Made by a program: the position numbers and the translations under genes. DNA of 64,000 nt from Nitrospinaceae bacterium (GTDB lineage: Bacteria; Nitrospinota; Nitrospinia; Nitrospinales; VA-1): contig BQJC01000001.1 in the NCBI GenBank assembly GCA_021604505.1, forward strand, positions 372,001-436,000, read 5' to 3'. Position 1 is the stretch's first letter; every line of letters starts with the position of its first letter. The notes under the pieces are model-generated. The model ran no database searches. It saw nothing but the letters and a program-made list of their open reading frames with translations, and had not been told where the DNA came from. Below, one piece after another: positions 1-64,000 of the stretch.

Positions 1-1
1 A

Positions 2-853
2 TCATCGAACCATATTGACCAATAACTGAGTGAAATAACGCACCGCAATCATGGCGTGGATGACGAACCCAAGGATGGGATTGCCGATAAAGTGTTTTTC
101 AATATAATGGCTCATGCCGAGGTGGCGTTTCAGGATGATGTGTTGCGGCACCTTATGGTTGCTGGTTGTGATTTCATGAAACACTGTGGCCAACGGAAAA
201 TACAACGTCTTGTATCCGTGGTGTTTTAAAGTGAGACACAAATCCACGTCTTCATTGAAAAGAAAATGGTTTTCGTCAAATCCCCCGACCTTTTTAAAGA
301 CGGCATTGGAAACCATCATGCAACAGCCGGAAACCCAATCTACCTGCTTGATTTCTTTATGGTTGAAATCTTTCATGAGGTAGCGCGAGGTGAACCGGTT
401 GTTGGGAAAAAGTCTGGAAAGAAGAGAGTATCTGTTGAACAAACCCGTCCAGACGGTCGGAAAAGTTCTGCAGGAGTATTGCAAAGAGCCATCGTTATTT
501 AGCACTTTAGGTCCCAGAGCCCCGATTCCGGAATCCGTCTTGAGTTGGGCCACCATACTTTGTGCCGCGTTATCCGTCAGTCGAGTGTCGGGATTCAGAA
601 AGAGAAGGATATCTCCTTTTGCGATTTTTGCGGCCTGGTTGTTGGCTTTTCCAAATCCCCTGTTGGCTCTATTTCTAACAAAACAAACTTGTGGAAATTT
701 CTCTTCGACAGACTCAAAGCCTTCGTCCTCAGAATTATTGTCAATCACAATAACTTCAAACCTCAGGCCGTAGATGGTCTTGAAAATGGAGTCCAGGCAA
801 TCCAATAAGGTTCTGCTGTTTCGGTAATTTATAATGAGGATGGAAAGGTCCAC
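2..853 (-). CDS. Family 2 glycosyltransferase (rhamnosyltransferase-like)
   Basis: This 283-residue cytoplasmic GT-A fold enzyme probably transfers a sugar from a nucleotide-sugar donor to a growing surface glycan. The N-terminus has the GT2 nucleotide-binding pattern (SILIINYRN, VIVIDNNSED). A donor/metal-binding NPDT sits at residues 87-90, the acceptor-loop WVSGCCMMV begins near 173, and the ED pair that usually carries the catalytic base is at 201-202. It starts at GTG; no ATG or TTG lies in frame closer to the conserved N-terminus. The C-terminal hydrophobic stretch may touch the membrane. It is divergent from the epimerase gene at 1099, which fits a glycan-synthesis locus continuing beyond the left edge. 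The acceptor and sugar cannot be told from sequence. Confidence 0.88.
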   Translation of the reverse strand: MDLSILIINYRNSRTLLDCLDSIFKTIYGLRFEVIVIDNNSEDEGFESVEEKFPQVCFVRNRANRGFGKANNQAAKIAKGDILLFLNPDTRLTDNAAQSMVAQLKTDSGIGALGPKVLNNDGSLQYSCRTFPTVWTGLFNRYSLLSRLFPNNRFTSRYLMKDFNHKEIKQVDWVSGCCMMVSNAVFKKVGGFDENHFLFNEDVDLCLTLKHHGYKTLYFPLATVFHEITTSNHKVPQHIILKRHLGMSHYIEKHFIGNPILGFVIHAMIAVRYFTQLLVNMVR

Positions 854-1098
854 GTTTGCAGTCTGGGAAAGAATCTTGAGAGGAAAACACCGGAATGGAC
901 AAACTCAAATGATTATTACTTATCTTTGAAAATAATTCAAGAAGGAGAGAAAGTCTTTCCTGCAAAAGAATATTTACTAAAAAGCCCGGTCCTGAAAATG
1001 AAAAACCATTTGCGGTGTTTTAGGAGAACAAGGTTGCAGGTCACATTTTGAAAGACTAAGCTGTGCTAATATTACGGTTGTTTTAAAAAATTAATTTT

Positions 1099-2232
1099 AT
1101 GGATTCTTCAATGGGAAAAAAAATTCTGGTCACCGGTGGGGCGGGGTTTATCGGTTCACATACCGTAGATGCATTGGTCGAGCGCGGCGACACCGTCCGG
1201 GTTTACGACAACCTGACGGAACAGGTCCACGGCGTCAACGCGGTTAAGCCTGCCTACCTTCACAAAGATGCCGAATTCATTAAAGGAGACGTTCGTGACC
1301 GGGATGGTTTGAAGAAAGCCATCGAGGGCGTGGAAATCATCATTCACGATGCCGCGGAAGTCGGGGTGGGGCAGTCCATGTATTCCATCGACCAGTTCAT
1401 CTCCACCAATGTCCAGGGAACCGGGATTTTGTGGGACATCCTCGTCAACGACAAACATTCCGTCGAAAAAGTGCTCGTGGCCAGCTCGATGAGTCTTTAT
1501 GGAGAGGGGAAGTACTCCTGTCCGGATCATGGAACCTTTTCTCCGAGACCCCGCCCGGAAGAGCAGTTTCAACAGGGCCTGTGGGAAATGCTGTGTCCCG
1601 ATTGCCGCCAGCCTTCCGCTCCCGTCCCAACCGATGAGGACAAAGAGCTGGATGTCACCTCCGTATACGCCCAGAGCAAAAAAGATCAGGAGGTGTATTC
1701 ACTGATGATTGGAAAAGCCTACAAAATTCCAACGGTGGCCTGCCGCTATTTCAACTGCTACGGACCCAGGCAATCGCTGAACAACCCCTACACAGGGGCG
1801 GCGGCCATATTTTGTTCAAGCGTATTGAACGACAAACCGCCGCTGATTTATGAAGACGGTTTACAACAACGCGATATGGTGCACGTGAAAGATCTCGTGC
1901 AGGGCAAGCTGGCATTAATGGACCATTCCAGAGCGGATTTTGGGATCTTCAACATCGGAACCGGAAAAGCCACATCGATCCTGCAGGTGGCGGAAACGTT
2001 GATCGAGCTTTGCGGCAAGTCGTTTGAACCCAATGTCATTGGAAAATTCCGCAATGGAGATATCCGCCATTGTTATGGAGACATCGCGAAAATCCGGGCC
2101 ATGGGATACGAACCTAAAATCAGCCTGAAAGAGGGGCTGCGGGATTTGGTCGGATGGGGGGAATGTCAGGAAGCCGTTTCCAAGGTGGAGGATGCCCATC
2201 AAAAATTGGTAGAAAAAGGTCTGGTCGTTTAA
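1099..2232 (+). CDS. NAD-dependent sugar-nucleotide epimerase/dehydratase with Cys/His insert
   Basis: Extended short-chain dehydrogenase of the UDP-glucose 4-epimerase type, 377 residues. The Rossmann motif TGGAGFIG is at residues 12-19, the catalytic Tyr-X3-Lys is YAQSK (Y190, K194), and the RYFNCYGPRQ substrate region follows. It probably interconverts or dehydrates a nucleotide sugar for surface glycan synthesis. Unusually, a roughly 50-residue insert before the catalytic Tyr carries C141-X2-H144 and C166-X2-C169, spaced like a zinc-ribbon knuckle pair. A second ATG lies 12 bases downstream, just before the Rossmann strand, and could also be the start. The next gene begins 22 bases downstream, so the two are probably cotranscribed. 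Confidence 0.88.
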   Translation: MDSSMGKKILVTGGAGFIGSHTVDALVERGDTVRVYDNLTEQVHGVNAVKPAYLHKDAEFIKGDVRDRDGLKKAIEGVEIIIHDAAEVGVGQSMYSIDQFISTNVQGTGILWDILVNDKHSVEKVLVASSMSLYGEGKYSCPDHGTFSPRPRPEEQFQQGLWEMLCPDCRQPSAPVPTDEDKELDVTSVYAQSKKDQEVYSLMIGKAYKIPTVACRYFNCYGPRQSLNNPYTGAAAIFCSSVLNDKPPLIYEDGLQQRDMVHVKDLVQGKLALMDHSRADFGIFNIGTGKATSILQVAETLIELCGKSFEPNVIGKFRNGDIRHCYGDIAKIRAMGYEPKISLKEGLRDLVGWGECQEAVSKVEDAHQKLVEKGLVV

Positions 2233-2254
2233 AAACAAGTCACTCCTAATTCGC

Positions 2255-4465
2255 ATGCCCCGAAAAAGCCTCATAATCCTGGGGGGCGGTTTTTATTTTG
2301 CCTTTCTCCTCCTGACGCCTCTGGGAGTTTTCAACGATTGGATTCCCCCGCGACTGCAAACAGGTTATTACTCGGCAACGCTGATTGACGCCGGGGATGA
2401 TTCGGGATACTACGCTTACCTGCGGTCGCTTTTTTTTGATGGGGATCTCGATTTCATCAATGAGCGTCATTACGCGCATGCGGAAAAATTAACTCCCACC
2501 GGATACGTATTCAACAACTGGCAAATCGGCCAGGCTTTGTTATTTTCCCCATTTTTTATCATTGGCCACGCTCTTGCCTTACTGTATGCGGCGTTGGGTT
2601 ATCCTGTAGCGCTGGACGGATATTCCGCTCCCTATCTGTTAGCCACCGCCGTGGCGTCCGGAACCTGGTTGCTGGCAGGGTTGATCCTTGTTTATCATCT
2701 GGCTCGGAAAATCGCTTCTGACAGAGTGGCCTGGATCACCGCGCTTTCCATCTGGCTGGCCTCGCCGCTTTTGTATTTCACCTTCATTCGCCAACGCATG
2801 GCCCACACCCTGGAGTTTGCGATATCCGCGTTGCTGATCGTCTCCTGGCTTCACTGGAGAAAATCGAATGATCTTTTAAAGCAGGCCGTTCTGGGAGGGA
2901 TACTTGGGTTGTTGTGCATGGTCCGGGTCATCAATGTCGCCTTCTTTGCCCTGATTGCCGTGGACCTCCTGGTTATTCTAGGGAGGGACAAAACATCGCC
3001 CGTCTCCAAAAAAGTGAAAGATTATTGTCTTCGGGTCGCGGCTTTTTCCTGCGGGTTTTTGCTGTTGATGCTTCCGCAACTGGTTTGCTGGTATAAACTC
3101 AACGGCATTCCCCTGCCGCCGCGCCATCTGCATTTTGCAGGGGAAGGCCTGGCTGGGTTCGACCCCGTGGCGTACCTGAAAAATTTGTCATCCCTTTTAT
3201 TTGATCCCAAATGGGGATTGATTCTATCCATGCCCGTCGCGATGGCGGGGTTCTTCGGCCTGTTTATAAAAAGTGAGTTGTTGAAAGACATCCGACTTGC
3301 CCTCTTAGCTTACCTTGCAGGAATATTTTCGATCATTCTATTGTATCCGGAAGACTCCGCCTCCTACGGTCACCGCCACCTGGTATCGGCGCTTCCGGTA
3401 TTGGCATTGGGCTTGGCCCGTCTGCTTGAATGGTGTTTCGGAAAAAAGGGTTTGTGGCCACTGGCAATGAGCTTTGTCATTGTCGGAGTGGCGGCGCAAT
3501 ACTTTATGATCGCTCAGTATAAAGTGAGCCTGCCATACAATCACCCGCAGTTCACCTGGGAAGGGCTGACCCGTATCCCCCAACTCATCTTTGAAAGGCC
3601 CGGTCAATTATTGCGGTCGACCAATTTTTTCCGTGTGATGTTCCTAGAAAATCCCGGACCAACGGATTTCAGGGACGTCCTTTTCACGGTGATTTTCCCC
3701 ATTGCGCAACTAATTTCCATCGTTGGTATAAGCTGGATGGCGGTCCGGTTTCCCTTAAAAGAGCGCCTCCATATCTATTTTTCCTCACCCAAAACTTTAT
3801 TGACAGCAGGAGCACTCACTTCCCTGTTGCTGATAGGTGTCATATCAGTGGCTGCTCCCGCCAAAACACCGGCGGAGATTCAAGCCAGGAAGGACTACCT
3901 AAAGCGGCTGAAGGAAGGGGATACCATGCTGGCAAAGCGGGACCTGAAACATGCGCGTTTGATTTATCAGGAAGCGGCTGAAATTTTCCCTTCCCACTGG
4001 AATCCTTATTTCAAAATAGGAGCGAGTTGGAATATCGAAGGCAATCTCGTCCAGGCCAATGCGTTTTATGCGAAAGGTCTACAGCTAAACCCGACCCACA
4101 CGGTGGCTTTGACGAATTATGGCAGTAACCTCAATTTTATGGGAAAGTTAGAGCCTGCGGAAAGTAAACTCAATGACGCCGTTCGTGCCTGGCCATTCAA
4201 TAAAATCGCCTACGATGCTCTGGCTCAGGTGTATATTAAAATGAACAAGCCGGACCGGGCTGTGGACAGGCTCAAGCGGGCCATCGACATTGACCCCAAT
4301 TACGGAGCCGGTCATGCTAATCTGGCGGTGGCGTATACCTTGCTGGAGCGTGGCGCGTTGGCTCAGGTGCACCTTGACCGGGCGGTTCGATTGGGTGTCA
4401 AAGGACCGGTGATCGACCAACTGTTGGATTTGTACAAAAATAATACTTCCGCCCCGAAACCGTAG
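2255..4465 (+). CDS. Polytopic GT-C-like membrane protein with C-terminal TPR domain
   Basis: Protein of 736 residues in two parts. Residues 1 to about 535 are very hydrophobic, with about 11-12 predicted membrane spans. An acidic pair (D48, D49 in AGDDSGYY) lies in the first outside loop, as in GT-C enzymes that use lipid-linked sugars (PMT/ArnT-like superfamily). After the last span (about 517-537) the tail holds roughly four to five TPR units (for example GHANLAVAYTLLERGA and AYDALAQVYIKMNKPDRA). It probably moves a sugar from a polyprenyl carrier to protein or lipid at the periplasmic face, with the TPR tail docking partners. It sits in the glycan locus after the epimerase. The exact reaction is not visible. 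Confidence 0.72.
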   Translation: MPRKSLIILGGGFYFAFLLLTPLGVFNDWIPPRLQTGYYSATLIDAGDDSGYYAYLRSLFFDGDLDFINERHYAHAEKLTPTGYVFNNWQIGQALLFSPFFIIGHALALLYAALGYPVALDGYSAPYLLATAVASGTWLLAGLILVYHLARKIASDRVAWITALSIWLASPLLYFTFIRQRMAHTLEFAISALLIVSWLHWRKSNDLLKQAVLGGILGLLCMVRVINVAFFALIAVDLLVILGRDKTSPVSKKVKDYCLRVAAFSCGFLLLMLPQLVCWYKLNGIPLPPRHLHFAGEGLAGFDPVAYLKNLSSLLFDPKWGLILSMPVAMAGFFGLFIKSELLKDIRLALLAYLAGIFSIILLYPEDSASYGHRHLVSALPVLALGLARLLEWCFGKKGLWPLAMSFVIVGVAAQYFMIAQYKVSLPYNHPQFTWEGLTRIPQLIFERPGQLLRSTNFFRVMFLENPGPTDFRDVLFTVIFPIAQLISIVGISWMAVRFPLKERLHIYFSSPKTLLTAGALTSLLLIGVISVAAPAKTPAEIQARKDYLKRLKEGDTMLAKRDLKHARLIYQEAAEIFPSHWNPYFKIGASWNIEGNLVQANAFYAKGLQLNPTHTVALTNYGSNLNFMGKLEPAESKLNDAVRAWPFNKIAYDALAQVYIKMNKPDRAVDRLKRAIDIDPNYGAGHANLAVAYTLLERGALAQVHLDRAVRLGVKGPVIDQLLDLYKNNTSAPKP

Positions 4466-4487
4466 TCGTTTTTTAATTGGTGACCTC

Positions 4488-4679
4488 ATGATCGATGAAA
4501 TAGATTATTTCCCGAGAAGAGATAAGTATAAGAAAAAAAAGGCGGGCGAGGCAGACGAGGAATGGGAGGCCTTGAAAAAAATCAAAACCGATCAGGATAT
4601 TTCCAAGAGCCAGCCCAGAAAAAAGCCGGGCCAGGAAAAACCCCCTGAAGGTAAAAAAGCGCGAAAACCCGCAAAGTAA
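4488..4679 (+). CDS. Small lysine-rich hypothetical protein
   Basis: A 63-residue ORF begins 22 bases after the TPR membrane protein, with a GGTGACC sequence just upstream of its ATG. The product is strongly charged: an acidic/aromatic N-terminus (MIDEIDYFPRRD) followed by a Lys/Pro-rich tail ending KKARKPAK. It has no membrane segment. The composition suggests a disordered, basic peptide that may bind nucleic acid or an acidic partner. I do not recognise a family. It may be genuine because of its position and ribosome-binding site, but such short low-complexity ORFs are often spurious. Confidence 0.45.
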   Translation: MIDEIDYFPRRDKYKKKKAGEADEEWEALKKIKTDQDISKSQPRKKPGQEKPPEGKKARKPAK

Positions 4680-4814
4680 AACCCGCCTTTCCTCATGCCG
4701 AATTGTCTGCCATGACGACCCTGAGTGAAAACCGGGTATATCCCTTTCAATCCAAGGGTTGGATGGTATAATGGCCGGATAATTTCTCCCATTTAATCGA
4801 TTTGGAGTCGGCTC

Positions 4815-6122
4815 ATGACTGGGATTCGCAGTTGGCACATGAAATGTCCTCATACATATATTCTGGGGTTTCTTGCGGTTTTTTTGTTTTGGCCTGTTCA
4901 GGCCTATTGTGATCTTGCCGAGACTCTGGCCTCGGGTGATCTGGCTTTTGAGAGAAAAGAGTACGCCATCGCGGAAAAGGCCTATACTGCTGCTTTGGAA
5001 AAAAACCCCGATAACTTCCGCGTTTTAAAGTCTCTCGCTGAAACAAAAGTGGGCCTGAAAAAATTTAAGGAAGCCAGTGATTTGATCGACCGTATATTGG
5101 CAATGCCGGTTTCCAATGGAAAGAAAGTTCTCGTGACTCTGGAGGGGGAGTCAGAGCCTTTGGAAGCCGAATTGGTGGATGAAACGGTTATCTTGAAGGA
5201 AGCCGGTAAAAACAATATGCGAAACTATTTGAATCCGGTCAGTTCCGACCCTGTTCCGCATTACAGGTTTTTCTTTTTTAAGGCTGGAAAGATGGAGTTG
5301 GTCGCCAAGCATCGCGCCAAATTCGATTACATAGGCGTGCCATTGGCGGCCCGTGAGCAGGTCCTCGAATTGCAGGGAGAAGTCAAAACCCATTTGATCC
5401 AGGCTTCCGGTTCGAGCGGGCCTTCAGAAATGGTTCGTGTTGAAGGCGGGTGTTTTCAAATGGGAAGTGATAAGGGCGAACCCGACGAACAACCGGTACA
5501 CGAAGTTTGTATTTCTTCCTTTAAAATGGATAAATTCGAAACCACCCAGAGTGAGTTTCAGCAGATAATGAACATCAATTCTTCCCGGTTCAAAGGTGCC
5601 GATCTGCCGGTTGAAAGCGTCACCTGGATTGAAGCGGATACGTTCTGCGAAAAATCCGGTAAACGGCTTCCCACCGAAGCGGAATGGGAATATGCCGCCA
5701 GAGGCGGGACGACTACGGAATATTACTGGGGAGAAGAAATGGATCCCAAAAAGGCTAACTTTTGCGATAAATCTTGCACCTTGAATGTGAGAGATCAGGT
5801 CAACTCCGACGGGTTTCCGTTCACCGCTCCGGTGGGCTCTTTTCCAGCCAATCCCTTTGGCCTTCACGACATGGCGGGCAATGTGAGCGAATGGGTGGCG
5901 GACTGGATGGAAGAAAAATACTATATCGTCAGCCCAAAAAAGGATCCTACAGGTCCTGTCCGCTCGGATCGTGTCCTGCGGGGTGGAACCAATAACAAAG
6001 TGTTTCGAGGCGGCTCCTGGGAAAGCAATCCTTTAGAATTGCGATCTGCCAACCGCAAAGCTCTGTGGGTTGACTACAGGATTGAGGGATTGGGTTTCCG
6101 CTGTGCCGCCGATATAAAATAA
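4815..6122 (+). CDS. Exported TPR and formylglycine-enzyme-like (SUMF1 fold) protein
   Basis: Protein of 435 residues. The ATG at 4815 has GGAG seven bases upstream. A signal peptide (hydrophobic core ILGFLAVFLFWPVQA) is followed by a TPR pair at about 35-95 and a SUMF1/FGE-sulfatase domain from about 205 to the end (MVRVEGGCFQMGSD, RLPTEAEWEYAARGG, MAGNVSEWVADW, GLGFRCA). True formylglycine-generating enzymes have a Cys pair just after RGGSW; here that stretch is RGGSWESNPLELRS with no Cys. It is therefore probably a binding or structural member of the fold rather than a sulfatase activator. RGG is duplicated (RGGTNNKVFRGGSW). The ANFCD-X2-C loop and TAPVGSFPAN stretch are shared with the paralogue at 35731. 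Confidence 0.82.
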   Translation: MTGIRSWHMKCPHTYILGFLAVFLFWPVQAYCDLAETLASGDLAFERKEYAIAEKAYTAALEKNPDNFRVLKSLAETKVGLKKFKEASDLIDRILAMPVSNGKKVLVTLEGESEPLEAELVDETVILKEAGKNNMRNYLNPVSSDPVPHYRFFFFKAGKMELVAKHRAKFDYIGVPLAAREQVLELQGEVKTHLIQASGSSGPSEMVRVEGGCFQMGSDKGEPDEQPVHEVCISSFKMDKFETTQSEFQQIMNINSSRFKGADLPVESVTWIEADTFCEKSGKRLPTEAEWEYAARGGTTTEYYWGEEMDPKKANFCDKSCTLNVRDQVNSDGFPFTAPVGSFPANPFGLHDMAGNVSEWVADWMEEKYYIVSPKKDPTGPVRSDRVLRGGTNNKVFRGGSWESNPLELRSANRKALWVDYRIEGLGFRCAADIK

Positions 6123-6169
6123 ATGCTGAAAAGAAAAACGGTCAGGGACCTCAGGAAACCAGAACGGTT

Positions 6170-6319
6170 ATGAAATTCAAACCGCCGATTCCCGTTTTGC
6201 AGGTTTTGGATGTGGAAATGGCGAGGTCCCATTATCTCGACTGGCTCGGATTTGCATTAGACTGGGAAATGCGCTCAGGGGAAGGCCGCGCTTTGCCCGG
6301 CAAATTTATTGTGTTTTAA
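6170..6319 (+). pseudogene. Truncated glyoxalase/bleomycin-resistance (VOC) fold gene remnant
   Basis: A 49-codon ORF begins ATG at 6170 and reads KPPIPVLQVLDVEMARSHYL, then DWLGFALDWEMR. This matches the usual first 30-35 residues of the 'glyoxalase superfamily' proteins in the VOC fold (PIL-R-FD--KA-EFY-DFLGF--DWEHR). After DWEMR the similarity stops, and TAA arrives 14 codons later, leaving less than half of a normal 115-125 residue protein. No continuation is visible in any frame before the acyl-CoA ligase end. It is most simply a decayed 3'-deleted gene, with a deletion joint near 6270. Confidence 0.6.
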
Positions 6320-6346
6320 CCCAATCGCCGATTTTTTTGCTGTTTT

Positions 6347-7873
6347 CTAGGAATCCCGTAACTGGGTCTTCAAAATTTTTCCGGCGGCGTTTTTGGGAAG
6401 CGATTCATAGAACTGGATAATGTCGGGAATCATGAAAGCCGGAAGCTTCTTTCGGCAGAATTCCTTAAGGTCATGTTCGTCCGACACCGCTCCTTCTCTA
6501 AGAGCGGCACAGACTTTGACCTTTTCACCCAGACGGTCATCGGGCACCCCGATCGCGGCCACTTCAGCGATGGCCGGGTGATTCATCAGCGCGTTTTCAA
6601 TGGCGAGCGGAGCGACATTCTCTCCGGCGCGGATGATGAGATCCTTCTTTCTTCCTGCGGAAATATAAAGAAGGTTGTTCTCGTCCATGTGGCCAAGATC
6701 TCCGGTTTTCAACCATCCGTCCCGAGCCAACGTTTCTTCCGTTTCCTTTGGATTTTTCCAATAGCCTTTCATGACGGTTTCGCCCTGTACCCAGATTTCC
6801 CCCACGTCTCCCCGTTTAACGGCGTTGCCTGTTTCATCAACGATTTTTAGTTTTATATTGGGAAGGACCGGTCCCACGGAACTGGGAACCCCGCCTCTTT
6901 GAGAAGTGTTGACCGCGATCACGGGTGAGGTTTCGGTGAGTCCGTAACCCTCCAGGACGGAAACCGCCAGAATTTCTTCCACTTTTTGGTGCAATGCTTC
7001 CGGCAACGATGCGCCGCCCGAAAAACAAACGCGAAGGGAAGAAACGTCGTACCCGCCGCGCGCATAAATATCGATGAGAAAAGAATAAATCGTTGGGACC
7101 AGAGGCAGAAGAGTGACCTTGTGCTGGGTGATGGTGGCCAGAATCGTTTTTGGGGCAAATTGTTTTAACAGGATCAAGGTGGCGCCCTGTCTTAAAAGGA
7201 CAAGGGCCATGATGTTTCCAAAGGAATGGAAAAACGGCAACGCAATAATGGCCCGGTCTTTTCCAGAAATATCCAGATGCGCGAGAATCCCGTCACAATT
7301 GAGATTAAACTGACTTTCGTTGAGCATCACTCCTTTAGGTTTCCCGGTGGTTCCGGAGGTATAAAAAATCGTGTCGGGAATGGATGCGTCCTTTTTGTGG
7401 CGGGTCAAATCTTTTTCCCCGACGCCGTTGTGTAAAAAATCCGTGAAGGGCACGACTCCCGCTCCCAATGGAGCCAGGTCGGTTTCTCCAATCACAATTT
7501 TGTGCGGGAACATCTGAAAAAAAGGAATGGTTTCCGGCTTGATAAACAGCGCATCCACGATGAGAACGTCGATCCCGGCGTCCTTTGCGATGAAAACAAG
7601 ATCTTCAGGGCCAAGAAGGAAATTGAAAGGGACAATGGGCAATCCTTTGTGCAACGCGCCTAAAAAGGCAATCAGATATTCTTTCTGATTCAAGCAAAAA
7701 ATTCCCAGTTTGCTGTGCGGATTGAGATCGAGTCTGCTCAACGCGTTGGAAAACGTTTCAACCTGCTCTAAAAGCTCGTGGTAGGTGAGCGTGTCCTCTC
7801 CATCGATGACAGCCGGGTGGTCGGGAGTTTTTTCAGCGTGTTTTTTAAGATAGTTATGAAATTCAAGCGCCAT
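6347..7873 (-). CDS. Long-chain fatty-acid-CoA ligase (AMP-forming)
   Basis: ANL-superfamily adenylating enzyme of 508 residues, near the standard length. It activates a carboxylic acid, probably a fatty acid, to acyl-AMP and then acyl-CoA. The P-loop motif YTSGTTGKPKG is at 171-181, the A5 motif GYGLTETSP is mid-protein, and A7 is GWLKTGDLG. The C-terminal A10 lysine (AAGKILKTQL, about K499) is intact, so both half-reactions should work. The start ATG is preceded by GAGGCAACC. It stands alone, with the VOC remnant downstream and the methyltransferase gene upstream on the same strand 104 bases away. Substrate chain length cannot be inferred. Confidence 0.9.
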   Translation of the reverse strand: MALEFHNYLKKHAEKTPDHPAVIDGEDTLTYHELLEQVETFSNALSRLDLNPHSKLGIFCLNQKEYLIAFLGALHKGLPIVPFNFLLGPEDLVFIAKDAGIDVLIVDALFIKPETIPFFQMFPHKIVIGETDLAPLGAGVVPFTDFLHNGVGEKDLTRHKKDASIPDTIFYTSGTTGKPKGVMLNESQFNLNCDGILAHLDISGKDRAIIALPFFHSFGNIMALVLLRQGATLILLKQFAPKTILATITQHKVTLLPLVPTIYSFLIDIYARGGYDVSSLRVCFSGGASLPEALHQKVEEILAVSVLEGYGLTETSPVIAVNTSQRGGVPSSVGPVLPNIKLKIVDETGNAVKRGDVGEIWVQGETVMKGYWKNPKETEETLARDGWLKTGDLGHMDENNLLYISAGRKKDLIIRAGENVAPLAIENALMNHPAIAEVAAIGVPDDRLGEKVKVCAALREGAVSDEHDLKEFCRKKLPAFMIPDIIQFYESLPKNAAGKILKTQLRDS

Positions 7874-7977
7874 GGTTGCCTCGCGGGAACAGATATTTTT
7901 TCGACTTATTATTATAGCGGTAATTATTTTATGAGACGAAACGTTTTCGTTCGGCTTTCAAAAAGAACCCGGTTGTT

Positions 7978-8877
7978 TTACGAACTGTTTCTCCACCGCG
8001 AAAAAAATCCATTGGGAAGATGGAGCCCCGATCCAGTGTCATGAATATACATTTCATCGGTTTCAAAGATTCCCGATCCAGGGTCAGCGATAAATTTAAT
8101 CACCATGTTTTTCAAAGTCAAAGCCGAAAAGCCGGGAGAGTGTGTGGTGAGCAGAACAAACAAAGGATGATCGCTCAACACCCGACGGCAGTGAGTCATC
8201 AGTTCCGACAATTGATTCTCGATTTTCCAGACTTCCCCTTTGGGCCCGCGTCCGAACGTGGGCGGGTCCATGATGATGCCATCGTACCGCTTTCCCCTTT
8301 TGTGTTCCCGGATCAAAAATTTGATGGCGTCGTCCACGATCCAACGGACCGGCCGGTCTCCCAGTCCTGAAAGTTCCAGATTATTTCGCGCCCAGGTGAC
8401 CGAAGCCTTGGACGCATCCACATGCGTGACCGAAGCGCCGGCACTGGCGGCGGCCAGGGTGCTGGCACCGGTATAGCCGAAGATGTTGAGAACATTGATG
8501 TCTTTCTTGTCGCTTGCTCTGATCTGCTCTTCGATCCAGAGCCAGTTGAGGGCCTGTTCGGGAAACATTCCAATATGACCAAATCCGGTGGGAGACACTT
8601 TAAAAGATAATTCTTTGAATTTTATGATCCAGCCGTCTAAGGGAAGTTTCCTGAAAAATTTCCATTCTCCGCCCGACTCTTTTCCTTTAAAATATTGGTA
8701 CTCACCTTCGGCTTGGGACCACTCCTGTTTTTTCAGAGTTTTTGGCCAGATCGCCTGCGGAGCAGGGCGAATGAACCGGTGCGGGCCAAACCGTTCCAGT
8801 TTTTGAAACTCGCCGGAATCCAGTAAACGGTAGTCAAAGTCATCCAGGGGATAAGATTGAGTGGAAGATAAGTTCAT
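7978..8877 (-). CDS. Class I SAM-dependent methyltransferase, RlmI/COG1092-like
   Basis: Protein of 299 residues with the COG1092 (RlmI/RlmK-type rRNA methyltransferase) arrangement: an N-terminal part rich in aromatic residues, then a Rossmann domain. The SAM-binding motif NIFGYTGAS is at 131-139, an acidic strand THVDAS near 151 and the catalytic-loop DPPTFGRG at 204-211. Most relatives methylate 23S rRNA, but this one lacks the catalytic Cys and N-terminal PUA domain of RlmI, so it may modify a different base or act on nitrogen. The gene is divergent from the RND operon, sharing a 71-base AT-rich promoter region. Confidence 0.8.
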   Translation of the reverse strand: MNLSSTQSYPLDDFDYRLLDSGEFQKLERFGPHRFIRPAPQAIWPKTLKKQEWSQAEGEYQYFKGKESGGEWKFFRKLPLDGWIIKFKELSFKVSPTGFGHIGMFPEQALNWLWIEEQIRASDKKDINVLNIFGYTGASTLAAASAGASVTHVDASKASVTWARNNLELSGLGDRPVRWIVDDAIKFLIREHKRGKRYDGIIMDPPTFGRGPKGEVWKIENQLSELMTHCRRVLSDHPLFVLLTTHSPGFSALTLKNMVIKFIADPGSGIFETDEMYIHDTGSGLHLPNGFFSRWRNSS

Positions 8878-8884
8878 GAATTAT

Positions 8885-8913
8885 TTGAATAAAAATAATC
8901 TATATAGGATAAT
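8885..8913 (+). promoter_or_regulatory. Predicted sigma-70-type promoter of the RND efflux operon
   Basis: TTGAAT (8885-8890) and GATAAT (8908-8913) are separated by exactly 17 bases in an AT-rich divergent gap. Transcription would begin near 8920, giving a leader of about 29 bases before the GTG at 8949. This is a prediction by consensus match only. Confidence 0.5.
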
Positions 8914-8948
8914 GCATCCAATTATAAACATAAATTGCATGGCTTGCT

Positions 8949-10313
8949 GTGGATTATAGCAAAATCGGTCACGACAAAAAGGCCCTGTTGTGGCTCACAA
9001 TTCTATTATTGCCCTTTTTCCTGCTGGCGGGTTGCGGTGGTGGAGAAGATGAACCGGCTGGAAAAAAGAGGGGTTTTTCTCTTCCGGTTCAAGTTGGGAA
9101 AGTGGTCTATCTGGATGTGATGGATCAGGTTCGTGCGGTGGGAAATATTCAGGCCGATCAGCGGGTGGTGATCAACACTGAAGTGAAGGGGCTGGTGTCC
9201 GAAATTCCCGTTGAAGAGGGCATGCGGGTCAAAAAGGGCGCCCAGCTGGCTCGTATCGACACCCGCGAATACGAATTGGAACTGGACCGTCTGAAAACCG
9301 AACTCGCGGTGGCCGAAATTGAACACGACAAGGCCCAGGAAGGGCTTCGGCCTCAGGATAAAGAAAAACTGGAAGCTCAGGTCAATGCCGACGAAAGCGC
9401 CTGGGAGTTTGCGGTTAAAGAGAAAGAGCGATTCGAAAAGCTGATGGCCCAGGGGTTCGTTTCTCAATCTGAGCTGGATCAGGCCGTGGACCGCGCCCGC
9501 CGTGCCGGGGACGCCCTCAGAATCAGTAAGGCCGCTCTCAATGCAGGAATGAGTGCCCGCGTAGAGGATATACAACAAAAAAAATCCTCCGTGGAAGGAA
9601 TCCGCAAACGAATCGATATGGCTAAACTTGACCTGACCAAAACGTTTGTCAAAGCGCCTTTTGATGGCGTGGTCATTTCAAAAAGAATCGAGCAGGGTGC
9701 GTATGCCAGTGCCGGAACTCCCGTGGTGGAAATGATCGGTGCCGCACGCTTGAAAGCCGTTCTTGAAATGCCGCAGGGTTACCGCGGCAAATTGAGAACC
9801 TTGCAGGGCGTCGAATTCCTTGCTAAAGAGCTTGACCAAAAATTCAAATATGGAGGAAACCTGGCCAGAAACATCCGGGTCATTCCAGACGCTAATATTT
9901 ATTCCGGCAATATAAAGGTGCAAATCGATTTGCCGAAACCGGATCCGTCGTTGTTTCCAGGAGTGAACCTGGAAGCGCTCATGAATTTTGGCGTCCGAAA
10001 AAAAGTGCTGCATGTACCATCCATTTCCCTGGTGATCAGTGAACAGGGAACGGTGGTGTACATCATGAAAGATAAAAAGGCGCATCTGGTTCCGGTCAAG
10101 GCATACAAAGAACGCAACGAATATGTGGAGATAGAGGATTTCACCAAACAACTGGGACCCGATGCGGATTTGATTTTGCGGGGCTCCGGAGCGGTATTTC
10201 CTGGGGCCAACGTATTTCCCACGAATCTGTCTCCCGAGACGGAAACTCCGTTCAACGCCGCCTCGACGGATCCGAAAGCCGATACCCAACCGGCTGAATC
10301 GCCTGAAACCTGA
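8949..10313 (+). CDS. RND efflux periplasmic adaptor lipoprotein (HlyD/AcrA family)
   Basis: Membrane-fusion protein of 454 residues that links an inner-membrane RND pump to an outer-membrane channel. It has a lipoprotein signal (LLAGC, Cys29), a barrel-sandwich/lipoyl half (INTEVKGLVSEIPVEEGMRV), a long alpha hairpin at about 120-220 and the second lipoyl half (KTFVKAPFDGVVISKRIEQG). The usual beta-barrel and membrane-proximal domain follow. The start codon is GTG with little Shine-Dalgarno sequence; no better start lies near the lipobox. Its TGA overlaps the pump ATG by one base (TGATG), so the two are translationally coupled. No outer-membrane factor gene is adjacent; the channel must come from elsewhere. 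Confidence 0.88.
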   Translation: MDYSKIGHDKKALLWLTILLLPFFLLAGCGGGEDEPAGKKRGFSLPVQVGKVVYLDVMDQVRAVGNIQADQRVVINTEVKGLVSEIPVEEGMRVKKGAQLARIDTREYELELDRLKTELAVAEIEHDKAQEGLRPQDKEKLEAQVNADESAWEFAVKEKERFEKLMAQGFVSQSELDQAVDRARRAGDALRISKAALNAGMSARVEDIQQKKSSVEGIRKRIDMAKLDLTKTFVKAPFDGVVISKRIEQGAYASAGTPVVEMIGAARLKAVLEMPQGYRGKLRTLQGVEFLAKELDQKFKYGGNLARNIRVIPDANIYSGNIKVQIDLPKPDPSLFPGVNLEALMNFGVRKKVLHVPSISLVISEQGTVVYIMKDKKAHLVPVKAYKERNEYVEIEDFTKQLGPDADLILRGSGAVFPGANVFPTNLSPETETPFNAASTDPKADTQPAESPET

Positions 10314-13300
10314 TGAAGCTGATCGACCAATCCATTCGCAATTACCATACCGTGACCGTCATGGTTGTGCTCGCCGCCGCCGTGGGGATTTTTTGTTTCC
10401 AGATCCTCCCCAGACAGCTCACCCCCACCGTCGACAAACCCATCATCGAAGTGAGAACCGAGTATCGCGGTCTTTCTCCCAACGAAGTGGAGCGCAACAT
10501 CACCCGCCGCCTGGAGGAACAACTGGAGTCGGTGGAGGGATTGAAAAAAATGACCTCCCGCAGTCAGCACGGGTTGAGCACTATCACGATGGAATTCGAT
10601 TGGGGAACGGATAAGAACATCGCTACCATCGATGTGAACAACAAACTGCAGCAGGTGAAGGACCTGCCGGTTCTTTCGGACAAGCCGACATTAAAGTCCG
10701 TATCGAGTGACAACTCGAATCCGATCATGTGGATCGTCTTCGACAAACCCAATCCGAAGATGCCGGATCTCGATCAGAATTATATGTTCAAGGTCGGAGA
10801 GGACATCATCATTCCCACGTTGCTCAGGGTCACAGGAGTCGCCGATGTCTGGCACTTTGGCGGCGAAGAACGGGAGATGCGCGTGGAGTTCGACCCCTAC
10901 AGCATGGCCCGCCTGCATCTCACCTATGAAGACGTGATCCGCAGACTGTCTGAAGAAAACCAGAACACCCGCGCCGGTTTTCATGATGAAGAGAACCGTG
11001 AGTACACGGTAAGAACCCTGGGGGAATTCACCAGTGCCGAAGAAATTCTGAACACCGTGGTCAAGCGCGATGGAGACCGCACCATCATGGTCCGCGATTT
11101 TGCAACGGTGGTCGATGGCTACCAGCGCAGTGCTTCTTTGGTTCGCATCAGCGGCATGTTGTCCAATGCCTTTGGCGTCATCAGAAAACCGGGCGCCAAC
11201 GTGGTGGAAACCTGTAATCTGACAGCCCAGGCCGTGGCCGGTTTGAACAAGGAACTTCTCAGCCGTGGAATTCCTCTTAAACTGAATATCGTATACAAAG
11301 ATGTCGATTACATCGATGAGGCCATGCGCCTCGTCAAGTCCAACCTGGGGTTGGGCGCGATCCTCGCCGTCATTGTGCTTTTAGTGTTCCTGGGTTCCAT
11401 CCGGTCGGTCCTGATCGTTGCCATCAGCATACCTGTCAGTCTGGTGGCGGTTTTTATTATCCTCAAGCTTTTGGGGCGCAGTATCAACATCATATCGCTG
11501 GCGGGCATGGCTTTTGCCGTCGGCATGGTGGTGGACAACTCCATCGTGGTTTTGGAAAACATCTATCGTCACCTGACGATGAGAAAAGGAGTGATGAAGG
11601 CCGCATACGATGGAGCCGCCGAAGTGTGGGGCGCGGTGTTTGCTTCCACCCTGACCACCCTGGCGGTATTTGTTCCTATCGTATTCATTGAGGAAGAAGC
11701 GGGGCAGATGTTCAAAGACATCGCCATCACCATCAGCGCCAGCATTGCTCTGTCGCTTCTCGTCTCCATTGCCGTCATTCCCACCCTGACCACTCTCTTG
11801 ATACGGTTGAAACCAGGGGAGCCCTACCGGGCCGGGGTATTGCACCAGAAGATTTTAAAGCCGGTCATTTTCATGGGTGAAGGAATTAAAACGGGCTACA
11901 CAGCCCTGATACGAAAACTGCTGTCCCGGTCGCCGGCAAGCATAATGAGTAAAGTGGGGATACTTATAGGGGTGGTGTTTCTTCTTTGGTGGAGTACCGA
12001 GATTCTTCCAGAGCCTGACTACCTGCCGTATGGAAATACCAACATGGTTTTCATGATGATCGAACCGGTGGCGGGTGTTCCGGCGGAAAGGAACATGGAG
12101 TATTTCTCACCCTATGAAAAAAAGATCGTCAATATGGAAGATGTGACGCGTAATTTTCTGGTGTTTTCCCAGCGGTTCAACGGAGGCGGTGCGATCATCG
12201 ACCCGGAACTGGTTCACGGCCAGCGGGGAGAGGTGAAAATGGCCGTGAAATCCCAGGAAATGGGAAGCGAAATATTCAAGATTCCCGGTTACCGTTTTGC
12301 GTTTGCAGTGCAACGGCCGATTTTCCGGTCCGCGGACAAGACGTTTCAGGTCGAGATCACCGGACCCGACATGTTTAAGCTGAAGAGTATCGCCCAGCAA
12401 TTGATCGGTGACATATCAGGGATTCCCGGGGTTCATTCCGTTCGCCCGGAATTCAAATTCGGCAACCCCGAGCTTCGCTTCATCCCCAAGCGCGAACAGG
12501 CGGCCCGGCTGAATATGGGCATGAATTCCATCGGAGATATCGTCGAGTCCTTGAACGCGGGAAAATATCTGGGTGAGTTCAATGACCGGGGCGAACCGAT
12601 CGACTTCGTTTTTGTGCAAAAAAAAGATCGTCGAAAACTCAGCCTTCAGGACTATAAAGATTTGCCCATTTGGACTGAAGAAAACATGATGACTCACCTA
12701 GGGAATCTCGTGGATCTGGAGATCGACGCAGGTCCTGCGCGCATTGACCACATCGAAAAGGAACGGGCCATCAATCTCATGGTTCAAGTGAAAAAAGACG
12801 TTGCCATGCAGCATGTGATTAATCAAGTGGAAAAACAAGCCCTGGCCCCTGTCCGGCAGACGATGACCGAAGAGTTCGGCCTTCGCACCGGCGGTTCGGC
12901 GGACGAATTGACCTCGACCCAGAAATCCCTGTTGAACAGTTTTATCTATGCCATTGGGTTCATCTATCTATTGCTGGTGGCTTTATTTAAATCATTTCTT
13001 CGGCCCATCATCGTCATGCTCACAGTGACTTTCGCGGTCTCCGGTGCGTTCTTGGGGATTGTCGGCAACAACCTGATGCAGAGAGGTTTTATCCGGTCCA
13101 TTCTTGAAGATTGGAACGTCCCCAACGCCGAGGTCATGGCGTCTGGCTGGAACTGGATCACCTTTGACATCTTAACGCAGTTGGGCATCATCATTCTGGC
13201 CGGCATCGTGGTGAACAACGCCATACTCATCATTCACCAGATGCTCAACAATATCCGCGCTGGAATGGACGAGCGAAAAGCCCTGGAAGTCTCCTGCGAA

Positions 13301-13585
13301 ACCCGGCTTCGCCCTATCATGATGACCGTGATCTCAAGTGTCTTCGGCATGTTTCCCCTGGCTTTCGGGGAAGGAGCGGGAACAGAACTCTACCGCGGCA
13401 TGGGAACGGCACTCATCGGCGGACTGAGCGTTTCAGCGGTGTTCACGCTTTTTCTAGTGCCTGTATTGATTTCTCTCATGATGGACATGGGATTTCACAC
13501 TACCAAAGAAGACCTGGTTAAGGAGTCCCTCGACCGTGAACCCATTGCCGAAGGAATGCCCACCACCAATGCCCCTGCGGAATAG
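10313..13585 (+). CDS. RND family efflux pump permease (HAE1-like)
   Basis: Inner-membrane proton-driven exporter of 1090 residues, slightly longer than AcrB (about 1050). It has the usual twelve-span, two-porter-loop organisation. The N-terminus (IRNYHTVTVMVVLAAAVGIF) is span 1. Span 4 carries MVVDNSIVVLENIYRH, in which VDN replaces the VDD of AcrB, leaving one of the two acidic proton-relay residues. The second half repeats the pattern (GIVVNNAILIIHQM, with no acid there, as usual). It would export hydrophobic compounds or lipids through the adaptor at 8949. The substrate is unknown. The gene ends 24 bases before a good promoter for the next gene. Confidence 0.9.
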   Translation: MKLIDQSIRNYHTVTVMVVLAAAVGIFCFQILPRQLTPTVDKPIIEVRTEYRGLSPNEVERNITRRLEEQLESVEGLKKMTSRSQHGLSTITMEFDWGTDKNIATIDVNNKLQQVKDLPVLSDKPTLKSVSSDNSNPIMWIVFDKPNPKMPDLDQNYMFKVGEDIIIPTLLRVTGVADVWHFGGEEREMRVEFDPYSMARLHLTYEDVIRRLSEENQNTRAGFHDEENREYTVRTLGEFTSAEEILNTVVKRDGDRTIMVRDFATVVDGYQRSASLVRISGMLSNAFGVIRKPGANVVETCNLTAQAVAGLNKELLSRGIPLKLNIVYKDVDYIDEAMRLVKSNLGLGAILAVIVLLVFLGSIRSVLIVAISIPVSLVAVFIILKLLGRSINIISLAGMAFAVGMVVDNSIVVLENIYRHLTMRKGVMKAAYDGAAEVWGAVFASTLTTLAVFVPIVFIEEEAGQMFKDIAITISASIALSLLVSIAVIPTLTTLLIRLKPGEPYRAGVLHQKILKPVIFMGEGIKTGYTALIRKLLSRSPASIMSKVGILIGVVFLLWWSTEILPEPDYLPYGNTNMVFMMIEPVAGVPAERNMEYFSPYEKKIVNMEDVTRNFLVFSQRFNGGGAIIDPELVHGQRGEVKMAVKSQEMGSEIFKIPGYRFAFAVQRPIFRSADKTFQVEITGPDMFKLKSIAQQLIGDISGIPGVHSVRPEFKFGNPELRFIPKREQAARLNMGMNSIGDIVESLNAGKYLGEFNDRGEPIDFVFVQKKDRRKLSLQDYKDLPIWTEENMMTHLGNLVDLEIDAGPARIDHIEKERAINLMVQVKKDVAMQHVINQVEKQALAPVRQTMTEEFGLRTGGSADELTSTQKSLLNSFIYAIGFIYLLLVALFKSFLRPIIVMLTVTFAVSGAFLGIVGNNLMQRGFIRSILEDWNVPNAEVMASGWNWITFDILTQLGIIILAGIVVNNAILIIHQMLNNIRAGMDERKALEVSCETRLRPIMMTVISSVFGMFPLAFGEGAGTELYRGMGTALIGGLSVSAVFTLFLVPVLISLMMDMGFHTTKEDLVKESLDREPIAEGMPTTNAPAE

Positions 13586-13609
13586 TCCAGAGATCAGTTA
13601 AGGAGGATA

Positions 13610-13638
13610 TTGATCCCCTTTTCGGGGTGTATTATAAT
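13610..13638 (+). promoter_or_regulatory. Predicted promoter of the pentapeptide-repeat gene
   Basis: TTGATC (13610-13615) and a perfect TATAAT (13633-13638) are separated by 17 bases. The spacer contains a small CCCC-TTTTC-GGGG inverted repeat, which could be an operator or a weak hairpin. The start point would be near 13645, leaving a 5' leader of about 75 bases before the ATG at 13721. Consensus match only. Confidence 0.55.
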
Positions 13639-13720
13639 CACCCCCTTTCAGCAACTTAAAGGCTGTCAGTAATGGGTTTGAGCTGAGGCCGAATATTTTA
13701 ATGGACGGTATGTATTTCTG

Positions 13721-14785
13721 ATGAAAAAAGTATTAGTTATGCTCGTTATTTTGTTTGGGGCCTACAACGTTATTTTTCTGGGGACCTTGCAAAATTATGA
13801 AAGTGGCCTGAATTCCGCGCAACAACAGGCCAACCGGATTTTTGACATACTTCATACTCAAGGCGCAAAAGCCGCCATTGAAGAGATTCCCCAAGTTCAG
13901 AACATCCAGGGGCCTGTTCGTCCGAAGCTCTGGTCGTTTAAGGCTCTGTTCGATTCCTTGTCGGGCGAGCAAACTTTCTACCCGGAAATTTCCAATCAGC
14001 TCAAAGTCATCATCGCAGTTCATAAAAATGATCTGGAAGGTTACGACCTGACCTGGATTGACCTCAGTGGAGCAAAGCTCAATGAAGCCAACTTGAAGGA
14101 GGCAAATTTAAGCGACACGAACCTTCAGGACACGGTTTTGGAAAGAGCGAATCTTGCCGGGGTGAGTTTTATAGGCAGCAAGCTCATCGGGACCGACTTC
14201 AGCAGGGCGGATCTCAGTGGAGCCAATTTCACCCGAGCCACAATAAAAAACGCGAGATTCACTCAGGCCATTCTTGATGACGCCGTTTTTGAAAAGGTGG
14301 ATGTCAATCATATGGATTTCAGCGGATTGAATTTCGAGCGGGTCAATTTTAAAAAATCGAACCTTGAAGAGACAGACTTTAGCCGGTCCAATCTCCAGCA
14401 AAGCGATCTCAGTCAGGCCGATTTGAGAAAGGCGGTTTTTTTTGTCGCGGACCTGAGCCGTTCCCGTCTCGTCGAAGTTGATTTGGAGGAGAGTGATCTT
14501 CGCGGGGCAACCCTGTCGGGAGCCGACCTGAGCCAGGCGAACCTCAGGAATGCCAATCTGAGTGGCGCCGATTTTACCGGGAGCGATCTCAGCGGTGTCG
14601 ATCTCAGCGGTGCGGATTTGAGCGGCACCACGTTAACAGCGGCTAAAATCGAAAAAGTAAAAAACCTCTCCTGCGAACAAATAGAATCTGCGGTTTTCGA
14701 TAGGCGAACCACGCAATTTCCCGACTACATCGACATCGCCTGGACCACCGAGGAAGCTTATACTTGTAAAAACGCTCAGGTTTAG
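13721..14785 (+). CDS. Membrane-anchored/exported pentapeptide-repeat protein with Cys-containing C-terminal cap
   Basis: Protein of 354 residues. Residues 1-22 form a hydrophobic anchor or signal (MKKVLVMLVILFGAYNVIFL), followed by a non-repeat helical region to about residue 105. Then come about 38 tandem pentapeptides of the A(D/N)LXX type (for example LSGADLSQANLRNANLSGAD), expected to form a right-handed quadrilateral beta-helix. The chain ends with a cap: NLSCEQIESAVFDRRTTQFP, then an I-x-W strand and a terminal YTCK. The same cap occurs in three genes at 46.5-48.4 kb. Pentapeptide proteins have no common activity; some bind gyrase, most are uncharacterised. It has its own promoter and no Shine-Dalgarno worth noting. 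Confidence 0.85.
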   Translation: MKKVLVMLVILFGAYNVIFLGTLQNYESGLNSAQQQANRIFDILHTQGAKAAIEEIPQVQNIQGPVRPKLWSFKALFDSLSGEQTFYPEISNQLKVIIAVHKNDLEGYDLTWIDLSGAKLNEANLKEANLSDTNLQDTVLERANLAGVSFIGSKLIGTDFSRADLSGANFTRATIKNARFTQAILDDAVFEKVDVNHMDFSGLNFERVNFKKSNLEETDFSRSNLQQSDLSQADLRKAVFFVADLSRSRLVEVDLEESDLRGATLSGADLSQANLRNANLSGADFTGSDLSGVDLSGADLSGTTLTAAKIEKVKNLSCEQIESAVFDRRTTQFPDYIDIAWTTEEAYTCKNAQV

Positions 14786-14795
14786 AGAGTTCTCC

Positions 14796-15485
14796 CTAAT
14801 GAAAGGATTCGCCAGCAAAGGGCCAACCGGGAGGCGGGGGAGACTCCAAAGAGAGTTCTTCTTTGGAAATGGGGTGTTGAATAACGAGCTTCCTGGCGTA
14901 CAGTGCAATCTGCTGGCCGGGCAGGGGGTAGGGGGCGCCGTATTTCACGTCGCCTAAAATGGGATGGCCGGTGAATGCCCACTGCGCTCGTATCTGATGA
15001 AACCGGCCTGTATGGAGTGTGACATCCAAAAGACTTCCATTCGCTAAGCTTTCGACGATGATATAAGACAATTCGGCTCTTTTTGCATTGGGTGCGGATC
15101 GCGGGAACACCGTGGCTTTCAGGGAGATTTCCTTGCGAAGATAGTGAATGAGTGTTCCCGTTGCCTGTTTAGGCGATCCAGTCACAATGGCCCGGTAAAT
15201 CTTTTGCGGGGTTCGATCGCGAAATTGCTTTGAAAGCCTAGAGGCCGCCTTGGATGTTTTGGCAAACAATAAAACCCCGGATACAGGTTGATCCAGCCGG
15301 TGGACCAGTCCCAAAAACACATTTCCGGGTTTTTTGCCTTCGGTTTTGATCCATTGCTTGGTTTGATCAAACAGGGAGGGGCCTTCAGCACTATCCGATT
15401 GCGTGGCGATGCCGGGGGGTTTGCACACGGCGATGAGATGATTGTCCTGATAAAGAATTTTTAAAGAGGTTGGGCAATCGGTCAA
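14796..15485 (-). CDS. RluA-family pseudouridine synthase
   Basis: RNA pseudouridine synthase of 229 residues, converting uridine to pseudouridine in rRNA or tRNA. The family motif HRLDQPVSG is at 62-70, with catalytic Asp65. The second motif region (TGRFHQIRAQ) and C-terminal HPILGD are also present. It is shorter than RluC/RluD because it lacks the N-terminal S4 domain, resembling RluA or TruC-type enzymes. It starts with TTG inside the TTGA overlap with the end of the DUF502 gene, so the two are translationally coupled. It converges with the pentapeptide gene with only 10 bases between stops. The target position is unknown. Confidence 0.85.
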   Translation of the reverse strand: MTDCPTSLKILYQDNHLIAVCKPPGIATQSDSAEGPSLFDQTKQWIKTEGKKPGNVFLGLVHRLDQPVSGVLLFAKTSKAASRLSKQFRDRTPQKIYRAIVTGSPKQATGTLIHYLRKEISLKATVFPRSAPNAKRAELSYIIVESLANGSLLDVTLHTGRFHQIRAQWAFTGHPILGDVKYGAPYPLPGQQIALYARKLVIQHPISKEELSLESPPPPGWPFAGESFH

Positions 15486-16147
15486 ACCTTGATTTCCTTG
15501 GCATCGATGACAGGAGGCAGATCGTGAATTTGGTTGTCCACAATGCCACCTGAGATAACGTATTTGATTCCGTCCTCGATACTCATATTTATTTCCTGAA
15601 CTTCTTCTATAGGAGTGAATATAAGAAAACCGGATGTCGGATTGGGAGTGGTCGGAACAAAGACGTTTATGACTGTGCCCGTAGTGTGTACTTGCACTTC
15701 ACCTTTGGTTTCCCCGGTCACAAAGCCAAGGGCGTGCAATCCCTTTCTGGGAAATTCGATGAGAACCACCTTTTTAAAAGAGTTGGTGTCGGCGTTGGCA
15801 AAAGAGACCACAACCTGTTTAGTGCCTCTATATATCGTGCGGACAAAGGGAATTTTTTCCACGATGGTTTCGCCCAACTGCAACAGTTTTTTTCCGAAAA
15901 TATTTGTGGTCAGAATGCCTACCAGCAGAATGATCAAGAAGGTCATCGTGAACCCCAGGAACGGGATGCGGAATCCTTCCGGTATAGGTGCGCCCACCTT
16001 GATCAAAAGTTCTGTAAATACAGGAGAAAGAGCGTCGAGATTTTTGAATAGAAACTTTAGGATGAAAAAGGTAATTGCAACCGGCAAGGTGATCAAAAGC
16101 CCGGTGATAAAAATATTTCGAATGCGGCGTTTTAATTTGCTTAACAA
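15482..16147 (-). CDS. DUF502 family membrane protein
   Basis: Protein of 221 residues. Two membrane segments (about 13-30 and 66-85) flank a periplasmic loop and are followed by the highly conserved IPFVRTIYRGTKQVV motif and a soluble C-terminal domain of beta strands. This is the DUF502 layout; the function of the family is not established. The start appears to be TTG at 16147, since no ATG is close and the family N-terminus (KRRIRNIFITGLLI) begins right after it. It is transcribed ahead of the RluA-type gene and overlaps it by 4 bases. Confidence 0.85.
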   Translation of the reverse strand: MLSKLKRRIRNIFITGLLITLPVAITFFILKFLFKNLDALSPVFTELLIKVGAPIPEGFRIPFLGFTMTFLIILLVGILTTNIFGKKLLQLGETIVEKIPFVRTIYRGTKQVVVSFANADTNSFKKVVLIEFPRKGLHALGFVTGETKGEVQVHTTGTVINVFVPTTPNPTSGFLIFTPIEEVQEINMSIEDGIKYVISGGIVDNQIHDLPPVIDAKEIKV

Positions 16148-16290
16148 GAGGGCCTGTCTCGAATAAGTTCGTGGGCCTAAACCGGGGAATTGCAGATGGG
16201 CCCTGGTAAGAATAAAAATATCACTTTATTATATAACCATTTAACGATTAGGCAAGAGGTGAAACACGGCGAGGGTCGTTAGAATTTGAC

Positions 16291-16318
16291 TTGACAGGAG
16301 AAGGAAAAACATTAATAT
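16291..16318 (+). promoter_or_regulatory. Predicted promoter of tRNA-Ala
   Basis: A perfect TTGACA (16291-16296) lies 16 bases before TAATAT (16313-16318). The start site would be near 16325, about 33 bases before the tRNA, a usual precursor-leader length. A second overlapping TTGAC directly precedes the box. Confidence 0.55.
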
Positions 16319-16357
16319 CAAAGGCGTTACCGGAAGGTTTTCTAATTGATTTCAATT

Positions 16358-16430
<73 letters not shown>

Positions 16431-16443
16431 CTTTTATTTATAA

Positions 16444-16474
16444 GGGGTTACGGGTTTTACCGTGACCCCTTTTT
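16444..16474 (+). terminator. Rho-independent terminator of tRNA-Ala
   Basis: GGGGTTACGG (16444-16453) pairs with CCGTGACCCC (16460-16469) over ten base pairs with one G-U. The loop has six bases, and five T residues follow. It ends the tRNA-Ala transcript. Confidence 0.85.
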
Positions 16475-16551
16475 AGTGGACGGTAGCAAAAATATGTTTT
16501 CGATTTCTCAAGGATTCCATTTGACATCTATAAAAAATATTCCAAATTAGA

Positions 16552-17166
16552 TCAGATCTTTCGCAATTGGGTTACGGAATGAGTGATTACATAAAATGCG
16601 GTTCGCAGGAATATAGTCGCAATTATCATTCCAACTGCTATGTCAGGTAAAACGGAATGCGTATAATGCACTAAAACCGCTGCCACGATGACTCCCAGGT
16701 TTCCGATCACATCATTCCGAGAACAGAGCCAAACTGATTGCATGTTGAGATTGTCTTCGCGGTTCCGAAGCAAAATCAAAAGGCATATTGTATTGGCGAT
16801 CAGTGCAATCCCGCCGGCCACTCCCATTGCAAGGGTGGACGGTTCTCCTCCGGACATTAGTTTCCCTAGAACCTCGAATATCACGCCGATTCCAAAAGCA
16901 GCTTGAATGATCCCTTTCAGCAAGGCGGCGCCCAACTGCCATTGATCGCTGCGTGCCAATACATAGAGACTGAAACTATAGGTCAAAAAATCTCCCAGCA
17001 TGTCGAGTGAATCGGCCAGCACGGCTGAAGAGTCTGCCCAAAGGCCCACGGAAAACTCAAACAAAAACATGAAAAAATTGATCCACAACACAATAACGAG
17101 AGCCTGGCGATGTTGGCCCCGCAATCGGCTCAGCTCTTCTTTTTTTAATTCACAGCAATCCGTCAT
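16552..17166 (-). CDS. Short CDF-type cation transporter
   Basis: Protein of 204 residues with about six membrane spans and the cation-diffusion-facilitator metal-site pattern: LADSLDMLGD in span 2 and SRNDVIGN in span 5. It should exchange protons for a divalent metal such as Zn, Co, Cd or Fe, exporting it to the periplasm. Unlike CzcD-type proteins (about 300 residues) it lacks the cytoplasmic C-terminal dimerisation domain; comparable short forms exist. It is the last gene of the metal-efflux operon, and its ATG overlaps the stop of the CusA-like gene (ATGA). A CDF at the tail of a Cu/Ag-type system is mixed in metal type, so the operon may handle more than one metal. Confidence 0.8.
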   Translation of the reverse strand: MTDCCELKKEELSRLRGQHRQALVIVLWINFFMFLFEFSVGLWADSSAVLADSLDMLGDFLTYSFSLYVLARSDQWQLGAALLKGIIQAAFGIGVIFEVLGKLMSGGEPSTLAMGVAGGIALIANTICLLILLRNREDNLNMQSVWLCSRNDVIGNLGVIVAAVLVHYTHSVLPDIAVGMIIATIFLRTAFYVITHSVTQLRKI

Positions 17167-20100
17167 TTGTTTTTATAAATTGGAATTTTCCACCAGGGGA
17201 TATTTCTCTTTGGGAGATCCTCCCATTTCTTGACAACCAGGTATAAAACAGGAATGACAATTAAAGTGAGGAGCGTGGATGAAACCATACCCCCGATCAT
17301 CGGGGCGGCAATCCGTTGCATGACTTCCGAGCCCGTTCCCTGACTCCACATGATGGGCAACAGACCGGCAATAATCGCAGACACCGTCATGATTTTAGGT
17401 CGCACTCTTTTTACCGCTCCCTCCATGACGGCTTCATGAAGGTCTTTTAGGGTTCGCATTTGACCAGCCTTTTTTCTTCGTTCATAGGCTTCGTCAATGT
17501 ACATCAGCATAATGACACCGGTTTCCGCGGCCACTCCGGCCAAAGCGATAATGCCCACCCAGACGGCGACACTCATGTGGTAATCAAGCAGATACAGTAT
17601 CATAACACTGCCGACCAGGGAAAAGGGAACAGAGAGAATAACGATGAGAGTTTTTGAGATGGACCCGAAATTCATGTAAAGCAGAATAAAAATGATCAGT
17701 AGGGTGAAAGGAATCATGGTTTTAAGTTTCTCTTTGGCTCGTTCCATGTATTGAAACTGTCCTGCCCAGACAAGGCGGTAACCGGCCGGTAGTTTTATCT
17801 GCTCCAGAATGGTTCTTTTGGCTTCCTTCACGTAGCTCCCGACGTCCCGGTCATTGATATCGACAAATACGAATCCGGCAAGCGAACCGTTTTCATCGCG
17901 AATGGAAGGCGGACCCGGTACCGTTTTGATTTCAGCAATCTGACTTATTGGAATATGCATTCCCAAAGGGGTAGAAACCAGGATCCGGTTTATAGCTTCA
18001 AGGTTATCCCTGTACTCCCTGCTATAACGGAGATTTACCGGGTATCGCTCCCTTCCTTCAATGGTGTGGGTGATGTTCTTCCCGCCGATGGCGGTTTCTA
18101 TCACATCTTCAACATCCTGAATGTTTAAACCGTATCTTGCGGCTTCCCGGCGGTTGATTACAAAATCGACGTAGCGGCCACCCACCACTCGTTCCGCAAA
18201 CACACTCCGGGTCCCTTCGATTTTTTTCAGGACCGGTTCCATTTCAATTCCGAGTTTCTCAATCACCTTCAAGTCCGGTCCTAAAATTTTTATGCCCAGA
18301 GTGCTGCGGATTCCCGTCGCCAGCATTTCCGTGCGTGTCTGAATGGGCATCCACCAGATATTTGGCATTCCGGGAATTTGAAGTTTGCTGTCCAGCTCGT
18401 CAATCATTTTTTCCCAGGTCATTTCAGGACGCCATTCCTCCCTGGGTTTGAACGTGATCACCGTTTCCACCATGTTTAGAGGCGCTGGATCGGTGGAAGT
18501 TTCCGCGCGACCCATTTTCCCGAACACATGGTCCACTTCAGGAACCGTTTTTATGACCTTGCCCTGAATATGCAGGATGCGGGAAGCTTCGCTGATTGAA
18601 ATGCCGGGAATGGCCGTAGGCATGTAGAGCATGGTTCCTTCATTTAATGGAGGCATGAACTCAGATCCCAGTTTTCCGAACAAAGGGAGAGTCAAAAGCG
18701 ACAGGATGACGGCAATTGCGAGGGTTGACTTTTTAAACTTCAATGCCGTCTGCACGCAGGGACGATAAATTGAAATTAGAAAGCGGTTGATGGGGTTTTT
18801 ATTTTCTGGAGTGATCCTGCCCTTGATCCAAAACACCATCAATATGGGAGCCAGGGTGATGGACAGCAACGAAGCAAACAGCATGGCAAATGTTTTGGTA
18901 AACGCCAATGGCTGGAACAACCTTCCTTCCTGAGCTTCCAGGGTGAATACGGGAATAAAAGAAACGGTAATTATTAACAGAGAAAAAAACAGAGGTTTGC
19001 CCACTTGCTTTGCCGCCTCTAGGATCACCGTGGTTCTGTCTGCCTCAGGCTTTTCTTCCAATTGCTTATGCGCATTCTCGATCATGACGATGGCCGCATC
19101 GATCATGGCCCCAATGGCTATTGCGATTCCTCCCAGTGACATGATATTGGCGGGAATATTCAGGAACAACATGGGAATAAAAGCCAATAGAATAGCTACA
19201 GGCAAAATCAAGATGGCGACCAGAGCACTTCGAATATGCCAAAGGAAGAGGAAGCAAACCAGACTGACAATGATCCCCTCTTCGATCAACGTCCGCATTA
19301 ACGTTTGAATGGCCTGCTGTATCAAGCCGGAACGGTCATAGGTAACAATTATTTCGACCCCCGGTGGCAGGGCGTTCTGTATTTCCGTTATTTTTTCTTT
19401 AATCCGGTTTATAACCTGAAGTTCATTTTCCCCATAGCGCATAACGACGATACCGCCGACGGTCTCGCCCTTGCCGTCCAGTTCCGCAAGCCCGCGTCTT
19501 ATTTCTGGACCAAAAGACACATTTCCGACGTCTCGGATAAATACAGGCGTTCCCTGTTTATCCGTGCCAACGGGGATATCGCGGATGTCCTCCAAAGACT
19601 GAATATACCCCCTTCCCCGAACCATATATTCCGATCCTGATGCCTCCAGAACTCTGGCGCCAACATCGTTGTTGCTTTTCTTTGTTGCTTCGATGATGGT
19701 TTTCAGGGGCAGGTCATACGCCAACAACGTTTCAGGGTTGACGGTGATCTGATATTGTTTGACGAACCCTCCCAGGCTTGCGACTTCCGCCACTCCCTCG
19801 ACACTTTCAAGCCAGTATTTTAATGTCCAATCCTGGAGCGACCGCAAATCAGCCAGATCGTGTTGTCCTGTTTCGTCCACCAGGGCATATTGATACACCC
19901 AGCCGGTTCCCGTTGCGTCCGGTCCTAAAGTGGGGGTCACGCCGGCAGGCAGACGACCGGTGATTTTTCCCATGTATTCCACCACCCGGCTTCTCGCCCA
20001 ATACATATCCGTATTATCTTTGAAAACGATGTAAACGTAGGAGACTCCCAGCTGGGAGACACCCCGGACAAATTTAACTTTTGGAGCCGCCACCATGCTG

Positions 20101-20312
20101 GATACGATCGGGTAAGTGATCTGGTCTTCAATGATATCCGGGCTTTTCCCGGGCCACTCGGTGAACACAATGACCTGAACATCCGAAAGATTGGGAATGG
20201 CCTCTAGAGGGGTTTGTTGCAGGCATCGATACCCCCAGGCGCTCAACATCAAAATGAACACCAAAACCAGGAATTTTTTCTGGACACAAAACTCGATGGT
20301 CTTCTCGATCAT
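17163..20312 (-). CDS. cusA: CusA/CzcA-family heavy-metal RND efflux pump
   Basis: Inner-membrane pump of 1049 residues, standard length for the heavy-metal RND family. The N-terminus carries the conserved LEAIPNLSDVQVIVFTEWPG region. Span 4 reads GAMIDAAIVMIENAHKQ, the signature seen in monovalent-metal (Cu(I)/Ag(I)) pumps, rather than the DGAVVMVEN type of Co/Zn/Cd CzcA proteins. The acidic residue in IDAA is the proton-relay Asp. It works with the adaptor at 20309 and an outer-membrane channel from the same operon to move metal out of the periplasm or cytoplasm. It overlaps both neighbours by 4 bases (ATGA). The metal assignment is inferred from motif and from the Met-rich adaptor. Confidence 0.9.
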   Translation of the reverse strand: MIEKTIEFCVQKKFLVLVFILMLSAWGYRCLQQTPLEAIPNLSDVQVIVFTEWPGKSPDIIEDQITYPIVSSMVAAPKVKFVRGVSQLGVSYVYIVFKDNTDMYWARSRVVEYMGKITGRLPAGVTPTLGPDATGTGWVYQYALVDETGQHDLADLRSLQDWTLKYWLESVEGVAEVASLGGFVKQYQITVNPETLLAYDLPLKTIIEATKKSNNDVGARVLEASGSEYMVRGRGYIQSLEDIRDIPVGTDKQGTPVFIRDVGNVSFGPEIRRGLAELDGKGETVGGIVVMRYGENELQVINRIKEKITEIQNALPPGVEIIVTYDRSGLIQQAIQTLMRTLIEEGIIVSLVCFLFLWHIRSALVAILILPVAILLAFIPMLFLNIPANIMSLGGIAIAIGAMIDAAIVMIENAHKQLEEKPEADRTTVILEAAKQVGKPLFFSLLIITVSFIPVFTLEAQEGRLFQPLAFTKTFAMLFASLLSITLAPILMVFWIKGRITPENKNPINRFLISIYRPCVQTALKFKKSTLAIAVILSLLTLPLFGKLGSEFMPPLNEGTMLYMPTAIPGISISEASRILHIQGKVIKTVPEVDHVFGKMGRAETSTDPAPLNMVETVITFKPREEWRPEMTWEKMIDELDSKLQIPGMPNIWWMPIQTRTEMLATGIRSTLGIKILGPDLKVIEKLGIEMEPVLKKIEGTRSVFAERVVGGRYVDFVINRREAARYGLNIQDVEDVIETAIGGKNITHTIEGRERYPVNLRYSREYRDNLEAINRILVSTPLGMHIPISQIAEIKTVPGPPSIRDENGSLAGFVFVDINDRDVGSYVKEAKRTILEQIKLPAGYRLVWAGQFQYMERAKEKLKTMIPFTLLIIFILLYMNFGSISKTLIVILSVPFSLVGSVMILYLLDYHMSVAVWVGIIALAGVAAETGVIMLMYIDEAYERRKKAGQMRTLKDLHEAVMEGAVKRVRPKIMTVSAIIAGLLPIMWSQGTGSEVMQRIAAPMIGGMVSSTLLTLIVIPVLYLVVKKWEDLPKRNIPWWKIPIYKNK

Positions 20313-21610
20313 TCAGTTTCTCCTTCGGTTTTTCTGCCCACCTGCATTTTCATAGTGCCGTCGGTTTTGGAATCGCTTCCTTCTCCCATTTTCATACCCT
20401 GCATTTCCCCCATATCCATTTCTCCCATCCGGGAATGCTCCATCTTCCAGTCCCCCATGCCAACCAGGCCCATCATTCCTTCCATCGTAGCCATCAATTG
20501 ACTTTCAGAATCCAGAAAGAAATTTGCCGAGCTGACCACCACATCCCCTTTGGTCAACCCATTTATAACGGGATAGTAGCCGTTTACCAGAGAACCGGTA
20601 GCCACCTCATTAGGGGAAAATATTCCCTTCCCCTGGCTGACGAACACGATATTGCGAATTCCGGAATGAAGGACAGCGCTTTCGGGTACGGCTAAATGAG
20701 TTCCTTTATCGACTTCAATTTGAATGTTCGTGAACATGCCGGGTTTTAATGTTTCATCCGAGTTCTCCATTTCTATTCGGACTTTGACACTACGCGTTTT
20801 AAGATTGAGGTTGGGATAAATGTAGGCGATGGTTCCTGAATAATAGCGCCCAGCGAAAGACTGGGAGGTGATCGTTACCTTTTGGCCCAGCTTGATAAAG
20901 GGCAGTTCATTCTCGTAAATGTCTCCGAGAATCCAAACCTTCTCAATGTCAGCAATTTGCAGAAGGGTCTGACCCGGTTTGACATGGCCTCCTTCAATGA
21001 TGGACTTGGAAATGATATACCCTGAGGTTGGCGAAAGAATATCAAGCAGGGTTTTGGGTTTTTTGCTCTTTTCCAACTGATCGATTTGGGATTGGGATAT
21101 ATCCCACAGCAATAATTTGGTTTTGGCTGAGGATTTCAGACTGGAACTGGTGCGACCGGAGGTGGTTAACAAATACTCCTCCTGGGCGTTGAGCAGTTCC
21201 GGGCTGTATAGTTTGAATAGAGGTTCTCCTTTCTGGACATATTTCCCCGTATAATCCGCGTATAATCGTTCTATCCACCCCTCGACTTTTAAATTAACCT
21301 CGCCCAGGCGTCTCTCATCGTATTCCACCCGGCCTACGGTCCGTAGGGTTTTAACCAGCTTCTTTTCCTGAACCGTGTATTTCTTGACCCCGATCAATTG
21401 CTGCTTCATGGGATTGATCATGACCGGCCCCCTGGAACCCTTCATAGGATCTATATAGGTATCGTTTTTCTCCACCACTGACGCAACAGCTTTTGGATCG
21501 TCAGAAGAATCTTTTTCGGCCAGGGCAGTGAAAACAAAACTCACAAAAAATAAAAGGGACAGCACAAAGAAAAAAGCTTTCCGGAATGGTTTATGATTTT
21601 TAGTTTTCAT
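20309..21610 (-). CDS. cusB: CusB-like periplasmic adaptor with methionine-rich C-terminal tail
   Basis: Efflux adaptor of 433 residues. A cleavable signal peptide ends VFTALA. The core follows CusB: an N-terminal PMKGSRGPVMINP metal-binding-like strand, the lipoyl/barrel-sandwich half VEGWIERLYADYTGKYVQKG, a hairpin, and the beta-barrel/proximal domains to about residue 370. The last 60 residues are unusual, with 14 methionines plus Asp, Glu and one His in repeats such as MGEMDMGEMQGMKMGEG. Such clusters bind Cu(I)/Ag(I), so this tail may replace the separate CusF chaperone, which is absent here. It overlaps the upstream TolC-like gene by 11 bases and the pump gene by 4. Confidence 0.88.
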   Translation of the reverse strand: MKTKNHKPFRKAFFFVLSLLFFVSFVFTALAEKDSSDDPKAVASVVEKNDTYIDPMKGSRGPVMINPMKQQLIGVKKYTVQEKKLVKTLRTVGRVEYDERRLGEVNLKVEGWIERLYADYTGKYVQKGEPLFKLYSPELLNAQEEYLLTTSGRTSSSLKSSAKTKLLLWDISQSQIDQLEKSKKPKTLLDILSPTSGYIISKSIIEGGHVKPGQTLLQIADIEKVWILGDIYENELPFIKLGQKVTITSQSFAGRYYSGTIAYIYPNLNLKTRSVKVRIEMENSDETLKPGMFTNIQIEVDKGTHLAVPESAVLHSGIRNIVFVSQGKGIFSPNEVATGSLVNGYYPVINGLTKGDVVVSSANFFLDSESQLMATMEGMMGLVGMGDWKMEHSRMGEMDMGEMQGMKMGEGSDSKTDGTMKMQVGRKTEGETE

Positions 21611-23147
21611 GTTTTACCTCAATCTGGGACAATCGCTTGCCCACCAATTGCTCTAAACGGGCTTTGTGTTGCCCGTGGTTTTTCAGAGCCCGTTGATAGT
21701 CGATGGCAAAATTTAACAGCGTGGTTTCCGCATCCAAAAGGCTTAGAAAATCTGTTTTCCCTGTCTTGTATTCTGCAACAGACACCTCCAATGCTTTTTG
21801 AGCCAGTGGCAGGAGAGATTTTTCATATAGCCGGACCGCCCGTTCGGCTTGATCCAGTTCATAGAAAAACTTTTTAACCTGGAACCGGAGTCCTTCTTTT
21901 TGATCGTCCCGTTTTTTCAGGAGTGCCTGGTAATTCAACCTGGCTTCCCGGATAAATGCATCGTTTTCTCCAAACCATAATTCAGGTTGTGTGTCAGGGG
22001 TGGTTTCAAAACTCTCGCCGGTTTTTACGGTTCCGACCCGGCTGCCTTTTCTGTCCTCAAAATAAGAAAATCCGGGTGTCAGGTCTGGATAGTATTTTTT
22101 CTCTGCCAGCTGAATAGCCATTTCGCTTTTCCTGATCTCTTCAATCAGCAATTTAAGCTCCTGCTGATGTTTGAAGGCGACCTCAATGAGCTCCAAAGCG
22201 GGGAGCCCAATAGAATTGAGAGCCTGGGAACCCGGTGGTTCAATGGGAAATGGAGAGCCGATATTAAAAAACCAGGCAAGTTTGGCCTCAACCACGCCTT
22301 TCTGCTCTTCAAGATTTATCAAGTCGTCTTTGAGTTTGGATATTTTTATCTGGGCTTTAATAATGTCGTTGAATCCTCCCTTCCCTGTTCGAAAATGGAC
22401 CGAGGCCACGGCTTCCAACTCTGTGAGCAGTTTAAGGTGTTCTTTTGTTATGCGAATGGCCTCTGGCAGATAGACCCATTCATAAAAAGTTTCCTTAAGT
22501 TGCGTCACCGTGTCCCTGATGGCGATTTCATATTTTTCCTTGGCGATTCTGACCTCCTGTTCAGCGATGCTGGCTTTAAGGGATAAAGCGCCGGGAAAAG
22601 GATAGGATTGTTTGATGGATGTCTGGTGTTGTTGGGTGCCCGCTTTGGTATCCAGTTCTTTAACGAAGGAGGAAAACTGGCCGAGAATATCCTCCAGTTG
22701 CACAACTTGCGAGTAACTCTCCAGCCTGGCTTCCAATTCTTTCTTTACCGATTGAAGATGAAGGTTTCTTAAATAAGTTACTTTTAAAAACGAAGGAATA
22801 TCTGGATGAGCGCTTAAAAAAGTAACTGTTTCATCCTGGCTGCTCCTCAAAGGCTCCATTTTTTTCTGATCCTCATCGGCCAGGTAAAAGAAGGATTCTT
22901 TTTTAAAAATCCCTTCAACCAATTGATCCCATCGCCCTTGAAGTTCATCCAGTTTGACATCCGTTTCAAGCGGCTCCAGCTGCGGTTCCGGTTGATCGGG
23001 TTCTGCCTTTAAAATGCTCTTTTGATAGGTGGAGCGAAATTTTTCAAACTCCGAGATCATTTTTTTATAGTCACCGTCCTCAGTCCACCCGGGGGTCACA
23101 ACCATCAAAGACAGGGACAGGAGCATTATGAACAGTAAGGATTTCAT
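21600..23147 (-). CDS. TolC-family outer-membrane protein (second copy in operon)
   Basis: Outer-membrane efflux protein of 515 residues with a signal peptide (LLSLSLMVVTPGWT). Two repeats of the TolC architecture are visible as long amphipathic helices ending in the usual family phrases (GGFNDIIKAQIKISKLKDDL in the first, KTDFLSLLDAETTLLNFAID in the second). It begins with an extra 150 or so residues that are charged and helical, making it longer than its neighbour. It would form a trimeric outer-membrane channel or act as an accessory factor. Its start overlaps the stop of the other TolC-like gene (ATGA) and its end overlaps the adaptor gene by 11 bases. Which of the two is the docking channel is not clear. 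Confidence 0.82.
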   Translation of the reverse strand: MKSLLFIMLLSLSLMVVTPGWTEDGDYKKMISEFEKFRSTYQKSILKAEPDQPEPQLEPLETDVKLDELQGRWDQLVEGIFKKESFFYLADEDQKKMEPLRSSQDETVTFLSAHPDIPSFLKVTYLRNLHLQSVKKELEARLESYSQVVQLEDILGQFSSFVKELDTKAGTQQHQTSIKQSYPFPGALSLKASIAEQEVRIAKEKYEIAIRDTVTQLKETFYEWVYLPEAIRITKEHLKLLTELEAVASVHFRTGKGGFNDIIKAQIKISKLKDDLINLEEQKGVVEAKLAWFFNIGSPFPIEPPGSQALNSIGLPALELIEVAFKHQQELKLLIEEIRKSEMAIQLAEKKYYPDLTPGFSYFEDRKGSRVGTVKTGESFETTPDTQPELWFGENDAFIREARLNYQALLKKRDDQKEGLRFQVKKFFYELDQAERAVRLYEKSLLPLAQKALEVSVAEYKTGKTDFLSLLDAETTLLNFAIDYQRALKNHGQHKARLEQLVGKRLSQIEVKHEN

Positions 23148-24460
23148 TTTTTGTTCTCCTTATTCTTGGCAATTTCCAGATTCACCCCGATCAATTTTTC
23201 CATTCTGGCTATATGTTGAAAGTAATCCGCCAGACCCCGCTGATAGGCCAGTTGAAAGTTCAGCCAGGTTGATCTGGCCTCAAGAAGTCCGGCAAAACTG
23301 CCCTTGTTTTGTTTGTGCCAGGTTTCTGCAAGGTCCAAAGACTGCAATGCCTGGGGAATTAAGGATTCTTTATACAACCGGACCAGTCTGCTGGAGTTTT
23401 GGATTTTAAAATAGATTTTATTGATTTCCGCGAAGGCTCTATTTTGCAGATCTTTTTTCTCATATTCCAAAGCCTGCAGATTGTTTTGGGCCTCAGAAAC
23501 TCTTGCACGGTTCTTGCCCAACCAAATCGGAACATTGATGCCGACAAAAACCCCCAACCCCTGATCCAAATTGATTCGATTATTTTCAAACCATTTGAAT
23601 GAAGTCCTGAAGTCGGGGTAGTATTTCTTTTCAGCAAGCCGGATCTTATGGCGGCTTTTTTCCATCTCAAACCCATTAATGTGAAGTTCCTGCTGGTACT
23701 CCCGCACCATTTCGTACATCTGGTTTAATTCGAGATTAAAGGGAACGTATGGGACGTCTCTGGGTTTTCCTATGGGCTGGGCGGGCGGCAGATCCAGAAG
23801 GGCGTTGATATGCGCAACCTCATTCGAACGCAACTCGATGAGCAAAATGAGATCATTGTCCAACTGGGCTAGTTGAGATTGGGCCTTCAACACATCGTTC
23901 AGTGTCGTGGCATGTGCCGAATAGTGTGTTGCGGAAATTTTGGCAAGATGTTCCGCCAGCTTTTTGTTGCTGCGGATTATGTGAATGGCCCTGTCCATGT
24001 ATAACAGCTCGTGGTATCCAATCTCCAGCTCAGCCAACAAATCCCGGGTGGCAATTTCAAACTGGGTCCTCGCAACCTTGACGTCCTGAGAAACGATATC
24101 GCCCTCAATCTTGAGTTTTCCCGGAAAAGGAAATTTTTGCGATATCCAGTAGATGGTATTTCTGGTTTCATCCAGATCAAAATCTGTGGGAATGTTCCAG
24201 GTATCAATCCCGATTTCAGGATCATCCAACGCGGTCACCTGCGGGTACCGTTCGATGACAGCCTTCCATTTTGCCTTTGCGGCTTTCAACCCTGGATTCC
24301 GGTCAAAAGCAATCGCATGGAGGTTTTTTAAGGAAACCTCGTTCTTTAAAATGAGTTGAATTTCCGGCTCGTTGGCATGCGCGAATGACCATGCAACATT
24401 AAAAGCCAGGAAAAAACAAAATATCGCAATGAGTATTCGTTGCAGACACATTTGTCCCAC
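23144..24460 (-). CDS. TolC-family outer-membrane protein of the metal-efflux operon (CusC-like)
   Basis: Protein of 438 residues, the usual TolC/CusC length, with a signal peptide (ILIAIFCFFLAFNVAWSFA). It has two outer-membrane efflux repeats: helices around ATTLNDVLKAQSQLAQLDND and KGSFAGLLEARSTWLNFQLA. It should form the outer-membrane tunnel for metal export. The ATG is preceded by AAGAGGTGGGAC, a good ribosome-binding site. It lies 103 bases downstream of the Cys-rich protein gene and is coupled to the second TolC-like gene by a 4-base overlap. The homologous phrases in the two TolC-like proteins suggest an old duplication, with considerable divergence since. Confidence 0.85.
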   Translation of the reverse strand: MGQMCLQRILIAIFCFFLAFNVAWSFAHANEPEIQLILKNEVSLKNLHAIAFDRNPGLKAAKAKWKAVIERYPQVTALDDPEIGIDTWNIPTDFDLDETRNTIYWISQKFPFPGKLKIEGDIVSQDVKVARTQFEIATRDLLAELEIGYHELLYMDRAIHIIRSNKKLAEHLAKISATHYSAHATTLNDVLKAQSQLAQLDNDLILLIELRSNEVAHINALLDLPPAQPIGKPRDVPYVPFNLELNQMYEMVREYQQELHINGFEMEKSRHKIRLAEKKYYPDFRTSFKWFENNRINLDQGLGVFVGINVPIWLGKNRARVSEAQNNLQALEYEKKDLQNRAFAEINKIYFKIQNSSRLVRLYKESLIPQALQSLDLAETWHKQNKGSFAGLLEARSTWLNFQLAYQRGLADYFQHIARMEKLIGVNLEIAKNKENKK

Positions 24461-24563
24461 CTCTTATCTAAAAATTTAAAATTGACAGGGGAAAACGCTT
24501 GCTCGGTTTAAGGCTAAAATAGACAGACTCGACCCCAAACAAGCAGCAAAAGAGAGGAAACGT

Positions 24564-24989
24564 TTAAATCAGAAGGCTGGAGTGTTCGAGATAGATCGGC
24601 CCCGACCGGGGAGGTTGCGGAGGGTGTTCCCGGAAATCCCAGGAAGGGGATTGAATGGAAATCCAATTAAGAACTGCAGTCCCCTGAATGAGTTTTAAAC
24701 TCACGGGAACAACTTGTGATTTTAAGCTGTTTAGTGTGGGGGCTTTGTGGTCATCACGGAAAATTTTCTGTGCACAGGAGTTTTGGCAACAATTTACAGG
24801 ATCGCTCTCGGAATTTTTTTTGTGAGACCCGTGGCAATCTTCCTTTGGAGTGCTTTTGATATGATGTGCGCAAAACTTTTTGCAGCATAGCTTGGCCTGG
24901 GCATAAGACACAGGAGCCTTCACAGGAATAATTAATGAAAGAAGAATCACTCCCAGAATCAGCTTAAATATAAGATTTCCTTTTCGCAT
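24564..24989 (-). CDS. Small Cys/His-rich exported protein heading the metal-efflux operon
   Basis: Protein of 141 residues with a signal peptide (hydrophobic 8-22, cleavage near SYAQA). The mature N-terminal half holds seven cysteines (35, 36, 40, 52, 67, 68, 72) and four nearby histidines in patterns CCKKFCAHH and DCHGSH, well suited to binding soft metals. The C-terminal half is hydrophobic/Pro-rich and ends HPPQPPRSGPIYLEHSSLLI, a tail typical of small uncharacterised proteins found beside heavy-metal RND operons. I infer a periplasmic metal-binding or sensing role. It is the first gene of a minus-strand run reaching 16552. The metal and the true function are not proven by sequence. Confidence 0.72.
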   Translation of the reverse strand: MRKGNLIFKLILGVILLSLIIPVKAPVSYAQAKLCCKKFCAHHIKSTPKEDCHGSHKKNSESDPVNCCQNSCAQKIFRDDHKAPTLNSLKSQVVPVSLKLIQGTAVLNWISIQSPSWDFREHPPQPPRSGPIYLEHSSLLI

Positions 24990-25661
24990 GCCTTCATTCT
25001 AGGAGCAAATCACCCCTAATTCAACTATTAAGCGTCCACCGGAAAACCAAAAGAAGGTTCCGTTCAACCCATGAAAATTGGACCTGCTTTTGTTGTGAAA
25101 ACCTTAAGCGGCAGAGTTTCAAGTCTTTTAGGCGCAATCCATTGCCTGGCAAGGCTTGCCTCAATCCCGCCGCTGTCAGATTTTCCCTGCCCTAATTTCG
25201 TATGGGTTAAGAGACAACCCGCAACCCCTTTTTTAGGGACCGGTTCTTTTTTAATTTTGAATCAACCTTAAGAAACAGCGCTTTACGTAAATTCTGCAAC
25301 AAGTGGTAGACATGGTTGATGAGTGATGGTAAACCCTGACAGTGGACCTTTTTTTCAGGGTGCCAGCGGGTGTTATTGTCTCCGGATCAATTTTGAGGTG
25401 CCCTCTCTGAAGGTTTTTCCGAATCAGGGATATCGGTTCCCATTCGAGGGTTCTAAGGTCCGTTTGATTAGTCTCCCGCAAGTATTGCGAAGATGAGTGG
25501 AGCCGTCGTCATAGGATCTGTTTTTCCTTCTAATGAAGCCTTAAAACCCGCATAAAGAGACTGTTAAAAACCCAAAAAATGGTTAAAATGGAAACTAGAA
25601 GGCCTGCTCTGTCACCCCGGTTCACCGGGGCCACCGTAAGACAAATACCATCACTTCACCT
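24990..25661. other. Intergenic region with no supported gene (672 bp)
   Basis: This gap separates the head of the metal operon (minus) from the glycan operon (plus), so both promoters should lie here. I see no strong sigma-70 pair. A short perfect inverted repeat CCCCGG-TTCA-CCGGGG occurs near 25617-25632, about 30 bases before the O-antigen ligase ATG. On the minus strand around 25255-25350 a stretch can be read without stops, but it lacks a start and a recognisable family; it may be a decayed gene. The short ORFs on both strands have poor composition and no ribosome-binding sites. Confidence 0.6.
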
Positions 25662-27089
25662 ATGTTAGCGGTACTGGAAAAGCTACTAAATCATAAGAGT
25701 CTGACCAATTTCGTTGTGCCCGTGTTTTTTTCGGTGGTCATTGGGCAGGCTCTATTATCGTCTGACCCCAACTATTTTTCGTTGTTTCTGGCCGTATTTG
25801 CGTCCTTTGCCGTCCTTCCTTTACTAAACAAACCCTTTGCATTGCTTCAAATCCTGATCGTGATCATTCCATTTTCATACATGGAAATATTGCAAACGCA
25901 AATCATGAAAGTCCCAGGACTGAAGGTGATCAACATTTTATTCGTATTAACTTTTGTTGCATTTTTCCTGAAAAATGTTCGCACCAACATCGCTTTCGCT
26001 GAAAAGGTTTTTATTGTTGGAACACTTTCCCTGCTTTTTATTGCGGTCTATCGGGCGGTACCGCAGATTCCATTGTTCAATTTCGAGATGGATGAGAATC
26101 TGAATAAGCTCAGGTTTTTTCAATCCTTCTTTTTAAAGCCGGTGGTGTTTTTCGCACCTTGTATTTTTATAGCCTTGTATGTATCGGATTTAAACAAGGT
26201 CGAATTGGTGCTAAAAACGTTGGTGTTTTCTATCATTGCCTTGTCCGTATTTTTATTGGGAGTTTACTTGTTTTTCACGCCCGATAAGACGGATTTTGAG
26301 AATATAAGGCAAAGTTTTTCCGCTGTAATAAATTTGCACGGGAATAATATAGCGACAATATATATAACGATTTTCCCTTTGTTAATCAGTTATTACTTTA
26401 TTAAGAAGAACGCGCTTTCCATTGTGGGTATCGTGTTGGCGGTCATCACCATCGGACTTCTATACTCCAGAACGGCCTACTTACTGCTTCTCATTTCCGT
26501 GTTCATATATTTATTCATATCTAAAAAATTCAAACTAGCGCCAATTATTTTTGTCGGTTTATTTATAGGTGTCATGTTTTTGCCGAGCTCCATTTCGCAG
26601 AGGGCCACTACAGGGTTGGAGTCGAAGGATGTTTATAGTATCAGCGCAGGGAGAGTGGAGGGTATTTGGACGCCCTTGGTCGAAGAGGTGCTGAGATCCC
26701 CTAAGAAACTGATTTTTGGAAGCGGCCTAAAAGCCATATTTTTCTCAGAATCCTATGAGAAGGGACAAATCTACCGCACGGGGCATGCGCACAATTTGTA
26801 TCTAAATACAATTTTGGACATGGGGTTAGTAGGATTGGTCTTCTTCATGTTGTTTGTAGTTTACTTATTAAGAGCACTATTCAAAGCGGTTAAAAAAAGT
26901 TCATTCGAGGAGGCCCAAAAGGAAATTATATTTGGAGTCATTGTGGCGATCCTTAGTTTTTTAATAGCGGGATTTACGGGAAGATTGTCCTATCCCGCGA
27001 TTTCGAACTATCCCTTATGGATCATTATGGCCATTGGAGCGGCACTATTAAAAATTCAAGCAAAAAAGGACAAATTAGGAATTGAATAG
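25662..27089 (+). CDS. O-antigen ligase/polymerase-like (Wzy_C family) membrane protein
   Basis: Polytopic protein of 475 residues with about 11-12 spans, AT-rich and hydrophobic. The large outside loop contains GHAHNLYLNTILDMGLVGL, the family signature of WaaL/Wzy_C proteins with the conserved His and a nearby Arg (YSRTAYLLL). Such enzymes join lipid-linked polysaccharide to lipid A core, or polymerise repeat units, at the periplasmic face. It is the first gene of a three-gene operon with two GT4 glycosyltransferases, the next gene starting inside its last 8 bases. Ligase and polymerase cannot be told apart from sequence alone. Confidence 0.85.
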   Translation: MLAVLEKLLNHKSLTNFVVPVFFSVVIGQALLSSDPNYFSLFLAVFASFAVLPLLNKPFALLQILIVIIPFSYMEILQTQIMKVPGLKVINILFVLTFVAFFLKNVRTNIAFAEKVFIVGTLSLLFIAVYRAVPQIPLFNFEMDENLNKLRFFQSFFLKPVVFFAPCIFIALYVSDLNKVELVLKTLVFSIIALSVFLLGVYLFFTPDKTDFENIRQSFSAVINLHGNNIATIYITIFPLLISYYFIKKNALSIVGIVLAVITIGLLYSRTAYLLLLISVFIYLFISKKFKLAPIIFVGLFIGVMFLPSSISQRATTGLESKDVYSISAGRVEGIWTPLVEEVLRSPKKLIFGSGLKAIFFSESYEKGQIYRTGHAHNLYLNTILDMGLVGLVFFMLFVVYLLRALFKAVKKSSFEEAQKEIIFGVIVAILSFLIAGFTGRLSYPAISNYPLWIIMAIGAALLKIQAKKDKLGIE

Positions 27090-28191
27090 ATCAATATGCT
27101 TTGTTTCACTGAATGCCTATCATTTGTTAGCAGAAACTCAATTGAGCTTTATTGGAGGCGCGGAGCTGCAACAGGTATTAATTGGAAGGGAACTGGCGAA
27201 TCGCGGTTATTCGGTCTCATTCATCACTTTGGACCATGGGCAAGGTCCGGTAACAAAAGTTGGCAACTTAGAGGTCATTGCAACTTATAAGCCATCCGAT
27301 GGAATTCCAGTTATCCGATTTTTTTTTCCACGATTATTAAAAATCTGGCAGGCGCTTAATAAATCAAAAGCGGATATATACTATGTCCGTTGCGCCGGTT
27401 TTATTTTAGCTGTTGTGGTTGCCTGGGCCCGGCTGAAAAATAAAAAAGTGATTTATTGCGGTGCGAATGATCCGGATTTTAAACCCAAAGAACTGGAGCT
27501 GAAATATCACCGCGATAAGGTAATGTTTTTCTGGGGCTTGAAAAGGTGTTCGGCAATTGTTGTGCAAAATCTGCATCAAAAAGAAACGCTCCAGAAAAAT
27601 TTCATGAGAGATTCCGTCATCATTCACAATGGGATGGAAAAAAAAGCGGAGATACCAAAGGGCAAAGAGACGATTCTGTGGGTCGCCAATATCAAACCGG
27701 CCAAAGCTCCCGAGATTTTTATAGATTTGGCCATGCAGATGCCCAATGAAAAATTTGTCATGATTGGCGGCAAAGTCGATGGCCATGAAGATCTTTATGA
27801 ATTCGTCAGCACGGAGTCGGCGAAACTGCCCAATTTGGATTTCAAAGGTTTTCAGCCCCTCGAGAAAACAGAGCAGGAATTCCGCCGAGCGAAGTTGCAT
27901 GTCAATACCTCATTGCACGAAGGGTTCCCGAATTCTTTTTTGCAGGCCTGGCGGCAAGGCATTCCCGTGATATCGTTTCTGGACCCGGATCAGCTGATCG
28001 CCAGAAACTCCCTGGGGCGAGTGGCCAGGGATAAAAACGAAATGCTTGAGATGTTGAAAACCATTGCGAACCATGAAGAAAAAATTAACTCGAATTCCAT
28101 AAAAAAGTTTTTTGATGAAAATTTAACCATTGAGAAGCAAGTTGACAAATATGAGGAATTGTTTGAGTCACTAATGAATTTCGATGGTTAG
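27082..28191 (+). CDS. Family 4 glycosyltransferase
   Basis: GT-B fold retaining glycosyltransferase of 369 residues. The N-terminus (SICFVSLNAYHLL, then GGAELQQVLIGRELANRGYSV) matches the GT4 acceptor-binding domain with its glycine-rich loop. The donor domain has VNTSLHEGFPNSFLQAWRQG, the EGFP-type E-x7-E region that contacts the nucleotide sugar. It starts with TTG, because the GT4 N-terminus begins there and AGGA lies just upstream. It overlaps the O-antigen ligase gene by 8 bases and is itself overlapped by 8 bases by the next gene, so all three are translationally coupled. It probably builds the surface glycan handled by the ligase. Confidence 0.88.
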   Translation: MNRSICFVSLNAYHLLAETQLSFIGGAELQQVLIGRELANRGYSVSFITLDHGQGPVTKVGNLEVIATYKPSDGIPVIRFFFPRLLKIWQALNKSKADIYYVRCAGFILAVVVAWARLKNKKVIYCGANDPDFKPKELELKYHRDKVMFFWGLKRCSAIVVQNLHQKETLQKNFMRDSVIIHNGMEKKAEIPKGKETILWVANIKPAKAPEIFIDLAMQMPNEKFVMIGGKVDGHEDLYEFVSTESAKLPNLDFKGFQPLEKTEQEFRRAKLHVNTSLHEGFPNSFLQAWRQGIPVISFLDPDQLIARNSLGRVARDKNEMLEMLKTIANHEEKINSNSIKKFFDENLTIEKQVDKYEELFESLMNFDG

Positions 28192-29296
28192 GAAAAAACT
28201 GCTGTTAATCATACCCCAGCTCTCCCGCGGTGGCGCCGAACGCGTCATCACTTACATCGCATCTTTTTTAAGCCAGGAAAAGTACGAAATTTCCTTGATA
28301 TTGTATGAAAAAAAAGGCGGGTTCCTGGATCAACTTCCAAAGAACGTCCGAATTTTTGATTTTAAGAAACAGGCTCCCTGGGATTTTATCAAGTTAATTT
28401 GCTTGACCCGAAAGGTGGTGAAGGAGGCTGAACCGGATGTCGTTTTGAGCTTTTTGTTTTTTTCGAATATCATCACGGGGCTATCGGTTGTATTTCTAAA
28501 GAGAAAATTTAGATTGATTTTTTCTGAACGAAATTACCTGCCAGAATATTTGCGGAAAATTCGATTTGGATGGATAAAAAAATGGCTCACGATATTTTCT
28601 TATCGAAGAGCCGATCTGATAGTCCCAAATTCCAAAGTCAGCGGCGCGGCGTTGGAAAAGGTTTTCAATGTGCCTGCGGAGAAAATCAGAACGATTTATA
28701 ATCCGATCGATTTAGAAAGCGTGATAAGCCGGTCGCAAGAAGACGTCACGCATCCTTTCTTTGCGGGGGGCCATCAGGTGATCATCGGCGTTGGAAGATT
28801 GGAAGAGCAAAAAAGATTCGATAGATTATTAAGAGCATTTGCCGTTGTAAGGAAGAAAAATGAGAACGCGCGATTGGTTGTGCTGGGCGAAGGAAAGTTA
28901 CGGAATAAACTCTCCGAATGGGTTTCACAACAGAATTTGAACCCCTCGGTCGAGTTTGTGGGCTCTCAGGAAAACCCTTATGCGTGGATTTCCAAGGCAG
29001 AACTCTTTGTCTTGTCCTCCGATTTTGAAGGCTTTCCAAATGTTTTATTAGAAGCCATGGCTTGTGAAACGCCGGTCGTATCAACAGACTGCCTTTCAGG
29101 CCCCAGTGAAATAATCACCCACGGTGAAAACGGGATGTTGATACCGACGCAAAACGAATCGGCATTGGCAGAGGCGATCCATGAACTGTTGAACCAAAAA
29201 GAATTGCGGCACAAGTTTTCAAAAGAAGGGCGCAAAAGAGTCGAACAATTTAAGATGCAGGAAATCCTTCCTCAATATGAAGCTTTATTTCAATAA
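28184..29296 (+). CDS. Family 4 glycosyltransferase
   Basis: Second GT-B glycosyltransferase, 370 residues. The N-terminal loop reads IPQLSRGGAERVITYIASFL, typical of GT4 enzymes of the EpsD/PglJ kind. The donor domain contains GVGRLEEQKRFDRLLRAFA and LSSDFEGFPNVLLEAMACET, carrying the EGFPN motif and both catalytic-domain glutamates. It adds a sugar during lipid-linked glycan assembly in the cytoplasm. Its ATG lies 8 bases inside the preceding gene. It differs from its neighbour in having the full GRLEEQKRF donor phrase; the two are not recent duplicates. Confidence 0.9.
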   Translation: MVRKKLLLIIPQLSRGGAERVITYIASFLSQEKYEISLILYEKKGGFLDQLPKNVRIFDFKKQAPWDFIKLICLTRKVVKEAEPDVVLSFLFFSNIITGLSVVFLKRKFRLIFSERNYLPEYLRKIRFGWIKKWLTIFSYRRADLIVPNSKVSGAALEKVFNVPAEKIRTIYNPIDLESVISRSQEDVTHPFFAGGHQVIIGVGRLEEQKRFDRLLRAFAVVRKKNENARLVVLGEGKLRNKLSEWVSQQNLNPSVEFVGSQENPYAWISKAELFVLSSDFEGFPNVLLEAMACETPVVSTDCLSGPSEIITHGENGMLIPTQNESALAEAIHELLNQKELRHKFSKEGRKRVEQFKMQEILPQYEALFQ

Positions 29297-29313
29297 GAAC
29301 CCCCCCGGTCCCG

Positions 29314-30291
29314 ATGAAACCTCCTTTTCATCTTTCGCATCTCCTGATAGCCGCAGGCTGTTTAGGAATTTCAGGGTTTGCTCTGCTGTATTTTTTAATC
29401 AATGAAAAGGCCGAATGGATACCAAAGCAGGTCCTTGAATGGGTGCGGGCGCCGGAATTATTGGAAAAGCCAGCGGCCAAGCGCTGTTCCGAATGCCACA
29501 AGGATATCTACGAAGCCTGGAAAGAGAGCCGGCATTCTGTCTCATGGACCAGCGAAACCTATATCGAAGCGTCCGAAGATAGAACCAAAGAGAAATGCCT
29601 GGCCTGTCACATTCCGCAATCGGTTCAAGGTAAGAAACCGAGCCCCAGGCTCGATCGCAGGGAGGAAGGCATCTACTGCGTCTCTTGTCACTTTGTCGAC
29701 AATACGATGAACGGGCCCTACGGCCTGCTCGCGCCTCCGCATCCCACGCGCCGCAATCCGGATTACCGGCGTTCGAGTTTCTGCGGCTCCTGCCACGAAA
29801 AAACGTACAAGGAATGGCAGGCGGCCAAAGTTGAAGACACCTGCCAGGACTGCCACATGCCGGGAACCAAAGCCCGTCTGACGCAAAAATTCGGGTTGAA
29901 CCTGTTGCACAAAAAAAGGTGGGTGGGCGATCACCGGTTCATCCACGGAGAGATCACCGAGAAAGACATTCTTCTGGAGTCGGCGTTTCAGGGTAAATTT
30001 TTTACCCTCAGCCTGTTGAATAAAACCATTCCGCATGGAGTGCCCACGGCGGATAACGGCGACCCCAGACTCTATCTTTACATCACCTTTTTCAATCGGG
30101 CAGGAGAAGAAGTGGACAGTGCAAAAGAGATCATTGCCCCCCAGCAGGAAACGGCTCTTCCCTACGGCAAAAAAGTGGAGTACAGCTACCGGTTGTTCGA
30201 CCCGGTTTTAAGAGCGGAGGTGGAGTTGCAATATCAACCGGCCTGGACCAAGAAAAAAACCGACCTGTGGAAAATCTCAGTTGCCAATTAG
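29314..30291 (+). CDS. Membrane-anchored pentahaem cytochrome c
   Basis: Protein of 325 residues with one N-terminal membrane segment (about 10-28) and then five CXXCH haem-binding sites at 58-62, 95-99, 122-126, 157-161 and 177-181, within a cytochrome c554-like arrangement. The C-terminal 130 residues have no haem site and look like a beta-rich domain (HGVPTADNGDPRLYLYITFF). It should sit on the periplasmic face and pass electrons between quinol or soluble cytochromes and an acceptor. It follows the second GT4 gene after only 17 bases, yet functionally belongs to the redox genes downstream. Physiological partner unknown. Confidence 0.88.
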   Translation: MKPPFHLSHLLIAAGCLGISGFALLYFLINEKAEWIPKQVLEWVRAPELLEKPAAKRCSECHKDIYEAWKESRHSVSWTSETYIEASEDRTKEKCLACHIPQSVQGKKPSPRLDRREEGIYCVSCHFVDNTMNGPYGLLAPPHPTRRNPDYRRSSFCGSCHEKTYKEWQAAKVEDTCQDCHMPGTKARLTQKFGLNLLHKKRWVGDHRFIHGEITEKDILLESAFQGKFFTLSLLNKTIPHGVPTADNGDPRLYLYITFFNRAGEEVDSAKEIIAPQQETALPYGKKVEYSYRLFDPVLRAEVELQYQPAWTKKKTDLWKISVAN

Positions 30292-30412
30292 TTTAAACCT
30301 GTAAACAAAGGGGTATTGGCTGGACACTTATTTATTTGACCCGGTATTTATAAGTCATTTAAACTTTTAAAACTATTTTCCTGTTGCCCGGACTCATTCG
30401 AGGAGATGCCCC

Positions 30413-31264
30413 ATGAAACTGTCGAAGATTTTGTTGCCGCTGATGATGTTCACCGTTATAGCCATTCTTCCCGTTCAGGCCAAGGACATGATCATCAAGG
30501 AACCCCCGAAATCTTTGAACCAATACTATCCCCCCGAAAGCAAGGAACCCAAATGGATTCAGCAGATGCATAAGATGAGCACGCATTTCGGTGGAGTGTT
30601 TGTGAACCTCAAGGAAAAAGATTTCGAGAACGTCGACAAGCACGCCGACAAACTGGTCGAAGAATATAAGAAAACTTCAGAGATGGTGCCGGAATGGGAA
30701 GAATATTTCGATATTAAAGCCGCAGAAGCCTTTGCCGCCGCTGCTAAAACCCACGACATCGCTAAAGCCGGCAAAGCCTCCGGCGGGCTCGGTAAAACCT
30801 GCGGTAAATGCCACGCCGAACAAGAGGTTTCGGTATGGACAAAATTTCATTGGCCGAGTTTCCATAAAATCAAAGTCACCGACCCGATTGATGAGAAGGA
30901 AGTTGATTTCGGAAAATACATGAAAAGTGTTTCCTCTTCTTTCAAGGGGGTGACGGTCAATTTTGGTGAGGGTCAGTATGGACGCGCTGCTAAAGCTTTG
31001 AAAGTTTTTAAGTCCCGGTATATGGAATTAAAATCGACCTGTTCCAAATGCCACACCACCGATAACGTCAAACTTTTTTATGTGGGGAAAGACGCGGACA
31101 CCGCCTTTTCCGGCCTCGCAAAGGAATTGAACGCCGAAAAACCCGATCCCGGAAATTTCTGGAAGAACGTCGGACTACTGGGAAAAACCGGATGCAAGCA
31201 CTGCCATCTGGTTCACCGCACCTACTCCTTCATCAAGGAAGCGTGGGAGGAGGAGAAAAAATAA
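30413..31264 (+). CDS. Periplasmic trihaem cytochrome built from duplicated c'-like domains
   Basis: Protein of 283 residues with a signal peptide cleaved near LPVQA-KD. Two consecutive helical modules each end with CXXCH (130-134 TCGKCH; 210-214 TCSKCH), as in class II cytochrome c' where the haem site lies in the last helix. A third CXXCH (261-265 GCKHCH) is near the C-terminus. In the first module HFGGVFVNLKEKDFENVDKHA aligns with SFKGVTVNFGEGQYGRAAKA in the second, indicating internal duplication. c'-like proteins bind NO or transfer electrons. The ATG has GAGGAGATGCCCC upstream. It is close to the pentahaem gene and followed by a probable terminator. Confidence 0.85.
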   Translation: MKLSKILLPLMMFTVIAILPVQAKDMIIKEPPKSLNQYYPPESKEPKWIQQMHKMSTHFGGVFVNLKEKDFENVDKHADKLVEEYKKTSEMVPEWEEYFDIKAAEAFAAAAKTHDIAKAGKASGGLGKTCGKCHAEQEVSVWTKFHWPSFHKIKVTDPIDEKEVDFGKYMKSVSSSFKGVTVNFGEGQYGRAAKALKVFKSRYMELKSTCSKCHTTDNVKLFYVGKDADTAFSGLAKELNAEKPDPGNFWKNVGLLGKTGCKHCHLVHRTYSFIKEAWEEEKK

Positions 31265-31315
31265 CCGGAAAAATTCCAAAGAACTTCAGGATAAAATTGA
31301 TTTTCCTTGCTTTAC

Positions 31316-31349
31316 AAAGGGTTGGCAGATATTGGCGGCCCTTTTTTTT
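31316..31349 (+). terminator. Probable terminator after the trihaem cytochrome gene
   Basis: AAAGGG (31316-31321) plus two G-U pairs matches CCCTTT (31339-31344), with a loop of about 13 bases and eight consecutive T residues (31342-31349). The stem is short, so strength is uncertain. Confidence 0.5.
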
Positions 31350-31463
31350 GTGCTATTTTATGCCTGAAAATAGTAAAACTGTGTCTTTAAAGACGGCTCC
31401 CGTTTTTGTATGCTTTAAGGATAGAAAATAAAAATGGCTTGACTCATTTTAAGGACGAAACCC

Positions 31464-32096
31464 ATGAAAAAAATAATCAGTTTGGTTGTCCTCAGTTTTT
31501 TAATTTTGTCTGCGGCTCAGGTTTGCGCCAAAGAACTTCTGGTTGTCAGCGGTGAAACATCGAAAAATTCCAAACGATGGAAGGAAGAAGTTCTTCCAGA
31601 ATACCCCAATAGCGAAGTGGGGAAAAACCTTCCGGCAAAAATTGTTGCCGTTCAAGGTAGAGATTTCCCCGAATGGTTGGCGAAAGCGATGGAAGAGGGC
31701 CGCGTTGGCGAGATCATCGGCACCCCCACTTTTATTATCTGGGACGAAGAAAATAAAGCAGAACTGGGCCGGGTGGAAGGCTACACTCAGAAACCGCGAT
31801 TTTATTCGCAATTGAGCGAAGCGAAGGGCATGGTCGCTGAAGGAAAACATCCGGGGCGCCGGGAAGGGTCAGGCGGACATGAACGCGAAGAAGGTTCAGG
31901 CGGTGATCAGCGTAAGGAAGGTTCCAGCGGAGAACAACATCAGGGTGGGTCTGAAATGAGCCGGGACATCATGGACCACATGTATAAGACGCCCGAAGAA
32001 GCAAAACGCGCATCGGAAATGCTGGGGTTTGGGGGGGAAGTCCACACCCATGAATCTCCGCAGGGAACCATTTATATGCCCGGCCCCATGATGTGA
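31464..32096 (+). CDS. Exported thioredoxin-fold protein lacking active-site Cys, with repeat linker and Met/His-rich tail
   Basis: Protein of 210 residues with a signal peptide (ISLVVLSFLILSAAQVCA). Residues 22-130 follow the SoxS/thioredoxin-like pattern: the initial strand ELLVVSG, helix WKEEVLPEYP, then the cis-Pro strand IIGTPTFIIWDEENKAELGR and GRVEGY. Where a CXXC should stand the sequence is ETSKNS, so thiol chemistry is impossible. A Gly/Glu/His linker of about three imperfect 10-11-residue repeats (REGSGGHEREEGSGGDQRKE) follows. The C-terminal segment DHMYKTPEEAKRASEMLGFG ends in HTHES and YMPGPMM. It could bind metal or a redox partner. It lies between the cytochromes and MsrAB. 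No activity can be assigned. Confidence 0.7.
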   Translation: MKKIISLVVLSFLILSAAQVCAKELLVVSGETSKNSKRWKEEVLPEYPNSEVGKNLPAKIVAVQGRDFPEWLAKAMEEGRVGEIIGTPTFIIWDEENKAELGRVEGYTQKPRFYSQLSEAKGMVAEGKHPGRREGSGGHEREEGSGGDQRKEGSSGEQHQGGSEMSRDIMDHMYKTPEEAKRASEMLGFGGEVHTHESPQGTIYMPGPMM

Positions 32097-32424
32097 TTTT
32101 CTTCCATGACTGATGAAGATTGTCTTATTCAATCGTGGCTTCTAAAATGAGGGTTGCATGAGATAAAAATAATGCCAGGGCTGGCGCGAGCCATGTTGGA
32201 CCGGAACGGCCCGCCAGCCATTTCTCGTTTGTAAATCGAGAGGTTATCCCTTTGCCTGAAAAGGGCTTCAAACACCACGAATTGCTTCCCGCCCGTCCGG
32301 CCTTCCCCTCAAAATCATTTGTAAGTAAAATAGATGATCCACGACTGAGTAGCATGTTTATAATGTTGCACTTGAAATCATCCGGTAAAATGCCCAAAAG
32401 GATGATGTCCCAAGGAGGTCACAA
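32097..32424. other. Intergenic region with three consecutive stem-loops before msrAB
   Basis: No gene is supported in these 328 bases. On the + strand three inverted repeats follow one another: GGCTGGCG (32179-32186) with CGCCAGCC (32212-32219); TCTCG (32223-32227) with CGAGA (32237-32241); and CCCTTT (32248-32253) with AAAGGG (32260-32265). A TATAAT occurs at about 32360 without a convincing -35 box. An AAGGAGGT ribosome-binding site immediately precedes the msrAB ATG. The stem-loops may form a structured leader, a terminator complex without a T tract for the upstream gene, or a small RNA. Confidence 0.45.
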
Positions 32425-33558
32425 ATGAACAAGAAATTTTATGCATTTTTAACCGCAATCGGTCTACTGATACTTTCCCTCACCGGCCTTGGCGCTTCGC
32501 CGATGAAAGAAAGCTCGAACCTGGTCTCTAAAATAAATCCATCGGGGAAAATGCAGGTCGCCACCTTTGCCGGCGGATGCTTTTGGTGCATGGAACCCCC
32601 TTTTGAAAAATTACCAGGAGTCGGAAAAGTGATTTCGGGCTATACCGGGGGAACCACCAAAAACCCGACTTACGAGGAGGTGTCTTATCATTCCACAGGA
32701 CATGTGGAAGCGGTGCAAATCCATTTTGATTCGACACAGATTTCTTACAAGGATCTACTGGAAGTTTTCTGGAGAAATGTCGATCCCACCGACAGCGGCG
32801 GGCAGTTTGTCGACCGCGGAGATTCTTACCTGACCGCCATTTTTTATCATGGTGAAGAGCAGAAAAAGCAGGCGCAAGCTTCCAAAAAGAGCCTGGAAGA
32901 AAGCAAACGCTACGCGACTGAAATTGTGACCCCGATCATCGAGGCCGCGGAATTTTACGCCGCAGAAGATTATCATCAGGATTATTACAAGAAAAACCCG
33001 GTTCGCTATAAATACTATCGCTATCGCTCGGGCCGGGATCAATTCATAGATAAAGTTTGGGGAAATGAAAGGGAATACAAACTCATGAAAATATCTACGA
33101 AAAGCAACGAAGAAAAATTTTCGAAACCGAGCCAGGAAGAATTAAAAAAGCGGTTGACCCCACTTCAATATAAGGTCACACAGGAAGAGGGCACCGAGCG
33201 TCCCTTTGAAAATGAGTATTGGGACAATAAGGAAGCTGGAATTTACGTGGACATCGTTTCCGGAGAACCGCTATTCAGTTCGTTGGATAAATTCAAGTCC
33301 GGAACCGGCTGGCCCTCTTTTACCCGGCCCCTGGTCGAAAAAAATATGGTGACTAAAACCGATACCAGTTTCTTTATGAAAAGAACCGAAGTGAGATCGG
33401 CAGAAGCCGACTCCCATCTGGGCCATTTATTTGAGGACGGTCCTCAGCCCACGGGACTGAGATACTGCATCAATTCGGCGGCTTTAAGGTTTATCCCGGT
33501 GGAGAAGCTTAAGGAAGAAGGGTATGAGGAATACGTTTCCCTGTTTTCAAAGGCATGA
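32425..33558 (+). CDS. msrAB: Exported bifunctional methionine sulfoxide reductase MsrA-MsrB
   Basis: Fusion of 377 residues that reduces both S- and R-methionine sulfoxide in proteins. A signal peptide or anchor covers residues 1-24. MsrA begins with GGCFWC (C52 catalytic) and includes the [17 protein letters not shown] and [12 protein letters not shown] regions. MsrB follows from about residue 230, with SGTGWPSF and the catalytic RYCINS (C348). In the MsrB domain the structural zinc cysteines are missing: CGxPLF is SGEPLF, the zinc-free subtype. It would repair periplasmic or envelope proteins and needs a thiol donor, which fits redox proteins nearby. AAGGAGGTCACAA before the ATG is a near-perfect ribosome-binding site. 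Confidence 0.93.
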
Positions 33559-33607
33559 GAACCCATCAGGGTGTGACGGCCCTCAAAAATAAACCTTAGG
33601 ACAAATC

Positions 33608-35752
33608 GTGAAAAACATAAAAAATATAATCATTCTTGCGATCATTGCCGGTTGTTTGTGGGCTTTTTTTCATTACAATCTTGGCCAATACCTGAGTCTT
33701 GACTATATAAAAGGACAGCAAGCCAATTTTTCCGCTTATTATAAGGAAAATGCTTTAGTCGCGATTGGCGCTTACATGCTGGTTTATATCGTGACCACCG
33801 CTCTTTCCCTTCCAGGGGCGGCGCTTCTCACCTTATTGGGCGGGGCGTTATTTGGAATCGTCACGGGAACCATTCTGGTGTCCTTTGCCAGCACCATTGG
33901 CGCGACCCTGGCGTTTCTGGTTTCACGGTTATTGCTCCGCGATTGGGTGCAGAATAAATTTGGCAGTTACCTCAAATCGTTTAATGAGGGGATCAAGAAG
34001 GACGGCGCGTTTTATCTGTTCACCCTGAGGTTGATACCTGCGGTTCCATTTTTCGTCATCAATCTGGTCATGGGCTTGACCCCCATGAAGACCGTTCCGT
34101 TCTTTCTTGTGAGTCAGATAGGAATGCTGGCGGGAACCGTTGTATACGTGAATGCCGGAACGCAACTGGCGCAGATTGAATCTCTGAAAGGAATCCTTTC
34201 TCCGGATCTGATTTTCTCATTTGTCCTTTTGGGAATTTTTCCCCTTTTGGCCAAAAAGCTGGCGGGCTTTTTTAAGGCCAGAAAAGTTTTGAAGGGATAT
34301 GAAAAACCCGAGACGTTTGATTACAACATGGTGGTGATTGGAGCGGGGTCGGCGGGCCTGGTGACCAGTTATATCGGTGCGGCCACCAAAGGGAAAGTGG
34401 CCCTGATCGAAAAACATAAAATGGGCGGAGATTGCTTAAATACCGGATGCGTTCCCAGCAAGGCTCTGATTCGAACCGCAAAATTTTTAGCTGACGTTAA
34501 AAAATCCCAGAGTCTGGGGATAAAGAATGCCAGCGCTGATTTTGAATTTGCCGATGTCATGGAGCGAGTCCAACGGGTGATCAAAACCGTCGAGCCGCAC
34601 GATTCGATCGAGCGTTATACCGGGCTGGGAGTGGAATGTCATACAGGGGAAGCAAAAATAAAATCTCCTTACGAAGTGGAGGTTAACGGAAGTGTCCTCA
34701 CCACCCGGAATATCGTCATCGCCACAGGCGGTCGCCCTGCCGTTCCACCGATTGAAGGGATTGATGAGGTGGACTACCTGACGTCAGACACCGTCTGGGA
34801 CATTCGTGAAAAACCCGAAAAACTTTTAGTCCTGGGTGGCGGTCCTATAGGTTCCGAACTCGCCCAGGCATTCGCGCGGCTGGGATGCCAGGTGACTCAG
34901 GTGCAGCGCAATAACCGGCTGCTGCCAAAAGAAGACCCCGAAGTCTCTGAGATGGTTCTGGAGAGTTTTCAGAAGGACGGGATCAATGTTCTTCTAAACC
35001 ATTCGGCCAGTAAATTCTTTAAACTGGATGGAAAGGATTTTCTGGAGTGCGAGCACAAGGGACAATCGGTCGAAATCGAATTTGATAGCGTTCTGCTGGC
35101 TCTTGGCCGAAAGGCGAATACGAAAGGGTTTGGGTTGCAGGAGCTCGGCGTGGAGTTGAATGCGAACCATACCGTCAATGTCGACGAGTATATGCGAACG
35201 AACTTTCCCAATATTTATGCCTGCGGCGATGTCGCCGGTCCCTATCAATTCACGCACATGGCCGCTCATCAGGCGTGGTATTGCGCAGTGAATTCACTCA
35301 TCAGTCCATTTTACGGGTTCAAGGTTGATTACAATACGGTTCCCTGGTGCACTTACACCGACCCCGAAGTAGCCCGTTGCGGCTTGAATGAAAGCGAAGC
35401 AAAGGAAAAAGGCATTCCGTATGAAGTCACGACTTACGGCATTGATGACCTGGACCGGGCGATCACCGATGAAGCCGCTTATGGAGTCGTCAAAGTCCTG
35501 ACCGTTCCAGGCAAGGACAAAATCATCGGGGTGACCATTGCCGGGCTTCACGCAGGAGATATCATCGCTGAGTATGTTGCGGCGATGAAAAACGGTTTCG
35601 GTATGAATAAAATTTTGGGTACGATCCATATTTATCCGACTCTTGCCGAATCGAACAAATACGCTGCCGGGAACTGGAAGCGAAACCACGTGACGGAAAA
35701 AACCCTGGCCTGGGGAGAGAGGGTCAATCGGTGGAGAAGGCAATATATTTAA
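33608..35752 (+). CDS. VTT-domain membrane protein fused to FAD/NAD(P) disulfide oxidoreductase
   Basis: Fusion of 714 residues. Residues 1-215 form a VTT/TVP38/TMEM64 (SNARE-associated) membrane domain with about six hydrophobic segments and the phrase LRLIPAVPFFVINLVMGL. Residues from about 238 form a complete group I flavoprotein disulfide reductase: FAD site VVIGAGSAGLVTSYIG, redox pair GGDCLNTGC (C276, C281), NAD site VLGGGPIGSELAQAFARLG, and dimerisation domain with HIYPTLAE. It resembles mercuric/dihydrolipoamide reductases but lacks a metal-binding N-terminus. It probably supplies electrons or thiol reduction across or at the membrane; the substrate is unknown. GTG start after TTAGGACAAATC. 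Its last 22 bases overlap the next gene. Confidence 0.88.
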   Translation: MKNIKNIIILAIIAGCLWAFFHYNLGQYLSLDYIKGQQANFSAYYKENALVAIGAYMLVYIVTTALSLPGAALLTLLGGALFGIVTGTILVSFASTIGATLAFLVSRLLLRDWVQNKFGSYLKSFNEGIKKDGAFYLFTLRLIPAVPFFVINLVMGLTPMKTVPFFLVSQIGMLAGTVVYVNAGTQLAQIESLKGILSPDLIFSFVLLGIFPLLAKKLAGFFKARKVLKGYEKPETFDYNMVVIGAGSAGLVTSYIGAATKGKVALIEKHKMGGDCLNTGCVPSKALIRTAKFLADVKKSQSLGIKNASADFEFADVMERVQRVIKTVEPHDSIERYTGLGVECHTGEAKIKSPYEVEVNGSVLTTRNIVIATGGRPAVPPIEGIDEVDYLTSDTVWDIREKPEKLLVLGGGPIGSELAQAFARLGCQVTQVQRNNRLLPKEDPEVSEMVLESFQKDGINVLLNHSASKFFKLDGKDFLECEHKGQSVEIEFDSVLLALGRKANTKGFGLQELGVELNANHTVNVDEYMRTNFPNIYACGDVAGPYQFTHMAAHQAWYCAVNSLISPFYGFKVDYNTVPWCTYTDPEVARCGLNESEAKEKGIPYEVTTYGIDDLDRAITDEAAYGVVKVLTVPGKDKIIGVTIAGLHAGDIIAEYVAAMKNGFGMNKILGTIHIYPTLAESNKYAAGNWKRNHVTEKTLAWGERVNRWRRQYI

Positions 35753-36558
35753 AAAAGTTTGTTTTTTCCATCCTTCTCATTGCAGGTTTGTTAATTTGGC
35801 AAAACGTTGCTGCCGAGGAGTTAAAGGGTAAACAAACTCCCAGGGGCATGGTATGGATCCCTTCCGGTGAGCTCCATCGAGGTTCAGATTCCAGGCAAGG
35901 CTATCGTATTTGTCTCAAGAATAACAAAGACTGCAAAGAGTCCTGGTTTCAGGATGAGGAACCCGCTCACGCCGTTAGATTGGATGGCTTTTACATCGAT
36001 ACCCACGAAGTGACCCAAAAGCAATTCCAAAGCGTTATGGGAGACAATCCTTCCGACTACAAAGGCCCAGACTTACCGGTGGAACGGGTCAACTGGCACG
36101 AGGCCGCAGAGTATTGCAAACGGGTGGGTAAGCGTCTTCCCACCGAAGCAGAATGGGAATGGGCTGCCAGAGGCGGTAAGCGGACCGCGTTTCCCTGGGG
36201 AGACGAGGCGGAATCCGGAAAAGCCAATTTTTGCGATCAACAATGCAGCAAACGATGGAAGGAAAAGCAGTTTGATGACGGTTATCGTCACACCGCTCCA
36301 GTTGGAAGTTTCCCGGCCAACGGATATGGAGTGTTTGACATGGCCGGTAACGTCTATGAGTGGGTCGCGGATTGGTACGCGGAGGACTATTATTCAAAAT
36401 CCCCACGCGACAATCCGAAAGGTCCTGAAAGCGGAAATCGAAAGTTGATCCGCGGCGGGTCCTGGATAAACTATTCGACGGGAATTCGGCCCGCCGATAG
36501 AACCGAAGCGAAGACAAAGGCACGATTGAATTTTGTCGGATTCCGATGTGCTTTATAA
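35731..36558 (+). CDS. Exported formylglycine-enzyme-like (SUMF1 fold) protein
   Basis: Protein of 275 residues, paralogue of the one at 4815 but without TPRs. It has a signal peptide (FVFSILLIAGLLIWQNVAA), then a single FGE-sulfatase domain: MVWIPSGELHRGSD, RLPTEAEWEWAARGG, MAGNVYEWVADWY, NFVGFRCAL. The sequence after RGGSW is INYSTGIRPADR, again without the catalytic Cys pair, so it should not make formylglycine. It shares the ANFCD-X2-C loop and the TAPVGSFPAN phrase with the first copy. It starts with GTG within the end of the FAD fusion gene (22-base overlap), with GAGAGAGGG upstream. Coupling suggests it works in the same process; NirV and EgtB are distant members of the fold. Confidence 0.82.
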   Translation: MEKAIYLKKFVFSILLIAGLLIWQNVAAEELKGKQTPRGMVWIPSGELHRGSDSRQGYRICLKNNKDCKESWFQDEEPAHAVRLDGFYIDTHEVTQKQFQSVMGDNPSDYKGPDLPVERVNWHEAAEYCKRVGKRLPTEAEWEWAARGGKRTAFPWGDEAESGKANFCDQQCSKRWKEKQFDDGYRHTAPVGSFPANGYGVFDMAGNVYEWVADWYAEDYYSKSPRDNPKGPESGNRKLIRGGSWINYSTGIRPADRTEAKTKARLNFVGFRCAL

Positions 36559-36570
36559 GGACACCAGAAA

Positions 36571-37926
36571 TCACATCACCCCATAAGCCAGCATGGCATC
36601 AGCGACCTTGACAAATCCGCCGATGTTGGCTCCCTTCACATAGTTGACGTAGATTCCATCCTCTTCAACCCCGTATTTCAGGCACCTCCGGTGAATATTT
36701 GCCATGATTTCTTTAAGACGATGGTCCAACTCTTCGTGGGTCCATGCCAGGCGAATGCTGTTCTGGGTCATTTCAAGTCCGGAGACCGCCACACCACCGG
36801 CGTTTGCGGCCTTTCCCGGAGCAAAAGGAATTTTAGCGTCCAGGAAGACCCGCATGGCTTCCCTGGAGTTTGGCATATTTGCGCCCTCTGCAAGTGCCAG
36901 AAGGCCATTTTTTACCAGCTGTTTGGCGTCTTCTTCATCAATCTCGTTCTGTGTCGCGCAGGGAAACGCCAGATCGCATTTAATGTTCCAGGGTTTTTTC
37001 TTGGCAAAGTATTTACACTTGTAAAAATCCGCATACTCCTTAATGCGTCCACGGCGAACGTTTTTCAGTTCGATGATGTAAGCCAGTTTTTCTTCATTGA
37101 TTCCATCAGAATCGTGAATGAACCCCGAAGAATCTGACATCGCGACCACCTTGCCGCCCAATTGTATTATTTTTTCCACCGCGTAAGTGGCAACGTTTCC
37201 TGAACCCGAAACCACACACACCTTGTCTTTGATCGAATCGCCGCGATGATTCAAAACCTCTTCCATAAAATAGGCGCACCCGTAACCGGTGGCTTCTTTG
37301 CGGATCAGGCTCCCGCCGAATTCGATGGCTTTGCCGGTGAGGGTTCCCGTGAACTCATTTCTCAACCGTTTGTATTGCCCAAAAAGATAGCTGATTTCCC
37401 GGGCGCCCACGCCGATGTCGCCTGCGGGGATATCGATGTTTTCACCGATGTGTTTGGCAAGTTCGGTCATGAAAGACTGGCAAAAGCGCATCACCTCGCG
37501 GTCGGACTTTCCCTTCGGGTTAAAATTTGAACCGCCTTTGCCGGCTCCCATAGGAAGCGTGGTCAGGCTGTTTTTGAAAGTCTGTTCAAATCCCAGAAAT
37601 TTCAGGATACTCAAATTGACGGTGGGGTGAAACCGGAGCCCCCCCTTGTAAGGACCGATGGCATTGTTGAATTGGACCCGGTAGCCGCGGTTGACTCGGA
37701 AATCGCCTTCGTCATCTTCCCACACCACGCGGAATATGATGGTGCGGTCAGGTTCCGTCATGCGTTCGAGGATGCGTGGCGCAAGGTATTTGGGATTTGC
37801 GTTGATATAGGGAATGACAAATTCGGCGAATTCCATGACGGCTTCATGAAATTCAGGTTCTTCAGGGTTTTTTTTAATCAAACCTTCGCGAAATCCGTCC
37901 AGTGTCAAATCAGGCAAACTGTTCAC
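36571..37926 (-). CDS. gdhA: NADP-type glutamate dehydrogenase
   Basis: Hexameric-type glutamate dehydrogenase of 451 residues, the standard small (about 450) class that is usually NADPH-dependent and assimilates ammonium into 2-oxoglutarate. The active-site region PMGAGKGGSNFNPKGKS carries the catalytic lysines. FHPTVNLSILKFLGFEQ and the nucleotide-binding SGSGNVATYAVEKIIQLGG are intact. It starts with GTG at 37926 with AAAGGAGTTTAAA upstream, which settles the start. It converges with the FGE-like gene with only 12 bases between. It stands alone as a single transcript. Confidence 0.95.
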   Translation of the reverse strand: MNSLPDLTLDGFREGLIKKNPEEPEFHEAVMEFAEFVIPYINANPKYLAPRILERMTEPDRTIIFRVVWEDDEGDFRVNRGYRVQFNNAIGPYKGGLRFHPTVNLSILKFLGFEQTFKNSLTTLPMGAGKGGSNFNPKGKSDREVMRFCQSFMTELAKHIGENIDIPAGDIGVGAREISYLFGQYKRLRNEFTGTLTGKAIEFGGSLIRKEATGYGCAYFMEEVLNHRGDSIKDKVCVVSGSGNVATYAVEKIIQLGGKVVAMSDSSGFIHDSDGINEEKLAYIIELKNVRRGRIKEYADFYKCKYFAKKKPWNIKCDLAFPCATQNEIDEEDAKQLVKNGLLALAEGANMPNSREAMRVFLDAKIPFAPGKAANAGGVAVSGLEMTQNSIRLAWTHEELDHRLKEIMANIHRRCLKYGVEEDGIYVNYVKGANIGGFVKVADAMLAYGVM

Positions 37927-38520
37927 TTTAAACTCCTTTGAAATTCAGTCGCATTTACATGCGCCAGTAGCAATTTTTTCGCTGTACGTAAGGATCGTTG
38001 AGAGACATCGACTTGAAGTTAGGTCAATCTTCGAAAAAGACGAATCGACCCGAAAGTGTGATTGCCGGGATTATATCACCCAAATCTTACATTCCTGAAT
38101 CCAGGAGGAAAAATTTATCCAAAACAGCTTTCACGCCCAATGTTGCAGACAGGACCACCGAACGATTGAAAATCGATGGAAAGGTTCAGGCCTGGACCCA
38201 GGTGACGGGAAAAGTTGCCGGATTGAACGGGTACATTAAAGGGATGGTCAAGAAAAGGAGCCGAAGCAATGATTCAGGTTGCAAGGGTTTCAGGGGTGGC
38301 CCGGAGCAGGGAGTGAGTTTCGTTTGGAGGAATTTTTAAATATAAATCCCGTTTGATCCCATGGCAAGGGCGGGCAGCTATCGGCTGAGATTTTTGATTC
38401 ACAAAAAAGTTGCTTTTTCAAATGGTTATAGCTGTTTTTTGAGATCCTCTGCGTGACGTCGGGCCCTGTTTTCAGGTCCGTCTTATTTTTCTTCCATTTT
38501 AATTCCCTATTTCGGGATAT
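37927..38520. other. Intergenic region; one weak ORF only
   Basis: About 600 bases between gdhA and the cold-shock leader. A plus-strand open frame at 37998-38339 (113 codons from TTG) has no ribosome-binding site at its start and no recognised family. It reads RLKIDGKVQAWTQVTGKVAG in its best part and may be a decayed or spurious gene. An AGGAGG occurs at 38101-38106, but only a very short ORF follows it. The gdhA promoter must be in the left part on the minus strand; no clear boxes stand out. Confidence 0.5.
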
Positions 38521-38662
38521 CTGTGGTACGATCGATCCAGTAAGATGGGTTGACGAAAGTCAATAGGTCGCGGTTTCCTTAAGGGAAACGTGCTCAGGGC
38601 GAGATGGAGTAAAACAATTTCAGGTTTTATTTTGCAGGCCATCCATCCGGATGGCTTTTTTT
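38521..38662 (+). ncRNA. Candidate structured small RNA or terminated leader upstream of cold-shock gene
   Basis: The segment has no reading frame but folds well on the + strand. TTGAC-GAAA-GTCAA (38550-38563) is a five-pair hairpin with a GNRA tetraloop. GTTTCC/GGAAAC (38573-38578, 38584-38589) lies inside an outer TCGC/GCGA pairing (38568-38571, 38599-38602). A strong terminator ends it at 38662. GATGG occurs at 38544-38548 and 38603-38607 and could pair with CCATC in the terminator arm, which would allow attenuation. I could not match it to a known riboswitch class. It is either a stand-alone small RNA or a regulated leader for the cold-shock gene 107 bases on. Confidence 0.45.
38638..38662 (+). 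terminator. Intrinsic terminator of the candidate RNA
   Basis: GCCATCC (38638-38644) pairs perfectly with GGATGGC (38649-38655) around an ATCC loop, followed by seven T residues. It lies upstream of the cold-shock gene, so it either ends a small RNA or controls entry into that gene. Confidence 0.8.
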
Positions 38663-38769
38663 GTCCTCAAACGGTCCGCAAAAAGCCCTTTGAATAACCA
38701 ACCCAAAACAAAAATTGGAAGCGCTGTGTTTAGCAATTGCGTTTCCGCAAATGCAGGAGAAGATAGAGC

Positions 38770-38970
38770 ATGTCACAAGGTACAGTAAAGTGGTTTAATG
38801 AGAGTAAAGGTTATGGTTTTATTGAGTCTGAGAGCGGAAAAGATCTCTTTGTTCATTTTTCGGAAATCCAAACGGAAGGGTTTAAGACTCTAAGGGAAGG
38901 GCAGACCGTTGAATTTGAGGAGGGCATGGGCCAGAAAGGTCCACAAGCCACAAAAGTTGTGCCGAAATAA
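38770..38970 (+). CDS. Cold-shock domain protein (CspA family)
   Basis: Small OB-fold nucleic-acid-binding protein of 66 residues, the normal size. RNP1 reads SKGYGFIE and RNP2 DLFVHFSE; the N-terminal GTVKWFNE is typical. It binds single-stranded RNA and acts as an RNA chaperone, often during cold or growth transitions. GGAG lies ten bases before the ATG. The upstream structured RNA and terminator hint at regulation in the leader, which is known for cold-shock genes. It is followed by a strong terminator, so it is monocistronic. An RhlE-type helicase gene is near, a common functional pairing. Confidence 0.96.
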
Positions 38971-38992
38971 AAAAATACCTTAAAAAACATTG

Positions 38993-39025
38993 ACCGGCGG
39001 AGGGTCCCCTCCGCCGGTTTTTTTT
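38993..39025 (+). terminator. Strong intrinsic terminator of the cold-shock gene
   Basis: ACCGGCGGAGG (38993-39003) pairs over eleven bases with CCTCCGCCGGT (39008-39018) around a GTCC loop, followed by a run of eight T residues. It is a textbook rho-independent terminator 22 bases after the stop codon. Confidence 0.95.
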
Positions 39026-39070
39026 AACCAGAGTTGGGTGATTTAAAGACAAAAGGAAACGAGTGAAAAA

Positions 39071-39250
39071 ATGCATGAAGTCAAGGTTTACGACAGCGCC
39101 GGAAATTTAAAAAAAGTGATTTCTGTAAAAAAACTGAACGAAAGATCGGACCAAATGTTTAAAACCCCGTCCCTTTATCAAAAAGGTTTGAAGAAAATAA
39201 AACCTTCACCCCAAGCTACGGATATCCGCGCCAAAAATAAGGCCCTCTGA
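39071..39250 (+). CDS. Small basic hypothetical protein
   Basis: A 59-residue ORF starts at ATG 39071 with AAAGGAAACGAG upstream. The product reads MHEVKVYDSAGNLKKVISV at the start, a beta-hairpin-like segment with a D-x-x-G-N turn, and continues with a Lys-rich stretch (YQKGLKKIKPSP). There are no Cys residues, membrane segments or signal. I recognise no family, but the balanced codon use, ribosome-binding site and position between cold-shock and helicase genes make it likely to be expressed. It could bind RNA, by composition only. Confidence 0.6.
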   Translation: MHEVKVYDSAGNLKKVISVKKLNERSDQMFKTPSLYQKGLKKIKPSPQATDIRAKNKAL

Positions 39251-39436
39251 AAAGAATCATTGCGCTTAACAGATTGAGCCAATAACGCTTCCCCATTGAT
39301 TTGGGGAGCCCTGATTTTTATCGGCAATGCTCATCAGATGGACTGGTGGAGGTGACGACGCCCGTGTGCGGAATTTCGCTTTACCCATCCTCAATCGCAG
39401 TTTATTTCACAATTAATACCAAAGGAAAATACGTTA

Positions 39437-40792
39437 ATGCATTCATCCATTTCCCCCGTTCGAGGGGGATTCGATAATTTAAATTTGATCGGTCCAATCT
39501 GCCGTGCCGTTCGTGAAGAGAAATACGCCATTCCCACGCCGATTCAAATGCAAGCCATCCCACACCTTTTAGAAGGCCGCGACTTGTTGGGGTGCGCCCA
39601 AACGGGAACAGGAAAAACCGCGGCCTTTGCCCTGCCCATATTGCAGCGATTGGCGGAGTCGCCAAACCCTCCCGGCCCCAAAGGGATGCGGGCGTTGATC
39701 CTGACGCCCACGAGGGAACTGGCGGTGCAGATCAGCGACAGTTTTCGCATTTACGGAAGATATTTGAAATTAGGTCAAACGGTTATATACGGGGGAGTCA
39801 ATTACCCGTCACAAATTCGAGCTCTATCGCGCGGTCTGGATATCGTTGTGGCCACCCCTGGACGGTTACTTGATCTTTTCGATCAAGGTTATGTGCGAAT
39901 GGACAAAATCGATGTGATGGTTTTGGACGAAGCGGATCGGATGCTGGACATGGGTTTTCTTCCCGATATCCGAAAAATCTTTTCGGCGATTCCCGCTGAG
40001 CGTCAGACGATGCTTTTTTCCGCGACCCTTCCCGAAGAGATCGTCAAGATCACCAAAAGGTTTCTCAACGATCCCGTCCGGGTCAGTGTTTCGCCACCTT
40101 CCAGCACGGTGGAGAAAATTGATCAGCGGGTTTTGTTTGTGGACCGGGAAAACAAAAGCGCTTTGCTCGATTCGGTTCTTCAGGACGAAAGTTTTTTCAG
40201 AGTGCTTGTGTTCGCACGCACCAAGCACGGGTCCAACCGAATCGTTAAAAATTTGAGCAAAAGCCGAATCAAGGCCGTTGCGATTCATGGTAATAAATCT
40301 CAATCTGCAAGACTGCAGGCCTTGAAACAGTTTCGTTCCGGAAAAGTGCGGGTGTTGGTGGCGACAGACATTGCCTCTAGAGGGCTTGATGTGGAGGGGA
40401 TCACTCACGTTATTAATTACGAGCTTCCCAATGAAGCTGAAAGCTACGTGCATCGAATTGGACGGACGGCACGGGCAGGGGCTCAAGGCGTGGCCATTTC
40501 GTTTTGTGACGCAGGGGAGCGTGGTTATTTGCGGGAAATTGAAAAGGTGACCAATCGCGTTGTCACGGTGATGACAGATCATCCCTTTCATTCCCAAGCC
40601 GTGGCATCTTCGGCCAAACGCCAACGAGTTAAAATGAGTCCGTCGTCAGGGAAAAATAGAAACGGAACCCCGAAAAGAACGGGACAACCTTCTGGAGAAG
40701 GAAAAAAATCCTTCAAACCCCGAAAACGCTCGACGGGAGTTTCAGGAAAAAATAAAGCGGAGTTTCAGCGAAGGTCTCGAAACCTTCGATAG
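39437..40792 (+). CDS. rhlE: DEAD-box RNA helicase (RhlE type)
   Basis: ATP-dependent RNA helicase of 451 residues. It has the Q motif ([20 protein letters not shown]), Walker [21 protein letters not shown] box [16 protein letters not shown] (FSATLPEE) and the second RecA domain with [14 protein letters not shown] and [10 protein letters not shown]. After about residue 385 the tail is basic and low complexity, typical of RhlE. It unwinds structured RNA in ribosome assembly or mRNA decay and is often cold-induced. AAAGGA stands ten bases before the ATG. The proximity to the cold-shock gene fits shared use, although a terminator separates them. Confidence 0.93.
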
Positions 40793-40841
40793 GCAACGTG
40801 ACTGAAAAATATTTTTCGAATCAGGAGGACCATTATCAGGG

Positions 40842-41111
40842 TCATTTGGAGTCCGCCCGGTCCATTTCCACGTTATGTTCTTGAACCAGTAAACTGCCAA
40901 TCAAACTGCTGATTTGTTCATCGGTGCCGTAGGTGAAAACCCGTTCAATGCGGTTTTTGTAATCCGAAAATTTTTTTCGATTATTAAATTCATTTTTTTT
41001 GCTGACTTCAAAATGGACCACTGAGATGCATTTGGTGATCACGTTTTTTTGAAAATCATCTCCGTTCGCTAGTATATAGTCCAGTTTGTTTTTCACCTCG
41101 CATTCGCTCAT
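40842..41111 (-). CDS. Small hypothetical protein
   Basis: Protein of 89 residues with no signal or membrane segment, mixed helix/strand, Lys- and Asn-rich (EVKNKLDYILANGDDFQKNV, then KKFSDYKNRIERVFTYGTDE). GGAGACAACA sits just before the ATG and supports translation. It is convergent with the helicase gene. I do not recognise the family. Its acidic/basic alternation suggests a small soluble protein, perhaps a regulator or binding partner. Nothing about its role can be inferred from context. Confidence 0.6.
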   Translation of the reverse strand: MSECEVKNKLDYILANGDDFQKNVITKCISVVHFEVSKKNEFNNRKKFSDYKNRIERVFTYGTDEQISSLIGSLLVQEHNVEMDRADSK

Positions 41112-41475
41112 TGTTGTCTCCGATCAATTGCAGTTTAGCGGCCAAAACCTTCGGGAATTCTTATTTCCAGTAAATTAAGGGAAATTATGATGAATTTTTG
41201 GACGTTTTTGAAGGAAGTGGATCACATGTTTTTGTGATCGGTGGCACCTTTTTTCAAATGAAATTTTTCTTGTCTGGATATTTTGTTTGGTTTTCACTCC
41301 TCAATCGCAGGCTCCCGTAAAAATGGAGCCAGTAGACAAAGATTGTTAAAAAGCAGAAACCTGTAATATCATACGTTGTTGTTTTGCTTAATCGAAAGTT
41401 CCGGTTGAGTTTGAACGAGGATTAATAAATCTTGCTTTGAAATGGATAGAAGTTTTCTCAAGGAGGCCAGGGTTT
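41112..41475. other. Divergent intergenic region with one perfect inverted repeat
   Basis: This 364-base gap should hold promoters for the small minus-strand gene and the inositol-phosphate synthase gene. GATCACA-N6-TGTGATC (41220-41239) is a perfect seven-base inverted repeat, followed by GGTG-GCACC and six T residues. It could be an operator or a weak terminator. AAGGAGG at 41459-41466 is the ribosome-binding site that fixes the start of the next gene at GTG 41476. I see no other gene. Confidence 0.5.
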
Positions 41476-42696
41476 GTGAATCAAATAATGAGACCATCGG
41501 CAAATAAAATCAAAATTGCAATCATCGGCATCGGCAATTGCGCAAGCTCATTAGTACAGGGGGTGCATTTTTACAGGGGCGCGGATGCGAACCAAACCAT
41601 CGGTCTGATGCATTGGGAAATCGGCGGCTATCGGCCCGAAGATATTGAAGTCGTGGCGGCGTTCGATACCGATGCAAGAAAAGTTGGGAAGGATGTTGCA
41701 GAGGCGATCTTTGCTGAACCCAATTGCACGAAAGTATTTCACCCGGATATTCCAGCTCTCAATGTCCCGGTCAGTATGGGAAAAATTCTGGACGGATTCT
41801 CCGAGCACATGAAAGATTATGAGGAAAAAAATTCCTTTGTTCTTTCCGATGCCAAAGAACCTGACCAAAAAGACGTGATCCGGGTTCTGCGTGAATCAGG
41901 AGCCGAAATTCTCGTAAACTATTTGCCGGTGGGTTCTGAAGAGGCCACGCGTTTTTACGCGGAATGTGCTTTAGAAGCCGGGCTGGGGTTCATCAACAAT
42001 ATTCCGGTTTTTATTGCCAGCAATCCCGAATGGGCCGAGCGTTTCGAAGCTAAAAATCTCCCCCTGATTGGCGACGATATCAAATCGCAATTTGGAGCCA
42101 CGATCACTCACCGGGCTTTGACCGATCTGTTCAAGAAGCGAGGGGTGAAGCTGGAGAACACCTATCAGCTCAATACCGGAGGCAATACCGATTTTTTGAA
42201 CATGCTCAACCGCAAGCGGCTGGCATCAAAAAAGACCTCCAAAACGGAAGCCGTCCAATCCGTTACCGCAAGGCGCCTCGAACCCGATCATATCCACATC
42301 GGTCCCAGTGATTATGTGCCCTGGCAGAAGGATAACAAACTCTGCTTCATCCGCATGGAGGGGAAGCTTTTCGGAGATGTGCCCATGAACCTGGAGCTCA
42401 GGCTTTCTGTTGAAGATTCACCGAACTCCGCCGGAGTGGCCATCGACACCATCCGTTGCGCTAAGTTAGCCATCGACCGCGGTCAGGGTGGCATTCTCAC
42501 AGCGGTGTCGGCGTATTTCTGCAAGCATCCGCCCCGGCAGTACACAGATGATGAAGCTTACAATATGACGGAAGCTTTTATCAACCCGCCCCAAAACGAG
42601 AATCAGAAAACCTCCAACCTAAGCGATGAGGAGGAGGCAGGAGAAATGATTCTTAAGCCGGTGCTTAAAGCGCGCTCGAACAACAAGAATTCCTGA
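41476..42696 (+). CDS. ino1: Inositol-3-phosphate synthase (myo-inositol-1-phosphate synthase)
   Basis: NAD-dependent enzyme that isomerises glucose-6-phosphate to inositol-3-phosphate, 406 residues from the chosen GTG. The NAD-binding motif IIGIGNCASSLVQG and the family phrases FDTDARKVGKDV, GDDIKSQFGATITHR and LNTGGNTDFLNM mark the short prokaryotic/archaeal class related to mycobacterial Ino1. A TTG 13 codons upstream is in frame but lacks a ribosome-binding site, whereas GTG 41476 has AAGGAGG nine bases ahead. Products would feed inositol lipids or the compatible solute di-inositol phosphate. It is a single gene with no pathway neighbour here. Confidence 0.92.
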   Translation: MNQIMRPSANKIKIAIIGIGNCASSLVQGVHFYRGADANQTIGLMHWEIGGYRPEDIEVVAAFDTDARKVGKDVAEAIFAEPNCTKVFHPDIPALNVPVSMGKILDGFSEHMKDYEEKNSFVLSDAKEPDQKDVIRVLRESGAEILVNYLPVGSEEATRFYAECALEAGLGFINNIPVFIASNPEWAERFEAKNLPLIGDDIKSQFGATITHRALTDLFKKRGVKLENTYQLNTGGNTDFLNMLNRKRLASKKTSKTEAVQSVTARRLEPDHIHIGPSDYVPWQKDNKLCFIRMEGKLFGDVPMNLELRLSVEDSPNSAGVAIDTIRCAKLAIDRGQGGILTAVSAYFCKHPPRQYTDDEAYNMTEAFINPPQNENQKTSNLSDEEEAGEMILKPVLKARSNNKNS

Positions 42697-42796
42697 GCCT
42701 GCATGTTTGCTGTTCCGGTTGGTTTAAAAGGGCCTTTCTAAATATCCTCTTGCCCCGAATGATTGACTCCCAATTCTAATAGTTAGGGCGGATCTT

Positions 42797-43369
42797 TTAC
42801 CGGTCCCGCTGAGGACGGTGAAGAGGCGAGTTCTGCCTGGCTCCGGGTCTTGCTGGAAGCCTGTCTTGATTGAACCGCTGCAATCGCTTTTGACGATTCT
42901 GCTCGATTTTATCACGCCTTTTTTGACGCCATTCGGATCGTTTTTCAGGCGGAAGGCTTTGCCATTGTCTGCGTAATTTTTTCTTACGTTCTTCAGGTAA
43001 ATTTCGAAACCAGTGGCGCGCCTTGCGTATTTGATCCTGTTTTTTTCGCGGCAGTTTTTGAAACTGTTGAAATTTGGAACGGATTCTTTTCTTTTGTTCC
43101 GGGTTTAATTTTTTCCAGTTACGAAAACGTTTCTTGACGATCCTGCGGTCTTCAGGAGGCATGCTGGACCAGCGCCGGACGCCTTTTTGCAGGCGATGCT
43201 GTCGCGATGCAGGAAGATCGCTCCATTGGTCCCTGAAAGGTTTAAGAACCTCCCTTTCCGTTTCGCTCAATTGATTCCAGGGGACTTTTGGGTCCTGGGC
43301 GGAAACCTCAAAAGGACTGGCCAGACAAATGACCCATGCGGCAACGAACAACAGGTTAATTATTTTCAT
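42797..43369 (-). CDS. DUF3106 family exported protein
   Basis: Protein of 190 residues from the preferred ATG at 43369 (GAAGGA upstream; two more in-frame ATGs lie at 43387 and 43378). A signal peptide ends near FEVSAQD. The mature protein consists of degenerate repeats of the form W-x-x-L-x-P-E-x-R/K (WNQLSETEREVLKPFRDQW, LNPEQKKRIRSKFQQFQ), a DUF3106 hallmark, and is extremely Arg/Lys-rich, so it may form a basic helical array. Function is unknown. It is the last gene of the sigma-factor operon, overlapping the preceding gene by 14 bases. The same gene group occurs in other bacteria. Confidence 0.8.
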   Translation of the reverse strand: MKIINLLFVAAWVICLASPFEVSAQDPKVPWNQLSETEREVLKPFRDQWSDLPASRQHRLQKGVRRWSSMPPEDRRIVKKRFRNWKKLNPEQKKRIRSKFQQFQKLPRKKQDQIRKARHWFRNLPEERKKKLRRQWQSLPPEKRSEWRQKRRDKIEQNRQKRLQRFNQDRLPARPGARQNSPLHRPQRDR

Positions 43370-43616
43370 CGTCTTCATCCTTCTCACGCTTCGGTTCCGG
43401 CAAGGACATTTTTTCCAGTTCTTCAGGGTCGATCCATCGCCCGTCTTCGGTTTCCCATTCTCCGAGGAACTCCAAAAATTCCAGGGAAGGGATTTCTTGT
43501 GCTTTTTTCCGCTGGCTTTCGATCGCCTCTCCGGGTTCGGGAGGCTGCGCCTTCCCAGATGCGGTCAGGATCGTTAATACGAAAACCGATCCCAGAATAC
43601 ACGGCCTAACCCGCAT
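43356..43616 (-). CDS. Small exported protein of the sigma-factor operon
   Basis: Protein of 86 residues from ATG 43616, which overlaps the end of the anti-sigma-like gene by 11 bases. An upstream in-frame ATG would add 24 residues lying inside that gene. It has a signal peptide (PCILGSVFVLTILTASGKA), then an acidic segment with LEFLEFLGEWETEDGRWIDP. Similar LEFLG-W-ET--G-W-DP proteins sit next to DUF3106 and ECF sigma genes in other Proteobacteria-like genomes, from my memory of that layout. The tail is very acidic (REKDEDDENN). A possible partner is the highly basic DUF3106 protein encoded next. Function unknown. Confidence 0.72.
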   Translation of the reverse strand: MRVRPCILGSVFVLTILTASGKAQPPEPGEAIESQRKKAQEIPSLEFLEFLGEWETEDGRWIDPEELEKMSLPEPKREKDEDDENN

Positions 43617-43968
43617 CAAGCTCTTGCTCAACAAGCCAGGCATAAAAATCCAGATCCTCATAAAAATCGAGTTTGTTGTTGGAAGCAAGAATTTCTAAAT
43701 CCTCGAGATTAGTGTCGAACGTCAGTTCGTGGTCGCCCATGGAGAAAAAGAAAATCGCAAGAAGGACTCCGCACGCTGTCGCCAGGGCAGGGAGCGGAAC
43801 TGGAAGCCACTTGAATCTTTTGGATTCTCCTTGTTTCTTTATCTTGAGCGTTTCCCGGCGGATGCGGTTCAATCGGGACTGGGTTTCAGCATCAAGATTT
43901 TCTTCGCTGCGATCCAGGGAGTCTTTGACCTTTTTTAAAAAGGTATCTTCATCGTCCTGGTATTTCAA
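43606..43968 (-). CDS. Probable membrane anti-sigma-factor-like protein
   Basis: Protein of 120 residues starting with TTG inside the sigma gene stop (TTGA overlap), preceded by GGAGG ten bases earlier. The N-terminal half is charged and cytoplasmic (KVKDSLDRSEENLDAETQSR), one membrane segment lies at about 57-75 (PALATACGVLLAIFFFSM), and the end reads LDFYEDLDFYAWLVEQE. This matches the layout of small proteins encoded after ECF sigma genes together with DUF3106, including DUF3619-like ones. I infer that it holds the sigma factor at the membrane. There is no zinc-binding HxxxCxxC motif, so it is not a ZAS-type anti-sigma. Confidence 0.7.
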   Translation of the reverse strand: MKYQDDEDTFLKKVKDSLDRSEENLDAETQSRLNRIRRETLKIKKQGESKRFKWLPVPLPALATACGVLLAIFFFSMGDHELTFDTNLEDLEILASNNKLDFYEDLDFYAWLVEQELDAG

Positions 43969-44516
43969 GGCCGGTGTTCCTCCAACAAATTTCGAAGTGT
44001 TTTAACCGCTCGCGAGTAATGGGTTTTGACGGACCCTTCCGAGCAACCCATAGCGGCGGCAGTTTCCCGCACGCTCATTTCTTCCCAGACACGCAGTAAA
44101 AAAGCCTGCTGTTGACGCTGGGGAAGCCTACGAAGGGAACTTTCCAGAGCCTTAAGTGAATGTCCAAGTATAATTTTATTCTCAGGGCTGCTTTTATCCG
44201 AGTCAGCGAAATTTTCAAGCGGGTTGTCGAAGCCTTCCCCTTCGCTTTCTTCGCCGGGTTGAAACCAGATTCGCCAGCGTTTGCGAATCATATTTCTGCG
44301 GTGCCAATCCCGAATTTTATTTTGTAGAATCCTGAAGAAAAGCGGTCGCCACTCCTCTTCCGGTTTTTGGGAATACTTACGCACCCAGATAAACATTGTA
44401 TCTTGAACGATGTCCAAAGCGTCCTCAGAATTTCCTGTAGAAATCTGGGCCATGCGAAATGCGCGCCGTTCAATGGATGCCAGAAATGCTTCCAGATCCC
44501 GGCCGCTATCCCGCAT
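43965..44516 (-). CDS. ECF-type RNA polymerase sigma factor
   Basis: Sigma-70 family, extracytoplasmic-function type, 183 residues. Region 2 (DALDIVQDTMFIWVRKY and the FFRILQNKIRDWHRR stretch) should bind the -10 element and core polymerase. Region 4 (RLPQRQQQAFLLRVWEEMSV, AAMGCSEGSVKTHYSRAV) is a helix-turn-helix for the -35 element. An acidic linker of about 35 residues (GEESEGEGFDNPLENFADSD) separates them. It heads a four-gene operon with an anti-sigma-like protein, a small exported protein and a DUF3106 protein, presumably an envelope-stress response. Targets and trigger are unknown. Confidence 0.88.
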   Translation of the reverse strand: MRDSGRDLEAFLASIERRAFRMAQISTGNSEDALDIVQDTMFIWVRKYSQKPEEEWRPLFFRILQNKIRDWHRRNMIRKRWRIWFQPGEESEGEGFDNPLENFADSDKSSPENKIILGHSLKALESSLRRLPQRQQQAFLLRVWEEMSVRETAAAMGCSEGSVKTHYSRAVKTLRNLLEEHRP

Positions 44517-44614
44517 GTGTACCCATGATTACCATTGCCTTGTCTTCTGCTCTGAAAGCCAACATTTCGTTGTATTCGTTAGCGGATGCTGGCCAGTAGA
44601 TTATTAGGATATCA

Positions 44615-45028
44615 TTACCGTCTCGAATGATTGTCCACCCGTCTGTGAACGCGTGCCCCTTTTCGGTCCAAATGACGGTTTACCCGGTCGCCTTTTCGAT
44701 CTAAACGATGGTCGATGCGGCTTCCTTTTCGATCCAGACGGGTATCGATCCGGTCGCCTTTGCGATCCAATCGGTTCGCGAGTCCCTCTTTCCCGTTTTC
44801 CCGGGCGCGGTCAGAAATTCCATCGAGGCGGTCATTGATCCGGTCGCCCTTGCGATCCAGATGATTTTCAATCCGATCCCCTTTCCTGTCCAGGCGCCTT
44901 TCAATCCGGTCGCCTTTGCGATCGAGATGGTTTTCGATCCTTTGACCGGGGTCATTTTCATCGGCAAACCCAGGAACTGTGGCTAAAGATACTAAAATGA
45001 ACGGGACAAAAGCTAATTTTTTAATCAT
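44615..45028 (-). CDS. Exported protein made of 11-residue LDRKGDRI repeats
   Basis: Protein of 137 residues with a signal peptide (LAFVPFILVSLATVPGFA). Nearly all of the mature part is tandem units of about 11 residues such as RIENHLDRKGDRIERRLDRK, with one break (NDRLDGISDRARENGKEGLA). The 33-base DNA period is visible as repeated CCTTTTCGATCC/CCTTTGCGATCC on the + strand. It is strongly charged and would form a long helix or helical bundle. Similar LDRKGDRI proteins occur in diverse bacteria without known function. AAGGAGAAGATA precedes the ATG. It lies upstream of the ECF sigma gene on the same strand, 98 bases away. Confidence 0.8.
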   Translation of the reverse strand: MIKKLAFVPFILVSLATVPGFADENDPGQRIENHLDRKGDRIERRLDRKGDRIENHLDRKGDRINDRLDGISDRARENGKEGLANRLDRKGDRIDTRLDRKGSRIDHRLDRKGDRVNRHLDRKGARVHRRVDNHSRR

Positions 45029-45268
45029 TATCTTCTCCTTGTCAAAGTGAGTGGACTGATCGCTTCATACTACTTACAACGCACAGCCGCCCAATCGGTT
45101 GACAAGGAATGAAAAATTTTTCTTTATTTATTAAAACCTTTGAAAAATCGTTGGTTTTTTGTTTATCCCTTGAAACCCCACAAAAAGGGAAAGCAAAGGC
45201 GTGTTTTGTTTAAGTGGAAAGGTTTTTAGGGAGGGTTTTGTTGCTTCAGGAATGGTTGTTGGGGGGGA

Positions 45269-45730
45269 TTAATTCGGATTTCTCGTGATATTCATGAGGA
45301 TCTTCTCAATATTCTCCAGGGCCTTTTTGTGTTTGGCGCTCAACTGGGCGAATTCTTTTTTGAGTTTCTCATTTTCGATGCTCAGTTTTGTGGTGGAATC
45401 GATCAAATTCAAGTTGGTTTGAATCGATTTGATGAGATGGCCTCTCAACTCTCTCACCATTCCCCGGAATACGTCTTCAGGCGACGGTTCTTCTCCAGAG
45501 ACAGTCGCGGGGCTGACCTCATCGTTTTTCACCATCTCCGTCAATTTGTCGATATTTAGAATGATTTTGTCCTGCAGGGATTCGTTCATTGGGCCGATGG
45601 CCTGATAATTCGTCAGGGACACGCGCACCGCCGGGGACTGAAGAACGGCTTTCTCAATGTCTTCCCATAGAGTTTCCAAAGCTTCTTTTTTCTGCCCGTT
45701 GCTTCTGGTTTTGATCTCTCTTGAGGACAT
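45269..45730 (-). CDS. Hypothetical coiled-coil protein
   Basis: Protein of 153 residues, soluble, with a helical middle (MVRELRGHLIKSIQTNLNLI) and a heptad-like C-terminal coiled coil (KLSIENEKLKKEFAQLSAKH) ending in helix NIEKILMNI. No signal or membrane segment. AAAGGG lies upstream of the ATG. The pattern suggests an oligomerising adaptor. I recognise no family, and the neighbours give no clue; it is flanked by gaps of about 240-280 bases without genes. Confidence 0.65.
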   Translation of the reverse strand: MSSREIKTRSNGQKKEALETLWEDIEKAVLQSPAVRVSLTNYQAIGPMNESLQDKIILNIDKLTEMVKNDEVSPATVSGEEPSPEDVFRGMVRELRGHLIKSIQTNLNLIDSTTKLSIENEKLKKEFAQLSAKHKKALENIEKILMNITRNPN

Positions 45731-46012
45731 AAGTATCGACCCTTTATCTGGTGTTTTATTTACTCGTCGGACGGATATGACTCCCGATCGAAAGGTTGAA
45801 TACAGGTTAGGAGATCGGTATTACGAAGGTATCAAGGAAGAGTTACAGAATGGTTAAAAGGTGATCAGTCGTTTTTAATTCAAAGTGTTGCCAGGAGATT
45901 TTCGGATAAATTCAGCAGGGTCGGAGGGTAGGGGGATAGTACCATGGGTGCGGTGAGCGGGGCAGGGCCATTGACAGGCCAAAAGAGCCGGGAGGGTAAA
46001 AATATTTTGGGA

Positions 46013-46378
46013 TTATTCGCTCAAATCGGGTTGTGCACTGGCTTTGAAATTATAAGCCGCAGTTTTATAAAAGGTTTCAGACGCGAGGTCTTTTTCCCCC
46101 TGGAAACTTCTAACTTCACCGGGGGTTAGAAAATTGAGGTGTTCAAAACTGCTCTGCAGAGATCTGCCTTTTTCATCGGCAAAATGGATATGGGCTTTTA
46201 TAGAAACCATTTTTTCACAGCGGTTGACGGCCTTGGCTTTCCATTGCAAATACACCTTGGCATGTTCCTGTTTGAGGATCTTGATTTCCATGTTTTCAAA
46301 TTTAATGCAATCCAATGCCCAGGAAACTTCAGGACAAAGGGAGACCGTTGCAAGGATGAAAAAGAATATTTTTTTCAT
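46013..46378 (-). CDS. Small exported hypothetical protein
   Basis: Protein of 121 residues with a signal peptide (IFFFILATVSLCPEVSWA) and a compact beta-rich domain with two Cys (LDCIKFENMEI and VNRCEKMV) that could form a disulfide. The strand pattern (AKVYLQWKAKAVNRC, then IKAHIHFADEKGR and GEVRSFQGEKDL) resembles FxLYD or DUF3426-like immunoglobulin-like folds that follow how a residue changes between strands. This is an impression only. It stands alone between the coiled-coil gene and the pentapeptide cluster. Confidence 0.6.
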   Translation of the reverse strand: MKKIFFFILATVSLCPEVSWALDCIKFENMEIKILKQEHAKVYLQWKAKAVNRCEKMVSIKAHIHFADEKGRSLQSSFEHLNFLTPGEVRSFQGEKDLASETFYKTAAYNFKASAQPDLSE

Positions 46379-46562
46379 GGTTTCGATACCCTAAAGCTAT
46401 TTTCATGGCTCGTTTCAAAGACCCGGATCTTTCCTGGAGAAACAGCGGGTTCCCTTTCAGCGAACTTCTGACAATACTTATTTTACAAGGTTGAAAGAGG
46501 GATGAGCAATTTAATCGAAGGGTATTTTTAACGCCGGAAAGGCGTGTTACAGGTCGCCGGGA

Positions 46563-47147
46563 CTAACCTGCGATTTCATAGGAGGATTCGGAATTCCAGA
46601 CAATTGGAATGGAATCGGGGAATTGTGTTTTGCGATCAAAAACAGCGGATTCAATTTCCGCCAGCGAAAGGTTGGTTGTGAAACGCAGGTTGGCGCCTGT
46701 CAGGTTAGCGCCGCTGAGAACGGCTCCTGAAAAGTCAGCGCCCCCCATATTGGCTTCCATCAAATCCGCACCGCTCAAGTTAGCATTTTTCAAATTTGCT
46801 CCCATCAAGTTGGCGCGAAGAAAATCGGCTTTAAACATTTTCGCGCCGCTGAGATTGGCTCCCAAAAGGTTGGCGGCAATCAGATTGGCGCGAGCAAGAT
46901 TGGCGTCTGTCAGGTTGGCCCCTATCAGGACCGCACGAATCAGGTTGGCGCTGCACAGGTTCGCGCCGCTCAGGTCGGCGTCAATGAGATTGACCCCTTT
47001 TAACTTGGCTTCACTGAGATCGCTTTGCCTCAAGTTGGCGCGGATCAGATTCACCGAGGTGAGATCCTTGCCTTTTAGATTGGTGTTTTTGAGGTCATCC
47101 AGACGGAAGGCAATTTTACGGTGATTTAAAACCCTTGCCACGGACAT
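46563..47147 (-). CDS. Pentapeptide-repeat protein, Cys-less cap variant
   Basis: Protein of 194 residues without signal peptide. Residues about 22-152 are tandem A(N/D)LXX pentapeptides (ADLSGANLCSANLIRAVLIG), about 26 units, forming a predicted right-handed beta-helix. The C-terminal cap reads NLSLAEIESAVFDRKTQFPD, then an I-x-W strand, matching the cap of the 13721 protein but without its two cysteines (L replaces C, and the tail ends YEIAG). First of three tandem minus-strand pentapeptide genes by coordinate and last in transcription order; gaps of 84-105 bases mean they may be a loose operon. Function unknown. Confidence 0.82.
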   Translation of the reverse strand: MSVARVLNHRKIAFRLDDLKNTNLKGKDLTSVNLIRANLRQSDLSEAKLKGVNLIDADLSGANLCSANLIRAVLIGANLTDANLARANLIAANLLGANLSGAKMFKADFLRANLMGANLKNANLSGADLMEANMGGADFSGAVLSGANLTGANLRFTTNLSLAEIESAVFDRKTQFPDSIPIVWNSESSYEIAG

Positions 47148-47231
47148 AGTTAATTTTCTGGTGTATTGGTTGTTATCGATTCAAATTTCCCTGCGACGGA
47201 AGGGAAGTCACAGGCAGAGGTTTTGCCGTTT

Positions 47232-47816
47232 CTACCCTTGCTGGTACAACTTGCTGTCGTGAAAATTAACTTTTTTCTTTTTTCCTTCAGGTTGTTCCGG
47301 TGCACGGACCTTGCAATGAAAATTGGCCCCGTGTGCACCCACATAGGTCCAGGTGATTTGCAGGTAGTTTGGGAAACGGGTCTTTTTATCGATGACAGCC
47401 GATTCGATTTGTTGACAGGAAAGGTTGATCGAGTTTCTAAGGTCAGCGCCCGACAAATTGGCCCCATCCATTTTGGTGGAGGTAAGATCGGCTTGGTTCA
47501 GAATGGCGTGGCTCAGATCGGTTTCTTTCAGGTTGGCCTCGCTCAGGTTGGTCTCATTGAGTTGCGCTTCGCTGAGGTTGGCGTAATCCAATTTTGCTTT
47601 GCTGAGATTCGCTTTGCTGAGGTTGGCATAATTGAGCCGGGTTTCGGTGAGGTCGGCCCCGCTGAGATCCGCTTCAACGAGGTTGCCCCGCCGCAAGTCG
47701 GCGCCGCTCAAGTCCGCCCCGCTAAAATCCGCTTTCTGCAGATTTTTTTTGGAGGCTTCAGCTCGTTCCCTGTCAGTAGGCTCTTGATCAGACATTAAGT
47801 TCTCTGCAGCATGCAT
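47232..47816 (-). CDS. Pentapeptide-repeat protein with Cys-containing cap
   Basis: Protein of 194 residues (ATG at 47816; an in-frame ATG at 47795 with a better position would give 187). After a short charged N-terminus (SDQEPTDRERAEASKKNLQK), about 20 pentapeptides of A(D/N)LXX form follow (LSKANLSKAKLDYANLSEAQ). The cap is NLSCQQIESAVIDKKTRFPN, then I-x-W, and the tail carries FHCK. The cap cysteines are kept, unlike the downstream copy. It has no signal peptide and a Lys-rich extreme end (EGKKKKVNFHD). It is the middle of the three tandem pentapeptide genes. Confidence 0.82.
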   Translation of the reverse strand: MHAAENLMSDQEPTDRERAEASKKNLQKADFSGADLSGADLRRGNLVEADLSGADLTETRLNYANLSKANLSKAKLDYANLSEAQLNETNLSEANLKETDLSHAILNQADLTSTKMDGANLSGADLRNSINLSCQQIESAVIDKKTRFPNYLQITWTYVGAHGANFHCKVRAPEQPEGKKKKVNFHDSKLYQQG

Positions 47817-47921
47817 TCATCCGTGAAAATTTATTAACCACCGGCTTCGGAAGTTCAGGTTACAACATAACCTCAAAATAGATAATTTTCCAGTGAGGAG
47901 TTGCAATTATTTTTCAAAATT

Positions 47922-48392
47922 TCAACAGTTGTCATTACAGTGGAAGGTATCTTCACCCGTCCAGGAAATTTCAAGATAATCCGGGAATTGAGTGCTCTTA
48001 TTGATAATGGCCCACTCAATTTGCTCGCACGTCAGGTTTTTTGCTTGTCTCAGATCAGCGCCCCTCAAATCGGTATCCTCTAGGTCGGCTTCCTCGAAAT
48101 CAGCCCCTTTGAGGTTTGCCTCGTTCAGAAAAGCTTCTTTTAGCATGGCACCGCTTAGATTGGCTCCCTGGAGGTTCGCTTCACTGAGAACCGCCCTGGA
48201 AAGATCCGCATTACTGAGGTCCGCGTTGGTCAGGTTTGCGGCGATGAAATAAGCGCCGTTCAGGTCCGTGTCTCTGAGATTTGCGTCGCTCAGTTTTGCC
48301 CGCATCAATTTGGCGTCGCTGAGGTCCGCGCCATTGAGGTTGCTTTTTGACTTTTCCACTTCAATTCGTCTTAATATCCAATCTTCCAGCAT
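47922..48392 (-). CDS. Short pentapeptide-repeat protein with Cys-containing cap
   Basis: Protein of 156 residues, cytoplasmic by lack of signal. AGGAATATTTAG precedes the ATG. About 18 pentapeptides (NLRDTDLNGAYFIAANLTNA) lead into a cap reading NLTCEQIEWAIINKSTQFPD, I-x-W and FHCNDNC at the end. Compared with the other copies the cap keeps both the first and the terminal cysteine. It is the first gene in transcription order of the three-gene cluster. Each has the same order: short N-terminus, repeats, cap. Confidence 0.82.
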   Translation of the reverse strand: MLEDWILRRIEVEKSKSNLNGADLSDAKLMRAKLSDANLRDTDLNGAYFIAANLTNADLSNADLSRAVLSEANLQGANLSGAMLKEAFLNEANLKGADFEEADLEDTDLRGADLRQAKNLTCEQIEWAIINKSTQFPDYLEISWTGEDTFHCNDNC

Positions 48393-48639
48393 CTAAATAT
48401 TCCTGTTAAAAAAATGGGGTTCTTTATTTTTCAATCCAAAGAGATTCTAACAATTTTATTGATTTTAACCCATCAAAACCAATAAAGTCTCAAGGGAGCC
48501 TGTTAAAGATTGATTTTTTTAGACGATTGCCGCCGCCAATCTTCCAGTAACCAGACGGTCCTGAGTCCGGGGTGAAATTTTTGGAGCTTTTTGCAGAAAA
48601 CTACTGGTTAAAACTCAGGATGAAACAAGAGAGGAAAAC

Positions 48640-48849
48640 ATGGTCAAAGAAACCTGTTTCAAGGTCCGGGGGCGAATTAAAAACGAAGATCCTGAAATAA
48701 ATGAAGACTTCAATGTTTTCATAAAAGCCATAGACGATAGACACGCCGTCTTAAAGGTAAAGGAATACCTTCGGGTCAATGCTCCCTCAGTAGACGGAAA
48801 AATGATTGGACGGATTATTATCGAGGGCGTCACCCCAAAAAAGATTTGA
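48640..48849 (+). CDS. Small hypothetical protein, possibly ribosomal L20a/LX-like fold
   Basis: Protein of 69 residues with GAGAGGAAAAC before the ATG. The pattern is a beta strand (KETCFKVRGRIKN), then a basic loop, strand FNVFIKAIDDRHAVLKVKEY and helix, and a final strand GRIIIEG. The order FxVxGxI - xFxKAxxxxHAxxKVxxxL - xxIIIEGV is like archaeal ribosomal LX/L20a-type domains (FRVKG--, ALNEEHA). That similarity is my pattern reading and would need structure prediction. It is a compact soluble protein; its partner is not known. Confidence 0.6.
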   Translation: MVKETCFKVRGRIKNEDPEINEDFNVFIKAIDDRHAVLKVKEYLRVNAPSVDGKMIGRIIIEGVTPKKI

Positions 48850-48895
48850 TCGATATTGCCTTTTGCAAGTCAATTTTTGGTGGGCAACGGGATCA

Positions 48896-49279
48896 TTATC
48901 CGATGGTTTTTTTGTATGGAGATTTTGCAGGTTGTGGAGGTTTTGCGGCGCGCGGTCGGGCCGGAGTGGTAAGCCGCTTTTTCTGCGGAACCACCTTCTT
49001 TTCGGGAATTGGAATTTTTTCGCCCTTGAGGATTTTCTCGCTGGACAGTTGCATCCATCGATTCATCTCTTCGATGCATTGGGTTTGTGTTTCCATCTGC
49101 CGGTTATGCCGTCTAAGCTCCTGGTAACAGCGGGACATACTTCTTTGGCAGAGAAAAAGCAGGGCGGGGAGCAAAAACACAAGGACAACAAAGGCAACAG
49201 CATTTGCGACGGTGCCCAGGTACGAAAATTCGGGACCTAAACTGGTGAGAAAAAAATTTTGCAAGAAATTTGTAATCAT
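48896..49279 (-). CDS. Hypothetical single-span membrane protein with basic tail
   Basis: Protein of 127 residues from the preferred ATG at 49279 (the open frame extends to 49321 but those 14 residues look like untranslated leader). The N-terminus is hydrophobic (YLGTVANAVAFVVLVFLLPA), giving one membrane span at about 18-40. A soluble helical part follows (EELRRHNRQMETQTQ-like coiled coil) and a Pro/Lys-rich tail ending PYKKTIG. The tail is low complexity and basic. No family recognised. It converges with the small LX-like gene. Confidence 0.58.
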   Translation of the reverse strand: MITNFLQNFFLTSLGPEFSYLGTVANAVAFVVLVFLLPALLFLCQRSMSRCYQELRRHNRQMETQTQCIEEMNRWMQLSSEKILKGEKIPIPEKKVVPQKKRLTTPARPRAAKPPQPAKSPYKKTIG

Positions 49280-49591
49280 AAGAGTGTTCCATCGCCTCAA
49301 AAAGAGGCAGGGCCGCCGCAAAATGCAGATTCAAAGCTGTTGCTAAGGGAATTGGCTCCAATTTATCGTCAAACGTCTGTTCTGTCAATCGCTTTACCCG
49401 CACCACCCGGAATGCTTCCTGAATGAAGAGGCGTTCATGAGACAACCGATGAAGGGCCCGGTAAATTTTGCTTTCCCTCCCGGGGAGAACTCAGAAAATT
49501 GTCGGGGGTTAACCGATGTGGAGAACTTCGTTTCTCCGAAAATCTTGTCCTCTTAAAACTTCTAAGGTAGCAACAGAAAGGGAGGTGCACT

Positions 49592-50506
49592 ATCCCCAAA
49601 GTTGAAAATAACCCTGTGTCTCGGCAACGCGTTCTGGTGGTTTATAATCCGGTTGCAGGGGCAAGGACTTCCATGCTGGAAGAATCCCTGAAGCACTTGA
49701 AAGAATATGGCTTGCAATGCGATCTCCATGGCACGAAGGGGCCTCATGAGGCAGAGTCCGCCGTCCAAAAAGCGGTGCATAGCCAGAGCTACCATGCGGT
49801 GGTGGCGGCAGGGGGAGATGGGACCATCAATGAGGTGGCAAACGGCTTATTGGGAACCGACCTCCCGCTCGGCATCATTCCTTTGGGAACCGTCAATGTT
49901 CTGGCAAAGGAACTGGGTTATAGCTTAGAGCCCGATCAAGCGGCCCGGTCGATCGCTTTTGGACCCACCCAGGCCGTGCATGTGGGTAACGCCAATGGCC
50001 GCGCTTTTCTTTTAATGGTCGGCGCAGGGTTTGATGGCAGAGCTGTGGCCGGGGTTTCCCCAACGCTGAAACGGTCTTTTGGACAGGCGGCCTATATGAT
50101 CGCCGGATTGAAGGAACTTTTTTTTAAACGCCCGGCAAAGCTCGTTGTCGATATCGATGGCTCCCGGTATCAGACGTCCTGGGTGGTAATCTCGAACAGT
50201 TGTTTTTATGGTGGAAAGTATTTGCTGGCTGCAGAAACCGGCCTGCAATCTCGCGGTTTCGAGGTTTCGCTGGTTGCCGGTGAAACCCGGTGGGCCCTGG
50301 TCCGCAGTTTAATGGAAATGGCGCTGAGTCGAAAAACCAAGCCTGGCTGGAAGCAGATAGCCCCGGTGAACCGCATCACGGTGACTGCCTCACAAGACGA
50401 ACCAGTGCAGATGGATGGAGATAATTTTGCAGTTTTGCCCTTGACGGTGACACCCGCGGAATCACCGCTTCAAGTCATCATGCCTTTTTCATCGGTCAAC
50501 CCTTAA
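49592..50506 (+). CDS. Diacylglycerol kinase/sphingosine-kinase-like lipid kinase (probable ATC start)
   Basis: Lipid kinase of the YegS/BmrU/DagK family, about 304 residues. The nucleotide-binding motif VVAAGGDGTINEVANGL and PLGTVNVLAKEL (the GT-x-N loop) are clear, as is VGAGFDGRAVAG in the middle. It phosphorylates diacylglycerol or a related lipid. The first standard codon is GTG at 49616 but it has no ribosome-binding site. AAAGGGAGG ends six bases before an ATC at 49592 that is in frame (reading IPKVENNPVSRQR). A rare ATC/AUU-type start is therefore likely, as in infC; the count above uses it. The gene stands alone. Confidence 0.8.
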   Translation: MPKVENNPVSRQRVLVVYNPVAGARTSMLEESLKHLKEYGLQCDLHGTKGPHEAESAVQKAVHSQSYHAVVAAGGDGTINEVANGLLGTDLPLGIIPLGTVNVLAKELGYSLEPDQAARSIAFGPTQAVHVGNANGRAFLLMVGAGFDGRAVAGVSPTLKRSFGQAAYMIAGLKELFFKRPAKLVVDIDGSRYQTSWVVISNSCFYGGKYLLAAETGLQSRGFEVSLVAGETRWALVRSLMEMALSRKTKPGWKQIAPVNRITVTASQDEPVQMDGDNFAVLPLTVTPAESPLQVIMPFSSVNP

Positions 50507-50507
50507 A

Positions 50508-50738
50508 CTATCCATAGCAATCGGCTTTGATGCGGTAAAAATAGTCGCCCAACTTAAAAGCTCCTCCGTTTCGCACGACCCCTAAAAACCGCTTGATTTT
50601 TTCTTCAGGGAGATCGGAGAATAGCTTTTCGAGAATCTCCTCATAGCGGATCTCTTCCCAGAAAGAATTGTCCGCCGACCTTTCGATAATAAATTTTTCT
50701 ATATCTTCCATTTTAATATGAAATTGGTCTTCCACCAT
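50508..50738 (-). CDS. Small hypothetical protein
   Basis: Protein of 76 residues with AAAGGTGAACA before the ATG. It is helical and acidic (EDIEKFIIERSADNSFWEEI, EKLFSDLPEEKIKRFLGVVR) with a C-terminal basic/aromatic end FKLGDYFYRIKADCYG. No signal or membrane segment. Possibly a small regulator. It converges with the lipid kinase, with one base between their stop codons. Family not recognised. Confidence 0.6.
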   Translation of the reverse strand: MVEDQFHIKMEDIEKFIIERSADNSFWEEIRYEEILEKLFSDLPEEKIKRFLGVVRNGGAFKLGDYFYRIKADCYG

Positions 50739-51007
50739 TGTTCACCTTTTCAAAGCACCCATTGTCGTTGAACTGCAGGAAATAGTTCATTCGAATCAAG
50801 TTAATCATAATAGGCAATGGCATGTCGGGATTCCAGCTTATTTTAAAAGTTCGCAGGCCCGATGGTTTCTTTGCGATATTCGCTGCGCCTCATGATTTCC
50901 ACATTGCGAACCTCTCAGGGGTTTGATATTTTGGTTCTAATCCCCGCCTGAAGGAAAGTTGGTTGAGGTCCACGGCAGAATAACAGAATTGAATAAAGAG
51001 AGTCCAT

Positions 51008-51790
51008 ATGGTTTTGGTGATTGATGTTGGCAACTCGCACAATGTGATCGGGTTGTTTTCGAACGGCAAGCTACTGACCCATTGGCGGATTCGCACCGAA
51101 TGGAACCGCACCGCCGATGAATACTGGGTATTGATCAAGGAGTTTATCCTGTTAAACCAGGTGGAAGCGGAAACCATTGACGATATTGTCATCGCTTGTG
51201 TGGTGCCGCCTTTAGCGCCCATAATTAAAGAGATGGCCCGCAAGTATTTTTCCTGCGAACCCCTTGTGGTGGGTCCCGGAATAAAAACAGGGATATCGAT
51301 TCTGTACCGCAACCCCGCGGAAGTCGGGGCGGACCGGATCGTCAACTCGGTTGCGGCTTTTGAAAAATATGGAGGGCCGATCATCATCATCGATTTCGGC
51401 ACCGCCACCACCTTTGACGCCGTTTCCCAGAAAGGCGAATACCTGGGCGGCGTTATTTTTCCTGGCGTCCAGATCTCAATGGAAGCCCTGTTTAAAAATG
51501 CCGCTAAACTGCCAAGAGTGGAACTGGTGGTTCCAGAGAAGGTGATTGGCAGATCGACCATGGAAAGTATTCAGTCCGGGGCTGTGCACGGGTTTGTGGG
51601 AATGATCGATGCGATCGTGGGAAAATTCCGCGAGGAACTGGGGACAAAAGCCAGGGTGATCGGGACCGGAGGCATTGTGGACTGGATCGCCTCGCAAACG
51701 GAAGTCATCGATGTCATTGACCCCTTCCTCACCCTGGAAGGGTTAAGGATCATTTATGAAAAAAACAGCGAGGGCGGGACACCCGATTGA
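51008..51790 (+). CDS. coaX: Type III pantothenate kinase
   Basis: Catalyses the first step of coenzyme A synthesis, phosphorylating pantothenate with ATP, 260 residues. The ASKHA phosphate-1 motif DVGNSHNVIGLF starts the protein, and the catalytic Asp of the P1 loop is visible there. Also present are YRNPAEVGADRIVNSVAAFE, IDFGTATTFDAVS (phosphate-2) and GGVIFPGVQIS. Length and motifs match CoaX of bacteria; this type is insensitive to CoA feedback. A modest AAAGAGAG precedes the ATG. No BirA gene is adjacent, though the two are often neighbours in other genomes. Confidence 0.94.
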   Translation: MVLVIDVGNSHNVIGLFSNGKLLTHWRIRTEWNRTADEYWVLIKEFILLNQVEAETIDDIVIACVVPPLAPIIKEMARKYFSCEPLVVGPGIKTGISILYRNPAEVGADRIVNSVAAFEKYGGPIIIIDFGTATTFDAVSQKGEYLGGVIFPGVQISMEALFKNAAKLPRVELVVPEKVIGRSTMESIQSGAVHGFVGMIDAIVGKFREELGTKARVIGTGGIVDWIASQTEVIDVIDPFLTLEGLRIIYEKNSEGGTPD

Positions 51791-51939
51791 CGCCAGGCGG
51801 ATTATGAGACCTTAAGGTTCGCGAAAAACGCAGAAATTTTATCCGTTCCCCGGCTCCCGGAAGGGAAGCCGGGTGAAAGCAAGTTAAAATCAAGCTTTCC
51901 GGGAACAACCGCGGTTCGAACGGATGAAAGAAGACCCGC

Positions 51940-52188
51940 TTATTTCGTTTTCCTGGGCTGTACTTTTTTAATGAAAAGACGCACCAATTGATGGTCGTCG
52001 TCTATGTCGGATATCTTATAACCCTTGGACTTTGCCCAGGTTTTAAAAGCGTCTGTAAAATTCTTTTTTCGATCCAGAATAATTTCCAAAGCCCCGTTCT
52101 TTTTAATACCGGAAAAAGCCTTGGATGTTTCCTGAAAGGCGTTAAAAAACGAAAGGCCGCGTATATCCAGAGTTTTGAACATCACCAT
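51940..52188 (-). CDS. TusA/SirA-like small protein without catalytic cysteine
   Basis: Protein of 82 residues with the TusA (SirA-like) beta-alpha-beta-alpha-beta-beta shape: LDIRGLSFFNAFQETSKAFS, then GALEIILDRKKNFTDAFKTW, and GYKISDIDDDHQLVRLFIKK. In TusA the second region is RGLxCPxPV with catalytic Cys; here it is RGLSFFNAF, so sulfur relay chemistry is lost. It may act as a binding protein. AGGAGG precedes the ATG at ten bases, followed by GTG and a second ATG in the same frame. It converges with coaX. Confidence 0.72.
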   Translation of the reverse strand: MVMFKTLDIRGLSFFNAFQETSKAFSGIKKNGALEIILDRKKNFTDAFKTWAKSKGYKISDIDDDHQLVRLFIKKVQPRKTK

Positions 52189-52605
52189 GACGAATAAACC
52201 TCCTGTGTGGCAAAATAAAGGGTTTTAAAGCCGTTTTGACAATAATTAATGGAGCTATTCTAGAAAATTAAAATTAAAAATCGGTTAACATTTCATTAAT
52301 TTCTTTTAATATTGGCTTGCAGGAAACAGGGGCTTTGTTTGCAACGAATTGAAATCAATGGCCAAAATAGGCATTTGAAGGGTGTGGGTTGATCTTGCCC
52401 CAAATGGGCGGGTTTTGAAAATGACTGGATTTTTAGAAAGTTGACGGAATTGATATTTTCCCGGAGGTTCCATAGTAAGTGGTTCGAAAAATTTATGTGC
52501 GGGAATAAATGATAGACTGATAAAATGAGAATTCTTTGAGAGGAAATTTCGGGGTGAAAACTCTCCCGTTGATATTTTGAATCAATCGCAAATGAGGAGA
52601 TGTGG
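52189..52605. other. Intergenic region, no supported gene (417 bp)
   Basis: AT-rich divergent gap between the TusA-like gene (minus) and the LRR gene (plus). TTGACA occurs at about 52236 without a well-spaced -10. A GATATTTT element occurs twice (52455, 52571). GAGGAG ending at 52599 is the ribosome-binding site of the LRR gene and favours the ATG at 52606 over the one at 52600. Open frames in this stretch have no start signal. Confidence 0.5.
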
Positions 52606-53541
52606 ATGGGTATTATTCGAGGCGGAGACGCGGAGTACCATGAAGATGAGCCGACTCTGGAAGAAAAAACCGCCAAACTGGAAGAAACGATCGGTTCCAG
52701 CCTGCAAAAGGATCCTTCCGTTCTTAAATTATCAGGGAAATATTTGGGTGGCGATGAAGCGGGTATCATTTCCCGTTCCGATCAGCTAAAGGCCGTCAAA
52801 AATCTCGACTTGTCCGACAACCAGATCACTGATGAAGGATTGAAGGCATTGCTGGAATCGGAAAACCTGGCGGCGGTTGAGGAATTGCATCTTGGAGTCA
52901 ACTTCATCACGGACCAGGGAATTTTGGATGTAGCGGCTTCCTCGACGTTTGCTTTGAAGAGCCTGAAAAGCCTCATTCTTTCAGACAACAAACTGACGGA
53001 TGCTTCGGTTTCTGAAATGGTCAAATCAGCAAACTTCGATTCCCTGGAATATCTTGATGTGGGATGGAATGAAATTGGCAATGGAACCGTCAAAGCCCTG
53101 GGTGAAACGAATCACATGACCGGTCTTAAAAAACTCGAGTTGGAACGCGGTTATATTGATGGAGACGGGATCGAAGCGTTGGTTAAAGGGAAGGTGATCG
53201 AGCGTCTGGAAGAACTCAACCTGTCCGCAAATAAATTGAAGGATGACGCTATCCGGGTCCTGGCTTCAACCCCTAAACTGTCTTCTTTGCTTGTTCTCAG
53301 GGTTTCTCAGAATTTGATCGGTGACGAGGGTGCGAAGGCCCTTGGAGAATCGACGACTCTTACGGGTCTGACGCGCTTGTATATGGGGCGCAATCATTTT
53401 GGTCCGGAGGGAGCGAAAGCGGTGGCCGAAACCAAAACTCTGAAAAGTCTGAAAGTCCTGATGCTTCAGGAAGGGGTGGAAACCACTCCCGGTCTCGTCA
53501 ACTATTCCCGTCCGGAATTGCTCCGCCCCGAAGCTCCCTGA
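52606..53541 (+). CDS. Leucine-rich-repeat protein (RNI-like)
   Basis: Cytoplasmic protein of 311 residues, ATG at 52606. After an acidic, helical N-terminus (EYHEDEPTLEEKTAKLEETI) come about nine LRR units of 24-28 residues in the ribonuclease-inhibitor style, with LxxLxLSxNxIxDEGLKAL, for example NLDLSDNQITDEGLKALLES. No signal, anchor or kinase domain. LRRs usually bind protein; the target is unknown. It is the first of three LRR genes within 3.7 kb (others at 53553 and 55490). It converges with the LRR gene on the other strand with 11 bases between stops. Confidence 0.85.
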   Translation: MGIIRGGDAEYHEDEPTLEEKTAKLEETIGSSLQKDPSVLKLSGKYLGGDEAGIISRSDQLKAVKNLDLSDNQITDEGLKALLESENLAAVEELHLGVNFITDQGILDVAASSTFALKSLKSLILSDNKLTDASVSEMVKSANFDSLEYLDVGWNEIGNGTVKALGETNHMTGLKKLELERGYIDGDGIEALVKGKVIERLEELNLSANKLKDDAIRVLASTPKLSSLLVLRVSQNLIGDEGAKALGESTTLTGLTRLYMGRNHFGPEGAKAVAETKTLKSLKVLMLQEGVETTPGLVNYSRPELLRPEAP

Positions 53542-53552
53542 TAAAGACCCGG

Positions 53553-54209
53553 TCAAAAAACTTTCAGCGTTTCCAGCTGTGTGAGTTTGCTGGATTCTTT
53601 GAGAGCTTGTTTGGCTTCTTGGGATTTTACCCGGTTGCCTCCCAGGTGAAGATAGGTCAGATTGGCGAAAGAGTCCGAATTGGCGATGGCCATCGCGCCT
53701 TCGTCACCGATGCGGTTGTCGACCAGGTTGAGGTAGGTCAGCTTGGAGAACACCGGGGATGCGGCCAGAGCTTTCGCTCCTGCGGCAGTGATGCCGTTAC
53801 ATTCCAGATTGAGTGTGGTGACTTCCGAAAATATTTCCGCCCCTGCGATAAACGCAATTCCTTCGTCGCCTAAATGATTGGAACCCAAATGCAGGTAAGT
53901 TATTTTGGGTAAAATTGGGGATTCGGTCAGAATCTTTGCGCCTTCAGGACCCAGGTGGTTGTGTGTCAAAATCAGGGTGGTGATGTTTTTAACCGGTTCA
54001 AAGTTCGCGATCAGGGTCGCCAACTCCTTTCCATGATCGGCGGTGACTTGTCCGGTTTTTGAGAATGCATAGCTGTCCTGAATTTTAAGAACCTTTTGGT
54101 CCTTAATGGCTTCAAAAATTATCTTTTCCTGCGGCGAGAGGTCAGCTCCCAAATCGCCGTAATTTTCGCCGTCGTTGACCAGGGCTTCCCAGTTGATGGT
54201 TTTTTTCAT
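53553..54209 (-). CDS. Leucine-rich-repeat protein (RNI-like)
   Basis: Cytoplasmic protein of 218 residues, second LRR paralogue. After an N-terminal helix region (GADLSPQEKIIFEAIKDQKV), six or so RNI-type units follow, such as LNLVDNRIGDEGAMAIANSD and YLHLGSNHLGDEGIAFIAGA. GDEGA is shared with the neighbouring gene, indicating duplication. The coding strand is minus, following the Sel1-like gene after 18 bases, so both are probably cotranscribed. It lacks signal or membrane segments. Confidence 0.85.
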   Translation of the reverse strand: MKKTINWEALVNDGENYGDLGADLSPQEKIIFEAIKDQKVLKIQDSYAFSKTGQVTADHGKELATLIANFEPVKNITTLILTHNHLGPEGAKILTESPILPKITYLHLGSNHLGDEGIAFIAGAEIFSEVTTLNLECNGITAAGAKALAASPVFSKLTYLNLVDNRIGDEGAMAIANSDSFANLTYLHLGGNRVKSQEAKQALKESSKLTQLETLKVF

Positions 54210-54227
54210 TTTTTCTAAAGCGAAGAA

Positions 54228-54695
54228 TTACCGGTTGATTCTTTTGTAATTACTGCAGGCGACCTGATTTCCCAAATCACATGATTTTTTCCAATATTTC
54301 TTGGCGGCTGATTGTCGGCCCTCCTGGTATTTTAACTGACCGAGGTTGTAGCAGGCCTTGTCAGAATCGACATCGCAACCTTTCCCAAACAATTTTGCGG
54401 CTTTTTTCCATTCCGGGCTGTATTGCTTCCCGGTCTGCAGAATTAAAATTCCAGCATGAGTGCATCCCGTGATATAGCCGGCGTCACAGGCTTTCAAGTG
54501 GTATGCTGTGGAGGATTTATTGTCCATTTCCACGGTTCGGTATCTTTCCCCTATTTTGAAACAGGCAGTTCCGTTACCTTCTTCACACAGGGTTTTCAGT
54601 CTGACGACATTTGGGTCATCCTCCGCCCAGACGGCATTAGAACCAAAAAAAATCGTTCCGGTCAAGAAAACAGCTACTGCGATTAGTTTTTTCAC
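54228..54695 (-). CDS. Exported Sel1-like repeat protein with paired cysteines
   Basis: Protein of 155 residues with signal peptide (MKKLIAVAVFLTGTIFFGSNA, cleavage near WAED). The mature protein has about three to four Sel1-like/TPR-type repeats with the pattern ACFKIGERYRTVE and KACYNLGQLKYQEGRQSAAK. Cys residues are spaced regularly (C-x-x-C pairs at the helix ends), as in Helicobacter Hcp proteins, so disulfides should staple the helices in the periplasm. No recognised partner. It starts the two-gene minus-strand pair with the LRR gene. Confidence 0.82.
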   Translation of the reverse strand: MKKLIAVAVFLTGTIFFGSNAVWAEDDPNVVRLKTLCEEGNGTACFKIGERYRTVEMDNKSSTAYHLKACDAGYITGCTHAGILILQTGKQYSPEWKKAAKLFGKGCDVDSDKACYNLGQLKYQEGRQSAAKKYWKKSCDLGNQVACSNYKRINR

Positions 54696-54966
54696 ATCGT
54701 GATCCTTTCCGCAAAGGTTTTATGTATGAAAGGAATGAACGTTCAATAAGGATCGTTAAAATTGTATCATAACCCCTATACACCATTAATTTAAAAAAAT
54801 CGAAGACCCTCAATTGGACCCATGTTTTGTTTGCATCCCGTATTATAATATTCTAACCTGCAGAAAAAATCTTGGATAATATGGTTTTAAAAGGGTTTAT
54901 TTATATTACGGCGTTTGAAAACAAACGTTGCGTTCATGATTTCGGTTCAGGGAATATGGGTTTTGA

Positions 54967-55488
54967 ATGAATATTGTGATGTTAGGATATCGGGGATCGG
55001 GAAAATCCGTCATTGCTAAAATCCTGGCGCAAAGGCTGAAAAGAAAACTGATATGCATCGATAAGCTCATTGCCCAGTCCGCGGGGATGCCCATACCGGA
55101 AATTGTAGAAAAAAAGGGGTGGCCTCGGTTTCGGGAGATGGAATCCCGCATTGTCCGGGAAGTTGCAAACGAAGACCAGGACAGCGTGATCGATTGCGGT
55201 GGAGGCGTTGTTCTCGACGATCATAATGTAGTCCTGTTAAAAAAATATGGGAAAGCCGTGCTCCTCAAAGCCGATTTGAATGCTCTTTTGAAACGCATTC
55301 GGAACGACTCCAATCGCCCTCCGTTAAAAGACGGCGTCTCCTTTGAGGAAGAGCAGAAAATCATTTTGCAGGAAAGAGAACCCAAGTATCTCGCCGCCGC
55401 CGACCTGATTTGCGATACGACGCATCGAAAGCCCACGGAAACGGCTTTAGAGATCATTGAATTTTTTCAAAAGAAATCCTGGATTTAA
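54967..55488 (+). CDS. aroK: Shikimate kinase
   Basis: Catalyses phosphorylation of shikimate on the way to chorismate, 173 residues, standard length. The P-loop is GYRGSGKS (7-14), with the lid region NDSNRPPLKDGVSFEEE, the shikimate-contact sites RFREMESRI and DCGGGVVL, and adenine-loop residues near the end. It is the first of a plus-strand run of five genes (LRR, AlkA-like, O-methyltransferase, DUF4254-like), the LRR gene starting one base after its stop. Other aro genes are not adjacent. No clear ribosome-binding site beyond a weak AGGG. Confidence 0.92.
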   Translation: MNIVMLGYRGSGKSVIAKILAQRLKRKLICIDKLIAQSAGMPIPEIVEKKGWPRFREMESRIVREVANEDQDSVIDCGGGVVLDDHNVVLLKKYGKAVLLKADLNALLKRIRNDSNRPPLKDGVSFEEEQKIILQEREPKYLAAADLICDTTHRKPTETALEIIEFFQKKSWI

Positions 55489-55489
55489 A

Positions 55490-56296
55490 ATGCTGAGCCC
55501 ATTATTTGAAAGCCTCATTCAGAACAACATGACCCTGATAGGGGATGAGCATGCAGATGACACGGCCATGGTGCTCAAGGAGGCCGATATCCACTCCGAT
55601 GCGGAAGAAAGCGAAGAGCCCAAATTCAGCCTCGACCTGAACGACAAGGATCTTATCTTAGAAGAATTGCAAGACCTGCTTAGCTATTCCCGGATCGGCA
55701 AGGTCAAAGTTTTACAACTGGACAAAAATGGCTTGGGCGACTCAGGAGCGGAGGTCCTCGCCCAAGCCGATTGCCTGTTCAAACTGGCTTCCCTGTCATT
55801 GGGACATAATAAAATCACCGACCGGGGGGTCGTCGCCCTGGCCGGGTCGCCGCACTTAAAACGTCTTCGAACCCTTTATCTGCAGGGCAACTCCATCGGA
55901 GCGGCGGGCATTCAAGCCCTGGCCGATTCACAAACGCTGGCGGGATTAGAAATCCTTTATCTCAAGAGCAACCCTCTGGGGCCCAAGGGCGGCGAGGCCC
56001 TGGGCGAGCCCGGTTGCTTAAAAAACCTTAAAGAGCTTTATCTTGCGAAGACCGGATTGGGAATCGACGGCCTCAAGGCGCTTTGCGATGGAGATGCTCT
56101 TTCTCAGGTGACATTGCTGTCCCTGGCTCACAACGGATTGGACGACCGCGCGGCGGGTATCCTGGCGGAATGCCAGGCTCTTTCCAATCTGAAAACGCTC
56201 GACATGTATGGCAGTCACTTGAGCCAGGACGCCATCGCCACGATCAAAGAATCTCCCCATCTTCAAAAGTTGAGTGCCCTGCAGTTGGATTGGTGA
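55490..56296 (+). CDS. Leucine-rich-repeat protein (RNI-like)
   Basis: Protein of 268 residues from ATG 55490; the frame also extends upstream into aroK with a TTG at 55457, an unlikely start. An acidic N-terminal region (EADIHSDAEESEEPKFSLDL) precedes about seven LRR units, for example LYLQGNSIGAAGIQALADSQ and LSLGHNKITDRGVVALAGSP. The protein has no signal peptide. It lies immediately behind aroK and is cotranscribed with it and with the glycosylase gene. Related to the LRR proteins at 52606 and 53553. Confidence 0.85.
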   Translation: MLSPLFESLIQNNMTLIGDEHADDTAMVLKEADIHSDAEESEEPKFSLDLNDKDLILEELQDLLSYSRIGKVKVLQLDKNGLGDSGAEVLAQADCLFKLASLSLGHNKITDRGVVALAGSPHLKRLRTLYLQGNSIGAAGIQALADSQTLAGLEILYLKSNPLGPKGGEALGEPGCLKNLKELYLAKTGLGIDGLKALCDGDALSQVTLLSLAHNGLDDRAAGILAECQALSNLKTLDMYGSHLSQDAIATIKESPHLQKLSALQLDW

Positions 56297-56316
56297 CGGG
56301 TGTTTCAAAGAAGACG

Positions 56317-56949
56317 ATGACGCAAGAAAGCCTTCCAAGCCGAAGAAAAATTCTCGACCATTTTGACCAGAGAGATCCCGTCATGGCGAAACTCATTCGG
56401 AAAACAGGGCCTTTCCAGTTAAAGAAAAACCGGCAATATTTTCAGGTGCTTTGCAAGGCCATTATTTCTCAGCAAATATCGACTCAGGCGGCGCGTACAA
56501 TCACTGCGCGTTTTTATGATTTGTTTGACGGGCACGCCCCCAAACCCGAGAACGTCTTCGAAGTTCAAGATGCCAGCCTGCAGGGAGCAGGTTTATCGCG
56601 GCAAAAGGTGGCGTATCTGAAGGATTTGAGCAGGCATTTTGTCGAAAAATCCATACGCCCTCATCGACTTCCCCATCTCAGTAACGAGGAGGTGGTTCTT
56701 ACCTTGACCAGCGTGCATGGCATTGGCCGCTGGACGGCAGAGATGTTTCTGATTTTTTCCCTCAACCGGATGGACGTTCTGCCGATCGCGGATTTGGGAC
56801 TGCAAAACGCCATTAAAATTCTGTATGGTACCAGGAATCATCCGACGGCGAAAAAAATCCGTTCCCTCGGCAAAAAATGGAATCCCCTGGAAACGGTAGC
56901 CACCTGGTACGCCTGGAGAAAAATAGATGAAAATATCGTTTCTTATTAA
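56317..56949 (+). CDS. DNA-3-methyladenine glycosylase II-like (AlkA/HhH-GPD)
   Basis: Base-excision repair enzyme of 210 residues from ATG 56317; a GTG at 56293 that overlaps the LRR gene stop (GTGA) is also in frame and would add eight residues. The helix-hairpin-helix is SVHGIGRWTAEMFLIF, and the catalytic Asp lies in PIADLGLQNAI. It lacks the N-terminal domain of full AlkA, like the short Deinococcus/yeast Mag-type enzymes. It removes alkylated purines from DNA. The early region KAIISQQISTQAARTITARF is typical. It is coupled to the preceding LRR gene. Confidence 0.88.
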   Translation: MTQESLPSRRKILDHFDQRDPVMAKLIRKTGPFQLKKNRQYFQVLCKAIISQQISTQAARTITARFYDLFDGHAPKPENVFEVQDASLQGAGLSRQKVAYLKDLSRHFVEKSIRPHRLPHLSNEEVVLTLTSVHGIGRWTAEMFLIFSLNRMDVLPIADLGLQNAIKILYGTRNHPTAKKIRSLGKKWNPLETVATWYAWRKIDENIVSY

Positions 56950-56976
56950 AGCGCTTTTTCTGTTAAGGAGTGTTGG

Positions 56977-57609
56977 ATGGATTTTATTTCCGAAGAGATC
57001 GAAAACTACGCCTATGAACACACGCAAAATGAAGGCGGTTTGTTGGAACGGTTAGAAAAGGAAACTTACGAAACCCTGGAAATTCCGCATATGATCACCG
57101 GCCGCATCGAAGGCCGGTTTTTAAAAATGCTGGTCCATCTACTCAAAGCAAAACAGGTTTTGGAGATCGGCACCTTTGGCGGGTACGCATCCCTCTCGAT
57201 GGCGGAAGCCCTGCCCGATGACGGGCAGTTGTTCACTTGCGACATCGACCCGCCGGCGATCGCGTTTGCCAAAAGGTTTTTTGCCGAAAGCGAGCATGGA
57301 AGGAAAATCACCCTGCTGGAAGGGCCGGCCCTGGAATCGTTGAAGACCCTTTCCGGCCCTTTCGATATGGCCTTCATCGACGCCGACAAAGAAAACTATT
57401 GGAACTATTACGAAGCCATCTTTCCCATGATCGTGCAGGGCGGATTGATCGTGGTCGACAATGTTCTATGGAGCGGCAGGGTCTTAAATCCGGTAGACGC
57501 ATCCGACAAAGCCATCCATCAGTTTAATGAAAAGGTCAGACAGGATGCACGCGTCGAGGCGGTGATGTTGACGGTTCGTGATGGAATTTATTGTCTCAGG
57601 AAACGTTAA
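56977..57609 (+). CDS. Metal-dependent SAM O-methyltransferase (CCoAOMT-like)
   Basis: Class I methyltransferase of 210 residues. The SAM motif is VLEIGTFGGYASLSMA, followed by TCDIDPPAIAFAKRFF. The metal/substrate loop FIDADKENYWNYYEAI and DNVLWSGRV complete the caffeoyl-CoA O-methyltransferase-like pattern. Such bacterial enzymes methylate catechols or unknown small molecules with Mg. TAAGGAGTGTTGG stands ahead of the ATG. It follows the AlkA-like gene by 27 bases in the aroK run. Natural substrate unknown. Confidence 0.9.
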   Translation: MDFISEEIENYAYEHTQNEGGLLERLEKETYETLEIPHMITGRIEGRFLKMLVHLLKAKQVLEIGTFGGYASLSMAEALPDDGQLFTCDIDPPAIAFAKRFFAESEHGRKITLLEGPALESLKTLSGPFDMAFIDADKENYWNYYEAIFPMIVQGGLIVVDNVLWSGRVLNPVDASDKAIHQFNEKVRQDARVEAVMLTVRDGIYCLRKR

Positions 57610-57654
57610 AAGAAAAATTGCGAAGGATCATTTCAATGGGAGATAAAAAATAAA

Positions 57655-58140
57655 ATGGCCGAAACACTGGGAAGTCTGGTCGATAAACTTTCAATAAAAA
57701 ACCTCAGGCTCTGGCATCTGGATGAAGCTCTGGAGGCGATGGGCGACATGGACTCCAACTGGGAAGAAATGCGGGTCAAGCGCGAACTGGTTCTCAAACA
57801 GAGCCGGGAGCTCATGGAAGAAATCAATGGGTATTTTGCCGCCGCCCTGGAAGGCAAAGTGAAAATCCGCGATGAAAAAGTAAAACTTTATGACAATAAA
57901 AATGTCAAACCCAGCGATGGGATCAAAGAACTGGGAGTTGCGATCAGCGAGTTGTCATTGCGAAACATCCGGTGCTGGCATTTGGAGGATGAGGTGCGGA
58001 GAGAAGATCTTCCGGACTCCGAGATCGTCAAACTAAAAAGAAAAATCGACGCCACCAACCAGGAAAGAAACGACCTGATGGATAAAGTCGATCAGATTCT
58101 CTCAAACGAGGCCGCGAGAAAAAAGGGGGGTCCTTCCTAA
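57655..58140 (+). CDS. DUF4254-like protein with duplicated motif
   Basis: Protein of 161 residues, all helical, highly charged. Two halves show the same motif: LSIKNLRLWHLDEALEAM near the start and LSLRNIRCWHLEDEVRRE near residue 100. The second is followed by KLKRKIDATNQERNDLMDKV. The W-H-L-E/D, K-R-x-I-D and N-x-x-R-N-x-x-x-x-x-x-D elements are the DUF4254 signature. A role is not known; the family includes small metal-site-like helical proteins. It follows the O-methyltransferase by 45 bases with a GGGAG far upstream. It overlaps the lipoprotein gene end by 4 bases, tail to tail. Confidence 0.75.
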   Translation: MAETLGSLVDKLSIKNLRLWHLDEALEAMGDMDSNWEEMRVKRELVLKQSRELMEEINGYFAAALEGKVKIRDEKVKLYDNKNVKPSDGIKELGVAISELSLRNIRCWHLEDEVRREDLPDSEIVKLKRKIDATNQERNDLMDKVDQILSNEAARKKGGPS

Positions 58141-58958
58141 AGAAAACTGTCCAGAAGTTCCTTCCTTTTGTTTTCATATTCGCTGTCATCGATCAGATTT
58201 TTGTCCCGCAGATCTTTCAAAAACTTCAGCTTTTTTTCCAGTTCCTGATCGTTGCCTCCTGAAGGTGCGCCTGGGGCGGTTTGAGGCGCGGGGGAAGGTT
58301 GCGATGCCCTCGACCTTTCGTTCTGGAGTTTTTGGTTTCTAGCCTGCCGTCTGGATGTCTGGGGCAAGATCATATTGGCGACGATCCAGTTTTCCTTGGT
58401 GCTCGATCCCAAAATTCTTTTGGTCACTTTATACCGTTGTCCCTTCACCGGCACCAGCCGCCAGATCGATCCTCCGCTTCCGGCGAAGGAAGTTCCGGAA
58501 AACTCAACTCCCTTGATGGAATCGAAACGAAAATTGATGCTGTCTCCGGTGGCAAAAATTTCTCCCCGGGTGGTGCCTCGCGGGGTTTCCAAATCGAAAA
58601 TAAGGATGTTTCCCGGCGTCATGCGGTTGAGCGCTTTGGTCAATATCTGGGTGATTTCGGTCACATCCTTCAGGGAAATGACATATTTTTTTTTGCCAAG
58701 CAGAGACAGTTCTTCATATTGCAGGGAATAAAGGTGATTTGCAAAAACATCCTCAGAAATCTTTATGGGATGGTCCAGTTTCATTTTTTCGATTTCAGAA
58801 CCCACCTGGGATTTGGGGCGGTAGATCAAGGTGAGACCTTCTCGTTCCAGTTTCTTTTCTTTGGTGGTGCCGCATCCCAGAAAAAAACCGGGAATCAGCA
58901 GGAAAATAAAAAAGGCCCATATAGGCTTTAAGTTGTATTTTGAGCGAAGTGAAATCAT
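58137..58958 (-). CDS. Lipoprotein with C-terminal SHOCT domain
   Basis: Protein of 273 residues. A lipoprotein signal ends LGC (about residue 29). A beta-rich domain follows, with ANHLYSLQYEELSLLGKKKY and FDSIKGVEFSGTSFAGSGGS. A Pro/Ser/Ala linker (RASQPSPAPQTAPGAPSGG) then leads to a SHOCT helical domain (ELEKKLKFLKDLRDKNLIDD, SEYENKRKELL). SHOCT domains bind or oligomerise at the ends of proteins. It is likely anchored at the inner face of the outer membrane. Function is unknown. It converges with the DUF4254-like gene. Confidence 0.78.
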   Translation of the reverse strand: MISLRSKYNLKPIWAFFIFLLIPGFFLGCGTTKEKKLEREGLTLIYRPKSQVGSEIEKMKLDHPIKISEDVFANHLYSLQYEELSLLGKKKYVISLKDVTEITQILTKALNRMTPGNILIFDLETPRGTTRGEIFATGDSINFRFDSIKGVEFSGTSFAGSGGSIWRLVPVKGQRYKVTKRILGSSTKENWIVANMILPQTSRRQARNQKLQNERSRASQPSPAPQTAPGAPSGGNDQELEKKLKFLKDLRDKNLIDDSEYENKRKELLDSFL

Positions 58959-58964
58959 CTTCGG

Positions 58965-59531
58965 TTATTTTTCCTTTTTGCGGGCGATGATAGAAGCGAA
59001 TCCTTTCTCCTCACAATCCATTTCGCGGTATTTAAGAACACGGAAACTTTTGAATTCCCCAAGCAATTCATTGAAACCCAGGACCCATTCCTTTTTGAAG
59101 CCGGTGTACTTCAGATGGTCTTCCGTAAACGTCTCATAGATGACCAACCCTCCAGGTTTGAGCGTCTTTCTGATGCCGGGAAACAATTTGCGGTCGAGGA
59201 AATAAAAACACAGGACCAGATCGAAGGCATTTTCCTCGAAACCGAAATCGTCCAGATCAGCGGCCTGAGTGTCGATGTGCAGATTTTTCTCTTTGGCCAG
59301 TTCGCGGGCTTTTATCAGGCCGATCTCAGAAATATCGAGCCCGAGCACATCGTACCCCAGGGAGGCCAGATAAACCGCATTTCGGCCTTCCCCGCAGGCC
59401 AGGTCCAGAGCCTTGCCTTTTTCAGTCAGCAACGCGGAGTTTTCCTTCAGCCATTCACAAGGTTCGCGGCCGGAGTTGTGTTCGGCGGATTGATACTTAA
59501 GATTCCATTTTTCCTTATCTTTAAGGGACAT
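58965..59531 (-). CDS. Class I SAM-dependent methyltransferase (TehB-like)
   Basis: Methyltransferase of 188 residues from ATG 59531; the frame extends to an ATG at 59570 but the extra 13 residues (MFSFTIRRCPAAF) do not look conserved. The SAM motif I ALDLACGEGRNAVYLASLGY and GLDISEIGL are clear; later LVLCFYFLDRKLFPGIRKTL and PGGLVIYETF complete the fold. This pattern matches TehB/Methyltransf_25 enzymes that methylate small molecules or metalloids. Substrate unknown. Only 6 bases separate it from the lipoprotein gene, so the pair is probably an operon. Confidence 0.85.
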   Translation of the reverse strand: MSLKDKEKWNLKYQSAEHNSGREPCEWLKENSALLTEKGKALDLACGEGRNAVYLASLGYDVLGLDISEIGLIKARELAKEKNLHIDTQAADLDDFGFEENAFDLVLCFYFLDRKLFPGIRKTLKPGGLVIYETFTEDHLKYTGFKKEWVLGFNELLGEFKSFRVLKYREMDCEEKGFASIIARKKEK

Positions 59532-59715
59532 AAATGCCGCTGGACACCGCCGGATTGTGAAAGAGAACATTTCTTTATATCATTTTGAATAATAAAATCA
59601 AGTGTCTATGAAGTTTTCCCTGATTGTCTGCCATTTGTGATGCGGTTTGTGGAGGGCGGTCCCGGCTGACGTTTAAGGGGGGTAAGGGCTTTTAAATCGA
59701 ACCGGATGAATTCCT

Positions 59716-59744
59716 TGACAAGGCGATTGAAATTAACTACCATA
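59716..59744 (+). promoter_or_regulatory. Predicted promoter of rplU-rpmA(-obgE)
   Basis: TTGACA (59716-59721), a 17-base spacer and TACCAT (59739-59744). The start would be near 59751, leaving a leader of about 91 bases before the rplU ATG, within the common range for ribosomal-protein operons. The -35 is a perfect match, the -10 four of six. Confidence 0.6.
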
Positions 59745-59841
59745 GCTGATTTCGCACACGATGCATCCCCTCCTTCATCACGCGGCCTTTCAGGGTCAAC
59801 TAATTGATGAAATTTTAGACTAGATTTCGGGAGTTTTAAAA

Positions 59842-60156
59842 ATGTTTGCAGTGGTTTCAACAGGTGGAAAACAGTATAAGGTTTCCAAGGGGGACGTGAT
59901 TCAGGTTGAAAAAATTGACCAGGAATTAGGCGAAACCATTACCTTGGATAAAGTATTGATGATCGGCGAGGGAGAGGACGTTCAGGCCGGTTCTCCATTG
60001 CTGGAAGGTTGTTCCGTGACTTGTGAAGTGGAGGAACAATTGAAAGGCAAAAAAATAATCGTCTTCAAGAAAAAGAGAAGGAAAGATTACCGCAGAAAAA
60101 ACGGTCACAGGCAGTTGTACACCAGACTTAAAATAATCGATATCGCTAAAAAGTAG
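59842..60156 (+). CDS. rplU: 50S ribosomal protein L21
   Basis: Ribosomal large-subunit protein of 104 residues, binding 23S rRNA. The start is [17 protein letters not shown] and the end has [20 protein letters not shown], the diagnostic L21 RNA-binding tail. GGGAG precedes the ATG. It is followed after 8 bases by rpmA, the standard order, and by obgE. A promoter with perfect -35 box is upstream. Confidence 0.97.
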
Positions 60157-60164
60157 GGAAAACA

Positions 60165-60425
60165 ATGGCACATAAAAAAGGACAGGGAAGTACATCCAAC
60201 GGTCGGGATAGCATAGGCAAGCGGCTGGGAGTGAAAAGGTATGCCGGACAAGCGGTCAAAGCGGGTGAAATTCTGGTTCGCCAGCGGGGGACGCATTTTC
60301 ATCCCGGAACCAATGTGGGTGTGGGCAGTGATTACACCCTGTTTTCAAAAATTCCCGGGGTGGTTCGGTTTGAGCATTTGACCCGCAAGAAAAAGAAAAT
60401 CAGCGTTTACGCCGCCGCCAACTGA
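60165..60425 (+). CDS. rpmA: 50S ribosomal protein L27
   Basis: Ribosomal protein of 86 residues whose N-terminal arm reaches the peptidyl-transferase centre. The N-terminus [16 protein letters not shown] is the bacterial L27 hallmark without the cleavable extension seen in Firmicutes. [20 protein letters not shown] and the C-terminal basic part match. It lies 8 bases after rplU. A strong terminator follows it at 60459, before obgE. Confidence 0.97.
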
Positions 60426-60458
60426 AATTTTTATTTTTCCTCGCTGAAATAAAAAAGT

Positions 60459-60493
60459 CAGGCCTTTCTGAGAAAGTAAAGGCCTGTTTTTTT
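60459..60493 (+). terminator. Intrinsic terminator between rpmA and obgE
   Basis: CAGGCCTTT (60459-60467) pairs over nine bases with AAAGGCCTG (60478-60486), with a ten-base loop and seven T residues. It lies inside the otherwise conserved rplU-rpmA-obgE order, so obgE needs readthrough or its own promoter in the next 60 bases. Confidence 0.85.
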
Positions 60494-60518
60494 GTCCGCG
60501 TTTTTTGCTATCCATTGA

Positions 60519-61583
<1,065 letters not shown>

Positions 61584-61587
61584 AGCG

Positions 61588-61615
61588 TTCCGCTTTCCAT
61601 GCTGAGAAAGCGGGA
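61588..61615. terminator. Possible bidirectional hairpin between obgE and the acidic protein gene
   Basis: TTCCGCTTTC (61588-61597) pairs with GAAAGCGGGA (61606-61615), with one G-U pair and an 8-base loop. The genes on either side are convergent with 47 bases between stops. There is no T run, so this is a weak candidate only. Confidence 0.35.
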
Positions 61616-61630
61616 GCGATGGGGCCGGGA

Positions 61631-63970
61631 TCACTGAATCGTGAATTCCTTAAAGTTTATTTTTTTGACCCGGCCGCTGCCTTCCAGGGTTTTATTGAAG
61701 TTGGTTTGCAGATTCTTCTTTAATTTTTCCTGCACGTAGAGAATATCGTTAAAAAACTTCTTCTCTAAAAGTTGTTCAACGGTGGTGAGAGTGATCCTCT
61801 CAAACACGGGTAACGCTTCCCGGACCACTTGTGCGCTGTCGGCGTCGGACATCTCCGCTTCCAGACTGAAACTCAGCACCCGGATGTCGTTCACGTTATA
61901 AGCCACAGGCAGGATGGCGCTCAATTCGACCGCATGATTGCTTGGATTGAGCCCGGCTAACAGCCCTTCGGAGACCTCCAGATTTTTAGACACCTCAAGG
62001 CGGTTGTCTGTCTGTCCCAGTTCTTTGGCGATGTCTGCCGTGTCTCCAAAGTCTTCCTTGGGTGCAGGGGGGGATGCAGGTTGCGGTGGGTTTAGCGGAG
62101 CCGTTTCATTTTGAAGACTTGGGGTGCCTGCGACTTGTTGGGGTTTGAGGGCCTCAGGAACTTGAGATTTATTTTTCCCCATCTGAACGAGCTCTGGTGG
62201 GGCAAGGGTCTGTAAGGCAAAGTAGACGCCTCCGCCTGTCAACAACACAGCCAGAACACCGCCTCCAAGAATCAACTTTCCCGTCAGAGTGGATGGCATG
62301 CTGAAGAAGCCGGATTTTTTTTCGGAAGGGGGTTCATACTCTTCCTCATCGTCTCCATAGTCCTCATACGGTTCTTCTTCGGTCCCTACAGCTTCTTTTT
62401 CATCATAGTCATCTTCGTATTGCAGTTGGGGAATCTCATTTTCATCCTCAGCGGCTTCCTCTTCAGGGTCGGCCTCTCCCTCGAGTTCAGACTCTTCTTC
62501 TGAATCCTCCTCCAAATCGGCAGTTATATCTTCTTCCAGCTCCTGGGCGGGCTCTTCTTCAGCAGTCGTTTCTTCCGCTTCTTCAGCGGATGCTTCCTGA
62601 GCGGCTTCTTCAGGTTCTTCTTTCAAAGCTTCTTGATCTGCGAACGCCTCGGCCCATAGGTCGTCGTCGCTTTTTTCTTCCTCCTGCTCCTGGGCGGGCT
62701 CTTCTACAGCAGTCGCTTCTTCCGCTTCTTCAGCGGATGCTTCCTGAGCGGCTTCTTCTTCGGGTTCTTCCTTCAACGCTTCCTGATCTGCGAACGCCTC
62801 GGCCCATAGGTCGTCGTCGCTTTTTTCTTCCTCCTGCTCCTGGGCGGGCTCTTCCTCGGCAGTCGTTTCTTCCGCTTCTTCAGCGGATGCTTCCTGAGCG
62901 GCTTCTTCTTCGGGCTCTTCTTTCAAAGCTTCCTGATCTGCGAATGCCTCGGCCCATAGGTCGTCGTCGCTTTTTTCTTCTTCCTGCTCCTGGGCGGGCT
63001 CTTCCTCAGCAGTCGTTTCTTCCGCTTCTTCAGCGAATGTTTTCTCAGTGGCTTCTTCAGGGTCTTCTTTCAATGTCTCCTGATCGGCAATGGCTTCGGC
63101 TTCTGAGTTGCCATTGCCGGTTTCTGCATCCTGTTCCTGTATTGTCTCTTCTTCTACGGCGGTTTCCTGGGTTCCCTGGACGGTTGCTTCCTCTTCCAGC
63201 CCCGCGGCAACAGGCATTTCTTCGCCATCTTCTTCATCTTCCGGTTCGACGGCTGTTGATTCGGGTTCAGGCGATTCCACCGCACTTATGTCTGGAGTTA
63301 TTTCCTCGTCTTCTTCCTGAATGATCGGATCCAAAACAGCCTCTTCGGAAGGGGCCTCCGCCTCCGAATCTTTTGGGTCGGTGGTTTTTACCGGGTGGAT
63401 CGACGGAATGGTGTAATCCGTTTCTTCCTCAGCAGTTTCTGGCTCTTCATCATTGAACAGGTCAGAAAAATCCTCGTCAATTTCCTCTTCGTTTTCGCTG
63501 AGCATATCCACATCCGATAAAACCGCTTCCGATTTATCAGGCGGTTCCGTTTCTTCCTCAGAATCAATGTCATTGATTATTTCATCCAGAAGAGCGTCTA
63601 AATTCTCCTCTTCCGGGTCAGCTTCAGATAAAGATGGAGCGGGTTGCTCTTCCGGGTTATCAGACTGTATTTCTTGCGTGATGATGGAATCGAACAGATG
63701 GTCCAGTTCCTCTTCCGAAGGCATTTCAAATGATGAAGGTTCCTGGTCCGGGGGTTCTACGGATTTATCAACGGTTTTAACGGGCGACGGATCCGATTCG
63801 TCCGCCAGGAGGGTGTCCAGGTAGTCATCGAGGTTTTTTTCTTCCTCGACGGGTTTGTCTTCCTGATCAGAATGCAGTTCCGCAAAGTCTTCCCGTAACC
63901 CGGAAAGAAAATTATCTTCCACTTCTGCGCCTGACTCAGAATCTATTTGAGCCAATGGCGGGCCCGACAT
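61631..63970 (-). CDS. Large acidic repeat protein with single membrane span
   Basis: Protein of 779 residues (ATG at 63970, 30 bases from the window edge; a further upstream start cannot be excluded). The first 570 residues are dominated by Glu, Asp, Ala, Ser with few hydrophobics, clearly disordered. Within them a 49-50-residue unit containing SDDDLWAEAFADQEALKEEP repeats three times plus a decayed copy. One membrane span (TGKLILGGGVLAVLLTGGGV) follows, then about 190 residues with a folded end (RITLTTVEQLLEKKFFNDIL, GRVKKINFKEFTIQ). The tail may be periplasmic and the acidic part cytoplasmic. I know no family; a FimV/TonB-like bridging role is conceivable. Confidence 0.75.
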   Translation of the reverse strand: MSGPPLAQIDSESGAEVEDNFLSGLREDFAELHSDQEDKPVEEEKNLDDYLDTLLADESDPSPVKTVDKSVEPPDQEPSSFEMPSEEELDHLFDSIITQEIQSDNPEEQPAPSLSEADPEEENLDALLDEIINDIDSEEETEPPDKSEAVLSDVDMLSENEEEIDEDFSDLFNDEEPETAEEETDYTIPSIHPVKTTDPKDSEAEAPSEEAVLDPIIQEEDEEITPDISAVESPEPESTAVEPEDEEDGEEMPVAAGLEEEATVQGTQETAVEEETIQEQDAETGNGNSEAEAIADQETLKEDPEEATEKTFAEEAEETTAEEEPAQEQEEEKSDDDLWAEAFADQEALKEEPEEEAAQEASAEEAEETTAEEEPAQEQEEEKSDDDLWAEAFADQEALKEEPEEEAAQEASAEEAEEATAVEEPAQEQEEEKSDDDLWAEAFADQEALKEEPEEAAQEASAEEAEETTAEEEPAQELEEDITADLEEDSEEESELEGEADPEEEAAEDENEIPQLQYEDDYDEKEAVGTEEEPYEDYGDDEEEYEPPSEKKSGFFSMPSTLTGKLILGGGVLAVLLTGGGVYFALQTLAPPELVQMGKNKSQVPEALKPQQVAGTPSLQNETAPLNPPQPASPPAPKEDFGDTADIAKELGQTDNRLEVSKNLEVSEGLLAGLNPSNHAVELSAILPVAYNVNDIRVLSFSLEAEMSDADSAQVVREALPVFERITLTTVEQLLEKKFFNDILYVQEKLKKNLQTNFNKTLEGSGRVKKINFKEFTIQ
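62535..63090. repeat. 150-bp tandem repeats in the acidic protein gene
   Basis: On the + strand CTTCAGCGGA starts units at 62581, 62728 and 62878, with a diverged one at 63028, giving periods of 147, 150 and 150 bases. Each encodes 49-50 residues. The phrase TCGTCGTCGC (DDDL in the protein) and CGGCCCATAG recur once in each of the three good units. The units differ at few positions, indicating recent slippage or unequal crossing-over. Length may vary between strains. Confidence 0.85.
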
Positions 63971-64000
63971 GGTCTTTCTGGGAAGGCTGGTTTTCGGAGG

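Follow-up and report, generated by a model that had tools for sequence, protein, structure and literature searches.

A Cu(I)/Ag(I) RND efflux operon of Nitrospinota with a possibly split outer-membrane factor

A TolC-family channel is regarded as a single polypeptide that both spans the outer membrane and docks to the pump. The operon described here encodes two such proteins side by side, and the question is what the second one does. The window, the whole stretch of DNA analysed, comprises 64,000 nucleotides of an uncultured Nitrospinaceae bacterium; the host genome is a member of Nitrospinota, and its closest named relatives are Nitrospinota MAGs. Six minus-strand ORFs occupy positions 16552–24989 of the window, with overlaps of 4, 11, 4 and 4 bases. 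All features below lie on this strand. According to Pfam and NCBIfam profiles and inspection, the genes encode a Cys/His-rich exported protein, two outer-membrane factors (OEP1 and OEP2), a CusB-type adaptor, a CusA-type pump and a short CDF transporter. A tightly packed six-gene minus-strand operon had been claimed in an earlier, sequence-only reading, and its place, strand and overlaps were confirmed. We propose that the operon encodes a Cu(I)/Ag(I) RND exporter, the outer-membrane factor of which was split, after duplication, into two cooperating paralogues. We give this reading a probability of about one half. Its basis in the sequences is the pump class, the duplication, the co-inheritance of the pair, the reciprocal loss of signatures and purifying selection.

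The pump (1049 aa, 17163–20312) scores 1201 bits against a TIGR00914 cut-off of 701, and thus belongs to the CusA/CzcA heavy-metal RND family. It aligns along the full length of E. coli CusA with 1176 bits. In the alignment with CusA (3t51), M564, M614 and M663 of the pump correspond to M573, M623 and M672 of CusA, and D405, E930 and K973 correspond to the proton-relay residues D405, E939 and K984 of CusA. K973 is located within the motif RVRPKIMTV. Because the three methionines and the proton-relay residues, by which the Cu(I)/Ag(I) branch was judged, are all kept, the assignment of the operon pump as a Cu(I)/Ag(I) pump of the CusBA type is supported, as had been suggested. A second CusA is encoded elsewhere in the host genome (58% identical to the operon CusA), and its one neighbouring OEP is normal in both the strands and the gate Leu. 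The CusF chaperone (PF11604) gave no match in a search of the whole host genome, and the same search finds CusF in the E. coli control. The claimed absence of CusF was thereby upheld, and the chaperone of a complete CusCFBA system is missing.

The periplasmic adaptor (433 aa, 20309–21610) carries the HlyD_D23 domain (2.4e-76), and CusB is its nearest structural relative (top PDB match, 3ne5_B). These features place it in the CusB type; its score against the NCBIfam CusB model is 139.5 bits, below the cut-off of 390. According to the comparison with CusB, the C-terminal 60 residues (20312–20491) extend beyond the CusB fold. This tail contains 13 Met, not the 14 first counted (binomial p ~1e-7 at a Met frequency of 3.5%). 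It had been suggested that the tail does the job of CusF. Thus, we considered whether the key novelty of the operon is a Met-rich tail that substitutes for CusF. The Met content and the lack of CusF in the genome favour this explanation, and so does the preservation of the tail in the adaptor of G004, a close homologue from the same genus, and in L058 (12 Met in 48), where only one TolC was detected in the operon. A chaperone borne on the adaptor also has a precedent, SilB of Cupriavidus metallidurans CH34, which has a folded CusF-like domain at the C terminus (PMC4446572). However, the tail is short and has no recognisable fold of this kind, comparable Met-rich ends occur in other CusB lineages (Zetaproteobacteria and Geobacter type), and nothing links the tail to the OEP pair. 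The short Met tail is absent from the other two-OEP operons; the adaptors tested there have HMBD and DUF3347 (L048) or HMBD (L052). As the tail recurs elsewhere and is unlinked to the pair, it was rejected as the defining feature, and we consider the explanation rather unlikely. The tail may bind metal, as an addition to the proposed split rather than as its rival. A metal-gathering role, separate from the OEP pair, is plausible because CusF is absent and SilB gives a precedent: the tail and the N-terminal Met would probably collect metal for CusA.

The first gene (24564–24989) encodes an exported Cys/His-rich leader protein of 141 aa. By inspection, it has a Sec-type signal, two CCxxxC motifs (LCCKKFC and NCCQNSC) and a Pro-rich C terminus, and a 71% identical ORF is present at the same place in G004. 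The leader has no match in Pfam or NCBIfam, including DUF2946, even at E = 1, and a profile-based DUF2946/CzcI assignment was rejected for this reason. CutF-like proteins are small and exported, have CxxxC and a Pro-rich C terminus, often have their genes ahead of metal genes, and exert a Cu-dependent control of translation (PMC9973294). The leader shows the signal, the CxxxC, the Pro-rich end and the position upstream of metal genes, as do CutF of Rhodobacter capsulatus, CopL and CzcI (PMC9973294); unlike these, it has no DUF2946 match. By its features, it is better read as a CutF/CopL-like protein than as a chaperone. A search upstream of OEP1 for a hairpin that would mask the SD sequence gave no significant signal in the window, with z of -0.24, or of -0.87 when the stretch was lengthened. 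The corresponding region of G004 gave z -2.47, with a hairpin different from that of the window. In many of the related operons, the OEP gene follows a small ORF for an exported Cys-rich protein.

The last gene (16552–17166) encodes a CDF transporter of 204 aa, which consists of the transmembrane part only (PF01545, 71.5 bits, profile positions 1–197 of 198) and has a 72% identical homologue in G006. A search for the six-gene order in relatives had been proposed as a check. The first five genes recur in G004 in identical order, with 70–91% identity to those of the window, but the CDF is sixth only in the window. The contig of G004 stops inside cusA, so the sixth position is out of view there, and no CDF of the window type turned up when the genome of G004 was searched. 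The order resembles that of czcICBAD of Cupriavidus metallidurans, in which the exported leader I, the outer-membrane factor C, the adaptor B, the pump A and the CDF D follow one another. The czc system has one outer-membrane factor and a divalent-metal pump, whereas the window operon has two factor paralogues and a pump with the Cu/Ag methionines. The pump, adaptor, leader and CDF are ordinary; the outer-membrane-factor pair is the unusual part.

OEP1 (23144–24460) has 438 aa from a GTG start, with an ATG three codons on, and OEP2 (21600–23147) has 515 aa. Against a PF02321 cut-off of 22 bits, they score 119 and 129 bits, respectively; OEP1, which also has normal strand signatures, is a member of the TolC/OMF family, and OEP2 is a homologue of it. 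In the tree, the OEP2 clade has support of 100/100, the OEP1 clade, which includes L058 and G028, has 97/98, and the two are sisters with 100/99. OEP1 and OEP2 are neighbours at full length in eight loci (the window, G004, L048, L049, L050, L052, L053 and G332). A ninth OEP2 (L051) lies at a contig edge that hides OEP1, and OEP1 adjoins OEP2 wherever the upstream side is visible. A CusB-like gene follows downstream in six of the pair loci (the window, G004, L048, L049, L050 and L052); it lies about 3 kb beyond the pair in L053, and the contig ends in G332. The two proteins derive from one old duplication and have been inherited jointly since.

Five of the 77 genomes in the phylum set gave a match to the OEP2 head; one of them, G028, matched only weakly and through its OEP1. 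The phylum of G079 (246 genomes) contributed one clear case and a second, weak match that covers only the shared OEP part, and a further group had the head in 3 of its 9 genomes. A scan of the collection gave seven OEP2-type loci among the 80 kept; in the other loci, only one OEP accompanies CusB/CusA where both can be seen. OEP2 is thus rare and absent from most relatives. This rarity could mean that OEP2 is a redundant duplicate heading for loss. However, the frames are open in every locus uncut by a contig edge. Compared with the G004 orthologue, dN is 0.092 and dS is 0.666 (dN/dS ~0.14) for OEP2, 0.180 and 0.660 for its head, and 0.068 and 0.653 (dN/dS ~0.10) for OEP1. OEP2 is under purifying selection, with the head less constrained. 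In addition, the changes characteristic of OEP2, described below, are common to Nitrospinota, Nitrospirota and a further group at 34–40% identity. Because of the low dN/dS and this distant conservation, a decaying duplicate was ruled out, and we leave it hardly any probability.

The sequence-only reading had given the second TolC an extra head of 150 residues. The head is real (residues about 24–113, 22809–23078) and the protein is unusual, but by comparison with relatives the excess over ordinary OEPs is only about 75–90 residues; 127–149 residues precede the conserved NP position in OEP2 versus 41–74 in ordinary relatives. The head is also not the only peculiarity, as OEP2 lacks strand signatures and OEP1 lacks the adaptor/gate tip. 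These changes were counted by column in 89 proteins, namely 8 OEP2, 9 OEP1-clade proteins and 72 ordinary OEPs. The strand-1 signature of OEP1 (DPEIGIDTWNIP, 24188–24223) is retained, whereas the corresponding position of OEP2 is now DILGQFSSFVKE (22656–22691) and has no DP. The DP is present in 9 of 9 OEP1-clade proteins and 71 of 72 ordinary OEPs, and in none of the 8 OEP2; its Pro is found in 81 of 81 other OEPs against 0 of 8. Strand 4 is likewise retained in OEP1 (LGVFVGINVPIW, 23522–23557). In OEP2 it has become a hydrophilic segment with prolines (FETTPDTQPELW, 21975–22010). The mean hydropathy of strand 4 is -0.64 in OEP2, +1.09 in OEP1 and +0.96 in ordinary OEPs, and charged residues make up 23%, 2% and 1%, respectively. 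The centre of strand 4 is Pro in 7 of 8 OEP2, and the outward Ile/Val/Leu are replaced by Thr/Asn/Pro. A CusC monomer contributes four strands to the barrel (PMC3017539). As judged from the sequence, four strands per protomer are not found in OEP2, since no member of the clade retains strand 4 or the strand-1 DP.

At the periplasmic tips, the situation is reversed. Both tips of OEP2 are retained, the first as HFRTGKGGFNDIIKAQ (22350–22397) and the second, with the turn Gly, the gate Leu and the Asp, as EYKTGKTDFLSLLDAE (21726–21773). The turn Gly is present in 8 of 8 OEP2 at one tip and in 7 of 8 at the other, the gate Leu and the Asp in 8 of 8 each, and across nine OEP2s 17 of 18 tip turns are YxxG. 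According to the profile alignment, the tip columns correspond to G365, V370 and D374 of TolC. In CusC, Leu403 closes the periplasmic end and Asp407 forms another ring (PMC3017539); from the TolC alignment and the spacing, the Leu and Asp columns would correspond to these residues. In OEP1, the turn Gly is lost from the first tip (HYSAHATTLNDVLKAQ, 23879–23926) and from the second (WHKQNKGSFAGLLEAR, 23273–23320), where the gate Leu is replaced by Ala and the Asp by Glu. The first-tip Gly is found in 0 of 7 paired OEP1 versus 67 of 72 ordinary OEPs, and the gate Leu in 0 of 7 versus Leu or Ile in 64 of 72. All seven paired OEP1 keep the strands, have lost both tip glycines, and have Ser/Ala/Thr for the gate Leu and Glu for the Asp. 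The comparison shows that the paralogues decayed oppositely, OEP2 losing the strand signatures and OEP1 the tip. The pair therefore looks like complementary halves rather than two channels.

The column pattern had been fixed before the G332 pair came up, and all ten columns tested there are as expected in both proteins. G332 OEP2 has N/I at the DP, P/T/T in strand 4 and G/G/L/D at the tips, and G332 OEP1 has D/P, F/L/I/P and D/K/A/E. Thus, all nine OEP2s lack the strand signatures, and all eight paired OEP1s have the strands and lack the tip glycines and gate Leu. The changes are shared by descent, and therefore represent few independent events. The OEP1-clade protein of L058 keeps both the strands and canonical tips, and no OEP2 was matched in the genome, a MAG. 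It is nested beside the window OEP1 (97/99). Judged from this one event, the tips seem to be lost where OEP2 is present and kept where it is not; the absence of OEP2 in L058 is weak evidence because the branch is long and the genome is a MAG. OEP1 of G028 has degenerate tips, and contig C21 ends just past the gene. The proposed split predicts an OEP2 next to it.

The same data bear on whether OEP2 is a full outer-membrane channel with unusual strands, so that one pump has two alternative exits. OEP2 is well over the Pfam OEP cut-off, strand 3 and some of strand 2 have a normal appearance, and the PFPG motif is present. With an input of five sequences, AlphaFold gave a TolC-like, nearly all-helical model of OEP2 (mean pLDDT 67), with a helical head of partly low confidence, and Foldseek matched this moderate-confidence model to TolC, OprM, SilC and CusC. 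On the other hand, strand 4 has no hydrophobic face and carries Pro in nearly all OEP2, the strand-1 DP is absent in all, and two exits leave the tip loss of OEP1 unexplained. We consider a second channel improbable. The strandless model is no evidence here, because the OEP1 control at matched depth did not form strands either, and it was rejected as proof of a missing barrel. PDB sequence searches with OEP1 or OEP2 alone gave no matches; in profile searches OEP2 matched VceC/TolC, and OEP1 gave only a weak OprJ match.

Another explanation is that OEP2 is a barrel-less accessory outside the conduit, which stabilises, gates, anchors or helps to assemble OEP1. TolC of E. coli carries the tightly bound lipoprotein YbjP (PMC13082787), and like YbjP in the TolC complex, OEP2 would be a second protein attached to an outer-membrane factor. 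The lost strand signatures, the additional helical head and a possible lipobox in the OEP2 of L052 fit such a role. YbjP is unrelated to TolC, whereas OEP2 is a TolC paralogue that keeps exactly the adaptor-facing turns and gate lost by OEP1, and a brace need not keep them. An accessory of this kind is unlikely in our judgement, though worth keeping in mind.

In the proposed split, we infer that OEP2 is barrel-less in three dimensions and that OEP1 and OEP2 share one complex, with the parts in the following order. OEP1 would be a 12-strand outer-membrane pore without a normal adaptor-facing gate. OEP2 would have given up the membrane strands and gained the helical head, and kept the adaptor-facing tip with the Leu/Asp gate. 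Cu(I)/Ag(I) would pass from CusA into a conduit that is sealed onto OEP2 by CusB, and OEP2 would in turn deliver to OEP1 or act as its brace. In a specific and tentative form, which we also regard as unlikely, OEP2 forms a helical barrel of its own in the periplasm, in series with CusB on one side and OEP1 on the other, giving a four-part conduit of CusA, CusB, OEP2 and OEP1.

The window operon shares with E. coli CusCFBA the CusA methionines and proton relay, a CusB-type adaptor and a CusC-family factor. Unlike CusCFBA, it has two factor paralogues with reciprocal losses, no CusF, a Met-rich adaptor tail, a CutF-like leader and a terminal CDF. SilB and the window adaptor both have a C-terminal extension that binds metal, putatively in the window (PMC4446572); in SilB it is a folded domain. 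No report of tandem outer-membrane-factor genes or barrel-less TolC relatives was found in the literature searched, the coverage of which was partial. An OEP2 that proves to be only an accessory would still be a TolC relative whose barrel signature is incomplete, and the literature searched holds no report of one. If the split is true, the two roles would be separable by experiment, residues for docking and gating could be told from those of the pore, tripartite pumps would be shown to be able to become four-part, and OEP2 would provide structural studies with a naturally occurring soluble, helical part of TolC. With a series barrel, two proteins would share out what TolC combines, one the membrane pore and the other the adaptor-docking gate.

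The short CDF gene of the window operon (16552-17166, minus strand) encodes a protein without the cytoplasmic C-terminal domain. The homologue in another genome, G006, is 72% identical and stands about 0.48 Mb away from the Cus operon of that genome. Thus, the CDF gene is probably a local addition to the window operon. The first gene of the operon (24564-24989, minus strand) is Cys/His-rich and looks like a copper-sensing leader of the CutF/CopL type. The spacer between this leader gene and OEP1 (24460-24563) can form hairpins, and these might mask the SD.

The genome of the window carries a second Cus-type operon (G000:C2:446000-462000, locus L143), which contains a single OEP with normal signatures, a 638-aa CusB-sized ORF and CusA. 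A separate RND pump (ACR_tran) is encoded in the window at 10313-13585 (plus strand), and numerous pentapeptide-like ALSGADL repeats are observed in a downstream ORF (13721-14785, plus strand).

Among the compared loci, the CusB adaptor of L048 (11586-13610) has an N-terminal HMBD and a C-terminal DUF3347. Large CusA homologues of about 1170-1300 aa, compared with the usual ~1050, are present at L048 (13648-17433), L050 (9490-13011), L055, L059, L065, L077 and L086. The additional CusA sequence in L048 has no Pfam name. Some of these large homologues adjoin OEP pairs.

The OEP2 of L052 (9740-11302) contains a candidate lipobox (LFASC), and therefore may be lipid-anchored. In G028:C21, an OEP1-type protein with degenerate tips is encoded at the extreme contig end (L042 11474-12844). 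If the outer-membrane factor is split into an OEP1 pore and a barrel-less OEP2 docking piece, an OEP2 gene would be expected immediately past this contig end.
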